The notes beneath the pieces were generated by a model, which made no database searches, had not been told where the DNA came from, and worked only from the letters and a program-made list of their open reading frames with translations. Both the position numbers and the translations under genes were made by a program. A stretch of DNA of 64,000 nt from Streptomyces antimycoticus (GTDB lineage Bacteria; Actinomycetota; Actinomycetes; Streptomycetales; Streptomycetaceae). The stretch spans positions 2,418,001 to 2,482,000 of the forward strand of contig NZ_BJHV01000001.1 in the NCBI RefSeq assembly GCF_005405925.1. The letters are read 5' to 3'. Below are positions 1 to 64,000 of this stretch, piece by piece; the stretch's first letter is position 1; each line of letters opens with the position of its first letter.

Positions 1-1
1 C

Positions 2-1838
2 GGCCGCGCCTGGAACGAGAACGGCGACGGCGGCCGCACCCGCGTCTCGCTGCCCTTCGCGCTGGTCGAGCGCAACGCCAACTGCGTGCACAACGGCCTG
101 CTGAGCTTCCTCTTCGACGACAGCAAGATCTCCCAGGTCCGCTACCAGATCACGCACGAGACGTGCGAGTACTTCCAGTTCGACATGTGGGGCCAGATCG
201 GCGCGACCTACTCCCGGCACACGGTGACCGGAGACACTAACCTGAAGAACGCGTACGCCGCCGAGGTCGCCGACCGCATGCCGACCAAGCCGATCAGCGC
301 GCTGAGCACCGACCACCCGAACGCCGGCATCGACACCAGCGCGTTCGGCAGCGGCATCACCGCCTCGGCACTGAGTACGTACGGCGTGTCCTACGGCGGG
401 GTGAACTACGTCGGCGCGTGTAGAACCCGGCAGGGCGCGTACCCGTACTGCAACCAGATGGTGCTGCCGTCGTACTCGCTGGCCAAGACGATGTTCGCGG
501 GCGTCGTGCTGATGCGGCTGACGCAGGTCTACGGTTCGTCCGTGCCGTCGCAGCTGATCCGCGACTGGGTCGGCGAGGCGGACACCTCCGACTGGACCGG
601 CGTCACGTTCCAGGACACCGCGAACATGGCCACCGGCAACTACTCCTCCAGCGCCTTCGAGGCCGACGAGGCCGGCAGCGGCATGCTGGCGTTCTTCGAC
701 GCCGAGGCGTACGGGCCGAAGATGACCGCCGCGCTGGCCTTCCCGCACTCCGCCGCGCCCGGCACGAAGTGGGTCTACCACTCCTCCGACACCTTCCTGC
801 TGGCCCGGGCGATGCAGAACTACCTGGTGTCCAAGGCCGGCCCCGGCAGCGACATCTACCGCTGGATCCGCGACCAGGTCCTTGTCCCGCTGCACCTGAG
901 CCCGGACGTGCTCACCACCGAGCGCACCGACAACAGCGCCACCGGGCAGCCGTTCGGCGGGTACGGCCTGTTCTACACGCAGGACGACATCGCCAAGGTC
1001 AGCCGGTTCCTCAACGCCGACGGCGGGAAGATCGGCAGCGTGCAGATGCTCGACCCGACGATGCTCGCCGACGCGATGCAGCAGAACCCGGCGAACCGCG
1101 GCATCACCACGACCGCCGACACGACCGGCAAGACCTACCACTACCAGGACGGCCTGTGGGCCCGGCAGTTCACCTCGGCGGACGACCCGGTGTTCACCAG
1201 CCCGGTGCACGTGCCGTTCATGTCCGGCTTCGGCGGCATCACCGCGGCGATGCTGCCCAACGGCGCCACCTACTACTACTTCAGCGACAACAACGAGTTC
1301 GACTGGTCGGCGGCGGCCGCGCAGGCGTACAAGCTGCCCGCCACCGGCGGAGGCGACGGGGCGGCGGGACGTGCACGGCCGGCCAGCTGCTCGGCAACGG
1401 CGGCTTCGAGACCGGGACGGCGTCGCCGTGGACGGCGGGCGACAAGGTCGTGTCCAACCCGGGGAAGTGCCGTACAACGGCACATGGTTCGCCTGGATCG
1501 ACGGCTTCGGCACCACGCACACCGACAAGCTCGCGCAGAAGGTGACGATCCCGGCCGACTGTACCCACGCCCACCTGGCCTTCTACCTGCACATCGACAC
1601 CGCGGAGACGCAAGCCGGCGCCCACGACACGATGACCACCGTCGTGCTGGACTCCTCCGGCACCGCGCATCCGCTGGCCACCTGGTCCAACACCGACGCC
1701 GCGCCCGGCTTCACCTTGCGTACCTTCGACCTGTCGGCGTACGCCGGGAAGACCGTCACGCTGCGCTTCTCCGGGACGGAGGACTCCTCGTTCCAGACGT
1801 CGTTCGTCATCGACGACGCGTCGCTGAGCACCAGCTGA
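2..1838 (+). pseudogene. Secreted serine hydrolase (beta-lactamase fold), 5' cut by window edge, two frameshifts
   Basis: The reading frame is already open at the first bases, so the N-terminus lies outside the window. The protein carries the class C/DD-peptidase-type signature: a Ser-x-x-Lys motif in SYSLAKTMF and a Tyr-x-Ser-like motif in WVYHSSDTF, followed by the GGYGLFYT region typical of beta-lactamase-family serine hydrolases. After a Gly-rich linker near 1360 comes a secreted-enzyme accessory domain (NGGFETG, AWIDGFGTTHTD, TVTLRFSGTEDSSFQTSFVIDD) ending in a stop at 1836. The frame changes near 1360 (a G-rich run) and again near 1465, so the accessory domain can only be read by joining three frames. 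Either the gene is broken or two bases are miscalled. Substrate is unknown. Confidence 0.75.
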
Positions 1839-2312
1839 GCACCCCCTCGCGTACCTGCTGGGCCGCCGGCACGGCCCCCGCCGTCACAGGCGCCCCGCCT
1901 CCGGGCGTCCGGGGCGGGGGCCGCGCCGGCCCCGTAGCGCTGCACGACGTACGCCCGCAGCTCGTGCACCAGCACCCTCGACATCGATTGCGTCATGGCA
2001 ACACCGCAGTATCGGCCGGTGCAGGGGAGAACGGCGCCGGGTGTCTCCCAGCAACGGAAAATTCCGCTGCTCAACTCCTGCCGGTACCCCCGGCGAGATG
2101 GAAGGACACAGGGCGGCCAGCGGCACCGTGACGTCACGTTCGACGTCACCCGTGGCCAGAAGGACCTCCAAGGCCGGGCAGATCACCCGCGGTTGACGTC
2201 CCCCGCTGGCGACTCATGGGAGGGGGCCCGGCATCTGCCCGGCTCCCTCCCACGTTTCTCTGCCGTCAAGAGCTGTCTGCCCGCCTTGCCGAGGGGTGGG
2301 GGTCCCCGCAAT
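1839..2312. other. Gene-free stretch
   Basis: Nothing coding is convincing here. The long overlapping frames are high-GC shadows with arginine- and proline-rich translations. It separates the hydrolase from the convergent hypothetical gene. Confidence 0.5.
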
Positions 2313-3083
2313 TCACACGCCGGTCCCGCTCCTGATCCGCGCCTTCTCGAACTCGGACACTGGGTCGCCTCCGACGTTCCAGGGCCAGGCCGTGACCGTA
2401 CCGTTGATCGCCTCGAAGACCGGACGGGCCTCGCCGCGCCGCTCGGCGGCCACCAGCGCGTAGGCCAGCAGGTTCAGGTCGGCGAGGGCCGCCGCGTGGT
2501 GGAAGAACCCGGGCCGGGCCCAGGAGTGTGCCGCACGGTCGAGGGCCTGGGCGGCCGATGCGTGGGACCAGTGGTTGCGTGCCATCAGCGCCTCGACTCC
2601 GCCCAGGGCGAGGACGGAGTGGTACTGCAGAACCTGGGCGGTGAGCTCGGTGGCCGCGCAGGGCGCGTCCGCGGGTGTGCGGGCGCGGACCGCGTCGACG
2701 AAGTCCAGTACCTGGATGCGCGATCCCATCTCCTCCGGCCCCAGATGGCGCAGCATGCTGAGGTACGCCTCGCGGTTCCAGCGGTCGCGGGTCAGTACCT
2801 CGTTCCACACGCCGAACACCTCCGGCTGACTGCGGCGCTCCAGCCGTGACAGACCCAACAGGACTACCCAGGGAGTGGGGTCCTCCGGCGCCAGTTCGGC
2901 GGCGCGCAGACAGCTGTCGGCGATGCCGGCCGCGTCCTCCAGACGCCCCCGGGAGCGTCCGCGTTCGAGCTGTGTCCATGCGGAGAGGACGAGCGCGCTC
3001 GCGTTGCGCGGCTCACGAGTGGCCCAGGCACGGGGCCCGGCGCGGCGCAGGGCCTCCGGACGTGCCGACGGTCGCGACGTCAT
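2313..3083 (-). CDS. Conserved hypothetical protein, TPR-like
   Basis: The product has the helical, alanine- and leucine-rich pattern of tetratricopeptide-type proteins. Blocks such as NASALVLSAWTQLERG, LAPEDPTPWVVLLGLSRL, NREAYLSMLRHLGPEE and FFHHAAALADLNLLAYAL look like helix pairs. I recognise the overall pattern from uncharacterised Streptomyces proteins, but no function is known to me. I chose the ATG at 3083. The frame stays open to a GTG at 3140, but the added residues look non-coding and neither start has a clear ribosome binding site. A shortened N-terminus is possible. Confidence 0.6.
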   Translation of the reverse strand: MTSRPSARPEALRRAGPRAWATREPRNASALVLSAWTQLERGRSRGRLEDAAGIADSCLRAAELAPEDPTPWVVLLGLSRLERRSQPEVFGVWNEVLTRDRWNREAYLSMLRHLGPEEMGSRIQVLDFVDAVRARTPADAPCAATELTAQVLQYHSVLALGGVEALMARNHWSHASAAQALDRAAHSWARPGFFHHAAALADLNLLAYALVAAERRGEARPVFEAINGTVTAWPWNVGGDPVSEFEKARIRSGTGV

Positions 3084-4029
3084 CGTGTCCGGTGGGAGGC
3101 CTGGCCAGCCACCAGCCACCACCAGCCACAGCGACGTCACCTACGCATTCCACGCGGCGTGCAGCGGGTCGGCGGGGTCTGAGCGCGGGGGTGATCCGGC
3201 CGTACGTCATGGCGGCCGGTGACTCTCAGTCCGGCCTCGTCGAACACTCGAGCACCCCGGTCCGAGAGCGGAGACCGAGGTGCTCGGCGAGGCCGGACAG
3301 GATCAGCCATCCCTCACCGCCGGGCTCGAGATGCGCGGCGAGACCGTCCGATGCAGCAGGCATCTGGATCTTGGGCGGCCAGGACTGCGGCCGCGCCTTG
3401 GTCGGGGGCTGCGCTTCCGGCGTCGAAGCCCTCGCCGCGGGTCCAGATCTTGACAGCCGCTCCCCAAGGCCGGCGACCCGAGTCCGTCTCATGCCTCTTG
3501 ACGTCGATCGCAGCGGCTTGGCCGTGTGGAGGGCGGCGGCGTGATGGTGCGGTCCTGATCGCCACCTCGGCCGTCGCCGCCGTCCTGTGGAACGGGGTCG
3601 GATTGCGCCCGCCCGCAGCACAGCCCGGACGGCGCGCTCATCGGCACCGGCCGCGGATCCAGCGCCCGCCGCAGCACCGCTTCCGACCCTGAAGGCCAGG
3701 TCGACGCAACCTCTGCCCGCGTGGGTGACGTGGCCCAGGCGCCGCCCATCAGCCGTGTCGTGAGCGCTCACGCCCCGGTCGCCGTCGCCACGTCATGACA
3801 GGCACATGTTGCGGCCCGCGAGGTGCTGCGCCAGTCGTCTCGGGCTGGCAGCTGATGCGGGATATCGCCGCATGGTGGGACGCACCGGGGCCACTGTCCC
3901 ATGCCTGCCCGGTCGGGTCAGGCCTGCCAGGCATACCTCCAGCTCTCCTTGGCCTGTCGGCCGTCGGGTCGGCGTGCGGTCACGCCTCGCGTCGTGGTGA
4001 GGACCGTTGTCTGTAGTCGTCGCTGCAGT
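3084..4029. other. Long stretch without a recognisable gene
   Basis: Several frames are open on both strands, but their translations are arginine-, proline- and alanine-rich and resemble no family I know. It may be a decayed insertion sequence or plain intergenic DNA; no inverted repeats or conserved motifs stood out. Confidence 0.4.
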
Positions 4030-4926
4030 TCATAGGCGGGCGGCGACCTGTGACCCGTACCGCTCGACACAAAAGCGTGACAACCCGGCCGCGAATGCCT
4101 CGATGCTGCGCAGCGCATAGTGGCCGGCGTCCCACGCCGCGTGCAGGTGGATCTGCAGCGGTTCGCCCGTGCTGTCGAGGATCAGCAGCGGGTGCAGGTC
4201 GAAGCGGGGATCGTCGGAGACCACCGCGACACCATGGCCCGAAGCCGCCATGGCCTGTGCGACGTGCGGGGTGTCGCATTCGAGCATGATGTCGTACAGG
4301 GCGTCCGCATCCTGCACGGCATGGTCCAGGATGCGGCGGGTGCCGTGCGCCGAGGTGAGGACGATGAGGGGCTCCGCGGCAAGTTCCCTGATGGTGACGC
4401 GGTCCCGGTCCGCCCAGGCATGGTCGGCACGGACGTAGGCCCACAGCGGCAGTCGGGCCACCGGGAGCCCGGCGAAACGGCGCCTCGAAGGTGCCGAGGA
4501 GATGGCCACATCGGCGCCCCCCGCAAGGGCCTGGTACGCATGTGCCGGACTCTCCGCCTGCACGGTGACGAGCGGATCCTCCGGCCCCCAGGTGGCCAGG
4601 AACGGCGCGATCACGTCGGTGATGGTGGTGGGCGGCGCCGCCACGGTGATCCGCATGACACAACCGGCAGCCAGCGCACCGACTGCGGCCTCGGCGGTGT
4701 CCGCGCGGGCGACCAGGTCGCGGGCCAGGGGAAGGAAGCGCCGGCCGGCCGCCGTCAGGACCATCTGCTTGCCGCCGCGGTCGAAGAGCCTCAGCCCCAA
4801 GGTCCCTTCCAGGCCGCGCAGTTGGCGCGACAGCGAGGGCTGGGCGACGCGGACCACCTCGGCAGCCTTGGTGACGGAACCGGTCTCCACGATGGTCAGG
4901 AAGTAGCGCAGCACTCGGAGTTCCAT
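4030..4926 (-). CDS. LysR-family transcriptional regulator
   Basis: This is a full-length 298-aa LysR regulator. Residues 1-60 are the winged helix (ELRVLRYFLTIVETGSVTKA, then QPSLSRQLRGLEGTLGLRLFD) and the rest is the effector-binding domain. The ATG at 4926 follows an AAGGA-type ribosome binding site. It is divergent from the nitrilase/permease operon, with a palindrome in between (4967-4983), the classical LysR arrangement. It therefore probably controls that operon, with the substrate or product of the nitrilase as co-inducer; this is inference from layout. Confidence 0.9.
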   Translation of the reverse strand: MELRVLRYFLTIVETGSVTKAAEVVRVAQPSLSRQLRGLEGTLGLRLFDRGGKQMVLTAAGRRFLPLARDLVARADTAEAAVGALAAGCVMRITVAAPPTTITDVIAPFLATWGPEDPLVTVQAESPAHAYQALAGGADVAISSAPSRRRFAGLPVARLPLWAYVRADHAWADRDRVTIRELAAEPLIVLTSAHGTRRILDHAVQDADALYDIMLECDTPHVAQAMAASGHGVAVVSDDPRFDLHPLLILDSTGEPLQIHLHAAWDAGHYALRSIEAFAAGLSRFCVERYGSQVAARL

Positions 4927-4966
4927 GGCGGTGATCCTTCGGGAGACGGAGGGGGCATGACACCTT

Positions 4967-4983
4967 CATGCCTCGAAGGCATG
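4967..4983. promoter_or_regulatory. Candidate LysR operator
   Basis: The sequence CATGCC-TCGAA-GGCATG is a perfect 6-bp inverted repeat around 5 bp and contains the T-N11-A pattern of LysR boxes. It lies about 40 bp from the lysR start and about 135 bp from the nitrilase start. Confidence 0.6.
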
Positions 4984-5117
4984 GTAGTCACCCCTGCCAA
5001 GTATTTGAGGCTATGGCTGACTGGCCGCATTCTTGTCCCACCGGAATTTGCGGTTATCGACACCCGAATCTCCGTCGACTTCTCCTACAACAATCCTTTC
5101 GATTGGCTGGTTCCCGC

Positions 5118-5996
5118 ATGGCCCGCCCCCTGCCCCTGATCCTCGCCCAGGCGCCTGGTCGCCCGGCCGACGACCTCGCAGGCTTTGCCACCGACGTGGA
5201 GCGGCGCGTGAAACTGCACGCACCCGGCGCCCTCGTCGTCTACCCCGAACTGCACCTCGGCGAGAGCGCCCCCGGCGTCCCGGCCGCCCCGGAGGAGGGG
5301 GCCGAGCCGCTCGACGGCAAACGCGATGCGGCCCTCGCCGAGCTCGCGGGTGATCTGGGCATCTGGCTGGTACCCGGCAGCGTCTACGAGCGAGGCACCG
5401 GCGACCGCGTCCACAACACGACACCGGTCTATTCACCACAGGGTGAGCGCCTCGCCGCGTACCGCAAGATCTGCCCGTGGCGCCCGTACGAGACGACCAC
5501 GCCCGGCAACCGGTTCGAGGTCGTCGACCTCGCCGGGGTCGGCCGCATCGGACTGTCCATCTGCTACGACACCTGGTTCCCGGAGATCTCCCGCCATCTG
5601 GCCTGGATGGGCGCAGAGCTGATCGTCAACGTGGTCCGCACGTCGACGAGCGACCGCGCGCAGGAAGTCGTCCTCAACCGCGCCAACGCCATCACCAATC
5701 AGGTCTTCGTCGCCAGCGTCAATTCCGCTGCCCCATCCGGGACCGGCCGCAGCCTCGTCATCGATCCACAGGGCACAGTGCGCGCCGAAACCGTCGATGC
5801 CGGCAACTCCACCCTCACCGACGTGATCGACCTCGACGAGGTCAGCAACGTCCGCCACTACGGCACCGCCGGCCTCAACCGGATCTGGGACCAATTCCGC
5901 CCCGGCGACCCAGCCCTCGAACTCCCGCTCTACGGGGGCCGCATCGACCCCGCCACCTGGAACCCCGCCCACACCACCGAGGAGCCACCACGATGA
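5118..5996 (+). CDS. Carbon-nitrogen hydrolase (nitrilase superfamily)
   Basis: The 292-aa product has the Glu-Lys-Cys triad of the nitrilase superfamily: Glu in VVYPELHLGE, Lys in AAYRKICPW and Cys in LSICYDTWFPE. Such enzymes hydrolyse nitriles, amides or N-carbamoyl groups in the cytoplasm; the exact substrate cannot be read from sequence. I start it at the ATG at 5118 (MARPLPLILAQAPG), where the family fold begins. The frame extends upstream to 4968, but those residues look non-coding and would cross the LysR operator. The stop overlaps the permease start (ATGA), so the two are translationally coupled. Confidence 0.88.
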   Translation: MARPLPLILAQAPGRPADDLAGFATDVERRVKLHAPGALVVYPELHLGESAPGVPAAPEEGAEPLDGKRDAALAELAGDLGIWLVPGSVYERGTGDRVHNTTPVYSPQGERLAAYRKICPWRPYETTTPGNRFEVVDLAGVGRIGLSICYDTWFPEISRHLAWMGAELIVNVVRTSTSDRAQEVVLNRANAITNQVFVASVNSAAPSGTGRSLVIDPQGTVRAETVDAGNSTLTDVIDLDEVSNVRHYGTAGLNRIWDQFRPGDPALELPLYGGRIDPATWNPAHTTEEPPR

Positions 5997-7363
5997 ACAG
6001 CGAGACCACGGGGAACACCATGAGACTGAAGGGAGACCTGAGCCTCCTCTCCGTCGTCCTGTTCGGCCTGGCCTACATCTCCCCCGGCATCGTCGTCACG
6101 ATCTTCGGCGTGGTCACCGCCACCAGCGGCGGCGCGGCCCCGACCGCGTTCGCCATCGCCACCCTCGCGATGCTGCTCACCGGGCTGAGTTACGCGAAGA
6201 TGGCACGCGCCGTGCCCGGCGCGGGGTCGGTCTACACCTACGCCCGCAAGATGCTCGACAGCCGCATCGGTTTCCTGTCCGGCTGGGCGATGCTGCTCGA
6301 CTACTTCTTCATCCCGATGGTGGGCTGGTTGATCACGGCGATCTACTTCAACGCCCAGTTCCCTGAGATACCCAAGTGGGTCTGGCTGATCGTCTCGGTG
6401 GGCATCACCACCGCCATCAACGTCTTCGGCATGAAGCTCGCGGACCGCGTCAACAAGGTCCTGATGTTCATCGCTCTGGGGTCGCTGGTCCTCTTCGCCA
6501 CCCTGTGTGTCGTCTTCCTCGGCAAGCACGGCTCCTCCGCTCCCGCCACGGACGCCCTGTGGAACTCCGGGACTTCGATCGGCGCGGTCACTGCGGCCGC
6601 TGCCATCGCCGCGTACTCCTTCCTCGGCTTCGACGCCGTCTCCACGCTGGGTGAGGAGGCCAGGGGCGGGGCGAGGACGATCGGCCGCGGCATCATCGGC
6701 TGCGTCATTGCCGCCGGAGCGATCTTCATCGTGCTGTCCTTCGTGATGCAACTGGTCCACCCCGGCGCGACGTTCGCCGACGTCGACGCGGCCGCCTACC
6801 ACCTGAAGGTCCAGGTCGGCGGCGAGACGTACGCCGAGATCATCAACTTCGTCACCATCGCCGGATCCATCGCCTCCTGCATCGCCCTGCAAGCCTCCGC
6901 CGCCCGCCTCATGTACGTCATGGGACGCGACGGCGCACTGCCCAAGGCCGTCTTCGGCAAACTGTCGGGGAAGACCGGCACGCCCGTCTTGAACCTGCTG
7001 CTGACCGCGGCCGCAGGTGTCATCGCCATAAAACTCGACCTGACCACAGCCACCTCATTCATCAACTTCGGCGCCTTCCTCGGCTTCACCCTGGTGAACG
7101 TCTGCGTGATCGCCCACCTGGTCCAAGAGCGCAGACACGGCCGCACCCGCAACCTCTTCTCGTACCTGGTGATGCCGGCCATCGGCGCCGGCGTTTCCCT
7201 CTACCTGCTCACAAAGCTCGGTCACGTCGCACTCCAGATCGGCGGCGTCTGGCTGGCGATCGGCGTCGTCTACCTGGCCGTCCTGACCAAGGGCTTCCGT
7301 CGGCCCGCACCTGAGATGACCTTCGACGACGACACCGCGGCCACGGACGCTGTCGCCGCGTAG
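5993..7363 (+). CDS. APC-superfamily amino acid/polyamine permease
   Basis: The 456-aa protein has about 12 hydrophobic segments and the APC signatures GLAYISPGIVVTIFG in helix 1 and GFDAVSTLGEEARGG around helix 6. It resembles putrescine/amino-acid importers of the PuuP type. It overlaps the nitrilase stop by 4 bp, so it probably imports the compound, or a precursor of it, that the nitrilase cleaves. Control by the divergent LysR is inferred. Confidence 0.9.
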   Translation: MNSETTGNTMRLKGDLSLLSVVLFGLAYISPGIVVTIFGVVTATSGGAAPTAFAIATLAMLLTGLSYAKMARAVPGAGSVYTYARKMLDSRIGFLSGWAMLLDYFFIPMVGWLITAIYFNAQFPEIPKWVWLIVSVGITTAINVFGMKLADRVNKVLMFIALGSLVLFATLCVVFLGKHGSSAPATDALWNSGTSIGAVTAAAAIAAYSFLGFDAVSTLGEEARGGARTIGRGIIGCVIAAGAIFIVLSFVMQLVHPGATFADVDAAAYHLKVQVGGETYAEIINFVTIAGSIASCIALQASAARLMYVMGRDGALPKAVFGKLSGKTGTPVLNLLLTAAAGVIAIKLDLTTATSFINFGAFLGFTLVNVCVIAHLVQERRHGRTRNLFSYLVMPAIGAGVSLYLLTKLGHVALQIGGVWLAIGVVYLAVLTKGFRRPAPEMTFDDDTAATDAVAA

Positions 7364-7390
7364 CTCCCCTCCCGATGCGAGGAGACGAGG

Positions 7391-7889
7391 ATGCCCCCGA
7401 CAACTGCTGAACTGGTGCACGACCGGAGCCTCGGAGACCTGCTGATCCACCGTGATGTGGTCCTCGACGGACTCGATGCTCCGCAGCGCGCCGCCCGTAC
7501 CGTCCTGGCCGACATCCTGGACGGCAAGGCGGAGGATCAGCTCTTCGACGCCATGCTGGTGGCCAGCGAACTCATCGCCAACGTCATCCAGCACAGCAGC
7601 GGTGCGGTCCATAAGGGGTGAGGTCTACGAGTTCGGTGCGGCGTTGGGCGTCGTTGACCCCGGGGCCGACATCACCGCCGTCCCTGTCCGACCTCCGAAC
7701 TCATCGGTTGACGAAGGGACGGCGGCTGCAAGCGGGCGGGGCCTGTTCATCGTGGACAGCCTCGCCGGCCATGTGGCGCGGATTCTGCAGGGCGCGGTGG
7801 GAATCCCGGAGACGGGCGGGATGTACCGCGTGGCGATCGAGGACGTCAGCGCCTGGACCATGGGCGACTTCAGCTACTCCGACCACTGA
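7391..7889 (+). pseudogene. Anti-sigma-type ATP-binding protein (HATPase_c), one frameshift
   Basis: The N-terminal part (from the ATG at 7391) holds the N-box ASELIANVIQHSSG of RsbW/SpoIIAB-like ATPases. It then stops at 7621 just after a GGGG run. The next frame continues with EVYEFGAALGVVDPGAD and the G-box SGRGLFIVDSLAGH to a stop at 7889. One base change near 7612 would restore a roughly 165-aa protein. It lies 27 bp after the permease and may be cotranscribed. Such proteins usually sequester sigma factors or antagonists. Confidence 0.75.
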
Positions 7890-7923
7890 CCCACCATCGC
7901 GCCGAGAAACCCTCGGGACGCGT

Positions 7924-7961
7924 GTGAGGGTCCGACCGGCGCATCCCGGTCGGACCCTCAC
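7924..7961. terminator. Bidirectional terminator hairpin
   Basis: A perfect 16-bp stem (GTGAGGGTCCGACCGG and its complement) closes a 6-nt loop between two convergent genes. There is no T run, which is usual in this group. Confidence 0.85.
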
Positions 7962-7996
7962 CGCTGATCTGGTGGCGGCTCGCGCCTGCCCGTCGG

Positions 7997-8308
7997 TCAG
8001 ACGGCCGCAGGGGCGCCGAGCATCGCGGAAGCCTGTTGCGACGGGTCGAGGACGCGCGCGGGCGCGGCGGCCTGGGGAAGGCCGCGGCAGGTGAAGCCGA
8101 GCTGGGTCATGGCCCGGAGGACTTCGCCGGCGCTGAAATCGCGGCGGTCCTGGCGCGTGATGACCTGGCCGACCTGCTTGACGGGGTAGGTGCGGCGGCC
8201 GATGATCACAGACTCTCCGGTGACCTGTTCGGGCTTGACGCTCTTCATGGATTCCAGGACGCCGCTTTTGGTGAGGTCGAACGGGAAGCGGGCGATGACA
8301 CAGCGCAT
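7997..8308 (-). CDS. Small conserved protein of the cold-shock island
   Basis: This 103-aa protein begins MRCVIARFPFDLTKSGVLES and contains GESVIIGRRTYPVKQVGQVI and RRDFSAGEVLRAMTQLGF. I know the pattern from uncharacterised Streptomyces proteins encoded next to DEAD-box helicase and cold-shock genes. No catalytic motif is visible. It is downstream of the CBS gene on the same strand, with a 53-bp gap, and is followed by a strong terminator. Confidence 0.75.
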   Translation of the reverse strand: MRCVIARFPFDLTKSGVLESMKSVKPEQVTGESVIIGRRTYPVKQVGQVITRQDRRDFSAGEVLRAMTQLGFTCRGLPQAAAPARVLDPSQQASAMLGAPAAV

Positions 8309-8361
8309 GATGCCTCACAAGGAGAAGAACGAATAGGGATGGTTGTGCCGCGTGAGGTCGT

Positions 8362-8766
8362 TCAGCGGCCGAGGGCGAGGACGCCCGGAGCGCTGCCTTG
8401 TTTGTCGACGACAGGCAGGGCATCGTGCTGGCGGTAGCGCATCGCGTGTTCGGCTTCGGTCATCGTGGTCACGGGCGAGGTGAACGGCCCTCGGTCGCCG
8501 AGGATGTCGCGCAGCTGGACCCGGTCCGTGTACGTGGACCTGTCGCGGACTGCGGCGAGCTGGACCTGGGTGACCAGTCCGGTGCACAGGCCGTCGTTGT
8601 CGCAGACGAGCAGATGCCCGGTGCGGGCGCTTGCCATGAGGGACAGGGCGACCTCGATGGTCATGTCGTCGCAGACCTGCGGTCCGGGTGTGTCCATGGC
8701 GTCGGCCTCCGTCCTGAGCGCGGGGGTGGCATTCGCCGAGCGGGGCCGCATCTGAACCAGCGTCAA
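8362..8766 (-). CDS. CBS-domain protein
   Basis: The product has two CBS motifs: PQVCDDMTIEVALSLMASARTGHLLV (first) and FTSPVTTMTEAEHAMRYRQHDALPVVD (second). CBS pairs bind adenosyl ligands and act as energy sensors. I chose the TTG at 8766 because an AGGAGG sequence sits 6 bp upstream of it. The frame continues to 8829 but without a ribosome binding site, and would run nearly to the helicase stop. Length is 134 aa, typical for single-pair CBS proteins. Same strand as the helicase, gap about 46 bp. Confidence 0.82.
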   Translation of the reverse strand: MTLVQMRPRSANATPALRTEADAMDTPGPQVCDDMTIEVALSLMASARTGHLLVCDNDGLCTGLVTQVQLAAVRDRSTYTDRVQLRDILGDRGPFTSPVTTMTEAEHAMRYRQHDALPVVDKQGSAPGVLALGR

Positions 8767-8812
8767 AACGTACCTCCTACAGAGATGGGTCAGTTTTCTG
8801 ATCACGAAGGTC

Positions 8813-10330
8813 CTAGGCCGCCTTCGCATCGAAGGAGGACTGCCGCACGGTCACGCGCCGGGCAGCCGAAGCGGGGCTGCGTCGGCCGCGTGAGGCCGCG
8901 CTGCGCTTACGCCGCTCGGCCACCGGCGCGGTGATCGTCACGGGGATGCCGGAGGGGGTCTGGGCACCGGTGATCTGGCTGAGCGCCGCTTCGCCGGAGC
9001 GGACCTGGGTGGTCTGGGGCACGATGCCGGCGGCCGTCATGAGGCGGGTCATGTCGCGGCGCTGGTTGGGGGTGACCAGGGTGACGACGGTGCCGGTCTC
9101 GCCGGCCCGCGCGGTACGGCCACCGCGGTGGAGGTAGTCCTTGTGGTCGGTCGGCGGGTCGACGTTGACGACGAGGTCGAGGTTGTCGACGTGGATGCCG
9201 CGCGCCGCGACGTTCGTCGCCACGAGCACGGTGACGTGCCCGGTCTTGAACTGGGCCAGGGTCCGGGTGCGCTGCGGCTGCGACTTCCCGCCATGCAGGG
9301 CGGCGGCCCGGACACCGCTGTTCAGCAAATCCTGCGTCAGCCGGTCGACGGCGTGCTTGGTGTCCAGGAACATGATCACCCGGCCCTCGCGCGCCGCGAT
9401 CTCCGTCGTCGTCCGGTGCTTGTCGGCGCCGTGGACGTGCAGCACGTGGTGCTCCATCGTGGTGACCGCGCCTGCGGACGGGTCAACGGAGTGGACGACC
9501 GGGTCCGTGAGGTAGCGGCGGACCAGGCGGTCGACGTTGCGGTCGAGCGTGGCGGAGAACAGCATCCGCTGGCCCTCGGGGCGTACCTGGTCCAGGAGTG
9601 CGGTGACCTGGGGCATGAAGCCCATGTCGGCCATCTGATCGGCCTCGTCCAGGACGGTGATCGCGACCTGGTTCAGCCGGCAGTCACCCCGGTTGATGAG
9701 GTCCTTGAGGCGGCCCGGCGTAGCGACGACGACCTCGGCGCCACCGCGCAGCGCACTGGCCTGACGGCCGATCGACATTCCGCCGACGACGGTGGCAAGC
9801 CGCAGCTTCACCGAGCGGGCGTAGGGGGTGAGTGCGTCGGTCACCTGCTGGGCCAGCTCACGCGTCGGCACGAGGATCAGGGCCAGCGGCTGGCGGGGCT
9901 CGGCGCGCTGTCCGACGGTGCGGGCCAGCAGGGCCAGGCCGAAGGCAAGGGTCTTGCCGGAGCCGGTGCGTCCGCGACCGAGGACGTCGCGGCCCGCGAG
10001 GGTGTTGGGCAGGGTCGCGCCCTGGATCGGGAACGGGACGTTCACGTCTTGTGCGGTGAGCGCGGCCAGCAACTGCTCGGGCAGGTCGAGGTCGGCGAAC
10101 GCCTCGACGGCAGGCAGCGCGGGAGTGATCGTCTTCGGCAGGGCGAACTCGCCCTGGGCCGCTGCGGGCCGCCGGCCGTGGCCGCCCGAGCGGCGCGGAC
10201 CCCCTGAACGGCTCGGGGCGGGCGAGCCGAAACGGCTACCCCGGCCCGAACCGGCGCCGGAGCGGAAAGCGGGGCCGTCGGTACGGGTGCGGGTACGGGA
10301 GGAGCGGCCGTTCGTACGGGCGGGGTTCAT
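8813..10330 (-). CDS. DEAD-box ATP-dependent RNA helicase
   Basis: All core helicase motifs are present: Q motif (PFPIQGATLP), Walker A (GRTGSGKT), Ia (PTRELAQQV), TPGRLKD, the DEAD box (VLDEADQMADMGF), SAT (LFSATLD), RGIHVDNLD and motif VI (HRGGRTARAG). Basic, Arg/Gly/Ser-rich tails flank the core, typical of RNA chaperone helicases. The ATG at 10330 has an AAGGAAGG ribosome binding site 6 bp upstream. That site lies beside and partly inside a 9-bp inverted repeat (10341-10363), so translation may respond to temperature. Its place beside a cold-shock gene supports a role in RNA unfolding at low temperature. Confidence 0.95.
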   Translation of the reverse strand: MNPARTNGRSSRTRTRTDGPAFRSGAGSGRGSRFGSPAPSRSGGPRRSGGHGRRPAAAQGEFALPKTITPALPAVEAFADLDLPEQLLAALTAQDVNVPFPIQGATLPNTLAGRDVLGRGRTGSGKTLAFGLALLARTVGQRAEPRQPLALILVPTRELAQQVTDALTPYARSVKLRLATVVGGMSIGRQASALRGGAEVVVATPGRLKDLINRGDCRLNQVAITVLDEADQMADMGFMPQVTALLDQVRPEGQRMLFSATLDRNVDRLVRRYLTDPVVHSVDPSAGAVTTMEHHVLHVHGADKHRTTTEIAAREGRVIMFLDTKHAVDRLTQDLLNSGVRAAALHGGKSQPQRTRTLAQFKTGHVTVLVATNVAARGIHVDNLDLVVNVDPPTDHKDYLHRGGRTARAGETGTVVTLVTPNQRRDMTRLMTAAGIVPQTTQVRSGEAALSQITGAQTPSGIPVTITAPVAERRKRSAASRGRRSPASAARRVTVRQSSFDAKAA

Positions 10331-10340
10331 TGAGAACCTT

Positions 10341-10363
10341 CCTTGATACGGCACGTATCAAGG
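10341..10363 (-). promoter_or_regulatory. Hairpin over the helicase ribosome binding site
   Basis: CCTTGATAC and GTATCAAGG form a perfect 9-bp stem around GGCAC, 10 bases upstream of the start codon. In the mRNA the downstream arm ends in the AAGG of the AAGGAAGG ribosome binding site, so folding would mask part of it. An alternative reading is a protein operator. Confidence 0.6.
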
Positions 10364-10596
10364 AATTCCCGCAGCGGAAGAGCAGCGCAGGGAATCACAA
10401 GAACGGGCCGAATAGAATGCGAAAGTCAATCTGGCTTGCAGTGAATCTGGTGCGGGCGCAGGCGATGAAATGGGTAACGTCATGTGGACGTGAAATCCGC
10501 GACGTCGACGGGTGTAGCTCCGAAGTGACGCGCATCCCTGGGCAAGGGTCTGCGGGCGGTGTTGTCCCACAGGTGATACCACTGCGGGAAATGCCC
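10364..10596 (-). other. Long leader upstream of the helicase gene
   Basis: About 230 bp between the upstream terminator and the RBS hairpin carry no convincing gene. This is probably the promoter plus an unusually long 5' untranslated region, as is common for cold-induced helicase genes. Confidence 0.45.
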
Positions 10597-10639
10597 GTAG
10601 CTGGGGCCCGCGCACCCGAGGGATGCGGGCCCCAGCTAC
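10597..10639 (-). terminator. Terminator of the cold-shock gene
   Basis: A perfect 15-bp stem (GTAGCTGGGGCCCGC and its complement) encloses a 13-nt loop, 17 bp after the cold-shock stop codon. Confidence 0.88.
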
Positions 10640-10655
10640 AAAGTGCGCGTCAGCA

Positions 10656-10859
10656 TCAGACGGGAACGATGTTCTCGGCCGTCGGGCCCTTCTGCCCCTG
10701 CGCGATGTCGAAGGTGACCCTCTGGCCTTCGAGCAGCTCACGGAAGCCCTGGGCGGCGATGTTCGAGAAGTGGGCGAACACGTCAGCGCCGCCACCGTCC
10801 TGCTCGATGAAGCCGAAACCCTTGGCCGCGTTGAACCACTTCACGGTGCCAGACGCCAT
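10656..10859 (-). CDS. Cold-shock protein (CspA/CSD family)
   Basis: The 67-aa product is a classic cold-shock domain: RNP1 in [11 protein letters not shown] and RNP2 in VFAHFSNI, ending TAENIVPV. It binds single-stranded RNA/DNA and melts secondary structure. The ATG at 10859 is preceded by AAGGAG with a 7-bp spacer. It is the intact member of two csp genes here and sits upstream of the helicase, separated from it by a strong terminator. Confidence 0.95.
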
Positions 10860-11433
10860 GTCATATCTCCTTTGGGGCAGTACGCCGGGATCCGCAATGC
10901 GCGGATACCGGGTCGCCGCAATGATGCCCCACCCGGAAAATGACCGGAAATACAAAATGCTTCCAGCGGCTGAAAATGCCGACGAAGACGCTTCAAGTTT
11001 GGGAATCAAGCTGCAACTGAGATCGACACTAGCATGCCGTAAGCGGTCTGTGCACGTTAAATGATTCCACTCCGTTCGTTTCAGTAAAAACATTCTCCGC
11101 ATGGCGCGTTAAACTCTCACGTCGCGGTCATAGATATTGATCCGCCCGGAGCGCAAGGTTTCAGGAAGAGCGGTCGCCGTTCACGGCTCGGAGGGCACGA
11201 CTATCCCGGTGGCACGATCCGTACCGTTCAGCCCGGCGTCGGCCTCATCGGCCCGTATGCCGGTCCCAACACGCATCAGGGCCGGCGGCTGTTGTGCTGC
11301 GCGGCCCTGATCCCGTGTGCCGCCCAGATCCCGCCACCGTCGACTGAAGGCCGACGCCGGCTGTTCGGGTGAACCCGTCGGACAGCAGGGCCTGCCCGGG
11401 GGCAGCCGTACGCTCCGAGTGCGGGCGGGAAGG
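10860..11433 (-). other. AT-richer csp leader and intergenic region
   Basis: The 240 bp next to the csp start are clearly AT-richer than their surroundings, as expected for a csp promoter and long leader. Further right no gene is visible; a 9-bp inverted repeat lies at 11275-11311. Confidence 0.5.
11275..11311. terminator. Inverted repeat downstream of the second csp gene
   Basis: ATCAGGGCC and GGCCCTGAT form a perfect 9-bp stem around 19 nt, about 120 bp beyond the stop of the frameshifted csp gene. Confidence 0.45.
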
Positions 11434-11642
11434 TCAGGCGGGGTTGATGTTCTCGGCCTGGGGGCCCTTCTGGCCTTGGGTGATGTCGAACGTCACGGCC
11501 TGGCCTTCCTGGAGCTCACGGAAGCCCGAGGAGTTGATCGCGGAGTAGCGGGCGAGACGTCCGCGCCGCCGCCGTCCTGGGCGATGAAGCCGAAGCCTTT
11601 CCCCGCGTTGAACCACTTCATAGTTCCCGTAGCCAGTCTCAT
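11434..11642 (-). pseudogene. Second cold-shock protein gene, frameshifted
   Basis: The start reads MRLATGTMKWFNAGKGFGF and [10 protein letters not shown]; the frame is then lost and regained as ARYSAINSSGFRELQEGQAV to a stop at 11434. The break, at about 11557, is where DVFA or DVFV is expected and one T seems to be missing. Either the gene is dead or one base was lost in sequencing. Confidence 0.8.
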
Positions 11643-11832
11643 GCCTTCCAGTCGATGAACGCCTCGCACGACGTGTCGAAGGCGGAGGTGATCGCCCTGG
11701 TTCCTGCGGCACAGCACAGCAGAACGCCCACGCCGAGGACATGGGCGAAGGGGAACGTCCGAACCATGACAGCGGACTCAGACGCTACAGTCCGCGCACC
11801 CTGCCACCACAGGAAACGACCCATGCGCCACG

Positions 11833-11848
11833 CCCCGCATGTGCGGGG
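11833..11848. terminator. Hairpin after merR
   Basis: CCCCGCA-TG-TGCGGGG lies 30 bp beyond the merR stop; a second GC-rich repeat follows directly. Confidence 0.5.
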
Positions 11849-11877
11849 CCGCCGGTACCCGGCGGGCGTGCATCACC

Positions 11878-12216
11878 TCAGACCTCGGGCGGTGAATTCA
11901 CAGATTCAGCGGCACGGCGGTATTCGGCGTTGATGCGCTGGGCTTCTTCGAGCTGGTCTTCGAGGATGATGATGCGGCAGGCGGCCTCGATGGGGGTGCC
12001 CTGGTCGACGAGTTCTCGGGCGCGGGCGGCGATGCGCAGCTGGTAGCGGGAGTAGCGGCGGTGGCCGCCCTCGGAGCGGAGCGGGGTGATCAGGCGGGCT
12101 TCGCCGACGGCGCGGAGGAAGCCCTGGGTGGTGCCGAGCATCTCGGCGGCCCGGCCCATGGTGTAGGCGGGGTAGTCGTCGTCGTCGAGACGGCTGTACG
12201 AGCCCTCTGCTGTCAT
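11878..12216 (-). CDS. Small MerR-family regulator
   Basis: This 112-aa protein has an N-terminal winged helix-turn-helix (YTMGRAAEMLGTTQGFLRAV then EGGHRRYSRYQLRIAARAR) and a short C-terminal helix (IIILEDQLEEAQRINAEYRR) likely to form a dimer coiled coil. It lacks an effector domain, like BldC-type small MerR proteins. I start at the ATG at 12216, preceded by GAGAGG; the frame extends to 12264 but through a palindrome. It lies directly downstream of the terminator of the candidate RNA gene, so the two may share a regulatory history. Confidence 0.88.
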   Translation of the reverse strand: MTAEGSYSRLDDDDYPAYTMGRAAEMLGTTQGFLRAVGEARLITPLRSEGGHRRYSRYQLRIAARARELVDQGTPIEAACRIIILEDQLEEAQRINAEYRRAAESVNSPPEV

Positions 12217-12241
12217 TGCACCTCTCTGTGGAACGCGTGGA

Positions 12242-12273
12242 GGGGCCCTGGTGCCATATGGCACCAGGGCCCC
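12242..12273 (-). terminator. 32-bp perfect palindrome, probable RNA terminator
   Basis: The half site GGGGCCCTGGTGCCAT is followed immediately by its exact complement. As RNA it folds into a stem of 13 or more bp with a tiny loop. It ends 26 bp before the merR start, so it could also bind a protein. Confidence 0.75.
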
Positions 12274-12480
12274 GAAGGAACTACTACACCATCCGCCGGT
12301 CCTGGTACTGCGCCGGCCTTCTGCTTCCGCATACCCGACCGAGATGCTGTCGGGGGTGCGGGGATCGCGGTTGCTTGACCGGAGACCACCTCACTATCGA
12401 TGTCCTGCGGTACCCGGGCTCAAGACTTCCGCCCGGGCGATCCTGATGGCGCTTGGCTCCTCCGTCCTTTCCCTCTGGAT
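12242..12480 (-). ncRNA. Candidate structured non-coding RNA upstream of merR
   Basis: On the minus strand this stretch has a series of perfect local stems and no good reading frame. They are: CCCGGGC/GCCCGGG (12413-12419 with 12431-12437), a nested hairpin CCGCA[CCCGAC...GTCGGG]TGCGG (12327-12361), GCCGG/CCGGC (12295-12317), and at the 3' end a 32-bp perfect palindrome. The 5' end is a guess. The look is that of an abundant actinobacterial structured RNA of the Ms1/raiA or 6S type, but I cannot assign the family by eye. A 39-aa frame (12213-12332) overlapping the merR start also exists and is less likely. Confidence 0.55.
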
Positions 12481-12507
12481 GAACTACTTACCAAACGGGA
12501 ACTATGT

Positions 12508-12565
12508 ACTGCTGGTACTGCTGGTACTGCGAACTGCACTTACTGAACTGCTACTGCGGTACTGC
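12508..12565. repeat. Array of ACTGC direct repeats
   Basis: ACTGC occurs seven times in 58 bp (starts 12508, 12517, 12526, 12533, 12547, 12553, 12561), the first three as GTACTGCTG-type 9-bp tandem units. A 12-bp piece, CGAACTGCACTT (12530-12541), recurs at 12669-12680. It lies just upstream of the presumed RNA promoter and could be a cooperative regulator-binding array. Confidence 0.7.
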
Positions 12566-13520
12566 TCACGGCGGCCCCTGATCACCGCGGGCCACCCGGT
12601 CCGGTCGTCAGCCTCGTCGCCGTCCTGCAACAGCTCTGGCTTCGAAACTCCACCACCGCACCGTCCTACGAACTGCACTTGCGTGTACTGCTGCCCGGCA
12701 GTTCGTCTCTGCCGGGCCCTGCTTGATCTCGGCTACGAGAGAAACCATAACCAAGCCACCGCCCAATGTCTACTCCGGCCGACACAGATTTCCGTGTGCT
12801 AGTCAGAGAGATAGTCGTCCTCGACCACAGAAGGGCGTGCGGTGGCCCCACTCCAGCCGGGGACTCGATGGAACAGCACGGCCCACCAAACTTTTCTGAT
12901 GGACATCGCTGACCAGTTCGAGGGAGCGTCACCGCAGTCCACCGCATGGCTGCAGAGCTTGCGTGCCGCCGACGGACCGACTGAGCGCGACTGAGGTTCG
13001 GCACAGGACGGAAAGTGGCCTTACCGTGACGTGGTTGGCATCGCCGGCGTTGGGGGTGATCGCCGGCTTGCGGCGTGGAGGATCCGCGGCCCAGGGTCGG
13101 GGGATCAGCGAGGAGAGGAAGGCGAACCACATGCCGTCCGCAGGCTCGTACCGTACTCGTTCCGCAGGACGGCACGGACTCCTTCGTCGCCGAGGAGAAG
13201 TGCGTGCCGTCCCGCGGCGTGTTGCCGGGAAGGGACGGCCCGTGCCCTCCAGGAGGGCATGGGCGTGTCCGAGCGGCCTGCCGTGCGGGGCACCGGCCTT
13301 CCCGGTCGGTCCCCTTCCGGCCCGCCTCGAGGTCCGCCAGACACCGATGGTCTCGAGGAGGAGAGCCCGGAGCCCTCTCACCAGGTCCTGCCGGAGCGCG
13401 GCACCCGTGACAGACCGAGGGCTGCCGTAGGTACGGCGGGTGCAGGTGCCAACTGGGCCGGGCGGAAACGGGCCAGCGGTACGTTCTGTGACGCCGCGTG
13501 GGGTCCGGATGCTGCAGCGT
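12566..13520. other. Gene-free stretch with one hairpin
   Basis: Nothing coding is convincing. A perfect 9-bp stem GCCCGGCAG/CTGCCGGGC with a 7-nt loop lies at 12693-12717. The long minus-strand frame that crosses this region is the out-of-frame continuation of the permease gene beyond its frameshift. Confidence 0.5.
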
Positions 13521-14956
13521 TTACGACAGGGCGTTCTCCATGTGTGCCGAGGCATCGTCCGCCTGGGCGGGCTTGTAGTAGCGGCCCTTGGTCGCGGCGG
13601 TGAAGGCAACATGCAGGATGGGGCCGAGCACCATCGAGATGAACGACGCGTAGTACTCCGGGTACATGCCACCGATGCCCAGCGCGCCGACCAGCACCGC
13701 CAGTCCGAGCGAGGCCAGTCCGCAGGGGTTCCAGGACCGCACCTCGTGCCGCTCGAACTCGATGTTCTCCCCCGGCCGAGCTTCATCCAGCGGCGGCATA
13801 CGAAGTAGTCGGCGAGGATGATCAGCACCCAGGTGTTGGTGAGGACACCCGCGATCGCCAGGAACGTGTCCAGGTGGTTGATGACGTTGAACGCGTAGAA
13901 GACCACGCCCAAAATCCACACCAAGTACGCCCAGTACTGGCGGCCGGGGCGGAAGTTGGCGGCGACATCGAAGCCGGAGGAGAGCGCGATGGAGCCGCCG
14001 TACAGGTTCATGACATTGATGCGGATCTGGGTGATGACAGCGAAGACAACACCCACACCACCCATGAGGGTCACGAACATGAAGCCCGGGTCCTGGGCGT
14101 TGGATTGCGCGTTTGGTCCGTGCAGTTCGGTCAGCAGAGTGAAACCGATGAAGGCGCCGAGGAAGATCACGGCGAACATCGGGATGAGTTCACCGAGCAT
14201 GATGGCGGCGGTGCCGCGGTAGCGGACGTCGCGGGAGGCGAATCGCCCGTAGTCGGTCGCCATCAGGCCCTGGAAGATCATCTGGCCGTTGGCGAGGCTG
14301 AACGCGCTCCACATCGCCACGCTGCCCGTGGCGCCCGTGGCGTGCAAGCCGCCCACGCCGACCGGCGTGTGCTCCGTGAACATCTTGTACAGGCCCCAGC
14401 CGAGCAGGATCAGGAACACTGGGAAGCCCCAGGACTGGAGGTACGACATGGCGTGCATGCCGCGTCGGACCACCAGCAGGGTGACCAGGCCCACCAGGGC
14501 GAAGATGCCGATGCCGGTGATGGAGTTGATGTCGACCTTGAAATACTGGGCGATCGCGTGCGAGACGATCGTTCCCTCGAAGAGGAAGTAGAAGATGTAG
14601 TTGACGGCGTAGATAAATGAGGTGACCGCCGCGCCCCGACTGCCGAAGCCAAGACCCCGGCTGAGCAGGTTCTGCGACAGGCCTTCCCGGCTCGCCATGC
14701 GCATGGTGAGCATGCCGATCACCACGGAGCCGATGAAGAAGTACGCGATCGGACCGAGCATTCCGGGCCATCCCACGAGGAACGCCTGCTGGGCACCGAA
14801 GGAGAAGAAGAACATCGCGGTGGCGTTGCCGAGAAGCACGAGGCTGATGGCGGGTATGGGCCACCGCAGATGCGCGGGGACGCGGTTGATCGCGAAGCTC
14901 TCGATCTGGTCGTCGATCGATGTCGTCGGTCCTCTGAATTTTTGCAGTGCGCTCAT
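13521..14956 (-). pseudogene. NCS1-family purine/pyrimidine-type permease, late frameshift
   Basis: The first 400 residues form an intact NCS1 permease: about ten membrane helices, SIDDQIESFAINRVP at the N-terminus, GQMIFQGLMATDYGRF mid-protein and VLTNTWVLIILADYFVCRR near the end. Near 13770 the frame shifts in a GGGGG run; the last helices (GLASLGLAVLVGALGIGGMYPEYYAS, and so on to AHMENALS) are in the next frame, ending at 13521. One base would restore about 478 aa. NCS1 carriers import nucleobases, hydantoins or thiamine-like compounds. The ATG at 14956 has GGAAGG 6 bp upstream. It follows the AbrB-SBP fusion by 82 bp and is probably cotranscribed. Confidence 0.8.
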
Positions 14957-15038
14957 GGTGCACCTTCCTTGGCCACGGGTCACTGAAGAGAAATCCGGCG
15001 TGATGTTCCGGTTCCACCTCACGTCCGTCTGGTCCCGC

Positions 15039-16481
15039 TCAGGATGTGGCGACCGGTTTCCCGATGGGACGGGGACCGTCCCATACGAGGCGGAGATTGC
15101 CGAGCGTGCGATAGACGTGAAGACTCATCTCGTTGTCGACCAGTTCGGCCGACGAGTGGTACTGCTGAAGGGTGCCGACGAACCTGTTGAGAACGCCGTT
15201 CTCCTTCCACGCCTCGTGGTCCACCGCGATGTGGGGCGGCAGGAAGTTGCGCCTCAGAGAGCGCCGTGTGGCGCTGTCGATCACCTTAGGGTCGATGTGG
15301 GGGAATTCCAGCTGAGCCACCCGGACCGCTTCGTCCGGGAAGGCATGGGCATACTGACAGGCTTTTTCCAGCGCGGTGATCACCGCTTTGTGCTGTGCGG
15401 GCTTGTCCTGCACGGTGCCACGCCGGGTGGCAAGAGCCGACAGCAGATACGGGCCGAAGAAGGTGGAGAAGTCGAAGACCTCTCGCAGGCCCTGCGACAT
15501 GGCCACGTCCGCCTGCGGCGGAAACGCGAGGCAGATGTCGGCCTGCCCGGCCAGGACGGGGGCCGGTTCGGTGCCGATCGGCACCTGGAGGCCGCGGTAG
15601 GAAGACCTGGGGCCCGCCTGGTAAAGGAACTGAAGGTAGCGCAGCAGGGCCCACTGCGAGTCGGGCTGGGGCTGGGTGGCGACGGTGCGTCCGGCGACAG
15701 TCCGCGTGCTGAAAATGTGTGGGTCGTCAGTGGCCTCCACGTCCGAGTCCGCGGCCAGGGCCAAGATGGCCTGCCCGTTGCAGATGCTGCCGACCACGAC
15801 CGCATCCTCGATCCCTTGTTCGAAAGCGCGGACGGTGAACACGGGATCGTGGATGGAATAGTCGGCGATGTCCGCCTCCACCGCGGACCAGGCCTCGCTG
15901 CCTCCGCCTGCGGTGGTGATCTCGGCCCGCACTCCTTCGTCTGCGAAGAAACCCACGTCATGGGCGATATACAGCGGCAAATACAACAGCGAGTGGTACG
16001 CCTGGGCGATCCGTACGGCCGCCTGTGGCGCCTCCTCGGCCACGGTGGGCGCGGGAGGCGCCTCGGTCGGGGCGGGCTCGGTGCCGGCCAGCAGCGCCGT
16101 GATCGACGCCGAGGGCAGGCCCAGCATCAGTGACTCGCTGATGAACGCCCGCTGCGTCACGTCACCGCGCTGGTAGCGCTGTACCAGTGCGTCAAGCGCG
16201 CGCCCGGTGGTGACCGGAAGCCGGCGGCGTCGGACCAGTTCGCGGGCCCGTTCTCCTATGTCGTCCTCGGTGAGCTCCGGCGCGGACCGATCCCCGACCC
16301 GGTAGACCAGGTCCGCCTGCAAGCGGTCAAGGACCGCGACCGGACGCAGCAGAATCGTTCCGTCATCCTGGAGGACGACCTCGACCACGTCACCCTCGTG
16401 CAGTTCGGCCGCACGGCGCACCGGCATGGGCAGGGTGATCTGCCCATTACTGCGGATATGAATAGTTTCCGGACGGTCCAT
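15039..16481 (-). CDS. AbrB-like DNA-binding domain fused to an NMT1/SsuA-like ligand-binding domain
   Basis: Residues 1-50 look like an AbrB/MazE swapped-hairpin DNA-binding domain (ETIHIRSNGQITLPMPVRRA, EGDVVEVVLQDDGTILLRP). Residues 50-120 are a helical linker with a second possible helix-turn-helix (TTGRALDALVQRYQRGDVTQ). From about 150 to 470 the protein resembles periplasmic substrate-binding proteins of the taurine/nitrate/NMT1-THI5 type (AQAYHSLLYLPLYIAHDVGFFADEG, AILALAADSD). There is no signal peptide or lipobox, so this solute-binding fold is in the cytoplasm. I infer a one-component regulator that senses a small molecule. Neighbours are an NCS1 permease and a C69 peptidase; a TGAGATCTCA palindrome lies 20 bp upstream of its start and another upstream of the peptidase. 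A frameshift or missing key residue is not apparent. Confidence 0.85.
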   Translation of the reverse strand: MDRPETIHIRSNGQITLPMPVRRAAELHEGDVVEVVLQDDGTILLRPVAVLDRLQADLVYRVGDRSAPELTEDDIGERARELVRRRRLPVTTGRALDALVQRYQRGDVTQRAFISESLMLGLPSASITALLAGTEPAPTEAPPAPTVAEEAPQAAVRIAQAYHSLLYLPLYIAHDVGFFADEGVRAEITTAGGGSEAWSAVEADIADYSIHDPVFTVRAFEQGIEDAVVVGSICNGQAILALAADSDVEATDDPHIFSTRTVAGRTVATQPQPDSQWALLRYLQFLYQAGPRSSYRGLQVPIGTEPAPVLAGQADICLAFPPQADVAMSQGLREVFDFSTFFGPYLLSALATRRGTVQDKPAQHKAVITALEKACQYAHAFPDEAVRVAQLEFPHIDPKVIDSATRRSLRRNFLPPHIAVDHEAWKENGVLNRFVGTLQQYHSSAELVDNEMSLHVYRTLGNLRLVWDGPRPIGKPVATS

Positions 16482-16499
16482 GGCCCCTCGATCTTGCTT

Positions 16500-16513
16500 C
16501 TTGAGATCTCAGA
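16500..16513. promoter_or_regulatory. Operator-like site upstream of the AbrB-SBP gene
   Basis: CTTGAGATCTCAGA contains the 10-bp palindrome TGAGATCTCA. The identical 14 bp recur at 18067-18080 with the same orientation. Confidence 0.7.
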
Positions 16514-16556
16514 TCCGACTTCTTTAAGCCGGTAGCCTGCATACCTTGCGTGGGCT

Positions 16557-16562
16557 TGTCAA
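16557..16562 (-). promoter_or_regulatory. Candidate -35 element of the AbrB-SBP promoter
   Basis: A TTGACA hexamer on the minus strand lies 76 bp upstream of the start codon and 45 bp upstream of the operator-like site. No strong -10 is visible. Confidence 0.4.
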
Positions 16563-16590
16563 GGCTTCTTCAGTGGTGACAAGACGTCTC

Positions 16591-18015
16591 TCAGCCGGAA
16601 AGCTGCGCGACGAGGTGGTCGAGGACCTCCAGTGCCTGCTGCGCGCAGGACTCGGTGTAGCCGGCCAGGAAGTCGGTCATCGCCGTGTGACCGCTCCGCT
16701 CGCGCAGCACGAGCGCATCCTTCTCCACCTGCGGGAGCTCGGCCGCCCACTGCCGTTCCAGGGCGTCGAAGGCCCGCCGCACTATGGGCTGGTTCTCGTT
16801 GAAGGTCCATGCCGACTCGCCGCCCTTGACGAGCTCAAGCAGCCGACGGAACCGCCACCAGTACGACCCTTCGTCATACGTGTCCACCGGTGCGTGCTCG
16901 GGGGGACACTCCCGGACACCCGCCGTCCCCGCCGCGGAAAAGGTCTTGGGTACCCTCCCGGCATCCACGAACACCGGCACGTACACACCGGTGCACGGCG
17001 TCACCGGCGTCCACCACAGGTAAGCCAGCCCCTCCTCGCTCTTCGGCAGCACGAACACCGCCGAGGAGGCAGTGTTGCCCCAGGTGAAGTCCGACGGATG
17101 GGAGTGCATGCACAGGCTCAGAAAGTCGGGCACTGCCGCATTGAAGTACGGGCCGCCCAGAAAGGTGTCCTCGTAGTGGTCACGCAGCACCCGCTGGGCC
17201 TGGCCGAGCCCCACCCCACCGGCCCCCGCCGCCTCGCCGAGCAGCTGTCGTGAGCGCTGGAGCCGGATGTGCGACAACTGAAGCGGCGTACCAGGGTCGA
17301 CATAGGCGCGCGCGAAGTCGAACGGTCGCCCAGGCGCGGGCTCCCACCAGCCGGAATCCACCGCGTGCTCCACCAGGTCGCCGCTGGCGCGGTCCCACTG
17401 GGTACGGATCGTCGGCTGGTTGGAGATGGCGTACGTCCCCGTGGTGACCTGCAGAGCGGCCCAGCGGTGACCGCTGGTCTCCAGCACCCACGCTTCCCGG
17501 GCGTCGGCGATGAGGAAGGAGTTGTCATAGCCACCCGTGACGGCCGGCTGCCCCACGACGCCGGAGCCCCACTGCCCGTACCGCTCCACCAGCGAGCTGA
17601 TGACGTCGAGCGCCTCCCGAGCCGTGCGGCCCCGCTCCAGACCCAGGCGCAGCAGCTCCATGCCGAGGATGCCGCCGTCCCGGTCGGCGCCCTCCTTGAC
17701 CGCGGACACCGTGGCCGCCCAGTCCCTGGTGAACATGGCCTCGTTGCCGATGGCCACACCCCATTCGTTCAGGCCCTCTTCGTGTCCCCAGCACCAGTAG
17801 GGCGAACCGCCCAGGTGTGCGTAGGACTCCTCGACGTCGTCGATCTCGACATGGGCCAGCCGCAGGGGGGCACCCGCCTCCGCGGTGCGCCGCGGCAGGA
17901 AACACAGCGGCTGTGTGTCGTCCACAGGGCGATCGCTGTTCTTGGCCAGCAGCACGTGCCCGCCGGGCACACTGTCGGCCATGGCCACGAATGTGTCGCA
18001 GCTCCATGGAATCAC
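16591..18015 (-). CDS. C69-family dipeptidase (secernin-like Ntn hydrolase)
   Basis: The N-terminus carries the C69 signature SCDTFVAMADSVPGGHVLLA followed by KNSDRP, with the nucleophile Cys close to the start as expected for Ntn hydrolases. NEWGVAIGNEAMFT and NQPTIRTQWDRAS are further family-type segments. I chose the GTG at 18015 (MIPWSCDTFV), preceded by GGGAGAA, because family members start just before the Cys. An upstream ATG at 18057 would overlap the promoter zone. About 474 aa. It is the first gene of a likely three-gene unit with the AbrB-SBP regulator and permease. Confidence 0.85.
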   Translation of the reverse strand: MIPWSCDTFVAMADSVPGGHVLLAKNSDRPVDDTQPLCFLPRRTAEAGAPLRLAHVEIDDVEESYAHLGGSPYWCWGHEEGLNEWGVAIGNEAMFTRDWAATVSAVKEGADRDGGILGMELLRLGLERGRTAREALDVISSLVERYGQWGSGVVGQPAVTGGYDNSFLIADAREAWVLETSGHRWAALQVTTGTYAISNQPTIRTQWDRASGDLVEHAVDSGWWEPAPGRPFDFARAYVDPGTPLQLSHIRLQRSRQLLGEAAGAGGVGLGQAQRVLRDHYEDTFLGGPYFNAAVPDFLSLCMHSHPSDFTWGNTASSAVFVLPKSEEGLAYLWWTPVTPCTGVYVPVFVDAGRVPKTFSAAGTAGVRECPPEHAPVDTYDEGSYWWRFRRLLELVKGGESAWTFNENQPIVRRAFDALERQWAAELPQVEKDALVLRERSGHTAMTDFLAGYTESCAQQALEVLDHLVAQLSG

Positions 18016-18066
18016 GGTCGTTTCTCCCACTCCGGCGAGAGCCGGCACTCGACTCATGGGTACGGG

Positions 18067-18080
18067 CTTGAGATCTCAGA
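18067..18080. promoter_or_regulatory. Operator-like site upstream of the C69 gene
   Basis: The same CTTGAGATCTCAGA as at 16500-16513. On the minus strand the palindrome directly follows TATTCT, a plausible -10, with TCGACA 19 bp further up as a weak -35. A repressor here would cover the transcription start. Confidence 0.7.
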
Positions 18081-18379
18081 ATACTCCCCTGTATGACCCA
18101 TTTGTCGACTCCCTGCTTCCAGGGCCTCCCTCCACACGCCGGCCGACCCTTGGGAACCCGGGCCGGAGGGGCGACAGTCTCCGTAATTGATCCCAGCCTT
18201 TGAGCGCATCCGGGTCGAGCCCCTGGGGGGGGCGTTTACCCACCGTGACGGACCTTTGCGCCACGTGGCATCCTCGCGAGATCATCCCGGTCGTCACCCT
18301 CACCATGAACTGAACGGTGGCGCCTACTGGTCGAAGATCCGCGACTGGAGGCTGTCGCCACCCACCCCACAAGGGCAGC
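18081..18379. other. Promoter region of the C69 gene and IS debris
   Basis: No gene is recognisable. The right side joins a fragment of the TGAAGGG-type IS found twice more in this window. Confidence 0.45.
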
Positions 18380-18602
18380 TGCGGTCGGTCGATCTGCCGA
18401 CGCAGCACCGCGACCTCGTGGCGGAGAATGAAAATCTCGGCGTTGCTCGCGGCGGTCGATTGGCCCAGCAAAAGGAAGCAGCCCAGCAGTCGACAGACGA
18501 TCAGGTAGAGCAGTCGCAGGCCCACGATCAGTGATCACGCCCATACCTGGGCGATCACAAAGCCCCAGGTCAACCACCGTACGGCAATAAAGACGCCCTT
18601 CA
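18380..18602 (-). mobile_element. Remnant of the TGAAGGG-end IS (copy C)
   Basis: The right end (to TGAAGGGCGTC, complement strand) and the first ~45 codons of the transposase ([33 protein letters not shown]) match the complete copy at 33290-34500. The rest of the element is missing. Confidence 0.85.
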
Positions 18603-18605
18603 GAC

Positions 18606-18881
18606 CTACGAGCGCATGACCAGGTGCAGGAACCCTGCCAGCGCAATAGCGACCGTCACGCCGGCCCCCAGCCCCTCCGCGCGGCCGACCGCCGCCCCGC
18701 CGATCAAGCTCGCCAGCAGGATGACCACCCACCGCAGCGGCAGCCCTTCGCTGCCGGAGCCGTTCTCTCCTGCACCCGCGGCGAGTTCAGCCTGGATACG
18801 GTCGGCCTCCTCCCGCAGTCCGTCCACGCGGCGGCGAGCGGCGCGCTCGTGCTGCTCCAGCAGGCCAACGATCGAGGGCAT
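18606..18881 (-). CDS. Small membrane protein with coiled coil
   Basis: The 91-aa product has an N-terminal charged helix (LLEQHERAARRRVDGLREEA, then DRIQAEL) likely to form a coiled coil, then two hydrophobic segments (WVVILLASLIGGAAVG and VTVAIALAGFLHLVM). The ATG at 18881 has GGGAGG 6 bp upstream. Its stop is only 3 bp from the IS remnant. I do not recognise a family. Confidence 0.55.
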   Translation of the reverse strand: MPSIVGLLEQHERAARRRVDGLREEADRIQAELAAGAGENGSGSEGLPLRWVVILLASLIGGAAVGRAEGLGAGVTVAIALAGFLHLVMRS

Positions 18882-18993
18882 CTGTGGCCTCCCCAGAAGC
18901 AACGACACGACACGCCACCACTCCCACAGGACCGCCACCCCTATGCCCGACCAGCGAAAACTCCGTCCTCAAGCCCGGAAAGACAACGGCTTC

Positions 18994-19905
18994 TCAGCTT
19001 CGCTTCCGCCTGAACTCAGCGGTACCCCGTGCGGTGTTCGGCGCGGGCCACCAGGCTGCGTTCGAGATCGGGGTCGCCGGTGAGCCGATGAGCCGGGGAA
19101 CCACGTCGGTGACCACGGAAACCTCGCCCCTCTCGATCGCCTGGTACCACGAGATCCATGTCTCGATCTGTTCCCCGCTCATGCCCAGTCGCCATCGCCG
19201 TGCGAAGGCTTCCTCGAGGGTCTCGGGTTCGTAGCGGTAGGGCCGACCGGTGGCTGCGGCGATCCGGGTGACCGCTTCGTCGAGAGTCAGGGCCTCGGGC
19301 CCGGTGATCTCAAGGGTCGCGCCGTCGTGCTCCGAGCGGGGACCCTCGTCGAGGGCGACGGCCGCGATCACGGCGGCGATGTCCTCGTGGGTGACGAAGG
19401 CGGCCCGGCCTGTCGTCGCAGGGCCGCTCACAACGAATTCCTCGTTGGCGAGGGCGGCAGGCGTCGACGCGTAGAAGCCCGCCCGGAGCACTGTGTGGCG
19501 GATCCCGGCCCCTGCCAGGAACTGTTCGGTCAGCCATTGGTCGCGGGCGTTGAGGTAGGTGGCGGTGGGCGCCGCGCTGACGAGGGACACATACAGGACC
19601 CGGTCCACGCCGACCGCGATCGCGGCCTCGACCGCGGTGGCGTGTTCCTCCAGCCGGCGACCCGTACGGTGTCCGGAGACCAGGATGAGGGTCGACGCGC
19701 CCTCGAGCGCCCTGCGCATGTCCGCGGCGTCGGCGTAGGCGGCCGGACCGCGTCGCTGGGCGCCTGGCAGTTCGGGCATCTGGTCGGGACTACGTCCGAC
19801 GAGGAGTTGCGGGACGCCGTGGCCGGCGAGTCGGGCCGCGATCCGGCTGCCGAGCGCACCGGTCACCCCGGTGACCGCCACCGTGGCGTGATTCTTGTCA
19901 GGCAT
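18994..19905 (-). CDS. NmrA-like NAD(P)-binding oxidoreductase
   Basis: The 303-aa protein begins with a Rossmann nucleotide-binding motif (VAVTGVTGALGSRIAARLAG), has RVLYVSLVSAAPTATYLN and DQWLTEQFLAGAGIRHTVLRA, and ends with the helical cap usual for the NmrA/SDR-a5 group (quinone oxidoreductase 2-like). Members are NAD(P)H-dependent reductases or redox sensors. The ATG at 19905 has GGAGGG 6 bp upstream. It stands alone; the neighbour on the right is the membrane exporter on the same strand, 224 bp away. Confidence 0.88.
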   Translation of the reverse strand: MPDKNHATVAVTGVTGALGSRIAARLAGHGVPQLLVGRSPDQMPELPGAQRRGPAAYADAADMRRALEGASTLILVSGHRTGRRLEEHATAVEAAIAVGVDRVLYVSLVSAAPTATYLNARDQWLTEQFLAGAGIRHTVLRAGFYASTPAALANEEFVVSGPATTGRAAFVTHEDIAAVIAAVALDEGPRSEHDGATLEITGPEALTLDEAVTRIAAATGRPYRYEPETLEEAFARRWRLGMSGEQIETWISWYQAIERGEVSVVTDVVPRLIGSPATPISNAAWWPAPNTARGTAEFRRKRS

Positions 19906-20129
19906 GTGTTTCCCTCCAGCCCGGGCCGCTGCCGATCCCGGCGTTCTTGTTTTCCGCCCATGTCCAGCAAAGAGAGCGATGGTTTCGCCATATCCTCGGG
20001 CTGTGGGATGGCGCCGGGGTCCACCGCCACTCAGGCCCGGCGGCCTTTCCGAAGACCGAGATCGTCGCGGTGCACGTCGAGCAAGGCGCACCCACCTCGT
20101 CGGCGCCGGCCAACGCCGTCTGCGTGGTC

Positions 20130-21539
20130 TCAAGATCCGTGTCTCGCGTGTCCGGGATCGAGGCGTTGAGCGCCCGCGCGGACTGACGTCGCGTTGCGCC
20201 GGTCATGCAGGGTGAAGTCGGCCCGGACGGCCACTCCGGACTGCAGCAGCTTCTGGTGGACCAGGGGGCCCCGGCCGGGGTGCGAGACGACGATGCTGAT
20301 GTATCCCTCGGGCAGTCCGGTCACGGCGTACTCGCCGCGCGCGTTCGTCGTGGTGCGCACCAACTGCCGGCCGCCGGTGTCCATGACGGTCACCGCGACA
20401 TGGCGGATGGGCTGCTGTTCGCCGTCGCGGACGGTGCCCTCCAGCATCGGCAACAGCTCGCCGAAGTGGTGGGGATGGACCGGTAGCGCGGTGGGTGTGG
20501 GCGCTTCCACGGAGGGGTCCTCCACCGGCGGTTCGGGAACGTCCTCGGGCTCGTCCTGCGCTTCCCGTCGTAGGGCCATGCGGTGGTGGTGCCAGGCGTC
20601 GAGGCCCAGCAGCGCCATACCCGCGGTGATCCACACGCACAGCACGAGGACCGGCTTCAGCACCCCGGCACCGTCGAAGTACAGCACTCCTCTCAGGGCG
20701 TCGACCGCGTTGCCCAGCGGCATGACGGCGTGCAGGGCTTGGAAGAACCCCGGCAGCAGCTGGACGGGGACCAGGCCGCTGGAGGGAACGCTCAGCACGA
20801 CGTACAGGCCCAGACCCGCCAGTGGGAAGAAGTGCTTGACGAAGGGCGCCATGCCGAGGGAGAACGTGGCCACGGCGGTGGTGAGCAGGAAGGCGATCGC
20901 CAGGGCCGTGGGGTCGTTGGGGAAGAAGCCCAGTCCCGCGCCGACGAGGAAACCCACGACGCTGAACAGGCCGGCGACGCCTGCGACCGTGATCAGCTTC
21001 TTGCGCCGGTTGAAGGTCACCGCTCGCAGCAGGGTCGTGGCGAGTATGTAGCCGGGGACGTTCCAGGCGATCCCGAAGTAGACCACGGTGGTGCCGGGCC
21101 CGTCCTTGCTGACCGTGGGGGCTACGTCCGTGACGGTGAGCTTCTGGTGGTTGCGCGCCGCAAGTTGGGTGAAGCCCTTGGTCAGCGCCTGCTCCAGGGT
21201 CGCGCCGTTGGCCTTGGCCACATACAGCACGGCATGTCTGCCCTTGGCGGCGAAGCCTGCCACGCCGTCCCGGTCCAGCACCGCCCGGCGGGCTTCTCGG
21301 GCGTCTGCGACGGCGGTGACCTCGAACCCGCCGGGATGATGCCGCTGCAGGGCGGTGTCGACATCGCGTTCCACTGCGGGATCGGCGATCACGAGCTTGG
21401 CGTGGTGGGGCTGAGGCTGGTGAAAGGCCATGGGGAAGCAGAAGAGCAGGCCGAGGAAGAGTACTGCCGGCATCGTGAGGGTCTCGACGAGGACTCTGGC
21501 CACGGATATGCCCCGGGGACGCTCGATCCGGTGTTTCAC
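20130..21539 (-). CDS. ABC-2/YhgE-type membrane protein with carboxypeptidase-regulatory-like tail
   Basis: This 469-aa protein has one N-terminal helix (PAVLFLGLLFCFPMAF), a large external loop, then about five more helices in the ABC-2 permease/YhgE-Pip pattern (GLVPVQLLPGFFQALHAVMP; LGNAVDALRGVLYF). After an acidic, Pro-rich linker the C-terminal 90 residues form a carboxypeptidase-regulatory-like beta domain (GTVRDGEQQPIRHVAVTVMD, TTTNARGEYAVTGLPEGY). The GTG at 21539 has AAGGGG upstream. It is divergent from a TetR regulator and is probably the exporter it controls. No ATP-binding gene is adjacent. Confidence 0.78.
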   Translation of the reverse strand: MKHRIERPRGISVARVLVETLTMPAVLFLGLLFCFPMAFHQPQPHHAKLVIADPAVERDVDTALQRHHPGGFEVTAVADAREARRAVLDRDGVAGFAAKGRHAVLYVAKANGATLEQALTKGFTQLAARNHQKLTVTDVAPTVSKDGPGTTVVYFGIAWNVPGYILATTLLRAVTFNRRKKLITVAGVAGLFSVVGFLVGAGLGFFPNDPTALAIAFLLTTAVATFSLGMAPFVKHFFPLAGLGLYVVLSVPSSGLVPVQLLPGFFQALHAVMPLGNAVDALRGVLYFDGAGVLKPVLVLCVWITAGMALLGLDAWHHHRMALRREAQDEPEDVPEPPVEDPSVEAPTPTALPVHPHHFGELLPMLEGTVRDGEQQPIRHVAVTVMDTGGRQLVRTTTNARGEYAVTGLPEGYISIVVSHPGRGPLVHQKLLQSGVAVRADFTLHDRRNATSVRAGAQRLDPGHARHGS

Positions 21540-21730
21540 AGGACCACCCCTTGGCCGCGGCGAGCCATGCCGCGGAGCCCGCGGGGCACACGACCGACCG
21601 GATGCCCGGTAACCCCATGGCCGCCCCTCCGGTACCGGTGGTCCTTCGCCATTCGCGGTCCAATCAGTTTCACGGCCCCCCCTCTCGGCTGCCCCGCGCC
21701 TGACCGTCGCCACGGCGCCACTCGATTAAC

Positions 21731-21744
21731 GTACCGATCGGCAC
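21731..21744. promoter_or_regulatory. Second TetR-operator-like site
   Basis: GTACCGATCGGCAC differs from the perfect site at 21769 in one arm base and the central two bases. Its start is 38 bp from the other. Confidence 0.55.
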
Positions 21745-21768
21745 ATCTACGTCTGCTGGACCTTACGT

Positions 21769-21782
21769 GTACCGGTCGGTAC
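21769..21782. promoter_or_regulatory. TetR operator candidate
   Basis: GTACCG-GT-CGGTAC is a perfect palindrome 9 bp before the tetR start, in the divergent promoter region, as expected for autoregulation. Confidence 0.7.
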
Positions 21783-21791
21783 AGTCAAAGC

Positions 21792-22361
21792 GTGCCTCGC
21801 CCCGTCAACGCCGAAAAGCGCGCTGAGCTGCTGAAGCAGGTGGTGCACCACCTCCAGTACCACGGCGTCGCGCAGATGTCGCTGAGTCCACTCGCCGAGT
21901 CGATCGGCACCACCAAGCGCATGCTTCTGTACTACTTCGGCAGCCGCGAGAACCTGCTGGCCCAGGCGCTGGCCGTCAGCCGTCCCGACGCGCACGCGAT
22001 GTTCGACGGCGTCCGCGACAGCGCGGGACTGCGCAAGGCGGCCCATACCCTGTGGGAGGCGATGACCGTCGGGGAGCAGGCCGGTCCGGTCCGCATGCTG
22101 CTGCAGCTACTCAGCCTGGCCGCCACCGATTCCGAGCAGTACGGCGACATCGCGGCCGAGACCGTCGAGGTCATGATCGGCCCCATCGCCGGGGCCTACG
22201 TCCGGCTGGGTCATCCGCCACAGCAGGCGCGGACACGGGCCACGCTTCTCGTCTCCGGCCTGCGCGGTCTGTGTCAGGACCGCTTGGTGACCCTTGACGT
22301 CGCCCGTACCGACGCGGCCGCCCGCCGCCTCATCAGGGACGCAGTCACGGCGGCCGACTGA
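21792..22361 (+). CDS. TetR-family transcriptional regulator
   Basis: The 189-aa product has the TetR helix-turn-helix near residues 10-55 (MSLSPLAESIGTTKRMLLYY, FGSRENLLAQAL), followed by a helical ligand domain. It starts at the GTG at 21792. No ribosome binding site is visible and the operator is only 9 bp away, so the mRNA may be leaderless. Divergent from the exporter gene. Confidence 0.9.
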   Translation: MPRPVNAEKRAELLKQVVHHLQYHGVAQMSLSPLAESIGTTKRMLLYYFGSRENLLAQALAVSRPDAHAMFDGVRDSAGLRKAAHTLWEAMTVGEQAGPVRMLLQLLSLAATDSEQYGDIAAETVEVMIGPIAGAYVRLGHPPQQARTRATLLVSGLRGLCQDRLVTLDVARTDAAARRLIRDAVTAAD

Positions 22362-22571
22362 GCTTGTAACCCCTCCCCGCTTGGTGGCATAACCGATCAA
22401 GGCCAGGGCGTACGTCCGGCAGACCACTGCCCTGGCCGCACCCGGGCCCACCCGGCCCCGCCGGTGCAGGGCCACAGCAGGGCGTCGTCGGCCAGCCAGC
22501 CTCGCCGATTGTCTCGCCTGGTCGGGGGGCTTCTATCTGTGAGTAATTGTCAATAGTTGTGGATCAACGGA

Positions 22572-22893
22572 TCAGAACGCTTCATGGGCCAGTGCTTCGA
22601 GCCCTTCGATGGAGGTCAGGGTGCCGTTGAGCACGCTGTCCAATGCCGGTGCAGTGACCAGCACGAGGGTCTGGAATGCTGCGTGCTCCGAAGCGTAGAG
22701 ATCGCCTTCTTCGTCGTCTCCAGGGATTGCGTGGGGCTGGATCTCGATCTCAGCGCCCCCTGCCTCGGCCTTGAGGTATTCGCCGCGGAAGTAGCTGTCG
22801 TGCTCGGCGAAGGTCAGGTTGAGGAGGGGCGAGCAGCCCGGCCAGCTCCTTGACCGTGTGGGTCTTGGTCCCGTAGGTGTCGTGAATGGTCAT
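22572..22893 (-). pseudogene. Small hypothetical protein, frameshifted
   Basis: Reading MTIHDTYGTKTHTVKELAGL from 22893, then switching frame near 22830, gives LTFAEHDSYFRGEYLKAEAG, AEIEIQPHAIPGDDEEGDLYAS and TLTSIEGLEALAHEAF to a stop at 22572. The codon use and composition (acidic, hydrophilic) look genuinely coding. I recall similar small Streptomyces proteins of unknown function, perhaps immunity proteins, but cannot name a family. Confidence 0.55.
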
Positions 22894-22905
22894 CGTGGGG
22901 TCACC

Positions 22906-23616
22906 CTAGGCCGCGAGGGGATCGGGGCGTTCGACGAGGTGGTCGCGTTCGAAGCGGGCGCCGGCTCGGACGAGGGCGACCAGGTGGGGTGCATTGACCG
23001 CCCGCCACCGTTGCTGGGCGGACTCGACGAGTTTGAAGACCATGGCCAGGGCAGCGGCCGCACTGCCGGCCCCGCGGGTGACCTTGGTCCGCAGCCGGAC
23101 GGTGGCGAAGGTCGACTCAATGGGATTCGTGGTCCGCAGGTGGATCCAGTGCTCGGCCGGGAAGTCGTAGAACGCCAGCAGCTCGTCCGAGTCGTCAGCT
23201 TGCCCGTCCTGCAGCAGCTGCTGGTGCTGGTGTGCCTCGCAGAGCAGCAGATCGACGGTGGCTGCGCCGGGTTCCGCGGCGTAGGCGTCGAGCAGTTTGG
23301 TCAGCAGCTCGCCGGCGGTGCCGGTTTTGACGGCGAGGACGAGGCTGGGGTGTGCTGTCGCGGCCTGTTGAGTATGCCGCTCAGCCGCGGTCACCGCGCT
23401 GAGGATCGCGTGTCCTTCGGCCAGCAGCACGGCTCCGGCCTCGGTGAGCGTGACCTTGCGGCTGGTGCGTTCCAGCAGTGCGATTCCGAGCCGCCGTTCG
23501 AGCTGGGTGATCGTGCGGGACAGGGGCGGCTGGGCTATCCCAAGGCGCTGGGCAGCCTTGCCGAAGTGCAGCTCCTCGGCGACGGCGACGAAGTACCGCA
23601 GCTCGCGTATTTCCAT
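22906..23616 (-). CDS. LysR N-terminus fused in frame to the end of an IS256-type transposase
   Basis: Residues 1-140 are a LysR regulator (MEIRELRYFVAVAEELHFGK, QPPLSRTITQLERRLGIALL, then the start of the effector domain up to VDLLLCEAHQH). From about residue 143 the sequence becomes the C-terminus of a Mutator/IS256 transposase: FYDFPAEHWIHLRTTNPIES then TFATVRLRTKVTRGAGS. The junction is near 23187 and keeps the frame, so a 236-aa chimera could be made. It retains the DNA-binding domain but only the beginning of the effector domain. Most likely a relic of recombination between an IS and lysR, though a truncated DNA-binding protein could still act. Confidence 0.8.
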   Translation of the reverse strand: MEIRELRYFVAVAEELHFGKAAQRLGIAQPPLSRTITQLERRLGIALLERTSRKVTLTEAGAVLLAEGHAILSAVTAAERHTQQAATAHPSLVLAVKTGTAGELLTKLLDAYAAEPGAATVDLLLCEAHQHQQLLQDGQADDSDELLAFYDFPAEHWIHLRTTNPIESTFATVRLRTKVTRGAGSAAAALAMVFKLVESAQQRWRAVNAPHLVALVRAGARFERDHLVERPDPLAA

Positions 23617-23721
23617 GCGCCCAGGCTAATGACGGCTCACGGCTGATCGATATCGTTCGGGTATTTCTGCACGACCGAGTAGGTGTTGGTGCCCGGCCGC
23701 AGCGCGGGCATGCTCGCTGTC

Positions 23722-24445
23722 GTGAACGAGAAAACGATCGCGCTGGTCACTGGCGCGAACAAGGGAATCGGGTACGAGATCGCGGCCGGGCTCGGTGCGC
23801 GGGCTGGAGTGTCGGCGTCGGCGCCCGGGACGAGCAGCGCCGGGAGGACGCCGTGGCGAAGTTGCGCGCGGCTGGTGCCGACGCCTTCGGCGTGCCCCTG
23901 GACGTGACCGACGACGAGAGCGTGATCGCCGCGGTGCAACTGATCGAGGAGCGTGCGGGGCGACTGGACGTACTGGTCAACAACGCCGGCGTGGCCGGCG
24001 GCTGGCCGGAGGAACCCTCGACCCTCGACCTCGACACCGTGCGGCGGCTGGTGGAGACCAACGGCATCGGCGTCATCAGGGTCACCAATGCGATGCTGCC
24101 GTTGCTGCGCCGTTCGGCGCACCCGCGGATCGTCAACCAGTCCAGCCATGTCGGCTCCCTGACCCTGCAGACCACGCCCGGTGTCGACCTCGGGGGATCA
24201 GCGGGGCCTACGCGCCGACGAAGACCTACCTCAACGCCATCACCATCCAGTACGCCAAGGAGCTGAGCGGCACCGGCATCCTGATCAACAACGCCTGCCC
24301 TGGTTACGTGGCCACCGACCTCAACGGATTCAGCGGGACCCAGACCCCCGAGCAGGGCGCGGCGATCGCCATCCGGCTGGCGACCCTGCCGGACGACGGC
24401 CCGACCGGCCAGCTCTTCGACGACAACGGGGTCGTCCCCTGGTGA
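23722..24445 (+). pseudogene. Short-chain dehydrogenase/reductase, two frameshifts
   Basis: The start (NEKTIALVTGANKGIGYEIA) has the TGxxxGIG nucleotide-binding motif. The middle (LDVLVNNAGVAGG) is in a second frame and the end (GAYAPTKTYLNAITIQYAKE, with a Tyr-x-x-x-Lys YAPTK motif) in a third, to a stop at 24443. Breaks are near 23800 and near 24195, the latter in a GGGGG run. Restored length is about 240 aa. The GTG at 23722 is the probable start. Confidence 0.8.
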
Positions 24446-24539
24446 CCTGACCCTCGGATGCGGCCCCCGTCGATCAGGCCGTAACCGTGACGCGTCGGAC
24501 CCACGTACCCCCCGCGAAGATCGCCGTCGCTGGGCTTTG

Positions 24540-24975
24540 TCACGCACCCTTGGCCGGGTACTCGGTCCACTGCCGGATGGGTGACTCGGGTGCGGGGCGG
24601 TTCTTCGGCTCGGCGCGGGCGTTGTACCAGCGGATGTGGGCGGCGATGGCGGCGTCCTGCTCATCGTGCGTTTGGTGGTCCATGCCCTTGAGAGCGCAGC
24701 AGCGCAGCGCGGCAAACTCGGACTCGATCCAGTTCAGCCAGGAGCCGTAGGCAGGTACGAAGACCAGCTTGATGTCGCTGTCGGCGGCCCAGGTGCGGAC
24801 CTCGGCGTGGCTGTGCGGGGAGAAGTTGTCCAGCACGACGTACACAGCTTCTCCCCGGGCCAGCGTTCCCGCAGTGTCTTGAGCAGGCCGAGGAACTCGC
24901 GCCACTATTTGCGTTTGCGTATCCGGTAGGAGATCTGGCCGATGGCCAGGTCGAGGGCTGTGAGCATGCGCATCA
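24540..24975 (-). pseudogene. IS630-family transposase remnant
   Basis: YVVLDNFSPHSHAEVRTWAA and VFVPAYGSWLNWIESEFAAL are the DDE-domain signatures of IS630 transposases. Upstream, MLTALDLAIGQISYRIRKRK is followed by a stop codon where homologues continue with WREFLGLLK, and two extra bases break the frame before YVVLDN. The N-terminal half is missing. Confidence 0.85.
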
Positions 24976-25115
24976 CCCCTGAGGGGTGTGGGATTCCAGA
25001 ACTCAGCCCGGCCCCGTGGGCAGCGGAAATCGATGAGGCACCACAGTGGCCGGGCGGCCGGGGCTGACGGAAAGGCGGGCGCCTCCGGTCCGGAAGCGCC
25101 CGCGGTGCGGTCATG

Positions 25116-25380
25116 TCAGCCCGTGTTGTCGGCGCGCCAAGTGACCGTGTGCACGGTGGTCGGGTTGTAGAAGAACCCGTCTGCTCGCCTTGCTCGTCGT
25201 GACGTACACCGTGCCGTCCACCGGGACGGTCCCGTCGTTCGTGTACGTGGTGTATTCCACGTACACGGCGCGGGACCCGGTGTTCTGGAACACGAGCCCG
25301 TCGGCGTCTCCGGACCAGTCACCGCTGGTCACCAGGACCGGGGTTTCGACGGGTGTGGGGTAGGACGCGAAGGTGTGGCA
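25116..25380 (-). pseudogene. Fragment of a small exported-type protein
   Basis: TTCHTFASYPTPVETPVLVT, SGDWSGDADGLVFQNTGSRA and VEYTTYTNDGTVPVDGTVYV read well as a beta-rich protein. The end, DGFFYNPTTVHTVTWRADN, is in another frame. No start codon or signal peptide is visible upstream, so it seems to be a decayed fragment. Function unknown. Confidence 0.4.
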
Positions 25381-25451
25381 TGTGGTCGGTGCGGCGGGCG
25401 TCGTGGGGAAGCGTCGTGGGGAAGGACGTGGGCTCGGAAACGACGGTGACC

Positions 25452-27815
25452 CTATCGAGGGGTTTCCCCGGAAGTCGACACCACGTTCTGCCCCGAGGAG
25501 GAGTGCCGCCGGGTGAACCGCGACGGCCGCGGCCGCGACGCCTTCCGGGGCGGGTGCAGCTCGATGGTGAGTGAGGCGGCGGTGAAGACGGAGGAGTAGG
25601 TGCCGGCCGCCAGGCCGATGAGCAGGGCGAGGGCGAAGTCGGCGAGGGTGTCGTCGGCGAGGACGGCGAGGACGGTGAGGATGAGTGCCGCGCCCATGCC
25701 CGTGTTGACGGTACGGGGCAGGGTCTGCAGGATCGCCCGGTTCGTCAGGCGGGGAAGCGGTGTGGTGCGGTCGCGGTCGAGCAGTTCGCGTACGCGGTCG
25801 AAGAGGACGACGGAGTCGTTGACCGAGTAGCCGATGACGGTCAGCAGGGCGGCCAGGAAGACCCCGTCGATGGGCTTGCCGAGCCAGGCGAAGGCGCCGA
25901 TGACGATCACCACGTCGTGGGCGAGCGCGACGACGGCCGCGGTCCCGAAGAACCAGCGGAAGCGCACCGCGAGGTACAGCAGTTGGGCGCCCAGTGCGAG
26001 GGAGAGCGCGATGAGGGCGTTGCGGCGCAGTTCGCCGCCCATGCTGGGGCCGATCAGCTCGTCGCGGATCTTCTTCGTCTCGCCGCCGAGGTTGCTGATG
26101 GTTTCGGTGACGGTGGCCTCGTCGGCGTTGGTCAGGTTCTCGGCGCGCACCGTGAGCCCGGTGTCACCGGAGGACTGCACCACCGCGCGGGGGAACCCGG
26201 CGTCGGTGAGGGCGGTGCGGGCCCGGTCGGGGTCGACGGAGGTGCTGGTGGCGTACTCGATCAGCCGGCCGCCGGTGAACTCGATGCCGAAGTCCAGGCC
26301 GCGGACGAGGATGCCCGACGCGGCCATGACGGCGAGTGCGGCGGAGGCGGCCAGCCAGCGGCGCGGACGGCGCATCAGGAACGGGTCGCGGCGCAGCAGC
26401 CGGTCGCGGACCCAGCCGGTGCTCGCGATGCCGGTGACGCGGGTTCGGCGGAAGACCGCAGGGCGGTTGGCCGCGTACTCGGCGAGCATCCGGCTGATCA
26501 CCAGGGCGCTGACCATCGAGGCGAGGACGCCGACGGCGAGGGTGATGCCGAAGCCGCGCACCGGGCCGGAGGCGAAGGCGAACAGGAGAGCCGCGGCGAT
26601 CAATGTGGTGATGTTGGAGTCGGCGATCGCGCTGAGGGCTCCGCGGAACCCGGCCGTCAGTGCCGATCGGGGGGTGGGGCGGCTGCGGGCCGCGTACTCT
26701 TCGCGGGTCCGTTCGAAGACCAGGACGTTGGCGTCCACGGCCATGCCGATCGCCAGGACGAACCCGGCGAGGCCCGGCAGGGTCAGTGTGGCGCCGAGCG
26801 CGGCCAGCGCGGCGTAGGAGACGAGGGCGTAGCAGGCCAGGGCCGCGGTCGCGAGCAGGCCCATGAGCCGGTAGACGGCGATGATGAACAGCGCGGTCAG
26901 CGCGGTGCCGATGCCGGCGGCCCAGGCCGCGGCCTCGATGGCCGCATCGCCGAGCGTGGCGCCGATGGTGCGCTGTTCCACGGTCTCGACCGGTACGGGC
27001 AGGGCTCCGCCGGAGATGAGCAGGGCCAGTTCGCGCGCTTCGGTGTCGTCGAAGGAGCCGGTGATCTGGGTGGTGCCGCCCGGGATGCCGGTCCCGCACG
27101 GTACGGAGGGGTCGACCTGCGGCGAGGAGATGATCTTGTTGTCGAGGACGATGGCGACCCGGCGCTGCGGGTCACCGGCCGGGTGACAGGCGGCCCGTGC
27201 GGTGATCTGCCGCCATTGGTCCTGGCCGGTCTTGGAGAAGTCGACCGCGACGTGCCATCCGGCACCGCCCTGCTGGTCGAAGCGGGCGTCGGCGCCTTCG
27301 ACGTCCCGTCCGGTCAGATCGGCGGCCCGCAGGCGCAGGCGCTGTCCGGACTCGTCCGACAGAACGCGCTCCTTGGCCGGATCGGTCGCCGGGGCGGTGG
27401 CGCCGTCGGCGGTCCGGGCCGGGCCGAGGACCGCGTGGACGGTGAGCTGCGCGGTGCGGCCCAGCACGTCGGCGGCTTTCTTCGGGTCAGACACGCCGGG
27501 CAGCTCGACGAGGATGCGGTGGTCGCCGGAGCGGACGAGGGTCGGTTCGGCGACGCCGAGCGCGTCGATGCGGCCGCGCAGCACTTCCACGGTGCGGTCG
27601 GTGGCCGCGGCGTCGGCGTCGGTGGTGGGGGTGGAGCGGGTTTCCAGCATGATCTGGGTGCCGCCGCGCAGGTCGAGGCCGAGGCGGACGGGCGTGGTGA
27701 GGGCGATGGCCAGCGATCCGGCGATCACGGCGAGGGCGAGTAGCGCACGCACGCGCAAGGGCTTGGTGCGGTTGTTCTGGCGGTTGTTCCGGCGGTTGTT
27801 CCGGCGTTTCAACAC
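25452..27815 (-). CDS. secDF: Fused SecDF protein-export subunit
   Basis: The 787-aa protein joins SecD (residues ~1-440; GLDLRGGTQIMLET, VAIVLDNKIISSPQVD, AIGMAVDANVLVFERTREE) and SecF (~480-760; GLDFGIEFTGGRLIEY, LTVIGYSVNDSVVLFDRVRE). Together they have the 12 membrane helices and the periplasmic P1/P4 domains of the proton-driven SecDF motor that pulls proteins through SecYEG. Most Streptomyces carry separate secD and secF plus such a fused paralogue. The start is a GTG at 27815 or, with better spacing from GGAGG, the next codon TTG at 27812. The N-terminus has three 12-bp repeats coding for RNN. A secreted-protein-like ORF lies just upstream. Confidence 0.93.
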   Translation of the reverse strand: MLKRRNNRRNNRQNNRTKPLRVRALLALAVIAGSLAIALTTPVRLGLDLRGGTQIMLETRSTPTTDADAAATDRTVEVLRGRIDALGVAEPTLVRSGDHRILVELPGVSDPKKAADVLGRTAQLTVHAVLGPARTADGATAPATDPAKERVLSDESGQRLRLRAADLTGRDVEGADARFDQQGGAGWHVAVDFSKTGQDQWRQITARAACHPAGDPQRRVAIVLDNKIISSPQVDPSVPCGTGIPGGTTQITGSFDDTEARELALLISGGALPVPVETVEQRTIGATLGDAAIEAAAWAAGIGTALTALFIIAVYRLMGLLATAALACYALVSYAALAALGATLTLPGLAGFVLAIGMAVDANVLVFERTREEYAARSRPTPRSALTAGFRGALSAIADSNITTLIAAALLFAFASGPVRGFGITLAVGVLASMVSALVISRMLAEYAANRPAVFRRTRVTGIASTGWVRDRLLRRDPFLMRRPRRWLAASAALAVMAASGILVRGLDFGIEFTGGRLIEYATSTSVDPDRARTALTDAGFPRAVVQSSGDTGLTVRAENLTNADEATVTETISNLGGETKKIRDELIGPSMGGELRRNALIALSLALGAQLLYLAVRFRWFFGTAAVVALAHDVVIVIGAFAWLGKPIDGVFLAALLTVIGYSVNDSVVLFDRVRELLDRDRTTPLPRLTNRAILQTLPRTVNTGMGAALILTVLAVLADDTLADFALALLIGLAAGTYSSVFTAASLTIELHPPRKASRPRPSRFTRRHSSSGQNVVSTSGETPR

Positions 27816-28191
27816 GAGCCTCCGGCAGGCACGCCGCGGCAGCGGCCCGCGCGGCCGCGACGGAGGAAAGGGTGATGGGTCGCGTCAGGTACCTGCGGGT
27901 GGCGTGGTGATCCGGTGGGCACGGGCGCTCGCCGAGGTGGTCGTGGCGGACCCTGGCCTGGGCCGCGCAGCCGACGGCACACGGGTCGTCCGCGTGGGGA
28001 CCGGTGTCGGGGCGCTCGGCGCCCGTGGCCGCCGGGGCCGGATCGAGCACCGGAACGGAAGCCGCGGGCACCGGAACGGAAGCCGCGCGCGCGGCATCGG
28101 CGGGCAACGCCAGCAGGACGGCGAGGAGCGCGATGAGCGTCCCCGCGAGCGGGTGAACTGCGGTCGGGGTGCTGCGGGGTGCTGGGCGCAT
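27487..28191 (-). CDS. Putative small secreted protein upstream of secDF (3' end uncertain)
   Basis: From the ATG at 28191 (GGAAGGGGA upstream) the product has a clear signal peptide (GTLIALLAVLLALPADAARA) and then DDPCAVGCAAQARVRHDHLG, a short Cys/His segment seen in small actinobacterial exported proteins. The frame does not stop before secDF but runs 329 bp into it, which is implausible. The true end is probably near 27815, where another frame stops directly at the secDF start. A one-base error between the two is likely. Confidence 0.4.
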   Translation of the reverse strand: MRPAPRSTPTAVHPLAGTLIALLAVLLALPADAARAASVPVPAASVPVLDPAPAATGAERPDTGPHADDPCAVGCAAQARVRHDHLGERPCPPDHHATRRYLTRPITLSSVAAARAAAAACLPEARVETPEQPPEQPPEQPHQALARACATRPRRDRRIAGHRPHHARPPRPRPARRHPDHAGNPLHPHHRRRRRGHRPHRGSAARPHRRARRRRTDPRPLRRPPHPRRAARRV

Positions 28192-28309
28192 GCACCGTCC
28201 CCTTCCTGCGGGGTGCTCGACTCCTGCCGTGTGCTCGGCGTGGGGTGCCGGTCCGGGGCTCCGGCCGGGGAGTGGACGACCAGCCCCGGACGTCGGTGCG
28301 GGGCGGGCG

Positions 28310-29017
28310 TCAGGGTTCGATGAGACCTGCGCGGATGGCGTAGCGGGTCAGCTCCAGCCGGTCGTGCAGACCGAGCTTGTGCAGGAGGTTGGCCCGGTGG
28401 CGGTGCACGGTCTTGACGCTGATGAACAGGATCTCGGCGATCTCCTTGGAGGAGTGCCCTTCGGCGACGAGCTTGAGGACCTCCTCTTCACGAGGGGTGA
28501 GGAACTGGTCGGGGTCTTCCTCGCCGTGGCGGACGCGCTCCAGGTAGTTGCGGATGAGAGCGGTGACCGCGCCGGGGTAGAGGAACGGCTCGTTGCGCAT
28601 CGCGGCCCGGCAGGCGGCGACCAGGTCGCGGTCGGCAACCGACTTCAGCACATAGCCACAAGCCCCGGCCTTGAGTGCCTGGAACAGGTACTGCTCGTTG
28701 TCGTGCATCGTCAGCATCAGGATGCGCAGACCCGGCTTGAGCGCCACCAGCTCCCGGGTGGCCTGAAGACCGGTCAGGCGCGGCATGGCGATGTCCAGCA
28801 CGGCCAGGTCGATCTCCTGGCTCCGGGCCGCCTCGATGGCCTCGGCACCGTCCCCGGCCTCGGCGACGACCTCCAGGTCGGGTTCCCTGTCGAGGATCAG
28901 GCGTACGCCGCGGCGTACGAGAGCGTGGTCGTCGGCGAGCAGGATGCGGATCGGCTTCCCGGCCGTGGCGGACGGTGCCGAGGCCGTGGTGGGTCCGGGC
29001 GGGGTCGGATCGGGCAT
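28310..29017 (-). CDS. NarL/LuxR-family response regulator
   Basis: The 235-aa product has a receiver domain (IRILLADDHALVRRGVRLIL; phospho-acceptor Asp in AVLDIAMPR; Lys in GYVLKSV) and a LuxR-type DNA-binding domain (LTPREEEVLKLVAEGHSSKE, then IAEILFISVKTVHRHRANL). It starts 2 bp after the kinase stop, so the two are coupled. A TTG at 29023 overlapping the kinase stop is an alternative start with slightly better spacing. Confidence 0.93.
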   Translation of the reverse strand: MPDPTPPGPTTASAPSATAGKPIRILLADDHALVRRGVRLILDREPDLEVVAEAGDGAEAIEAARSQEIDLAVLDIAMPRLTGLQATRELVALKPGLRILMLTMHDNEQYLFQALKAGACGYVLKSVADRDLVAACRAAMRNEPFLYPGAVTALIRNYLERVRHGEEDPDQFLTPREEEVLKLVAEGHSSKEIAEILFISVKTVHRHRANLLHKLGLHDRLELTRYAIRAGLIEP

Positions 29018-29019
29018 GG

Positions 29020-29982
29020 TCAAAGCTGCTTCCTGGGGGCGGGTGTGATGAGGCGGATCCGGGTACCGGTGCCAGGCGTCGAGGTGATGTCGAGGGTGGC
29101 CCCGGCGAGCAGGGCCCGTTCGCGCATGCCGCGGATCCCGGCGCCTTCGCAGGCGGCCTCGATGCCGCGGCCGTCGTCGGCGATCTCCAGCACCACCGCC
29201 TCGCCCACCCGGTGCAGGCTCACCTCGACCTGCCGCGCGTCCGCATGGCGGGCCGCGTTGGTCAGGCTCTCCTGAGCCACCCGGTACAGCACGAGCTCGC
29301 TCTCCCGGTCGAGGGTGGGCGGATCGGAATCGAGGCGGCGCACAACCCGCAGCCCGGTGTGGGTGGCGAAGTCCTGCGTGAGCGAGGTCAGTGCGCTGAC
29401 CAGGCCCAGGTCGTCCAGGACGCCGGGCCGCAGGCGGCGCACCAGGCGGCGGACCTCGTCCAGGCTCTCCCTGGTGATCTCCTGGGCCTGCTGGAGGTCC
29501 TCGCGCAGCGGTTCGGGGGCGTCGTCCGCGGCGCGCTTGAGCACCAGCAGGATCGCGGTCATGCTCTGCCCGACCTCGTCGTGCAGTTCCTGGGCGATGC
29601 GGCGGCGTTCCGCCTCCTGGGCCAGCAGCGCCCGGGCGCTGGACGTGGCGCGTTCGTGCTCCAGCCGGTCGAGCATGGCGTTGAAGGTGCGGATCAGCTC
29701 GGACACCTCGCTACCGCCGCCGGCGCCGGGCACGGACAGCCGCTGGCCCGGGCGCAGCAGGTCGACGGTGGTCATCAGCCTGGTCAGCCGGTCCAGCGGG
29801 GCCAGGCCCCAGCGCAGCAGGGTGCCGTTGGCGACCAGCATGACGGCGAGACCGCCGACCAGGATGATCGCCTCGGTCAGCAGCACCGGCACGGAGACGG
29901 TCACCGGCGCCCACAGCAGCAGCGCCGTAGCGGTGCCCAGCACCAGGGCGTTGAGCCCGAAGATCCGCCAGAACAGCGACAC
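29020..29982 (-). CDS. NarL-type sensor histidine kinase
   Basis: The 320-aa kinase has two N-terminal membrane helices, a HAMP-like segment, the HisKA_3 dimerisation box with the phospho-acceptor His (RIAQELHDEVGQSMTAILL) and an ATPase domain (NAARHADARQ; EIADDGRGIE; GIRGMRERALLAGATL). The GTG at 29982 follows GGAGG by 10 bp. The frame is open upstream but without membrane or family features. It lies upstream of and is coupled to the response regulator. The stimulus is unknown; extracellular sensing loop is short, which suggests membrane or partner sensing. Confidence 0.92.
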   Translation of the reverse strand: MSLFWRIFGLNALVLGTATALLLWAPVTVSVPVLLTEAIILVGGLAVMLVANGTLLRWGLAPLDRLTRLMTTVDLLRPGQRLSVPGAGGGSEVSELIRTFNAMLDRLEHERATSSARALLAQEAERRRIAQELHDEVGQSMTAILLVLKRAADDAPEPLREDLQQAQEITRESLDEVRRLVRRLRPGVLDDLGLVSALTSLTQDFATHTGLRVVRRLDSDPPTLDRESELVLYRVAQESLTNAARHADARQVEVSLHRVGEAVVLEIADDGRGIEAACEGAGIRGMRERALLAGATLDITSTPGTGTRIRLITPAPRKQL

Positions 29983-30357
29983 CGGGGAAGTTCCTCCTTC
30001 TGCGCTCCGCGAGTGATCAGCTCTACTGCCGCCCATCGGACCCAGGCGGAGCCGCCACAACTGATCACGACCGAGCCTGACACAGCCTGCCTCCCGCACC
30101 GCGCGCGGTCGATGGGGCCCGTCACCCATATCCGAGGTCATCGGGTACCCACGCGCCCTTCCCCGCCATCGCCCCGTGGTCACCGCTGCCCCGGGCAAAT
30201 GGGGTCCGCGCCCGATGGGCTTCCGACGCCGGGTCGAGCAGAGTCGAAGGTGCTCGAGCCGTCCGGTACGGCCAGTGCGCGCGGTCCTGGAGACCGCGGT
30301 CGGCGGAACCGGGCGGCTGCTGCCGCGCCTGGCGCGCTTTCACGAAAGGACCTCATC
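29983..30357. other. Divergent promoter region between kinase and dksA-like genes
   Basis: No gene. It holds the promoters of the two-component operon (minus) and the dksA/mreB-like operon (plus). Confidence 0.5.
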
Positions 30358-30687
30358 GTGCCGCTCGACACCACCCAGACCGGCCGCCGCCCCGGGCGGC
30401 TGACCTCTCATGAAACCCGTCAGCGCCTCGAACACGCCCGCAACAGCCGCCTGGCTCAGCTGCGTGCCCTCGACGAGAGCGCCCAGAGCACGGACGCCCA
30501 TCTGGTGTCCGCGCAGACGGAGGCGATCCAGCGAGTCCTCACCGAGATCGACGAGGCGTTCGCCCGCGTGGAGGACGACACCTACGGCATCTGCCAGGGC
30601 TGTGCCAAGCCCGTCCCCGCGGAACGCCTGGAGATCCTCCCCTACACCCGGTACTGCGTCGCCTGCCAGGGCCGCGCCACCGCCTGA
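30358..30687 (+). CDS. DksA/TraR-type zinc-finger protein
   Basis: The 109-aa protein has an N-terminal coiled coil (SHETRQRLEHARNSRLAQLR) and the C4 zinc finger YGICQGCAKPVPAERLEILP to TRYCVACQG. DksA relatives bind the RNA-polymerase secondary channel, often with ppGpp. The GTG at 30358 follows GAAAGGA. First gene of a four-gene row. Confidence 0.88.
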   Translation: MPLDTTQTGRRPGRLTSHETRQRLEHARNSRLAQLRALDESAQSTDAHLVSAQTEAIQRVLTEIDEAFARVEDDTYGICQGCAKPVPAERLEILPYTRYCVACQGRATA

Positions 30688-30741
30688 CCCGCCCCGTCCG
30701 CCTCCTGTTTTCGTCTCCGCCCTGCTCAAAGGGGTGAAGTG

Positions 30742-31107
30742 GTGAACCACCAGACCATCGGCGACCGTGCCGCGCACCTGTCGCCCGAGGACCTCGCCGC
30801 GCTGCGGGAGAACCTCCACGAACAGCGCCTGTTCCGCCGGGAACAGCTGCGGCAGATCGCCGCGGCGCCCCGCGTCGAGGACCTGCTCCGGCGCCGCTCC
30901 GCGGCACAGGCCGAAGTGCACGTCAAAGTCGCCGCCTCCGCGCGCATGGTCCTCGCCGACGTGGAGGCGGCGCTGCGACGCATCGCCGAGGGCCGCTACG
31001 GCGCGTGCCATCTGTGCCGTCGCCCTGTCGAGCGCGACCGGCTGATGATCGTTCCGCAGGCCCGCTACTGCGCACGGTGCCAGCAGGTGCGGGAGGCCGG
31101 ACGATGA
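30742..31107 (+). CDS. Second DksA/TraR-type zinc-finger protein
   Basis: A 121-aa paralogue of the preceding gene, with coiled coil (EDLAALRENLHEQRLFRREQ) and C4 finger (CHLCRRPVERDRLMIVPQA, RYCARCQQ). Two GTGs compete for the start (30739, 30742); the second has better spacing to AAGGGG. Its stop overlaps the MreB-like start (ATGA). Two different secondary-channel proteins side by side suggest fine tuning. Confidence 0.88.
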   Translation: MNHQTIGDRAAHLSPEDLAALRENLHEQRLFRREQLRQIAAAPRVEDLLRRRSAAQAEVHVKVAASARMVLADVEAALRRIAEGRYGACHLCRRPVERDRLMIVPQARYCARCQQVREAGR

Positions 31108-31961
31108 CCGTCCGCCGCCGCTTTCGGTCCGGCTCCCCCGCCGGGCACCGGCACCGGCCCTGGCCGTTGTGCCGGCACTGCTGCGGCCTCGCCCTGGACC
31201 TGGGCAGCGCCCGCACCCGCGCCTGGATAGCCGGCCGCGGGATGGTCCTCGACGTACCCACCATCACCTTCCCCGGTGCTGGGGCGGTGTATCCGGTCCA
31301 GCGCGGCGCCATCGTCGACGTTCCGGGAACGGCCCGGATGCTCGACCGGCTCCTCAGCCCCCGCCTGCCCCGCCTCACCCGCCCGCTGGTGGTGGTCACC
31401 GCGCCGGTGCTGGACGGCCCCGCCTACCGGGAACGGGCCCGCGCCGCCGTGGAAGTGCTCCGCCCCCGCGCGGTCCTGACCGTCCCCACCGCGCGCGCCA
31501 TCGCCCTGGCCGCGGGCGCCGACCTCTCCCTGCCGCTGCTCGTGGTGGACATCGGCGCCCATCTCACCGAGGTGGTCCTCCTCGTCGACGGCCTGGTCTT
31601 CGACGCCCGCCGCACCGCCCTGGGCACCACCGACCTCGCCGGCACCACCGACCTCGCAGACGCCGACGCCACGGCGGAGATCAGCGAAGCCATCAGCACC
31701 ATGTTCACCTCCATGCTCCGGCAGGACCGCACGTCCCTCACCGCCGAGGCCCTGAGCCGGGGTGCCCTCCTGGCCGGTGGCGGCGCACTGCGCCCCGACC
31801 TCACTCACCGGCTCGCCGGCGGCACGCACGCGCCCCTGCGGGCGGTTCCCACACCGCATACCGCGGCGATCCGCGGCGCCGCCACGATGTTGCGGGCCGC
31901 GCACGGACATCCGTCGGCCAGGGGCACGTCCCCACCCGGGCCTGGCCCGCTCTTCCGCTGA
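31104..31961 (+). CDS. MreB-like actin-family protein, shortened
   Basis: At 285 aa this is about 60 aa shorter than MreB. It keeps phosphate-1 (LALDLGSARTRAWI), the phosphate-2 motif (LLVVDIGAHLTEVVLL) and the adenosine motif (GALLAGGGALRP), but between them residues are missing. This fits the third Streptomyces MreB-type protein, which lacks parts of subdomains IB and IIB. The N-terminus has a Cys/His-rich segment (PWPLCRHCCG). Translationally coupled to the second dksA gene. Confidence 0.85.
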   Translation: MTVRRRFRSGSPAGHRHRPWPLCRHCCGLALDLGSARTRAWIAGRGMVLDVPTITFPGAGAVYPVQRGAIVDVPGTARMLDRLLSPRLPRLTRPLVVVTAPVLDGPAYRERARAAVEVLRPRAVLTVPTARAIALAAGADLSLPLLVVDIGAHLTEVVLLVDGLVFDARRTALGTTDLAGTTDLADADATAEISEAISTMFTSMLRQDRTSLTAEALSRGALLAGGGALRPDLTHRLAGGTHAPLRAVPTPHTAAIRGAATMLRAAHGHPSARGTSPPGPGPLFR

Positions 31962-32047
31962 CCTCGCTGACCTCGCTGCCCCCTGACCCCGCCACCTCAC
32001 CGGCCGGGGTCTGCTGTACGCCACCTCCGCCCCGGAAAGGAGAACCT

Positions 32048-32683
32048 GTGTCCGGCGTGCCACCACCCGCACAGCCCCCGGATCCCCCGCACCACGGGCT
32101 CGTGCACCCCCTGTCGCTGTGGCGCTGGCGGCACAATCCGCTGTACCGGCGCACCGACCGCCTCCAGGGCCGGATCGCCCTGGCGATGTTGCTGCTCGTA
32201 CCGATCCTGGGGCTCGGTGCCATGTTCGCCATCGGTGACGCCGCCCACCGGCACTACCGCGCGGCCGCCGAGCACCAGAGGCAGACCCTGCGCCTCACCA
32301 CCGCCGTCCTCACCCACGACGCCCCGGACCATCCGGAGCCCGGATCGGCGGAGGCGAGAGAGAACCGCTATCCGGCCACGGTCCGCTACACCGACCCGGA
32401 CGGACGGATCCGCACCGTCGAGACCGACGTCCTGCCCGGGCTCAGCGCGGGCAGCGCCGTCGACGTGTGGGTCGACGTGGACGGAGCCATCGCCGAGCCG
32501 CCCATGCCCGCCGAGCAGATCCGCAGCCGGACCATGGGCTGGGCGCTCGTCGGCTTCCTGACCGTGACCCTCGCCGGTGCCGCCGCCTACCGCGGCGTCG
32601 TCGTGGTCCTGCGTCGGCGCAATCTCGCCCAGTGGGACGCCAAGTGGGCCGAGACCGCGCCACGCTGGACCACGTCCCCCTGA
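32048..32683 (+). CDS. Membrane protein with two helices, last gene of the block
   Basis: The 211-aa product has a helix near residue 45 (IALAMLLLVPILGLGAMFAI), an extracytoplasmic loop rich in beta strands (ATVRYTDPDGRIRTVETDVL), and a second helix (WALVGFLTVTLAGAAAYRGV). This is the pattern of conserved Streptomyces DUF3592-like proteins. GTG at 32048 with AAAGGAGA upstream. Confidence 0.85.
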   Translation: MSGVPPPAQPPDPPHHGLVHPLSLWRWRHNPLYRRTDRLQGRIALAMLLLVPILGLGAMFAIGDAAHRHYRAAAEHQRQTLRLTTAVLTHDAPDHPEPGSAEARENRYPATVRYTDPDGRIRTVETDVLPGLSAGSAVDVWVDVDGAIAEPPMPAEQIRSRTMGWALVGFLTVTLAGAAAYRGVVVVLRRRNLAQWDAKWAETAPRWTTSP

Positions 32684-32811
32684 GCCTGCGCAAACGCTCA
32701 CGCCTGCCCGGACCGACCACCTGGACGAGCGCGGCCGAACCATGTCGTCGCCGGCCGCGGGGCGGACGGCCGGGCAGGTCGTCGACGGGCCGCCGGGCCG
32801 CGGCCGCTACG

Positions 32812-33180
32812 TGCGCCTCATGGCGGAGAACACCGCCTCCGACACCGAGCGCCGCGGATGCCTGTTGGCCAAGGGCGCGGCGGAACTGGCCCAGCATGAT
32901 CCGACGCTCGCCGGACGGTCGGCCGAGACCATGAAGGGCGCTGCTGACCCTGCTGTGGACGGAGATCAGCGCCGCCCAGCGCCACGGCGACATCGATAGC
33001 GCTGCGGATCCGGAGCGGTTGGCGGCACTGCTGTTGACGGTGGTCCGCGGTATCGAGGCGGTAGGCAAGGCCGGCCTGGACCCGGAGACGCCGCGGAACA
33101 TCGCAGACACCGCACTGGCGGTCCTGCCCATGCCCGAGGGGCAGAAGCGCCTCGCAACCGGGCGCAGTCCGGCCCGCGAG
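32812..33180 (+). pseudogene. TetR-family regulator, C-terminal remnant
   Basis: AENTASDTERRGCLLAKGAA (one frame) and LWTEISAAQRHGDIDSAADP, LAALLLTVVRGIEAVGKAGL (next frame) are the ligand-domain signatures of TetR/AcrR proteins. The DNA-binding domain is absent and the frame breaks near 32936. It ends a little before the IS copy A. Confidence 0.75.
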
Positions 33181-33289
33181 AACTCACTTGGTTGGTGCCA
33201 TCACGGCCACATGTCCGCCGGACAGTGCCTAGCCAGCAGCGCCTGCACCGTGCGCAGGTACTGGTGCCGAAACCCCCGAGCAGCAACCC

Positions 33290-34499
<1,210 letters not shown>

Positions 34500-34500
<1 letters not shown>

Positions 34501-34679
34501 ACATCCTCGATGTCTACGCCCGGCACTACAACGGCCATCGCCCCCATCAAGCTCGAGAGCAACTGCCGCCTGACGACAACGACCTGGTCACGCCGCAGGA
34601 TGACCCGAGCATCCCGCGACGACTACTGCAGACTCACGTCCTTGGCGGCCTGATCAACGAGTACAGATATGCGGCCTGA
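34500..34679 (+). pseudogene. C-terminal fragment of another integrase-core transposase
   Basis: YARHYNGHRPHQAREQLPPD and [18 protein letters not shown] are the usual tail of this transposase class. Only about 59 codons remain; copy A has inserted into or replaced the rest. Confidence 0.8.
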
Positions 34680-34687
34680 CCAGCCGC

Positions 34688-35052
34688 GATGAGTTGCTGA
34701 ACGGCACAGGATTCCGCGGGCCAGGACCATTTCGGGACCAGCGGGTCGACGGCCGTGCCGAGCCGTTCGAGCAGGGCCGGCGGTGCGTCGGCTACCCATT
34801 CACTCACCGCGAGCAGGGGTCGCGCTCCGGCGAGGACCGCGCAGGCCGTCAGTGCCAGGAGCGTCACGAGAGGGTGCCGTACTCCCGCGGATCCCGCGGG
34901 TCCGGGACCTGTGCGAGGCGTTCCAGCAGATCCGGAAGATCGCTCCCGGACACTTCCGGATGCGGTCTGAGCTGTTCAAAGGCAGGGGAGGTCAGAGAGG
35001 ATGCGTCGGCAGGCACGGGCAGTCCAAGGTCACAGAGCGTAGAGAACTTCAT
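34688..35052 (-). pseudogene. ISAs1-family transposase, N-terminal fragment
   Basis: Two frames together read FEQLRPHPEVSGSDLPDLLE, RLAQVPDPRDPR, then TLLALTACAVLAGARPLLAV and SEWVADAPPALLERLG, the N-terminal DDE_Tnp_AS1-associated region. The frame break is near 34864 and the gene is cut at about 34690. Confidence 0.75.
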
Positions 35053-35576
35053 GATCGCGGACGTTCGTGCCTGCTGTGCACCGAACTCCGCCCAACATGA
35101 CGAGACGTCAGCAACCGGGCGTCAGCCGACTACGCCGAAGTCCTGACCGAAGAGGGCGCGGTAGTACGCGACTTCCGGTTCGCGCTCCATCCAGATGTTG
35201 CCGGTGGGGGTCTCCGTTGTTGCGCTGTCGGACCATCCGGATGGTTTCCGCTGCGCTCTTCGAGATGCACGACGAATGGATCGCCTTACCTCGCCGCCAC
35301 CTCCCCGAAGGTGATATGGGTGATATCTGTCGTAAACTCTCTTTTAGTTCCTCCGTGCTATCCAACGCACCGAAATGCAACCGCCAGTTGATCCCCAACA
35401 GCATGACGAGGGACACTACCTGGCGGATGCGTGTTCCCGACCGAGTGGCACTCGCTTCGGCATCCTCCCGCGCAGGTCATCGGAGGCCATTTACCCAAAG
35501 ATTACTGGGCAGTTGACCTCAGGGTTTCGTGGTAGCGTCCTTGTTCGGAGGGACAGTGCAACCTGAAAGGGAAATC
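35053..35576. other. Unassigned, AT-richer stretch
   Basis: No convincing full gene. On the minus strand, the short piece TGNIWMEREPEVAYYRALFG ends with a stop at 35125 and could be the tail of a decayed small gene. The 5' part of the following gene's promoter lies here. Confidence 0.35.
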
Positions 35577-36185
35577 GTGAACACGGAGAAGATCACCGCT
35601 CGCCGCCTCTCGCTGGAAGAGGTGACGAAGCTCGGCGTGAAGGACAGGCTCTTCATTTCCGCCGACACGGCAGAACTCAAGCTTCCCGACTGCTATGTCC
35701 CTGCTTTTCTGACCAAGTCCGGTGAGAATTTCGAGGGCGGCTCGATCACGGCGAGAACCGTATTCCAGGAAGAGGTCTCCTGCCTTCCCGACGACGAGAA
35801 TGAAGCCGGAATCTACTTGGCTGACGAGAACGGCTCGGTGACCATCGAGGTCCTCCAGTCCGCCGGTGTCGTGCTGGACCTGGCACTTTTCGTCCCTGGT
35901 GGGGACAAGGGAGCCCTCACGGCCCTTTACGCTGCGGCCCGGCAGGCCTTCGGCGCCGACACCGTACAGATCTGGCGCCAGGGCCTCAAGGAGGTTCCCG
36001 ACGTGAAGGTCGACATCTTCGAGGAGCAGATTCCCCGGGGGCGCAAGGGGACCGACAGCCCCAAACGTGACCGTCGCGCGTTCGACACCTACCCCACCCG
36101 TGCAGACTTCATCGAGTTCTCCGCGGGGTGGAAGCCGGTCATTGAGATTCACAGGCCGATTGTTGACGACACCCCGACCATCTGA
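35577..36185 (+). CDS. Hypothetical protein of unknown family
   Basis: A 202-aa, acidic, cytoplasmic protein starting at a GTG (35577) with AAAGGGA upstream; the frame extends to 35529 without support. There is no signal peptide or membrane helix. Segments include SLEEVTKLGVKDRLFISADT, GGSITARTVFQEEVSCLPDD, DTVQIWRQGLKEVPDVKVDI and FIEFSAGWKPVIEIHRPIVD. GC content is lower than its neighbours, and it is bounded by transposase fragments, which suggests a cargo gene. Could be a defence, immunity or effector protein; I cannot say. Confidence 0.65.
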   Translation: MNTEKITARRLSLEEVTKLGVKDRLFISADTAELKLPDCYVPAFLTKSGENFEGGSITARTVFQEEVSCLPDDENEAGIYLADENGSVTIEVLQSAGVVLDLALFVPGGDKGALTALYAAARQAFGADTVQIWRQGLKEVPDVKVDIFEEQIPRGRKGTDSPKRDRRAFDTYPTRADFIEFSAGWKPVIEIHRPIVDDTPTI

Positions 36186-36481
36186 GGCGGCTTTACCTCT
36201 CGTTCCCGGCCTGAGAGAACGCCGAGAACGCATGCGCCGGACCCGGTCGACCCCTGAGCGGCCCAGGGAGCCGTCGGAAAATATCTCACGAACGACGAAG
36301 CGCCGTTCCACTCGATGACCTCGCGAGACAGACCGCCTGACCAAAATCAAAGCCTGAAGTTATTCTGCGACAGCCCTCAGGGCTTCGCCGTAGTCGAGTG
36401 ACGTCCACTTCGTGCTCAGGCGAGGCCGATGAACATGAGGGGTCAGGGCTTCGGCGTAGTGCCGTGACGTCTGGTTCGTGA
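36186..36481. other. Short gene-free stretch
   Basis: No gene seen. It contains two near-identical imperfect repeats, one at about 36371-36412 and the other at about 36445-36480, both around CAGGGCTTCG. Confidence 0.4.
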
Positions 36482-37069
36482 TCATCCGAGGCCGAGTAGC
36501 GCGAGGGGGCGCCGAGGGGCGCGGGCATTGTGGCGGAGGCCGGCCGCGATGTTCTTCACTCCGGCCGTGCGGAGGGCTCCGATGGCGAGGTTGCGCCAGG
36601 TGGCCATCGCGCGGGGCGCGTTGCCGGTCCGCAGCTGGGGGGCGTCCTCGGCGAAGGTGGTGTCGCGGATGCGGTGCAGGGCCTCGATCTGCCAGTGGTC
36701 GCGGACGAGTTGGGTGATCTGGGCTGGGGTGGCCTGCTCGGCGGTCAGGCTGGTGACGGCGTAGACCGTCTTGACGGTGGTCTTGCCGGTCTTGCGGTCG
36801 GTGCGCCGGCGCTTGATCTGGACGGCCTGGCAGGCTCCGGGGAAGAGGGGGCTGTTGACGGTGGCAACCTTGATCCGGCGGATCTCCGAGTGGGCGTGGC
36901 CGATGCCCCGGGTGCGTCCCTGAAGCGGGATGTCTTTCCAGGGAAGGGACTTGAGCCGGCGGCGCAACTTCTTGATCGTCATCCAGCCCTCCGCCGAGGG
37001 CCGCAAAGCCGGTGGACGCCCTGTCTGGCTCGGCCTGGTGAACGACCCGGACGCGTCGCGGGACATCAC
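36482..37069 (-). pseudogene. ISAs1-family transposase, C-terminal fragment
   Basis: [40 protein letters not shown] and [20 protein letters not shown] are the ISAs1/DDE_Tnp_1-type end of the transposase. It is the right class to be the missing C-terminal part of the fragment at 34688, 1.4 kb away, with the hypothetical gene between them. Confidence 0.8.
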
Positions 37070-37114
37070 CGCCTGGGTCGAAGCCGGCGGCCCCCGGCCC
37101 CAGACAGGACAAAA

Positions 37115-37146
37115 GCCCGCCCCTCGATCTGAAGGCTACTGGCGGG
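37115..37146 (-). terminator. Candidate terminator of nuoD
   Basis: On the minus strand CCCGCC...GGCGGG is followed by CTTTTGTCC. It lies about 155 bp beyond the nuoD stop. Confidence 0.5.
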
Positions 37147-37300
37147 TTACTTGTCACCTGGTTCGCCGCTCGTTAAAGGCACCCCGAAGGGGCCGAGGGC
37201 CACAGGTCCGGTGATGCCGCTCGGGTGCCCAAGGGTCGCCGCAGCCGTCGCCGGAGTCGGGGAACGGGCGGACGAGTCAACCACGGTCACGCGATGGCTC

Positions 37301-38638
37301 TCACCGGTCCACGCCTCCCATCACCGGGTCGATACCGGCCACGGCGACGATGACGTCCGCGACCTGCCCGCCCTCGCACATCGCGGCCATCGTCTGCAGG
37401 TTGGTGAAGCTCGGGTCGCGGAAGTGCACCCGGTAGGGGCGCGTGCCGCCGTCGGAGACTACATGCACGCCCAGCTCGCCCCTGGGGGACTCGACCGCCG
37501 TGTAGGTCTGCCCCGGCGGGACGTGGAAGCCCTCCGTCACCAGCTTGAAGTGGTAGATCAGCGCCTCCATGGACTCGCCCATGATCTTGCGAATGTGGTC
37601 CAGCGAGTTGCCGAGCCCGTCCGCGCCGAGCGCCAGCTGGGCCGGCCACGCGATCTTCTTGTCCGCGACCATTACCTCGCCGCCGCCGCCCGTGAGCTGT
37701 TCCAGGCACTGCTCGACGATCCGCAGCGACTGCTCCATCTCGTGCAGCCGGATCAGGAACCGCCCGTAGGAGTCGCAGGTGTCGGCGGTCTCGACCTCGA
37801 AGTCGTAGCCCTCGTAGCCACAGTACGGCTGCGACTTGCGCAGGTCGTGCGGCAGGCCGGTGGCCCGCAGGATCGGGCCGGTCGCGCCCAGCGCCATGCA
37901 GCCCGCCAGGTTCAGATAGCCGACGTCCATCAGCCGGGCCTTGAAGACCGGGTTGTTGGTGGCGAGCTTGTCGTACTCGGGCAGCCGCGAGCGCAGCAGC
38001 CTCACGCCCTCACGGATATCGTCCAGCGCGCGGGGCGGCAGGTCCTGCGCCAGCCCGCCGGGCCGCACGTAGCCGTGGTTCATGCGCAGGCCGGTGACCA
38101 GCTCGAAGATGTCGAGGATGACCTCGCGATCACGGAAGCCGTAGACCATCAGCGTGGTGGAGCCGATCTCCATCCCGCCTGCGGCCACGGCGACCAGATG
38201 GGAGGAGATCCGGTTGAGCTCCATCATCATCACGCGGATGACGCTCGCCCGCTCCGGGATGTGGTCGGTGATGCCCAGCAGCTTCTCCACCGCCAGGCAG
38301 TAGGCCGTCTCGTTGAACAGCGGCATCAGGTAGTCCATGCGGGTCACGAACGTCGTGCCCTGGACCCAGTTGCGGAACTCCATGTTCTTCTCGATGCCGG
38401 TGTGCAGGTAGCCGATGCCGCAGCGGGCCTCCTTCACCGTCTCGCCGTCGATCTCCAGGATCAGCCGCAGCACACCGTGCGTGGACGGGTGCTGCGGACC
38501 CATGTTGACGATGATCCGCTCGTCGTCCGGCTTCTCCGCCGCGGAGAAGATCTCGTCCCAGTCGCCGCCGGTGATCGTGTAGGTGTGACCCTCGGTGGTG
38601 TCGCGGGCGCCTGCCGGTTCATGCTCGGGGCTGCTCAT
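37301..38638 (-). CDS. nuoD: NADH-quinone oxidoreductase subunit D
   Basis: The 445-aa product is a full-length NuoD, the 49-kDa quinone-site subunit of complex I. It shows [74 protein letters not shown] and [16 protein letters not shown], all core family signatures. The ATG at 38638 has GGAGG 11 bp upstream. No other nuo gene is in the window, so it is an orphan or a paralogue of the main nuo operon. Left neighbour is a transposase fragment; right, a decayed permease. Confidence 0.95.
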
Positions 38639-38739
38639 CGGCTGTAGAACCTCCGGTGTGGTCGCCGATCGCGTCCGCGTGTGCGGGCTGCGCGCGACCA
38701 GACACATCATCCAGAATTGCGCATCTTCGGCAGGAATGC

Positions 38740-39244
38740 CCACCCGTCCTGGACCTGGCCCACAATGCCGCCCCCGGCACCCTGTACGCGATCTTCCAGC
38801 TCCTCACCGCGCTGCTGCTGCTCTCGGCCGCGTCCTCCTCCTTCCAGGTCGGGCCCGGCCTGCTGAAAGCACTGGCCCGCCACCACGGCCATGGCGGCAC
38901 CGATGCCGGAATCCTGCCCGCCGTGTGGGGACGTACCAACTGCACCACGCCCCGTACTGGGGCGTGCTGCTCTGGCCGTCTCCGCGGTCGTGATCATCAC
39001 GGCCGGCGGTGACGACCAGCGGCTGGTCCTGTTGCGCGAACGCCGCTTCGGACACGCGGCGGTCAACCTCGTGGGCGCGGTCGCCGTCGCCTTCGTGCTG
39101 GTGGTCAACCTCTCCCGGGGCGAGCCGATCGCCTCCCTGGTCGCCGCGGTCGCGATCGCCGCGGTCCTGCACCGGAGGTGGGTCAAGGCCGGACGCCCGC
39201 GCGGCATCCGCGACGTCACGGCCGAGGCCGAAGCCGGCCACTGA
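38740..39244 (+). pseudogene. APC permease, C-terminal remnant
   Basis: One frame gives [37 protein letters not shown] and GILPAVWGRTN; a second gives GDDQRLVLLRERRFGHAAVN, LVGAVAVAFVLVVNL. This order of helices is that of the last part of APC-type permeases. The first half is missing and sequence between frames is partly deleted. Confidence 0.65.
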
Positions 39245-39411
39245 GCCCGCCCGGTCGCGTCAGGTCAGGGGATTCGGAGCGAATACCGAGCCGCACATGA
39301 CGGGGTGCAGCATCGGGCCTTGGCGCCACTCCTCCGCCTGTCCCACACGCACGGCGCGTTCACGATCGAAGCAATCCACTGACACTTCCTGGCAGTACCA
39401 CTGACGTTCTC

Positions 39412-39778
39412 GTGGCAGACGACAGCCGGTGGGCCACCGGCCACCGGCGGCGCATGCGCGAGATCCTGGGGCCCGACACGATCCCGGTGTACGACGCCGA
39501 GTGGGAGATGTGGGAGCTGGTCCCGGTGCCCGGCCCCGAGGAGCAGACCGTCTCCGGGAGACGCTGGGCATCATCCTGGCGCAGGCGTCGATGGAGGAGC
39601 GCGCGGTCTGCGAGGCGATGCTCACCACCGGGGCACCCAGGAGGTGATCGCGCAGCAGCTCGGAACGACGCGGAAGTCGGTCGAGCGGCGCCTGAGCCGG
39701 GTCCGGCGCCGCGCCGAGAAGCTCGCCGCGGCTGGCGTCATCATGGTCCCCTCGGTCAGTTCGGCGGTGACCCGGTGA
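39412..39778 (+). pseudogene. Small sigma-70 region 4-like/HTH protein, two frameshifts
   Basis: Three frames read together give ADDSRWATGHRRRMREILGP, DAEWEMWELVPVPGPEEQ, then LRETLGIILAQASMEERAVC and EVIAQQLGTTRKSVERRLSR to a stop at 39776. The end is a sigma-region-4 helix-turn-helix (QEVIAQQLGTTRKSVERRLS). Breaks lie near 39545 and in a GGGG run near 39630. Confidence 0.6.
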
Positions 39779-39948
39779 ACGGCCCTCTCGATCTGCGCGC
39801 TCTTGTCCTTCTCCTCGCCGGAGCGTTCACGGGATACGTCGCGTACGCGCACCCTGCCGTCGGCGTCGCCCTGCTCGTCGCCGTCGGGGTCGTGACCCTG
39901 CTCTACCTGATGATGGGCTCCGGCGGCAGCGGGCCGACACCCGGCTGA
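39775..39948 (+). CDS. Small two-helix membrane protein
   Basis: The 57-aa product starts at a GTG that overlaps the preceding stop (GTGA) and has two hydrophobic stretches (LVLLLAGAFTGYVAYAHPAV and GVALLVAVGVVTLLYLMM). Coupled to the HTH gene upstream, so it may be its membrane partner. Confidence 0.5.
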   Translation: MNGPLDLRALVLLLAGAFTGYVAYAHPAVGVALLVAVGVVTLLYLMMGSGGSGPTPG

Positions 39949-40082
39949 TCGGTGGCGCCGTTCCCACGTGACCGGTACGTCCTGACCGGACCGCCGGTGT
40001 CGACCGCCTGAGCAACGGCCGGGCGCCCCGGCGCGCACCGTTGTCCGGCAGGCCCCGCCAGAAAGGTGGGGCCTGCCGCGTG

Positions 40083-40340
40083 TCAGGGATCGGGATGACA
40101 CGCGTCGCAGGCAGTGATTTCGGGCATCTCCAACAGCTTCCGGGCCTGGTCCTGTGCCAGAGGCCGGCCGCGTATGAAGCAGCTCGCGTGGTGGAGGTAC
40201 CCGCGGCAGGTTCCCTCCGGGCTGGGCATGAGCTGAAGTGTCCACCCGGTGTCCCCGTCCGCCTGTCCGTTCTCCAGGTCCGCGATGCGGGCCTGGACGG
40301 CACCGAGCTGGATGCGCAGGTAGACCTCGATTCTGTGGAA
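40083..40340 (-). pseudogene. DUF6233-family protein, C-terminal fragment
   Basis: LRIQLGAVQARIADLENGQA, HHASCFIRGRPLAQDQARKL and EITACDACHPDP match the end of DUF6233 proteins (the Cys-x-x-Cys tail). The N-terminus is missing. Confidence 0.6.
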
Positions 40341-40523
40341 TCTGATGTGTCAATTAGTTCAGTCTTTGCCAAGCGTGGGATGCCGTTAACGAACGGCAGA
40401 TGTAGCTGAGAGTGACGCTGAGGCGGAGCCCTGGTCGGACGGGTGAAGGGTGGACGAGGCCGCTGGCCTGGAGTTTCCTTGAGTACAAGCCCGTGGGGAC
40501 TGCCTCGCGAAGGGGGCTCACCG

Positions 40524-40856
40524 GTGCACGAGACGATCAGGGTGGACCGGAAGGCCACCGGACCCGACAGCTGCCGGGTCGCGGTGTCGGGGGAGCTTGA
40601 CCTTGTCACCGCTGGGGAGGTGCGCGAAGCACTCCAGAGGGCCGTCGGCGAGAACCGTGTCGTGGTCATCGACCTCGGCGGGCTGACGTTCTGCGACTGC
40701 ACGGGGCTGAGCGCGCTCCTGACCACTGCCCGCACCGCTCACGCCGGTGACGCCGAGCTGCGGCTCTGTGCCGTCCCGCATTTTCTCGCCCGCATCCTCC
40801 GGCTGTCCGGCACACGCGGTGCGTTCACCATTGAAGAGAGGCACGACCAGGCATAG
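40524..40856 (+). CDS. STAS-domain anti-sigma factor antagonist
   Basis: The 110-aa protein is one STAS domain: VAVSGELDLVTAGEVREALQ, VVVIDLGGLTFCDCTGLSAL. The canonical DSSG-type Ser box reads DCTGLSAL, with Thr at the phosphorylation position. Such proteins release sigma factors from RsbW-like kinases. GTG at 40524 with AAGGGGG upstream. The ATP-binding protein at 7391 and the phosphatase at 60509 are of the same signalling type but are not close. Confidence 0.88.
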   Translation: MHETIRVDRKATGPDSCRVAVSGELDLVTAGEVREALQRAVGENRVVVIDLGGLTFCDCTGLSALLTTARTAHAGDAELRLCAVPHFLARILRLSGTRGAFTIEERHDQA

Positions 40857-41123
40857 TGCCTGGCCTGGAACATCGCCTTCAGCAAACGATCAGGGCGTGG
40901 GCTCAGCGCCGGAATGCCCGATCCGGGCGACACACGTCGCATATATCTACGCTCTGCTGGGCGAGCAGGCCGATCGCGTCCTCGGTGGTGATCCGCGCGT
41001 GCTCTGCGGGTGCCGATAAATCATCCACGCAGGTCGGGAGCCTGATCACGGATCTTCGGTTCTCCTCGACATTCGCCCAAGTGTCTTCACCTGCGCAGGG
41101 ACCCGGCGGCATCATCGTCTGTC

Positions 41124-41572
41124 GTGCTGCTGCGCCTGGCCTACCTCGCCGCGACCAACGCCCTGGCGTTCCTACGCCTCCTGCCGATGAGCGACAGAGA
41201 CAAGGACATCGAGATCCTCGTACTCCGGCACCAACTGCTGGTCCTACTGCGTCAGGTTGGCAAGCCGACCCCTCACCGACAGCGACCGTGCCATCCTCGC
41301 CGGCCTGCTCCACCACCTCCCCAAAGGCAGACTGCGGCACCTTCTGCCGCTGGTCCGCCCCGACACGGTGTTGCGCTGGCATCGCGACCTGCTCAAGCGG
41401 CGCCATGCCGCATCCTGCGTACCCAGGCGACGCGGACGCCCACGCACCATCCGATCGATACGCCCTGGTCCTGCGCCTGACCAGGGAGAACACCTCATGG
41501 GGATACCGACGGATCCACGGCGAACTCACAGCGCTGGGAATCAAGATCGCCGCCTCCACGGTCTGGGAGTCT
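41124..41572 (+). pseudogene. Integrase-core transposase, N-terminal remnant
   Basis: VLLRLAYLAATNALAFLRLL, SDRDKDIEILVLRHQLLVLL and (next frame) LTDSDRAILAGLLHHLPKGR, RPDTVLRWHRDLLKRRHAA are close to the complete transposase at 56877. The frame shifts twice and the element is cut at the phrase ASTVWE. Confidence 0.85.
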
Positions 41573-41788
41573 CAATGGCCGTTGAGTGCTGGAGTCGTAC
41601 GATGGGATAGTGGGCAACCGGCTACCGTGCGACTGCCGTGCGATCGGGCGCGTTCACACCAGGAGCGAAAGGAGCCCCGTCGGGGCAGGGTGACCAAATG
41701 GGTCCCCTGCCCCGCCGGAGCTCGGCCGGCCGGGCGGCGGGTTACCGGCGCCCGGCAGAGACCGGTGCCGTGTGCGGCGCTCCCCTGC

Positions 41789-42463
41789 TCAGCCGAAGTT
41801 CACGTCGCTGCACCACATGTAGGCCTGGTCGAGGTGCGAGGCCTGCCAGATCACGAACAGGATGTGGTGTCCGGTGTAGCCGGAGGTGCTGACGTTGAAC
41901 GTGTAGTCCGTCGCCGGGCCGAAGCGGCCGGTCTGCGTGTTGAAGTCGAGGTTGCCCCAGCCCAGGGTCTGGGTCTTGGGGTCGAAGCCCTGCTTGCTCA
42001 CGTAAGCCGTGAAGTAGTCGGCACCATGGGACGCCTGGTCGTGCACGTGAACCGAGAAGTTGTTGCCGACGGTGGTCGTCTTCCACTGCCCAGGCTTGTT
42101 CAGACTGGCGTTCCTCGAGAGGTTGTTGCTGCAGAGCGTCCCGTTGGGGGTCTGCGGCTGGAACTGGCCACCGAGGCCGTCACGGAGCGCGCTCATCCAG
42201 TTCCACATGGTGTCGGGGTTGGCCTGGAAGGCCTGCCAACACATGGGGTCTTCGGTCTGCATGGCCGGGTTCATGTGGTCGTTACCCCACCTTTCCCAGC
42301 AGTGGTACGCGCGGGAGGCGGGGCCGACGACGGAGCCGTGAGCCTGGGCGGGGGCCGACCAGGTCAGTGCGCCGACAACCACGGCGAACAGCATGGCGAG
42401 CGCCTGGAGAGGCCGGCGGAGGGCCGACCGGGAACGCCCGGTTAAAGGGCTCTGTTTGCGCAT
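41789..42463 (-). CDS. AA10 lytic polysaccharide monooxygenase
   Basis: A 224-aa secreted LPMO. The signal peptide ends APAQA-HGSVVGPASRAYHCWE, leaving the essential N-terminal His of the copper histidine brace; the second His is in VHDQASHGADYFTAYVSKQG. The domain ends TGHHILFVIWQASHLDQAYM with the usual Trp/Asp pattern. There is no cellulose-binding module. A CebR-type box over the promoter indicates a cellulose-degrading role. The ATG at 42463 has AAGGAG 11 bp upstream. Confidence 0.93.
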   Translation of the reverse strand: MRKQSPLTGRSRSALRRPLQALAMLFAVVVGALTWSAPAQAHGSVVGPASRAYHCWERWGNDHMNPAMQTEDPMCWQAFQANPDTMWNWMSALRDGLGGQFQPQTPNGTLCSNNLSRNASLNKPGQWKTTTVGNNFSVHVHDQASHGADYFTAYVSKQGFDPKTQTLGWGNLDFNTQTGRFGPATDYTFNVSTSGYTGHHILFVIWQASHLDQAYMWCSDVNFG

Positions 42464-42497
42464 GTGGGAGGGAACTCCTTCCAGTTGAAAGGCACCG

Positions 42498-42538
42498 TGG
42501 GAGCGCTCCCAACGTACGACTTCTGAGTGAAAAGTCAA
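42498..42538 (-). promoter_or_regulatory. LPMO promoter with CebR box
   Basis: On the minus strand TTGACT (42533-42538), a 16-bp spacer and TACGTT (42511-42516) form a good -35/-10 pair. TGGGAGCGCTCCCA (42498-42511), a perfect 14-bp palindrome identical to the known CebR consensus, overlaps the -10. CebR releases this box when cellobiose is present. Confidence 0.88.
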
Positions 42539-42607
42539 TGAAACAAACGGAGTTGATTACAGGGGTGGGCGGCGATCAGGGAATCTTGAAGGGTGTCAAT
42601 ATTCCGA

Positions 42608-44460
<1,853 letters not shown>

Positions 44461-44462
44461 TA

Positions 44463-44612
44463 GAGAGCCGCGGCCGCTCAACCTGCCGACGCAGTACAGC
44501 GACCTCATGACGAAGGGCAAGGATCTCGGCGTTTCGCGGCGGTCGAGCGGCCCACCAAGAAGAGGCAGCCCAGTAGTCGGCAGAAGATCAGGTAGAGCAG
44601 TCACATACCCAC
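44463..44612 (-). pseudogene. Transposase of copy B, N-terminal part
   Basis: The codons for the CRLLGCL...RSTAA start region can still be traced, but one base is missing in the GTTTCGCGG run compared with copy A. Confidence 0.65.
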
Positions 44613-44692
44613 GATCACCGATCATGCCCGTACTCGGGCGATCGTAAAGCCGCAAGTCAACCACCGTAGGGCAATAAAGACACCCTTCAGGC

Positions 44693-44815
44693 CTGGAGAT
44701 CGTGCCGTTGTCAGCTCTGGACGAGATTCTTCCCGGCGAGAAGGCCCCGACCTTGCCGTACGTCGCGGCTCAGACCGTCGCGGTCAACGACCTCGTCAGG
44801 GCCAAGTGGCCGTGA
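44693..44815 (+). pseudogene. C-terminal tail of an unknown gene cut by copy B
   Basis: LEIVPLSALDEILPGEKAPT, LPYVAAQTVAVNDLVRAKWP reads to a TGA at 44813. The rest of the gene is absent; the IS end is 4 bp away. Confidence 0.45.
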
Positions 44816-45030
44816 CGTTGTTCAGCGGCTCCACCATGACGACTTCACGTGACCCCGTTTTGTGGATGTTCTGTATATGTCGGACGTCCCGAAGTGGCCC
44901 CGAAGCAGTGCCGTCCGTCGGCCTGATCGGATGCAGCGTCATGGGTTTTCTCGTTACTCCACAGCGCGGCCGATGAGTTTGCGGCTCCCGGCCGGTCCAA
45001 GCTCGTGACACCCTGGGAAAGGACACCGCC

Positions 45031-45636
45031 ATGTCGGAGCTTCTCGTCGACTTCATCACCTCCCTCGACGGCCACGCATCGGGAGAGGGATGGCCCGGGT
45101 TCTGGGGCCTCGAGGGCCCGGAGTACCTCGCATGGCTCGGCGAGCAGCCCGGGGCCACCTACCTGATGGGAGCGAACACCTACCGCCTGATGTCGGGCTT
45201 CGCCGCAGGCGAGGTCCCCAATGGCCAAGACGAGTTCAGGCCCGAGGAAGAGGCGTCCGTCGACGAGCTCACGCAAGCATCCAAGGTGGTGTTCTCCTCC
45301 TCACTCGAGGAGCCACTGAAGTGGGCCAACTCCACGCTCGTCCGCGACGACGCCGTCGAGGCGGTCCGCGCCATGAAGTCGAGTGGCTCGGGGCTCCTCA
45401 GCACGATCGGCAGCCTCAGCCTGTGCCGGTCCCTGCTACGAGCCGGACTCGTCGACCGCTTCCGGGTCGTGATGTTCCCGGTGATCACCGGGGCCACTGG
45501 CGAAGAACGCATCTACGACGGCTATCCGGACATTGCCCTCGAGATGATCGAGCACCGCACCTTCGACGGCCGCATCCAGCTGGTCGAGTACAAGCCCCGC
45601 GTGCTCGAGCACCCCCCGCTCGACGTCCCCGCATGA
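45031..45636 (+). CDS. Dihydrofolate reductase-like (RibD C-terminal) protein
   Basis: A 201-aa member of the DHFR/RibD_C fold: SELLVDFITSLDGHASGEGW, TYLMGANTYRLMSGFA, SSGSGLLSTIGSLSLCRSLL, RAGLVDRFRVVMFPVITGAT. Such small reductases are NADPH-dependent and mostly of unknown substrate. The ATG at 45031 follows GGAAAGGA. Confidence 0.9.
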   Translation: MSELLVDFITSLDGHASGEGWPGFWGLEGPEYLAWLGEQPGATYLMGANTYRLMSGFAAGEVPNGQDEFRPEEEASVDELTQASKVVFSSSLEEPLKWANSTLVRDDAVEAVRAMKSSGSGLLSTIGSLSLCRSLLRAGLVDRFRVVMFPVITGATGEERIYDGYPDIALEMIEHRTFDGRIQLVEYKPRVLEHPPLDVPA

Positions 45637-45766
45637 CATCGCCCCGTCCGCCGGTCTGGACGGCCGCCAGGCCGGCGCCGGCGGGCGCGGAGCAAGACCT
45701 TGATAGGGGGCGAACGGCCAACGTCAGGACGCCCGATCCAGGTCGTGGCCGCGTGAGGGTGTCGGC

Positions 45767-45890
45767 ATGATGGCCGACATGCCGCCCATCGACGCTGAGG
45801 ACACCCTCGACGACGAGATGTGCGCCCCGGTCGTCAACGAGGCGACTGGCGAGGTGCGGGTGCTGGCCGAGCGGTGTGCGACGTTGTGGG
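45767..45890 (+). pseudogene. 5' fragment of a gene cut by the next IS
   Basis: MADMPPIDAEDTLDDEMCAP, VVNEATGEVRVLAERCATLW reads as a real acidic N-terminus and ends exactly where the IS begins. I do not recognise it. Confidence 0.4.
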
Positions 45891-47080
45891 TGCCGGAAAA
45901 TATGTCACCCGAGGTGACCTGCGGCTTCGGATCTGCCAGAGCGCTGGAGCTGACGGGTGCTGCGGCATCATGCCGGGTCGTGGCGATACGCCTGATCTAT
46001 CAGCTCGCGTGTCAGCTCTTCCGATGGCTTGCGCTGCTGGCCCGGTCGAGTGCGGCGAAAGACGTCGAGATCTTGATGCTCCGGCACCAGCTCGGTGTCG
46101 CCCAACGCATCCAGCCACGACCTCAACTTTCCTGGAGCGATCGGGCTGTCATGGCAGCGCTGCTCCGGATGGTGAACAAGCAGCAGCGTGCACGGCTGGC
46201 GTTGCTGGTCACTCCACGGTCGGTCCTGCGCCGGCACCCACGCCTCGTGGCCCGGAAGTGGACCTATGCACACCGCCGTCCGGGCCGACCACCGACGCCG
46301 GAAGCACTGCGGCAGCTGGTCCTGCGCCTCGCGCGGTAGAACCCGGGGGTGGGGATATCAACGGATCCACGGCGAACTGCTCGGCCTGGGACGCAAACTC
46401 GGCGCCTCGACCGTCTGGGAGATCTTGCAGAAGGCCGGGATCGACCCCGCACCCCAGCGCACCAACCAGTCCTGGCCCGCCTTCCTCAAAGCCCAGGCCT
46501 CCGCCATCATGGCCACCGACCTCTTCCACATCGACACGGTCTTCCTGCGGCGCTGGTTCGTGCTGTTCTTCATCGACCACGGCACCCGACACGTGCACAT
46601 CGCCGGCATCACCCGGCACCCGACCGGCCCCTGGATCACCCAGCAAGCACGGAACTACCTCATGGACCTCGGTGACCGCGCAGAGTCGATCAGCCTCCTC
46701 ATCCGGGACCGCGGCACCTACTTCACCGACAGCTTCGACGCCGTCTTCCGGGCGATCGGCGTGCACGTCATTCCGACACCGTCCCGGGTGCCCCGAATGA
46801 ACGCCATCGCGGAACGCTGGATCGCATCATGCCGACGCGAGGCAACCGACCGCGTCCTGATCACCGGAGAGCACCACCTGTGCCTTGTCGTCAGCGAGCA
46901 CGCGGAGCACTACAACAGACACCGACCGCATCGATTCCTCGGACAACAGGCACCAGACCGACTCACCGACCCCGAGCCGCCCATCGCCAAGGACCACACT
47001 CGCATCAGTCGACACGATCGACTCGGCGGCCTCATCCACGAACACTCGCAGGTCGCATAGGGTGACACAGATTCCGGCGC
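45891..47080 (+). mobile_element. Insertion sequence with TGCCGGAA...TGTCACCC ends
   Basis: Left end TGCCGGAAAATATGTCACCC; right end, complement strand, CGCCGGAATCTGTGTCACCC: 16 of 20 bases match. Length about 1190 bp with one transposase gene. Confidence 0.8.
45980..47060 (+). pseudogene. Integrase-core transposase with stop and frameshift
   Basis: The first part (RLIYQLACQLFRWLALLARS, LMLRHQLGVAQRI) stops at a TAG at 46337-46339 where homologues have GAG. Right behind, a GGGGG run shifts the frame; the second part carries the DDE core (IMATDLFHIDTVFLR; ISLLIRDRGTYFTDSFDAVF; RMNAIAERWIASCRREA). Two changes, so truly inactive. Confidence 0.88.
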
Positions 47081-47109
47081 CCACAGGCGCATTGCGAACG
47101 CGCAATGGT

Positions 47110-47140
47110 CTGACGCGTCAAACGCAACGCAACGCGTCAG
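47110..47140 (-). terminator. Terminator of the gntR gene
   Basis: CTGACGCGT and ACGCGTCAG form a perfect 9-bp stem; the gntR stop codon is inside the upstream arm. Confidence 0.65.
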
Positions 47141-47835
47141 GCCGGGGAGTCCTCCTCCATGGGCGGCATGAAGGCGCGCAGCCATCGCTCCGTCTGGGCG
47201 ACATGGGCCTCGGCCGCTCCGGCGGCGGCGCGCGGATCGCGGTCGGCGATCGCGGTGGCCAGCACGCGGTGATCCTCGTCGCTCTTGCGCCGCATCTGCT
47301 CGCCCTCGGGGAGGGTGAAGATCTGGTACTTGCGGGAGCGGGCGCGGAAGACCGAGAGCAGGGAGCCGAGGGCGGGGTTTCCGGCCGCGGTGGCGATCTC
47401 GGCATGGAAGCGGTGGTCGAGGTCCGATGCCTCGGTGGGGTCGTCGGTGGCGTCCATGGCCTCGATGAGCGCGAAGAGTTCCCGCACCGTCTCCGGGGTG
47501 CTGCGGGCCGCAGCCTGCGCCGCGACGTGGGACTCCAGGACACGCCGGATCTCGTACACCTCCAGCAGACCGGAGAGCGGCAGCAGTTCCAGGGTGAGCG
47601 ACAGGCTACCTATGATGTCCTCCGGCCTGAGCTGGGAGACATAAGTACCGGAGCCGTGCCGCGGCTCGATCACCCCCAGGGCCGCGAGCATCCGTACGGC
47701 CTCGCGCAACGACCCCCGGGACACGCCGAGTTCCTCGCACAGCTCGCCCTCGGGCGGAATGCGCCCTCCGGCGCTGAGGCGCCCGGTGGCGATCATGTGG
47801 CGTAGGCCGTGGAACGCCTTGTCGACTGCGGACAT
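47137..47835 (-). CDS. GntR/FadR-type regulator of the adjacent catabolic cluster
   Basis: The 232-aa product has the GntR winged helix (IPPEGELCEELGVSRGSLRE, AVRMLAALGVIEPRHGSGTY) and an FCD ligand domain with metal ligands (DLDHRFHAEIATAAGNP; EDHRVLATAI; AAEAHVAQTE). It is divergent from the PLP enzyme/ABC/glycosidase operon with palindromes between, so it likely represses that operon until an organic-acid or sugar-acid ligand binds. Confidence 0.92.
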   Translation of the reverse strand: MSAVDKAFHGLRHMIATGRLSAGGRIPPEGELCEELGVSRGSLREAVRMLAALGVIEPRHGSGTYVSQLRPEDIIGSLSLTLELLPLSGLLEVYEIRRVLESHVAAQAAARSTPETVRELFALIEAMDATDDPTEASDLDHRFHAEIATAAGNPALGSLLSVFRARSRKYQIFTLPEGEQMRRKSDEDHRVLATAIADRDPRAAAGAAEAHVAQTERWLRAFMPPMEEDSPA

Positions 47836-47893
47836 CCGATTCCTCCCGAACGGGCGGGGCGCGGTCCCGCGCCCTTCGTCGCACTGTACCGAT

Positions 47894-47936
47894 TCATCAG
47901 ATATGTCAGAGGTATCGATCGGAAGTCATCTGATGA
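47894..47936. promoter_or_regulatory. Candidate GntR operator 1
   Basis: TCATCAGAT (47894-47902) and ATCTGATGA (47928-47936) are exact inverted copies 25 bp apart. The right copy is itself part of the palindrome TCATC-T-GATGA. Confidence 0.5.
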
Positions 47937-47959
47937 TCCACGCTGCTACCCCCCTTGAT

Positions 47960-47979
47960 TGCATGGAATCCATCATGCA
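47960..47979. promoter_or_regulatory. Candidate GntR operator 2
   Basis: TGCATG-N8-CATGCA, a perfect 6-bp inverted repeat about 100 bp before the PLP-enzyme start. Confidence 0.5.
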
Positions 47980-48075
47980 GGATGCCGAGTCATCATACGT
48001 GTTCTGGTTGCGATCAGATCTCTCTCGTTTCTGACGCCCCTCGGAACACCCGGACCCCGGCAGATCGGGACTCAT

Positions 48076-49320
48076 GTGAGCGAGACCGATGTCATCGCGG
48101 CGCCACGCCCCCTGTTGCTGGCCGACGGCCGTCCCGCCGACCGGGCGTGGACGCTGGACCCCGCCATGAGACACCTGAACCACGGTTCCTTCGGCGCGGT
48201 TCCCCTGGTGGCACAGGAGCGGCAGAAGCAGCTGCGGGTGGAGATGGAGTGCTCCCCGGTGGTGTGGTTCCCGGCGCTGCCTCAGCGGATCGCCGACACC
48301 AGGGTCGAGATCGCCGACTTCTTGGCGGTGGCCGCCGACGACCTGGCCCTGGTGCCGAACGCGAGCGCGGGCATCAGTACCGTGTACGCCGCCCTCGACC
48401 GCCGCCGCGGCGGGGAGATCGTCGTCACCGACCACGGTTACGGCGCCGTGACCATGGGCGCCGAGCGGCTGGCGCGCGACCGCTGGGATGGCGGGGTCCG
48501 CACCGCGCGGGTACCCCTCGACGCAGATGAGGAGCAAGCGTGCGAGGCCGTGTTCGCCGAACTGTCCGAGGCGACGGACCTCATCGTGGTGGACCAGATC
48601 ACCTCGGCGACCGCCCGCCGGCTGCCGGTGGAGCGGATCGGAGCGGAGGCCCGGCGGCGCGGGATCCCGCTGCTCGTGGACGGTGCGCACGCACCTGGTC
48701 TGCTCCCCGCCCCGCTCTCGGGGCTGACCTGTGATTTCTGGGTCGGAAACCTGCACAAGTGGGGATGCGCGCCCCGGGGCACCGCAGCGCTCGTCGCCCG
48801 CGGTCCACTGCGTGAACGGCTCTACCCACCGATCGACTCATGGGGTGCAGAGGACCCGTACCCCGACCGCTTCGACCAGCAGGGCACGGTGGATGCCACC
48901 TGCTATCTGGCGGCACCGACGGCGCTCGGCTTCATCGAGCACACCTGGGGCTGGAGGCACGCCCGCCGCTATATGGACCACCTGGCCGGTTACGCCGCGC
49001 AGGTCATCGGTGCCGCGTTCACCGAGCTGACCGGCGCCGACAGCAGCGTCGACGTCGGCATGCCGGTCCCCGGGATGCGTCTGGTGCGGCTGCCCGAGGG
49101 GCTCGGCGCCACCCGCGTCGAGGCCGACGCGCTGCGCGACCGGGTCGCCGGGGAGCTGGGTGTCGAGGCGGCCTTCACCAGCTTCGGCGGCATCGGCTAT
49201 CTGCGGGTGTCCGCCCACGTCTACAACACCGCCGCCGACTACGAGCACTTCGCCGAGACCTGCGTCCCCGTCCTCGCTGAGTGGGCCCGCGCGGCTCGCG
49301 GGCGGCACGGCGCGCCATAG
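48076..49320 (+). CDS. Class-V PLP enzyme (isopenicillin-N-epimerase-like)
   Basis: The 414-aa protein is a fold-type I PLP enzyme of aminotransferase class V: MRHLNHGSFGAVPLVAQERQ, LALVPNASAGISTVYAALDR, PLLVDGAHAPGLLPAPLS and the PLP Lys in FWVGNLHKWGCAPRGTAAL. The pattern is close to isopenicillin-N epimerase-like proteins, a group with many non-beta-lactam members. The GTG at 48076 is preferred because the family starts here; no strong ribosome binding site is visible. It lies in front of a sugar ABC transporter, so it likely acts on an amino sugar or amino-acid moiety of the imported glycoside; inference only. Confidence 0.88.
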   Translation: MSETDVIAAPRPLLLADGRPADRAWTLDPAMRHLNHGSFGAVPLVAQERQKQLRVEMECSPVVWFPALPQRIADTRVEIADFLAVAADDLALVPNASAGISTVYAALDRRRGGEIVVTDHGYGAVTMGAERLARDRWDGGVRTARVPLDADEEQACEAVFAELSEATDLIVVDQITSATARRLPVERIGAEARRRGIPLLVDGAHAPGLLPAPLSGLTCDFWVGNLHKWGCAPRGTAALVARGPLRERLYPPIDSWGAEDPYPDRFDQQGTVDATCYLAAPTALGFIEHTWGWRHARRYMDHLAGYAAQVIGAAFTELTGADSSVDVGMPVPGMRLVRLPEGLGATRVEADALRDRVAGELGVEAAFTSFGGIGYLRVSAHVYNTAADYEHFAETCVPVLAEWARAARGRHGAP

Positions 49321-49405
49321 CGGCGCGACACCGTACTCCCCTCCCCACCCCCGACTCCCCAAGCCGCTCCGAGCGCGGCCCGCACCCAAGAAAGAGGTCA
49401 GCACG

Positions 49406-50707
49406 ATGAGGAGAAGGACGGCAGCCCTCGCCCTCGGCACCGCCGCAGCGATGGTCCTGACCGGCTGTTCCGCCATGAGTCCGAACGCGAACGGCACGGT
49501 CACGCTCAACATGGTCGAGAGCCTGACCAACCCCTCCCGCACCGATCTGCTCAAGGGGCTCATAGCCGACTTCGAGAAGCAGAACCCCAAGATCAAGGTC
49601 AACCTGATCTCGCCGCCCACCGAACAGGCCGATCAGAAGATCCGGCAGATGCTCCAGTCCGGCAGCGGCGTGGACGCACTCGAGGTACGGGACATCACGG
49701 TCGGCCCGTGGTCGAACAACGGCTGGCTGTACGACATGGCGAAGGACCTCAAGGGCTGGCAGGGCTGGAATGCCATGACGGAGAACGCCGTCAAGGCGTC
49801 CGAGGACGCCAAGGGCCGTACCTTCTTCGTCCCCTACGGCTTCTACGGGCTGAGCCTCTTCTACCGCAAGGACCTGATCAAGGACGCCGGGTTCAGCAAG
49901 CCCCCGGCCTCCTGGGACCAGCTGCTGAAGCAGGCATCCGCCATCAACGACCCGGCGAAGCGCCGCTACGGCTACGCGTTCCGCGGCGGGGCCAACGCCA
50001 ACAGCAACGCCACCGCCATCATCGAGGCGTACGTGGCCGACAAGGTCGACCTCGCCAACGGCTACAAGCTGAAGAACGGGCGCACGATCTTCTCCGCGCC
50101 CGAGGCCCTGGACGCCCTCAAGACCTACCTCACACTCTTCAAGAAGGCGTCGCCCAAGTCATCCGTGTCCTGGGGCTATCCGGAGATGGTCGAGGCGTTC
50201 TCCAACGGCTCCACGGCCTTCCTGCTCCAGGATCCGGAAGTCATCGCCACGGTCTCCGAGTCCAAGTCGATCTCGAAGGAGCAGTGGGACACCGCTCCGC
50301 TGGTGGCCGGACCCAGCGGGAAGACCGTCCAGCCGCTGGCCACCGCCGGGTGGGGCATCGCGAAGGGCAGCAAACACAAGGCCGAGACCGTCAAGCTGAT
50401 CAAGTTCCTGTCCCAGGGCAAGGCGTCGACGGACTTCACCAAGAAGAACAGCCTGGTGCCGATCCTCAAGTCGGCGACCGAGGACCCGTTCTACAAGACC
50501 GGCCCGTGGTCGTCCTACGTCACCATGACCAAGCACCCCGACACCTATCTCAACGTCAGCCAGCCGCGCGGCGTGACCTGGTGGAGCGAGTGGGAGCAGA
50601 AGTCCGACGCCGATGTGCAGAAGATGGTGACCGGCAAGATGTCGCCCAAGGAGCTGCTGACGGGCTGGGACGCGTACTGGACCAAGAAGTGGGAGCAGGA
50701 GAAGTAG
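49406..50707 (+). CDS. Sugar ABC transporter, substrate-binding lipoprotein
   Basis: A 433-aa lipoprotein: the signal peptide ends in the lipobox LTGC at Cys21 or so. The body is an extracellular family-1 binding protein (LIADFEKQNPKIKVNLISPP, GRTFFVPYGFYGLSLFYRKD, NGSTAFLLQDPEVIATVSES). ATG at 49406 with AGAGG upstream. Two permease genes follow at once. Confidence 0.94.
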   Translation: MRRRTAALALGTAAAMVLTGCSAMSPNANGTVTLNMVESLTNPSRTDLLKGLIADFEKQNPKIKVNLISPPTEQADQKIRQMLQSGSGVDALEVRDITVGPWSNNGWLYDMAKDLKGWQGWNAMTENAVKASEDAKGRTFFVPYGFYGLSLFYRKDLIKDAGFSKPPASWDQLLKQASAINDPAKRRYGYAFRGGANANSNATAIIEAYVADKVDLANGYKLKNGRTIFSAPEALDALKTYLTLFKKASPKSSVSWGYPEMVEAFSNGSTAFLLQDPEVIATVSESKSISKEQWDTAPLVAGPSGKTVQPLATAGWGIAKGSKHKAETVKLIKFLSQGKASTDFTKKNSLVPILKSATEDPFYKTGPWSSYVTMTKHPDTYLNVSQPRGVTWWSEWEQKSDADVQKMVTGKMSPKELLTGWDAYWTKKWEQEK

Positions 50708-50709
50708 GG

Positions 50710-51699
50710 ATGCCCGCCACGTCAGCAACGACGACCGGGCCGAAGACTTCGCGCCCCGTCCGGAAGCAAGCCGCCCCGCGGGCCCGGAACGGACCGCGGG
50801 GCGGCCGGAAGCGGGAGTTCACGACCCGCCGGGGCCTGCTCATCGCCGCCTTCATGGCGCCTGCCGCGATCTTCGTGGCGGTGTTCACGTACTACCCCAT
50901 GATCGCGGGCAGCCAGATGGCCTTCCGCCACTGGGATCTGAACGATCTCACGGACACCTCCTGGGTGGGCCTGGACAACTTCCACCGTGTCTTCTCCGAC
51001 CCCAACTGGGGCACCGTGCTGGGCAATACGGGCGCCTGGGTCATCGGATCGATCGTGCCCCAGCTCGTGATCGGTTTCGCGCTCGCCCTGTGGCTGCGCC
51101 GCCGGTTCCGCTTCCGCGGCGTCTACCAGGCGCTGATCTTCTTCCCCTGGGCGATCTCCGGATTCCTCATCGGCATCCTGTTCCGCTGGATGTTCAACAG
51201 CGAGTTCGGCGTCGTGAACGATCTGCTCCAGAAGGCGGGGCTGATCGACCAGCCCGTGGCGTGGCTGGCCGATCCGCACAAGGCGATGATCGCCGTACTG
51301 ATCGCCAATATCTGGTACGGCGTCACCTTCTTCGCCATCATGATCCTGGCCGCGCTCCAGTCGGTCCCCGACGAGCTGTACGAGGCCGCGGCGCTGGACG
51401 GGGCCGGGAAGGCACGCACGCTCTTCCAGATCACCATCCCCTATATCCGGGTCACGCTGGTGCTCACGGTGCTGCTGCGGGTCATCTGGATCTTCAACTT
51501 CCCCGATCTGATCTTCGGGATGACCGGTGGCGGGCCGAACAACCAGACACACATCGTGACCACCTGGATGATCAAGATCACTCAGCAGGGCGACTACGGC
51601 AAGGCCTCGGCGCTCGGTCTCCTCGTGGTCGCGGGGCTGCTGCTTTTCACGGTGTTCTTCCTGCTGGCCACGCGTGAGAAGCGAGAGGTGAGGTCGTGA
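50710..51699 (+). CDS. Sugar ABC transporter permease 1 (MalF type)
   Basis: 329 aa, six helices after a basic N-terminus, with the EAA loop ELYEAAALDGAGKARTLFQI. Starts 2 bp after the binding-protein stop. Confidence 0.94.
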   Translation: MPATSATTTGPKTSRPVRKQAAPRARNGPRGGRKREFTTRRGLLIAAFMAPAAIFVAVFTYYPMIAGSQMAFRHWDLNDLTDTSWVGLDNFHRVFSDPNWGTVLGNTGAWVIGSIVPQLVIGFALALWLRRRFRFRGVYQALIFFPWAISGFLIGILFRWMFNSEFGVVNDLLQKAGLIDQPVAWLADPHKAMIAVLIANIWYGVTFFAIMILAALQSVPDELYEAAALDGAGKARTLFQITIPYIRVTLVLTVLLRVIWIFNFPDLIFGMTGGGPNNQTHIVTTWMIKITQQGDYGKASALGLLVVAGLLLFTVFFLLATREKREVRS

Positions 51700-52532
51700 T
51701 CGGCAAAGAGACCGCGGTCGGCCGGGCCGTCCGGATCGTCTTCCTGGTGCTGTGGCTGGCCTTCACCGTGTTCCCGCTGTACTGGATCGCCATCACCTCG
51801 CTAAAGGCGCCGGGCGACATCTTCTCCTTCCCCCTCGCCTACTGGCCCGAGCACTTCTCGCTGGAGAACTACAGTGAGCTGTTCAACAAGGCCGACTTCG
51901 GGACCTATCTCACCAACAGCCTCATCGTCGCGACCGTCGCGGGCGCGGTCGCCACCGCCATCTCGATGCTGTCGGCGTATGTGCTGGCGCGCTTCGAGTT
52001 CCGCACCAAGTCCGCGTTGCTGACGGCCGCCCTGGTCACCCAGATGATCCCGGCCTTCATCGCGCTGGGCCCGCTGTATCTGCTGATGACCGACCTGAAA
52101 CTGGTCGACAACCGGCTCGGGCTCATCCTCGTCTACATCGCCGTGTGTATCCCCTTCTGCACGGTGATGCTCCGCGGCTTCTTCGAGAACATCCCTGACG
52201 CACTGGAGGAGGCCGCGATGATCGACGGCCTCTCCCGGTTCGCGGCGCTGTTCCGGGTGCTGCTCCCGGTGATGCGCCCGGGGATCGTGGCGGCGTTCAT
52301 CTTCAACTTCGTCAACTGCTGGAACGAGCTGTTCCTGTCGGTGACCCTGATGAACAGCGACGCCAACAAGACGACCCCCACGGCCCTCAACGGATTCATC
52401 TCCAGCTTCAACATCGACTGGGGCTCGATGTCCGCAGCGGCCGTGTTCACGATCCTGCCAACCATGGTGCTCTTCGCCTTCGCGAGCCGCCACATCGTGC
52501 AGGGGCTCACCTCCGGCGCCGTGAAGGGGTGA
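51696..52532 (+). CDS. Sugar ABC transporter permease 2 (MalG type)
   Basis: 278 aa, six helices, EAA loop ALEEAAMIDGLSRFAALFRV. GTG start overlaps the preceding stop; its own stop overlaps a GTG of the next frame. No ATP-binding gene is present, so a shared ATPase of the MsiK type must energise it. Confidence 0.94.
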   Translation: MIGKETAVGRAVRIVFLVLWLAFTVFPLYWIAITSLKAPGDIFSFPLAYWPEHFSLENYSELFNKADFGTYLTNSLIVATVAGAVATAISMLSAYVLARFEFRTKSALLTAALVTQMIPAFIALGPLYLLMTDLKLVDNRLGLILVYIAVCIPFCTVMLRGFFENIPDALEEAAMIDGLSRFAALFRVLLPVMRPGIVAAFIFNFVNCWNELFLSVTLMNSDANKTTPTALNGFISSFNIDWGSMSAAAVFTILPTMVLFAFASRHIVQGLTSGAVKG

Positions 52533-52537
52533 GGCCG

Positions 52538-54163
52538 ATGGCCGCGATCGACGTTCCGCTGCCCGACTCCGTCCATGTGATCACCGATCCGTCCGGGGAC
52601 CCGCGCACCGCCGCACCGGCGGGGGCGGGCCGCTGGACCGTGCCCGGCGCCGAGGTGACGGCGCGACACGATTCATACGGCGCCCTGCGGCTGGTGCTCG
52701 CCGCGCCGGGTCCGGAGGGCCTGTCGACGGTGGCGCTGCGCTGGCGCCACCACCCCGGCGGTCACCGCCCCGCCCTGGTGCTCGGCGATGCGTGGGAGCG
52801 CTCGTACGGCGAGTTGCAGTGGCGCAGCGTCCAGCCGGAACGCCCCCTGCCCTGGTACTGGCTGAGCACCGACCCGGCGACCGGTGGCTGCGCCGGGCTA
52901 GGCGTACGGACCCGCGCCGGGGCGCTGTGCTGCTGGACGGTGGACGAGGACGGCACCACGCTGTGGCTGGACGTACGCTCCGGCGGCCTGCCTGTGCTGC
53001 CGGGCGACCGGGAGATCGCCGCCGCCACGGTGGTCGGGGTGGCGACGGGTGCGGACACCACCCCGTACGCGGCGCTCCAGGAGCTGTGCGCCGCCATGTC
53101 CCCCGATCCGCTGGTGCCCGCGCAGCCGGTGGTCGGCTGCAACAACTGGTACTACGCCTACGGCCAGGACTTCGGCCCGGACGCCGTACTGCGCGACGCG
53201 GCCACCATCGCCGAGTTCGCCGGGGACCATCCAGTGCGGCCGTTCTGTGTCGTCGACGACGGCTGGACGGAGGGCGGGGGAAGCGCCCCGGGAGGGCCGT
53301 GGGACACCGGCCTGCCCGGGCTGTTCGACGACATGGCGGGCCTGGCCGCGGGCATCGCCGACCGTGGCGCCCGGCCAGGCCTGTGGTTCCGGCCGCTGCT
53401 GTCCCGGGTGCCGACGGAGGGGATGCGCACGGACACCGGCGCTCCCGGTCGGATCCCCCTGGACCCGTCGCTGGACGCGACGCTGGCGACCGTCGCCGCC
53501 GATGTCGCCCGCTTCCGCTCCTGGGGTTTCGAGCTGATCAAGCACGACTTCAGCACGTACGACGTCTTCGGCCGCTTCCACCCGGACACACCGCACGAAA
53601 TGGCCGGTGCCGGATGGCGGCTCGCCGACCGCACCCGCACCACCGCCGAAGTGCTGGTGGGCCTCTACCGGACCATCGCCGAGGCGGCCGGGGACGCCGT
53701 GGTGCTCGGCTGCAACACCGTCGGACATCTGGCGGCGGGTCTGGTGCAGGTGCAGCGAACCGGTGACGACACCTCGGGCCGTCACTGGGAGCGCACCCGA
53801 CGAATGGGCATCAACACCCTCGCCTTCCGGCTGGCCCAGCACAGCCGCTTCTACGCGGTGGATGCCGACTGCGTGCCCTGTACCCCGGCCACCGAGTGGC
53901 GGCTGAACCGTCAGTTCCTGGACCTGGTGGCCCGTTCCGGCACCGCGCTGTTCGTCTCCGTCGCCCCGGCCGCCCGTACCCCGCAGACCGATGCCGACCT
54001 CGGCGCGGCCGTCCGGCTCGCGCTGGACGGCGGGTCGCCCGGCGGCGTCGAACCGCTGGACTGGCTCGGGACCACGGCCCCGCGCCGCTGGCGGACGGGC
54101 AACGCGGAACGCACGTACACGTGGTCCCAGCCCTGGGGTGCGTGGCCGCCGCTTCCGCTCTAG
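52538..54163 (+). CDS. GH36/melibiase-like glycoside hydrolase
   Basis: A 541-aa cytoplasmic enzyme (no signal peptide) with an N-terminal beta domain and a TIM barrel of clan GH-D: NNWYYAYGQDFGPDAVLRDA, RPFCVVDDGWTEGGG, RPGLWFRPLLSRV, and the likely nucleophile Asp in FELIKHDFSTYDVFGRF. A probable acid/base Asp is in QRTGDDTSGRHWERTRRMG. GH36 enzymes mostly cleave alpha-galactosides. I use the ATG at 52538; a GTG at 52529 overlaps the permease stop. It probably cleaves the imported glycoside inside the cell. Confidence 0.88.
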   Translation: MAAIDVPLPDSVHVITDPSGDPRTAAPAGAGRWTVPGAEVTARHDSYGALRLVLAAPGPEGLSTVALRWRHHPGGHRPALVLGDAWERSYGELQWRSVQPERPLPWYWLSTDPATGGCAGLGVRTRAGALCCWTVDEDGTTLWLDVRSGGLPVLPGDREIAAATVVGVATGADTTPYAALQELCAAMSPDPLVPAQPVVGCNNWYYAYGQDFGPDAVLRDAATIAEFAGDHPVRPFCVVDDGWTEGGGSAPGGPWDTGLPGLFDDMAGLAAGIADRGARPGLWFRPLLSRVPTEGMRTDTGAPGRIPLDPSLDATLATVAADVARFRSWGFELIKHDFSTYDVFGRFHPDTPHEMAGAGWRLADRTRTTAEVLVGLYRTIAEAAGDAVVLGCNTVGHLAAGLVQVQRTGDDTSGRHWERTRRMGINTLAFRLAQHSRFYAVDADCVPCTPATEWRLNRQFLDLVARSGTALFVSVAPAARTPQTDADLGAAVRLALDGGSPGGVEPLDWLGTTAPRRWRTGNAERTYTWSQPWGAWPPLPL

Positions 54164-54215
54164 ACAGCTGAGACGGCCCTGGCCATTGGTCAGGCGCGGG
54201 TGGATTCGCGACACC

Positions 54216-55190
54216 TGTGCCGCTCGAAAAGTCATCGCTGCATGTCATGCAACATATCTGTACTCATTGATGAGGCCCGCCGAGGATCCGGGTGCGCAGG
54301 ACTTTGCCGATGCTGAGGCTATGCGCCGCAACGCTCCATCTCCTCGGCCTGGAAGACGGCGTCGAAGGCTTCGCCGTACTTGCCATCGCGGTCGCGTAAC
54401 ACGAAGTGCAGGGAGTCGATGCGTATGCCCAAGTCGGCGGTGAGATTCCGCGCCTGCTGCACCGCCCAGTCCCGGGTCGGGTGGGCGGTGACCCCGGTGA
54501 TGTGCAGCCGCCGGGTGGCGTGCTCGAGGAACACCAGCGCGTACAAACGCCTGCCGAGGGCGGTGTCGATGTGAAAGAAGTCTGCCGCGATGATTCCCTC
54601 GGCTTGCGCGGTCAGGAACTCGTGCCACGTGGGGCCTGAGCGACGTGGCGCGGGGTCGATGCCGGCCGCGTGGAGGATCTCCCAGACCGTCGAGGCGGCG
54701 ATCCGATGCCCGAGTCGGGCCAGTTCCCCTTGGATCCGCCGGTGCCCCCACGTCGGATTCTCCCTCGCCAGCCGCACGACGAGCTTCTTGATCGCTGCCG
54801 TGGTGGGTGGGCGGCCAATGCCCCGGCGCGCGGCGTAATCCCATTTCGCGGCGATGAACCTGCGGTGCCAGGCAAGCAGGGTGCCGGGGGCGACAGGGAA
54901 GATCTCGCGCCAGTGGCGCCGGGGTATCAGCCCGGACAAGGCGGCGAACCAGAACCGGTCGGCGGGCTCATAGCGGACCGATCCGGCCAACTGGCGGCGC
55001 AGGACAGCGTTCTCGTGCCGCAGCACCAGCAGTTCCGCGTCCTTCGCCGTCCCGCGACGCAGGAGCACCGATGGAACCCTCAGCAGCTTCCGGGTCACCT
55101 TGTACAACAAGGACTCGATCACGGAGGACATGATCCCAGCAGACTGACCGCACCCCGCTCACCTGTGGCGATGACTTTTCGAGCGGCACA
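54216..55190 (-). mobile_element. IS with TGTGCCGCTCGAAAAG ends
   Basis: A perfect 23-bp inverted repeat beginning TGTGCCGCTCGAAAAGTC bounds 975 bp. The transposase inside has an internal deletion, so the copy cannot move on its own. Confidence 0.88.
54319..55131 (-). pseudogene. Integrase-core transposase, C-terminus deleted
   Basis: It has the N-terminal half (LLRRGTAKDAELLVLRHENA; ENPTWGHRRIQGELARLGHR) and two catalytic Asp (IIAADFFHIDTALGRRL; LHFVLRDRDGKYGEAFDAVF). The frame is lost after AEEMERCGA: the segment with the third acidic residue is missing, and only the tail GLINEYRYVA is found in another frame near 54260. Confidence 0.88.
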
Positions 55191-55697
55191 CGACCGTCTC
55201 GTTACTGCGCCACAGAGCCCGATACGGCGCTCACTCCCTGGGAGTGCCCGGTCTGCCGGCAGACGCCAAGGGGCTTTGCCTCGCCTTGACACGGCAGGCA
55301 CCTTGCGGCCGCAACGCCCGAGCGTCGGCCGCCTGCGGAAACACGTCGGCCAAGGTCATCAGCCGGCAGCTCCCCTCCTGTCGCATGGGGAGCACGGCAC
55401 CGTGCTCCCACCCCGAAAGGGGGTCGAGGGCCGACAAGGGGTCCTTATGCTTCTCGATGCCGAGAGCATCCATAGCGGCGGGGTGACCTTGGTGGCCTGT
55501 GGTTGACAACGGCACACAGGGGCTCGGTACGGCGCCGTAGGTCTACCGGATCCGGTGACGGATGAATCGGGCGCCGTTGACACGTCTGCGAGTTGGGAGC
55601 ACGAGGGCTCCCAGAGGGCTCCCACTCGCTCCCAGCCCGGACATGGCTAAGGCCGCCTCCGCTACCCGCGGAAATGGCCTCCGACCTGCGAAAACGC
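55191..55697. other. Gene-free stretch beside the tRNA fragment
   Basis: No convincing gene. A 94-aa minus frame (55231-55515) looks protein-like in composition but has no recognisable motif. Near 55600 the GGGCTCCCA-type repeat occurs several times. Confidence 0.4.
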
Positions 55698-55742
55698 TGG
55701 TCGGGACGACAGGATTTGAACCTGCGACCCCTTGACCCCCAG
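55698..55742 (-). other. 3' half of tRNA-Pro(GGG): probable attachment site
   Basis: On the minus strand this 45-bp block runs from the GGG anticodon region through the T-arm (GGTTCAAATCC) to the acceptor strand CGTCCCG-A-CCA of an actinobacterial tRNA-Pro. The 5' half of the tRNA is not adjacent. Such fragments are left by integrases that recombine in the anticodon or T-arm. The geometry puts the integrated DNA to the right (higher coordinates) and chromosome to the left. Confidence 0.8.
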
Positions 55743-56050
55743 CGGTGTGGCAACTTTCTGTTACTTTCCGTATCGCACCGTAGTGCGCTCCTGGGCGTCT
55801 TCCACAGTTCGCACCGCGCTCTGACGCCCCCCCAAAAAAAAGAAAGCCGCCTGTCATGTTCTAGCCAGGAACAGCCCATACAAGACTCGAAGGATATCCT
55901 CCCGCAGGACATCCCATTCCTGCCCAGCAGCCTGCGGTCATGATTCCCCAATGCCGTGGCGCCCACCACGCACCCGCGTGCCCACACGCCCACGCCGATC
56001 GACACCCGCACGGTATGGTACGAACAGCAATCCCCGCATTGGAGGTCATC
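55743..56050. other. Promoter region of the DUF6247 gene
   Basis: No gene. Contains an A8 run at 55834 after C7, unusual in this genome. Confidence 0.45.
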
Positions 56051-56398
56051 GTGAGCGCGCAGCCAGACAGCCCACATGGACCGCTGATCCCCATGCCCGA
56101 CCTCACCCCCGATGCACTGCGCGCGGCTGTGGCCCGGATCACTCCCAGCAGGATCCCTGCACTCACCCAGCATCTGTTCGAAGCAACTACAAACGCACAA
56201 CAGGCACAGAGCCTCGCTCCCCTTCGGGCTTTCATCCACTCGTGGGCTGTGTTCATCGCCATCGAGCGACACCCGGAACGTGCAGCCCGCCTCCGTGAAC
56301 TCGAACGAATCGTAGATACGGCCGAAGAAGACCCCACAACGGCCATCGATGAAATTCAGCAGATCCGCAAGACAGCGGAGGCCGAGGCCGGGCTGTGA
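56051..56398 (+). CDS. DUF6247-family protein, antitoxin-like
   Basis: A 115-aa helical protein (DALRAAVARITPSRIPALTQ, FIHSWAVFIAIERHPERAAR, LRELERIVDTAEEDP) of the DUF6247 type. GTG at 56051 with GGAGG 5 bp upstream. Its stop overlaps the start of the next gene (GTGA), the usual antitoxin-toxin coupling. Confidence 0.82.
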   Translation: MSAQPDSPHGPLIPMPDLTPDALRAAVARITPSRIPALTQHLFEATTNAQQAQSLAPLRAFIHSWAVFIAIERHPERAARLRELERIVDTAEEDPTTAIDEIQQIRKTAEAEAGL

Positions 56399-56724
56399 CC
56401 GACTGGACCTGGGAGTACAACCCCAGCGAGGAGCACGTCGCTGGCGGACTTGCACCAGGCGTCATGGCAGAGGTTGAGCGGCTGGCAACCGAGCTCGCAG
56501 CCCTCGGAGTTGACGCGGCAAAGGTGGGCCGCCCCTTGGACAGAGAAGGCGGACTCCGGGAATTCGACATTCTCGGCGGACGCGGCTTTATCAGCTTCCT
56601 CGCAGTAGCGCGCCACCACTGCGTCTACGTCTGCAATATAGGTGGTCGAGGACTTCTCGGCGGAGAGTACCGATCATTCGTTCGCAGTGGGCGTTGGCCC
56701 TTGGCGCGCGGATCGGCGTCTTGA
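56395..56724 (+). pseudogene. Putative toxin gene, 3' end lost to an IS
   Basis: The genuine part reads TDWTWEYNPSEEHVAGGLAP, GVMAEVERLATELAALGVDA, REFDILGGRGFISFLAVARH to about 56640, a RelE/ParE- or HigB-like layout. From there to the stop at 56724 the frame runs through transposase DNA in the wrong orientation, so the C-terminus is foreign. Probably inactive. Confidence 0.7.
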
Positions 56725-56752
56725 TGATCTCGATGTCCTCGGTCTGGAACAC
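56645..56752 (-). pseudogene. Integrase-core transposase fragment
   Basis: FQTEDIEIIKTPIRAPRANA, HCERMIGTLRREVLDHLY is the segment with the catalytic Glu. It is cut on the right by the complete IS at 56753. Confidence 0.82.
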
Positions 56753-58004
56753 TGCCCTTGCCGGAAACCTCATCCGTCCTGGTGGGGGCGGTTCTTCGGG
56801 TTTCCCGAAATCTGGCCGCGGTCGCTTGAGCTCGCGCTCTCGCGCAGTTGCCGTCAGCGCGTCATGATGATCGATCGTGCTGCTGCGACTGGCTTACCTG
56901 GGTGTGACGAACGCGTTCGCGATGCTGCGCCTGCTGCCGATGGCCGATCGGGACAAGGACGCGGAGATCCTCGCCCTGCGCCACCAGATCACCGTGCTGG
57001 AACGCCAACTCGGCAAGGACAAGTTCCGGTTCACGCCGAGCGATCGGGCATTCCTGGCTGCGCTGTTGCACCGGCTGCCACCGCACGTCCTGCGACAGTT
57101 ACGGCTGCTCGTACGCCCCGACACGGTGCTGCGTTGGCACCGCGACCTCGTCGCACGCCGCCATGCCGTCTCTTGCCGACCCAAACGCCCGGGAAGACCG
57201 CGTACCGTGCGCTCGATCCGCATCCTGGTACTGCGGCTGGCGAAGGAGAACCCGAGCTGGGGGTACAGGCGCCTGCACGGCGAGTTGCTCGTGCTGGGGC
57301 TGAGAGTGGGCGCGTCCACCGTCTGGGAAATCCTGAAGGAGGCCGGCATCGATCCTGCGCCCGAGCGGAACTCCAGTACCTGGGCCAGTTTTCTGCGTTC
57401 CCAGGCTGAGGCGCTTCTGGCCTGCGACTTCATGGAAACAGTCACCCTGTCGGGGGTACGGATATACGTGCTCGTGGTGATCGAACACGGCAGTCGCCGG
57501 ATCCGCGTCCTGGGCGCCACGACGCATCCGATCGCCTCCTGGGTAGCCCAAGCGGCGAAGAACCTCGTCATGGACCTCAAAGACCTCGGCTGCCGGGCAC
57601 GGTTCATGATCCGGGACCGGGACGGGAAGTTCCCCGACCTCTTCGATGCCGTCCTCAAGGACGCGGGGATCGACGTCGTGCTCAGCGGCATCCAGATGCC
57701 ACGAATGAACTCGAACATGGAGCGCTGGATACAGACCTGTCGCCGCGAGCTCCTGGACCGGATGTTGATCTGGAACCAGCGACACCTCCTCCACACCCTG
57801 CGCGAGTTCGAGCACTTCTACAACGGACACCGACCACACCAGGGCATCGCCAACGCCAGACCGCTGTACTCCTTGCCCCCGCCGATCGACGATCCGGACA
57901 CGTTAGCCCGCCTCGCCATACGTCGACGCGATCGCCTCGGCGGCATCCTCCACGAGTACCGACATGCAGCGTGACCTGCACGGATGAAGTTTCCGGCAAG
58001 GGCA
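56753..58004 (+). mobile_element. Complete IS with TGCCCTTGCCGGAAAC ends
   Basis: Left end TGCCCTTGCCGGAAACCTCA and right end (complement) TGCCCTTGCCGGAAACTTCA differ in one base. Length 1252 bp. No target duplication is evident. Confidence 0.88.
56877..57974 (+). CDS. Integrase-core transposase, complete
   Basis: 365 aa with helix-turn-helix (DKDAEILALRHQITVLERQL; ENPSWGYRRLHGELLVLGLR) and the DDE core: Asp in LLACDFMETVTLSG, Asp in RFMIRDRDGKFPDLFDAVL, Glu in RMNSNMERWIQTCRREL. Related to the remnant at 41124. Confidence 0.93.
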   Translation: MLLRLAYLGVTNAFAMLRLLPMADRDKDAEILALRHQITVLERQLGKDKFRFTPSDRAFLAALLHRLPPHVLRQLRLLVRPDTVLRWHRDLVARRHAVSCRPKRPGRPRTVRSIRILVLRLAKENPSWGYRRLHGELLVLGLRVGASTVWEILKEAGIDPAPERNSSTWASFLRSQAEALLACDFMETVTLSGVRIYVLVVIEHGSRRIRVLGATTHPIASWVAQAAKNLVMDLKDLGCRARFMIRDRDGKFPDLFDAVLKDAGIDVVLSGIQMPRMNSNMERWIQTCRRELLDRMLIWNQRHLLHTLREFEHFYNGHRPHQGIANARPLYSLPPPIDDPDTLARLAIRRRDRLGGILHEYRHAA

Positions 58005-58149
58005 ATCTCCATTAGGAATCGTGGGCCCGATGTCGGCAGCATCCCGGAAGGGTTCGCGGTCGGCCGTTCATCAGAGTGGGTATGTCGGTGCCCTTCCGGA
58101 CGTCGGCGGGCTGAGGCTGCGGCGGCTATGGTCGCGCCGGAACGAGGCG

Positions 58150-58674
58150 TCAGGACGTGCCGCGGCCCGGGCCTGTCTGCGGGCCTACCTCGGTGATCGG
58201 GCGGGCTCGGCCGGTGCCGGTGTCGATGAGGATCTGCTTTGCCGGGGCGAGGTTGTCGACGCGGACGGACCGGGCCATCGCGGTGCGTGCCGCGTCGGGC
58301 GTCGCGTGCGGGGGGACCACCAACAGGGAGAAGAGGTCTCGATCGCCTCGGGTGATGAGGATGGTGCCGTCGCCCACAGGGAACGAGTCGATATGCACGA
58401 TGCGGTCGTCGATGATCAGTCGTGTCGGCAGTTCTTCCCAGGCGTCGGCGTCCAGGCCGACGCGCGTGACGGGTCCGAGGTGCTCGGTCAGTGCGGTGAT
58501 CAGGGCGGGAAGTTCGGCGCCTATGTCGCGGGAACGCGGCCACCACGCACCGTCGAGAATGCCCTCGCGGGTATGTGTCGTCGCCAACCGCAGCAGGGCT
58601 GTCCCAGGTTTCACGGCATGGTGGATCGCGTCTGGCAGAAGTTTCACTTCACGCGGGGTGTCGGCGTCGGACAT
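58150..58674 (-). CDS. DUF5994-family protein
   Basis: 174 aa with the family core GILDGAWWPRSRDIGAELPA, GDRDLFSLLVVPPHATPDAA. Cytoplasmic, function unknown; common in Streptomyces near stress-signalling genes. A paralogue is divergent to it at 58937. ATG at 58674 with GAGGGCGA upstream. Confidence 0.88.
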   Translation of the reverse strand: MSDADTPREVKLLPDAIHHAVKPGTALLRLATTHTREGILDGAWWPRSRDIGAELPALITALTEHLGPVTRVGLDADAWEELPTRLIIDDRIVHIDSFPVGDGTILITRGDRDLFSLLVVPPHATPDAARTAMARSVRVDNLAPAKQILIDTGTGRARPITEVGPQTGPGRGTS

Positions 58675-58936
58675 GGTCTGCTCGCCCTCTTACGAGGTTC
58701 GGTGGCCCGCCGGTTTCACCGTACTCCGAGAGCCCACGCCCAGGCCCATCGGCGCCCTGTGGACCCGGACCCGGCTCTGAAGAAGTGGCTGATCATACGG
58801 GGGCTCAGCGGGGCAACGCCCCGGAGTACAGTGAAAGCACCGGGAGCACTTCGCACACCGGCTTCCACGCGGGTGTCGTTCTCGGGGAGCGACAACGCCG
58901 GGACGTTGAAGACGCGTCCGGGGACAGGTCTGCGCC

Positions 58937-59515
58937 ATGACCGTGACCATCGACCGTACGACCGCCCATGAGCGCGTGGCCTCGCCACCGATTCGCCCGG
59001 TTCGCTTGTCACTGACCCCGGTCGGCCCGGTTCCGGGTCTTCTGGACGGTGCGTGGTGGCCTCGCTCCCGCGATCTCCTCCATGAGCTGCCCGCCCTGAC
59101 GGACGTACTGGACGCGCGCTGGGGCCGGATCACTCGCGTCTCCGTGAATCCGGCCCACTGGCTCGTGATCCCGCGCAAGGTGCCCGCGACCGGGCACACG
59201 GTGCACGTCGGCTGGTTCACCGACGAGCAGGACCCACACAAGCTGATTCTGCTCTCCTACACCGCAGGCCGGTGGGACCTTCTGGTGGTCCCACCGGAGA
59301 CGAGTGCGGCAGCTGCCTCCCGGCTGATGGCCGCCGCGGCCACCCCCGGCAGCCTTCTCACCGCCCGCAGTCTGATGGCGAACGAGACCGCCACCCGTGA
59401 TGCCCGGGAGGATCTCATCCAGGAGGAGGAGTGGGAGACCGATGGCGGGTCTGCCTCTATGGCAGCCGGAAAGCCGAACCCGACCGGACTCCTGAGTTCC
59501 GCCCAAGAGAGGTGA
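58937..59515 (+). CDS. DUF5994-family protein (paralogue)
   Basis: 192 aa, core GLLDGAWWPRSRDLLHELPA, WGRITRVSVNPAHWLVIPRK, GRWDLLVVPPETSAAAASRL. Divergent from the first DUF5994 gene (262-bp gap). Ends with an acidic tail. The next gene follows by 4 bp. Confidence 0.9.
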   Translation: MTVTIDRTTAHERVASPPIRPVRLSLTPVGPVPGLLDGAWWPRSRDLLHELPALTDVLDARWGRITRVSVNPAHWLVIPRKVPATGHTVHVGWFTDEQDPHKLILLSYTAGRWDLLVVPPETSAAAASRLMAAAATPGSLLTARSLMANETATRDAREDLIQEEEWETDGGSASMAAGKPNPTGLLSSAQER

Positions 59516-59519
59516 GGAT

Positions 59520-60092
59520 GTGGAGACCGTCATCACCGTGTCCGCGATCATCTGTGTGATCGTGATGGGAGTACTGCTGATCCGTCTGCTCAATGGCCAG
59601 CACAACGAGCGGATCGCAGCAGTTCACTACAGCGACGCCCTGGCGGAAGTCGGCCGGCGGAGCCGGAAGAGCCGACAGCCGGCAATCCCGCCCGATCGCC
59701 CGCCGCCCCCTCCTCACCCCGAACACCGCGACGGGCCGCGAATGACGCACGGCCCTCTCCTGGCCCGGGCCGGTGGGCGCGAAGCGAGGCCCCACGCCCA
59801 CCGCCACGTCCTCCTAATGAACGAGGCCACCATGCAGCCACCGGAATCACCCTCGGCAGGGCGCGCCGAGATACGCATCGTCGCCACGTCCCCCGAAGCA
59901 GCCCGTCAGGTCGCAGAGGTACTCCGTCGTTGCTTCGCCGGCACCGAACAGCGGAGCTACCCCGCCGGCGCCGAAGGCGGAACGCGCCTCCACCTGGCCG
60001 TGGACACCACGCACACGGCAGAGCCAGCGCGGTCCTGGCTGGCAGCAAGTCGGCCCTCCGGGCAAGACCCCACGCAGATGGACGAAGTCTGA
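59520..60092 (+). CDS. Membrane-anchored protein with C-terminal domain (or two fused genes)
   Basis: From the GTG at 59520, AGGTGAGGAT upstream, a single N-terminal helix (VITVSAIICVIVMGVLLIRL) is followed by a Pro/Arg-rich linker. The C-terminal part, EIRIVATSPEAARQVAEVLR and EGGTRLHLAVDT, resembles a separate small Streptomyces protein. An ATG at 59832 with GAGG upstream could start that part alone. Read as it stands it is one 190-aa ORF. Confidence 0.6.
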   Translation: METVITVSAIICVIVMGVLLIRLLNGQHNERIAAVHYSDALAEVGRRSRKSRQPAIPPDRPPPPPHPEHRDGPRMTHGPLLARAGGREARPHAHRHVLLMNEATMQPPESPSAGRAEIRIVATSPEAARQVAEVLRRCFAGTEQRSYPAGAEGGTRLHLAVDTTHTAEPARSWLAASRPSGQDPTQMDEV

Positions 60093-60508
60093 AGGGATGC
60101 TTCTCAGCGAGGTGGCCGCCAGGCACCGCGACTGTGTCCGCGTCGACGGAAGAGCTCCCGAGGTGCCTGAAAAGTCTCTTATGACGGAAAGGCGCGCCAG
60201 GCATAGCATGGTGAGCGGGCCGGTTCACTCTCACGTGCAACCGCCCCGAAAGGGCGGCCCCGGTGTTTCCGCGCCGGGGCCGTTGTGCCGACACCGGCGC
60301 GACGGCCGGGAGCAGAGCATGATCGGCAGCGTCGCCGGTCGCGCCACCGGCGCGCTGGAAGCGATCTCACGGCGATCTTCAGAGTGTGTCGCGGGGGTGC
60401 CGGGGAGCCCCCGATGCCGGGGTGGAGGAGGCAACAGGACCACAGTGCGGCGAACAGCGCAGGCGCGCCGCAGTGCGAGGGCCGGTGTGGCGAAAAGGAG
60501 GTGGCCCC
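60093..60508. other. Gene-free stretch with a terminator
   Basis: No gene seen. A terminator is at 60255-60282; the rest is probably the promoter of the phosphatase gene. Confidence 0.45.
60255..60282 (+). terminator. Hairpin terminator
   Basis: CGGCCCCGG and CCGGGGCCG form a perfect 9-bp stem around 10 nt, 160 bp after the preceding stop. Confidence 0.6.
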
Positions 60509-61753
60509 ATGGCGGGTGGTGATGAGAGCTTCCGGAAAGTCGCCGTGGACCGGTCGGAAGGATTCGGTGAACGGCTGCTGGGCTTCCTGCTGGACCGGGC
60601 TCACGAGATGCCGCCCCAGCTGATCGCCCCGTTGGTCGCGGAGGAAGTGGAGCGCATCGGAGGGCGGGACGTCTCGATCCTCCTCCAGGACTATGACCAG
60701 CTGACGCTGGCACCGCTGCCGGGCCGAGGACTCATGACCGGCGAGCCCGAGCGGATCGACGAATCGCAGGCCGGCAGGGCCTTCCTCAGCGCGACAACGG
60801 TGGAACACCCGCGGGCCGACGAGATCCGGATGTTCCTGCCACTGCTGGACGGCAGCGACGAGGTGGGAGTGCTGGCCGTCACCCTGAGCAGTATCGATGA
60901 TGACGACCGGCGGCTGCTGCGGCGCCTCGCCGGCCTGGTCGCCGACATGCTGGTCACCAAGAACAGCTATACCGACCAGTTCTTCCAGGCCCGGCGCCGC
61001 GAGCCAATGAGCCTGACCGCGGAAATCCAGTGGTCGCTGCTGCCCCCGCTCACCATGGTCACACCGCAGGTCGCGGTGGCCGGAATCCTCGAACCGGCCT
61101 ATGACGTCGCGGGGGACAGCTTCGACTACGCCCTCAATGACAACATCCTGCACACGGCCGTCATCGACGCCATGGGCCATGGGCTGGACGCCGCCGTGCT
61201 GGCCACCGTCGCCGTCGGCGCCTACCGGCATGCCAGACGCGCCGACGTCGGGCTCGACGAGCTGTACATGTTCATGGACAGGGCCATCGACCAGCAATTC
61301 GGACCCGACCACTTCGTCACGGCACAGATGATGCGCCTGGACATCGGGACCGGCCACCTGCAATGGGTCAACGCCGGCCATCCGGCGCCCCTGCTGGTCC
61401 GCGAGCACCGCGTCATCCAGACGTTGGAGGGGCCGAGCACCCTGCCCGTCGGCTTCGGAGGCGCCATCCCGCAGATCAACGAGCAGGCCCTGTCCCGCGG
61501 CGACCGGATCCTCTCCTTCACCGACGGTCTCGTCGAGGAGCACCGCACCGGCGAAGAGCAGTTCGGCGAGGAGCGACTGCTCGGCTTCGTCGACCGCGCG
61601 GGGTGCGCGGGAGAAGGTGTGCAGGAGATGGTGCGCAGCCTGTCCCACACCCTGATGCGGGAACGCGGCGGAGTCACCACCGACGACGCGACTCTCTTCC
61701 TGGTCGAGTGGTGCGGAGGCACCGCCGACCACCTCGGCACGGCAGAAGCGTGA
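60509..61753 (+). CDS. SpoIIE/PP2C-type protein phosphatase with GAF-like domain
   Basis: 414 aa. Residues ~20-165 look like a GAF-type sensor; ~170-405 form the PP2C-like SpoIIE domain with metal-binding Asp residues in YDVAGDSFDYALND, DAMGHGLDAAVLATVA and ILSFTDGLVEEHR. It would dephosphorylate STAS-type antagonists and so activate a sigma factor. ATG at 60509 with AAAGGAGG. No kinase or antagonist is adjacent; the STAS gene at 40524 is a possible but remote partner. Confidence 0.9.
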   Translation: MAGGDESFRKVAVDRSEGFGERLLGFLLDRAHEMPPQLIAPLVAEEVERIGGRDVSILLQDYDQLTLAPLPGRGLMTGEPERIDESQAGRAFLSATTVEHPRADEIRMFLPLLDGSDEVGVLAVTLSSIDDDDRRLLRRLAGLVADMLVTKNSYTDQFFQARRREPMSLTAEIQWSLLPPLTMVTPQVAVAGILEPAYDVAGDSFDYALNDNILHTAVIDAMGHGLDAAVLATVAVGAYRHARRADVGLDELYMFMDRAIDQQFGPDHFVTAQMMRLDIGTGHLQWVNAGHPAPLLVREHRVIQTLEGPSTLPVGFGGAIPQINEQALSRGDRILSFTDGLVEEHRTGEEQFGEERLLGFVDRAGCAGEGVQEMVRSLSHTLMRERGGVTTDDATLFLVEWCGGTADHLGTAEA

Positions 61754-61887
61754 CCAGCCCACCGGAAGCCGATACGGCCGCCGGCGCACGGCTGCCGTCC
61801 GCCGCCGCCACGGGGAACCGGAGCGCTCCCCAGCGTTGGTCTCAGCGGCTGCCGGAGCGTTCACCGGTGGGCCCCGGCGCGCGGTGA
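61751..61887 (+). CDS. Short coupled ORF of doubtful status
   Basis: A 45-codon frame starts at a GTG overlapping the phosphatase stop (GTGA). It has no motif and is Pro/Arg-rich. May be chance or a truncated partner gene. Confidence 0.25.
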
Positions 61888-62125
61888 GTCAATCTGCTGC
61901 GACGTGGCGTGAGCTCCGTCTCGCTGATGCGGTACGTGCTTTATGGCTAAAGGGGCTCACAGAGGGGCCTGTTGGAGCGCCAGTCAGCAAAGGACCCACC
62001 CCGTGAACGGACGCCGGTGAGATCTCCGTGGAACAGCACCGCTGCCTCTGGTCTGTGCGCAGGACGATCCGTTAAGTAGGCGTTGGCGTGATCCCAGTGT
62101 CGGCGACGGGTGAATCGTAGTTCTG
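61888..62125. other. Unassigned stretch before the ISL3 copy
   Basis: A minus-strand frame (61947-62159) gives HWDHANAYLTDRPAHRPEAA, which looks protein-like, but it has no context and I assign no gene. Confidence 0.3.
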
Positions 62126-63852
62126 GATCACTTTCCGTGCAGCGTTGACGGACAGTCACGGACCCGACCCGGCCGCTGGACGGTCACACGGCCAGAAGGA
62201 CGCGCTTGCGTAGCAGGGCCAGGCCGGCCCGGCCGAACATCTGCCGCTTCAGCATCTTGATCCGGTTCACCTGCCCCTCCACCGCCCCCGAGCTGAACGG
62301 CAACGTCAGCCCCGCCTCCACCGCCCGAAGATCACACCCGATCCCGTTCACGAACGACACCAGTTCGGGCAGGTTGCCTGCCTTCACGCTGTCGATCCAG
62401 GCCGCGAGCTTGTGACCGGCTCGCGTGTTCATAATCTCGGCGAAGGCCCGGACGTGCTCGGCGGTGGCGTCGAGCTGCGGACAGCGGGCGAGGATGGCCT
62501 TGAGCTGCAGAGTCTCGTCCTGGGTGAGGCTGTCGGGGTGGCGGGTGATCCAGCCGGTGACGTCCCGGACCGACGGAGGCCGACGTGCCCGGTCGGCGGG
62601 CTTGGCTCCCGCACGCAGTGGCTGGAGGTAGTCGCGGACCACCGAGTAGCCGCCGCGGAATCCGGCGGCCTTGATCTCTTCGAAGAGCTGCTTGGCGCTG
62701 GTGCAGCCCTCCCGCCACCGCTGATGCAGGTAGGGCTTGTAGTCGTCGAGGACACTCGCGCGGCCCTGCCACTTGCCCGCGCTCAGCTCCTCGGCGGTGG
62801 CGGCGCGGGCGAACTTGCGCACGGTGTTGCGGGCCAGGCCGAGCTCGCGGCTGATCTCGCGCAGGGTGAGCCCCTTGTCGATCAGGGCGTGTATCTCCTG
62901 GTGCCGGTCGCGGGTGCGGTCGGCGCACCAGTGGGCGGCGCGTTCTGCCTTCGCGGCCTCCGTGATCTTCTCCAGTTCAGCGGCCGCGGCGGCGGAGGCC
63001 TCCGTGTTGGGCGGCGGTTCCGGGGTGCGCAGGTGGGTGGAGTGCTTGGTCACGCAGCGGTCCACGGCTTCGGTGAGGTTGTGGAACAGGTGCCAGCGGT
63101 CCGCGACTTGCACGGCATCCGGGGCGCCGAGGCGGGCGCCTTCGGCGTAGCCGCTGGCGCGGTCGCGGCAGATGATCTCGACGCCGGGGTGCTCGGACAG
63201 CCAGCGGGCCAGGGTCGCCGACTCCCGATCGGGCAGCAGGTCGATCGGGCGGTGGGTCTCGACATCGATCAGCACGGTGCCGTAGACGTGGCCCTTGCGC
63301 AGCGCGAAGTCGTCGACGCCGAGCACGCGCGGCGTCACAGCCGGTGGGTCCGGCAGGGCGTGGATCAGCCGCAGCAGCGTGGAGCGGCTGACGGCCGCGC
63401 TGAGCACGGCGGCCAGGCGGCCTCCGGCTCGCCCGGCCAGCATCAGCGCGACCATCTGCAAGACGACGTTCAGCCGCTGGCTTCTGCGCCCGTGCCGGAA
63501 GGTGAGCCCGTCGATCTGCTCGACGAACGTCGTCCGGGGGCACGACGCCGCCGGGCAGCGGAACCGCCGGACCTGCAGGTGTACGACCACCGGCCGGCCG
63601 CCCACCGCGGCATCCGCCAGGCGGCGCTGGTAGCAGCTGTGGACTCGCCGGGATCTCGTCCGCAGGCCGGGCAGACAGCCTCGCCCGCGCACGCGCGGGC
63701 GGTCACGGTGACCGAGTCCTCGCTGAGTTCGACCCGTCGACCTGCAGGCTGTCCAGGTCAGCGAACAGGACGTCCTCTATCTCCACATCGCTCACGGGCC
63801 TGGATCATCAGGCACGCACACGCGGCGGCGCCGGGAAGAACCGAAAGTGATC
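62126..63852 (-). mobile_element. ISL3-family element (copy 1)
   Basis: Imperfect inverted ends: GATCACTTTCCGTGCAG at 62126 and, on the complement at 63852, GATCACTTTCGGTTCTTCC. About 1.73 kb with one transposase gene. Confidence 0.75.
62184..63795 (-). pseudogene. ISL3-family transposase with two 5' frameshifts
   Basis: The main frame holds the ISL3 core (LGVDDFALRKGHVYGTVLID, ADRWHLFHNLTEAVDRCVTK, AVEGQVNRIKMLKRQMFGRA) and an inner HTH (GLTLREISRELGLARNTVRK). The N-terminus SDVEIEDVLFADLDSLQV, then the zinc finger ...EAVCPACGR..., are in two other frames; breaks near 63733 and 63650. Two one-base errors would restore ~536 aa. Confidence 0.85.
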
Positions 63853-63861
63853 GTAAGAGGC

Positions 63862-64000
63862 TGGTGTCGTTCGTGAACGGGATCGGGTGTGATCTTCGGG
63901 CGGTGGAGGCGGGGCTGACGTTGCCGTTCAGCTCGGGGGCGGTGGAGGGGCAGGTGAACCGGATCAAGATGCTGAAGCGGCAGATGTTCGGCCGGGCCGA
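63862..64000 (+). pseudogene. Second ISL3 copy, C-terminal part, opposite strand, cut by window end
   Basis: LVSFVNGIGCDLRAVEAGLT, VEGQVNRIKMLKRQMFGRA is the same as the end of copy 1 but on the plus strand. It begins abruptly 10 bp after copy 1 ends. Confidence 0.9.

Follow-up and report, generated by a model that had tools for sequence, protein, structure and literature searches.

In DsvR, a homologue of SgrR, a helix-turn-helix is joined to an SBP_bac_5 domain, and passages of the same paper describe SgrR as a repressor of its own gene and an 11-bp motif just upstream of the start codon of DsvR (PMC13060122). SBP-type domains also provide cytosolic signalling proteins with a sensor, as outlined in sections of a survey (PMC9602780). 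The protein analysed here is encoded in a 64,000-nucleotide stretch of Streptomyces antimycoticus DNA (NZ_BJHV01000001.1, positions 2,418,001 to 2,482,000), hereafter the window. It resembles SgrR and DsvR, as far as the excerpts describe them, in combining a solute-binding domain and a DNA-binding domain in a single chain, but it differs from them in the domains that are joined, AbrB and NMT1-type (AbrB-SBP fusion), and in a site that is limited to one operon. Neither the SgrR winged helix nor SBP_bac_5 was matched in Pfam at E up to 1 for the window protein or up to 10 for 33 fusions, and we infer that the fusion arose separately from SgrR and DsvR. A possible new type of one-component regulator had been proposed in the initial annotation of this DNA; the reading of the solute-binding domain as a sensor is supported, but the type is not wholly new because SgrR and DsvR, in the excerpts of that paper, are printed precedents.

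SpoVT, a sporulation regulator, consists of an AbrB domain and a GAF sensor domain, and the AbrB domain of the fusion matched the SpoVT structures 2w1t and 2ro5. In both proteins the chain begins with a DNA-binding domain of the AbrB type and continues with a domain of sensor type; unlike in SpoVT, the sensor of the fusion is a solute-binding fold, and a local operon instead of sporulation would be regulated. In cyanobacterial NrtC and CmpC an NrtA/CmpA-like fold serves as regulatory domain fused to a transporter ATPase. The fusion shares this binding fold (8wm7_C, 9uai; the likeness is a fold match, the role being taken from entry titles and general knowledge), but here it is joined to a DNA-binding domain and not to a transporter ATPase. 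NMT1/THI5/SsuA solute-binding proteins are similar in fold and sequence to residues about 153-471 of the fusion, which differs from them by the missing N-terminal signal, the AbrB domain in front and an ABC partner that was not found in 6 of 7 loci. An AbrB-type regulator paired with a nutrient-binding (NMT1/solute-binding) domain was not found in the papers searched, a weak negative since a comparable query for SgrR was also empty. If true, the present reading would add an AbrB-type one-component regulator carrying a nutrient-binding domain. The features of the locus are collected in Table 1.

Table 1. Positions of the features of the fusion locus in the window
Feature	Position	Strand	Remarks
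NCS1-like permease	13521..14956	minus	frame interrupted at a C-run near 13770, whereas relatives have it intact
AbrB-SBP fusion gene	15039..16481	minus	480 aa; 15039 is the 3' end; based on ORF, domains and family
NMT1/THI5/SsuA-type solute-binding domain	15069..16025	minus	residues about 153-471; sequence and fold matches
Linker resembling the Tat signal of exported relatives	16080..16166	minus	residues 106-134; twin arginine absent
AbrB/MazE looped-hinge DNA-binding domain	16338..16460	minus	residues 8-48; profile and structure matches
Operator-like palindrome 1	16500..16513	minus	TCTGAGATCTCAAG in gene orientation; 18 bp upstream of the fusion start codon
Promoter-like TTGACA-17-CAGGCT before the fusion gene	16534..16562	minus	-10 place fixed by spacing; weak match
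C69/C45-like Ntn hydrolase	16591..18057	minus	in relatives the ORF begins closer to the Cys and has no signal peptide
Operator-like palindrome 2	18067..18080	minus	9 bp upstream of the listed C69-like ORF; 36 bp if the start is 18030, as relatives suggest

The fusion protein and its family

An AbrB-like N-terminus and a binding domain of the NMT1/SsuA type without export signal had been assigned to the 480-aa protein, and profile searches bore out both. In Pfam, the window protein matched MazE/AbrB (PF04014, E 6.2e-11, residues 11-48), NMT1 (PF09084, E 3.1e-12, residues 168-385) and NMT1_2 (E 4.1e-10), in each case over cut-off; in NCBIfam it matched lp_hng_hel_AbrB over cut-off (E 5.2e-09) and SsuA_fam far under cut-off (E 6.1e-08). 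For the looped-hinge AbrB domain, the curated cut-offs of both PF04014 and TIGR01439 were exceeded. An N-terminal export signal was not found in the window fusion protein, as its AbrB domain begins at the N-terminus. Four arginines of AbrB, R8, R15, R23 and R24, are proposed for DNA contact in a section of an earlier study (PMC4022651). The matched ranges of the structure comparison place R22 and R23 of the fusion, which are invariant in 33/33 aligned fusions, at the positions of AbrB R23 and R24, while the counterpart of R15 is Gln14 and that of R8 is not an arginine. A dimer of AbrB domains facing a palindrome of 14 bp would be a fitting arrangement.

The fold of residues about 153-471 matched binding proteins of the NMT1/THI5/SsuA type (3qsl, Thi5, ThiY 3ix1, SsuA and PqqT). 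The mean pLDDT of the predicted model was 69.6, with residues 50-71, 134-151 and 415-465 below 50. Of the 69 residues that are invariant in the binding domain of the fusions, 62 are retained in P0035 and likewise in P0036, both exported relatives, 63 in P0034, 54-56 in four relatives at about 45% identity and 33 in the remote P0045. Due to the retention of 62 of these residues by exported relatives, the solute-binding domain of the fusion probably still binds a ligand.

At least 45 homologues were retrieved from a large protein set, with scoring limited to the 7995 candidates that had the most words in common. The alignment comprised the window protein and 32 of the 45 homologues with identities of 49-92%; P0026, which by eye is the L036 protein read from an internal start, was kept outside it, as were P0034-P0045, for which an AbrB domain was not listed, and P0032 as listed begins within the AbrB domain. 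PF04014, TIGR01439, PF09084 and PF13379 were each matched by 33/33 aligned fusions (E up to 10). A maximum-likelihood tree of the binding domain was computed with 43 rows; P0026, P0039 and P0044 were left out as short or, by eye, apparently frameshifted. A branch with support 96/87 separated the 33 fusions from the 10 free relatives; P0045, P0041, P0030 and P0034 had long branches. Judged by these sequences, the AbrB-SBP fusion is a real protein family. The named sources of homologues include Actinacidiphila, Streptomyces antimycoticus, Pseudonocardia, Prauserella, Egibacteraceae and Dormibacteraeota, and some members are labelled in databases as 'AbrB family looped-hinge helix DNA binding protein' or 'ABC transporter substrate-binding protein'.

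The fusion is rare. It was present in 3/394 genomes of the family sample, the window's own included, in 1/394 genomes of the class sample, which was the window's own, and in 2/297 genomes from the family of Prauserella flavalba, including the P. flavalba genome itself. Class and phylum samples searched for deeper fusion contexts (394 genomes with the window protein and 396 with P0023) yielded none, the query's own genome being the single hit in each. Among viral contigs, 79 stretches matched a pattern and none was a relative; matches were present in 17 plasmid records, none of them spanning 80% of the query.

Operon partners and palindromic sites

Seven loci were compared: the window, L005-L009, which were chosen by protein similarity, and L036 from genome G1020. 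The fusion proteins of L005, L006 and L008 are 90-92% identical to that of the window and thus close kin, and those of L007, L009 and L036 share 64-70% identity with it. The order hydrolase-fusion-permease on one strand was found in 6/7 loci (window, L005, L006, L008, L009 and L036). In L007/L037 the fusion lies apart, adjoining a 44-aa remnant that matches the C-terminus of the hydrolase, and a hydrolase (51%) and a permease (69%), both more diverged, are found some 3 kb from the fusion in L037. This points to a rearrangement of the gene set in L007/L037. The separate hydrolase-permease pair carries no site: besides the fusion's own site, only two 3-mismatch matches were present in the 18-kb L037 locus, neither adjoining the start of that hydrolase, so hydrolase and permease can exist without the operator. 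Two query pairs for ABC ATPase and permease gave no match in 6/7 loci (7.8-25 kb each); in L009, ABC-transporter-like genes are located upstream with an M24 gene in between. D-aminopeptidase and M20 genes were seen near the fusion of L037, and M24 genes near those of L036 and L009.

The neighbours had been named as a C69 dipeptidase and an NCS1 permease, and ORFs of both kinds are present, but both fall far short of the NCBIfam cut-offs. The hydrolase scored 38.6 bits against a cut-off of 250 for the NCBIfam C69 equivalog, exceeded the Pfam C69 cut-off (PF03577, 37.6 vs 23) and also matched the C45 model under cut-off. It is a divergent Ntn hydrolase between C69 and C45 and at most a putative dipeptidase; a PDB sequence search yielded weak relatives only (E 0.003 or more). 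The ORFs of its relatives begin with MLPWSC, MGETTVHPWSC or MPAWSC, with a Cys near the N-terminus, and a signal peptide was not seen in them, as is expected of a cytosolic Ntn enzyme. The hydrolase was present in exactly the 3 fusion-bearing genomes among 249 family genomes. The permease scored 40.5-50.2 bits against a cut-off of 353.1 for the NCBIfam NCS1 subfamily; at E 0.001 two intact relatives had no match in Pfam, and at E 0.01 a PDB sequence search found no relatives of the permease. The fusion is the sole gene with a DNA-binding domain among the three conserved operon genes.

The exact 14-mer CTTGAGATCTCAGA, which had been reported upstream of both the fusion and the C69-like ORF, was recovered at both places. 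Its core TGAGATCTCA was present in 2 copies in the window vs 0.03 expected, a number reached by 0/100 shuffles. With 3 mismatches allowed, 5 matches were found vs 3.15 expected and 18/100 shuffles reached 5, so the exact copies alone stand out. In the whole 11.17-Mb genome, TGAGATCTCA occurs at four places, two of which are the operon copies; the third lies within an ORF resembling a nonribosomal peptide synthetase (L004, by eye) and the fourth some 29 kb away from the operon in a stretch of short ORFs without visible link (L001). Palindromes centred on GAGATCTC are located directly upstream of the fusion-holding unit in 7/7 loci, giving 15 sites, three of which are the perfect CTTGAGATCTCAAG and the remainder at most 3 changes away. 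L036 has three tandem palindromes before the fusion gene and one before the hydrolase (a GAGATCTC match at 4533, inside a coding ORF, was left out of the count), L009 has two before the hydrolase, which the fusion gene directly follows, and L007 has one perfect palindrome with a degenerate second copy (by eye) right after the -10 place. Site conservation was examined within the window's 23-member fusion clade and rests mainly on L007, L009 and L036, because the window, L005, L006 and L008 are close kin.

As far as the genomes are assembled, CTTGAGATCTCA was found nowhere but at the fusion operon in 6 separate fusion genomes (eight entries minus two that are duplicates in size and coordinates), and the same holds for the shorter core TTGAGATCTCA in the seventh genome, G1020. 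Homologues thus carry the site, and of the regulon that had been claimed for the protein the dedicated site stands, while its extent shrinks to one operon. Among 200 family genomes, CTTGAGATCTCA was present in all 3 with the fusion and as a single copy in 6 of the 197 without it; a control pattern, the site read backwards, occurred in 3/200 genomes vs 9/200 for the site. Fusion, hydrolase and permease were not found by tblastn in the six 3-kb site loci of fusion-less genomes, apart from one chance-level match (E 0.77). A chance origin of the repeat was ruled out by the window shuffles, the genome count and the background in family genomes.

TTGACA or TTGACG is present in 7/7 upstream regions, before the fusion gene in six and before the hydrolase in L009. 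With a 17-base spacing assumed, the palindrome cores begin 0-31 nt past the -10 place and ahead of the start codon in 7/7 loci. The -10 hexamers placed in this way are weak (CATGCT in three; one base further on in L005), and the promoter assignment at the fusion loci is consequently graded as likely. A site that overlaps the transcription start or lies just past it is where repressors act, and the palindromes appear to be in such a position.

The linker as a possible former signal peptide

Two relatives outside the fusion clade, P0035 and P0036, have by eye an N-terminal Tat-type lipoprotein signal, which MAFFT aligned with the linker of the fusions. In ungapped scans of the linker, the signal of P0035 had its best match at this register in 33/33 fusions (shuffle p <=0.05 in 30 and <=0.01 in 23) and that of P0036 kept the register in 32/33 (p <=0.05 in 27 and <=0.01 in 23), counts that are not independent because the fusion rows are related. 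A database search with the linker alone found only itself among 60 candidates, and the Tat resemblance thus rests on the alignment and the shuffles. Curated models do not confirm it, as TIGR04519 weakly matched 2/33 fusions, with E 0.056 at best, and a general model for Tat signals was absent from the listed matches. At the Tat position, RRxF occurs in 5/33 fusions (P0023, P0028, P0031, P0032 and P0033), all outside the window's 23-member clade; within this clade RR is found in 0/23 and RK in 10/23, and the window protein has QR. The signal is absent from the listed sequences of P0034, the free relative nearest to the clade in the tree (long branch, support 85/77), and of P0041, whose starts may both be miscalled.

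These observations suggest a tentative origin, to which we give slightly less than an even chance: a single step, the fusion of an AbrB domain before the whole precursor including its Tat signal, may have turned an exported binding protein of an ABC transporter into a transcription factor. The trapped signal would have lost its twin arginine and become the linker, and the domain, now cytosolic, would sense the same solute and control one uptake operon via its own palindrome. Such a fossil signal peptide would document the passage from transporter part to transcription factor.

Regulation of the operon and alternative readings

We infer that the fusion is a cytosolic, solute-sensing one-component repressor of its own small operon of Ntn hydrolase, regulator and NCS1-like permease, a reading that includes binding of the site, repression and induction by ligand and to which we assign a probability of about 0.68. 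Dimerised through swapped hairpins, the AbrB domain would bind CTTGAGATCTCAAG between promoter and start codon, and the bound dimer would block transcription of the operon. The permease would import a small solute, which the solute-binding domain would capture; closure of this domain would weaken the grip of the dimer on the DNA, and with this release uptake and breakdown of the solute would be switched on.

The site might instead belong to another regulator, the fusion being a mere target whose AbrB domain serves for dimerisation or in an antitoxin-like role. We regard this as unlikely. AbrB/MazE domains are common among antitoxins, and the PrlF antitoxin model was matched by 23/33 fusions (E up to 10, best 0.0008, the window protein under cut-off), but in fusion genomes the site was found at this operon only, and no other conserved gene of the unit has a DNA-binding domain. 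By eye no toxin-like ORF was noticed in the unit, and the antitoxin reading was set aside for the absence of a visible toxin gene.

Slightly less probable still is a transmembrane one-component regulator, in which the Tat-like, hydrophobic segment spans the membrane with the AbrB domain inside and the binding domain outside. The 19-residue Kyte-Doolittle mean of the segment (0.92-1.94 in 33 fusions vs 1.29-1.70 in six exported controls) and the insertion energy of the window segment (5.4 on a rough scale, inside the 3.2-5.8 of the controls) would permit it, and the five fusions with RRxF as well as the N-terminal signals visible by eye in six free relatives point the same way. The absence of RR at the Tat position in the window's clade, where RK is nevertheless found in 10/23, argues against a tether, as does the hydrolase, which likewise lacks a signal. 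The tandem sites of L009 and L036 might fit an activator that binds cooperatively and, when loaded with ligand, recruits polymerase to the operon; in 7/7 loci, however, the cores sit on the -10 place or beyond it, a poor position for an activator, and we consider this version very improbable.

The operator is very clean, with one site type, one operon and low background, so that testing the sensor and its operator should be easy and the two could perhaps be reused as a switch. As to the ligand, our guess is a small amide- or heterocycle-like nitrogen compound. It is drawn from the gene neighbourhoods of six of the 17 plasmid records and is a weak one, because the plasmid relatives are less than 46% identical. 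Amidase genes were present in five of these neighbourhoods, and acetamidase/formamidase in the sixth and in one of the five; a ring-opening amidohydrolase and thiC were found in one each. The peptidase genes near the fusions of L037, L036 and L009 hint loosely at amide or peptide breakdown.

Copies of the candidate operator and of its core sequence

At L036, a locus of another fusion-bearing genome, the candidate operator was found three times head to tail with spacings of 14 and 13 bp, the array beginning immediately past the place of the -10 element. In the genome of the window, an additional exact copy of TGAGATCTCA is located approximately 29 kb from the operon (locus L001); it is surrounded by short ORFs, one of which appeared acetyltransferase-like by eye.

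Coordinates of features in the window and at related loci
Locus	Positions	Feature
L036	7786-7826	triple candidate operator
L001	1501-1510 (genome 2405698)	TGAGATCTCA
L037	10975-11106	hydrolase remnant
Window	18076-18525	LRHE.AVLRR ORF
L008	429-782	LRHE.AVLRR ORF
L008	7551-8159	LRHE.AVLRR ORF
L036	951-2594	M24/creatinase-like protein
L009	2187-3836	M24/creatinase-like protein
Window	20130-21713	DUF3533/ABC-2-like ORF (weak)
Window	10656-11102	cold-shock-protein-like (by eye)
Window	11434-11742	cold-shock-protein-like (by eye, partial)
Window	13767-13773	C-run

Hydrolase remnant and possible mobility of the unit

A 44-aa match to the hydrolase C-terminus adjoins the fusion gene in L037, where another hydrolase-permease pair lies about 3 kb away. 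Three ORFs, one in the window and two in L008, were mutually similar by eye and share the motif LRHE.AVLRR; they perhaps represent the beginning of an IS-family transposase. Because the window ORF directly adjoins the hydrolase on its upstream side, the hydrolase-fusion-permease unit may have moved.

The longest contig listed is 12,567 bases for both the fusion P0025 and the exported Tat-type relative P0035, and therefore their genes may adjoin each other.

Neighbouring genes and permease frame

In two genomes (L036 and L009), the region upstream of the unit encodes M24/creatinase-like proteins that share 42% identity. The DUF3533/ABC-2-like matches of one window ORF were below the cut-off, and its C-terminus carries a carboxypeptidase regulatory-like domain, which is an odd combination. 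The frame of the NCS1-like permease, long and open in the relatives L005, L036 and L009, breaks in the window at the C-run; the break may stem from faulty sequencing or have arisen by recent loss.
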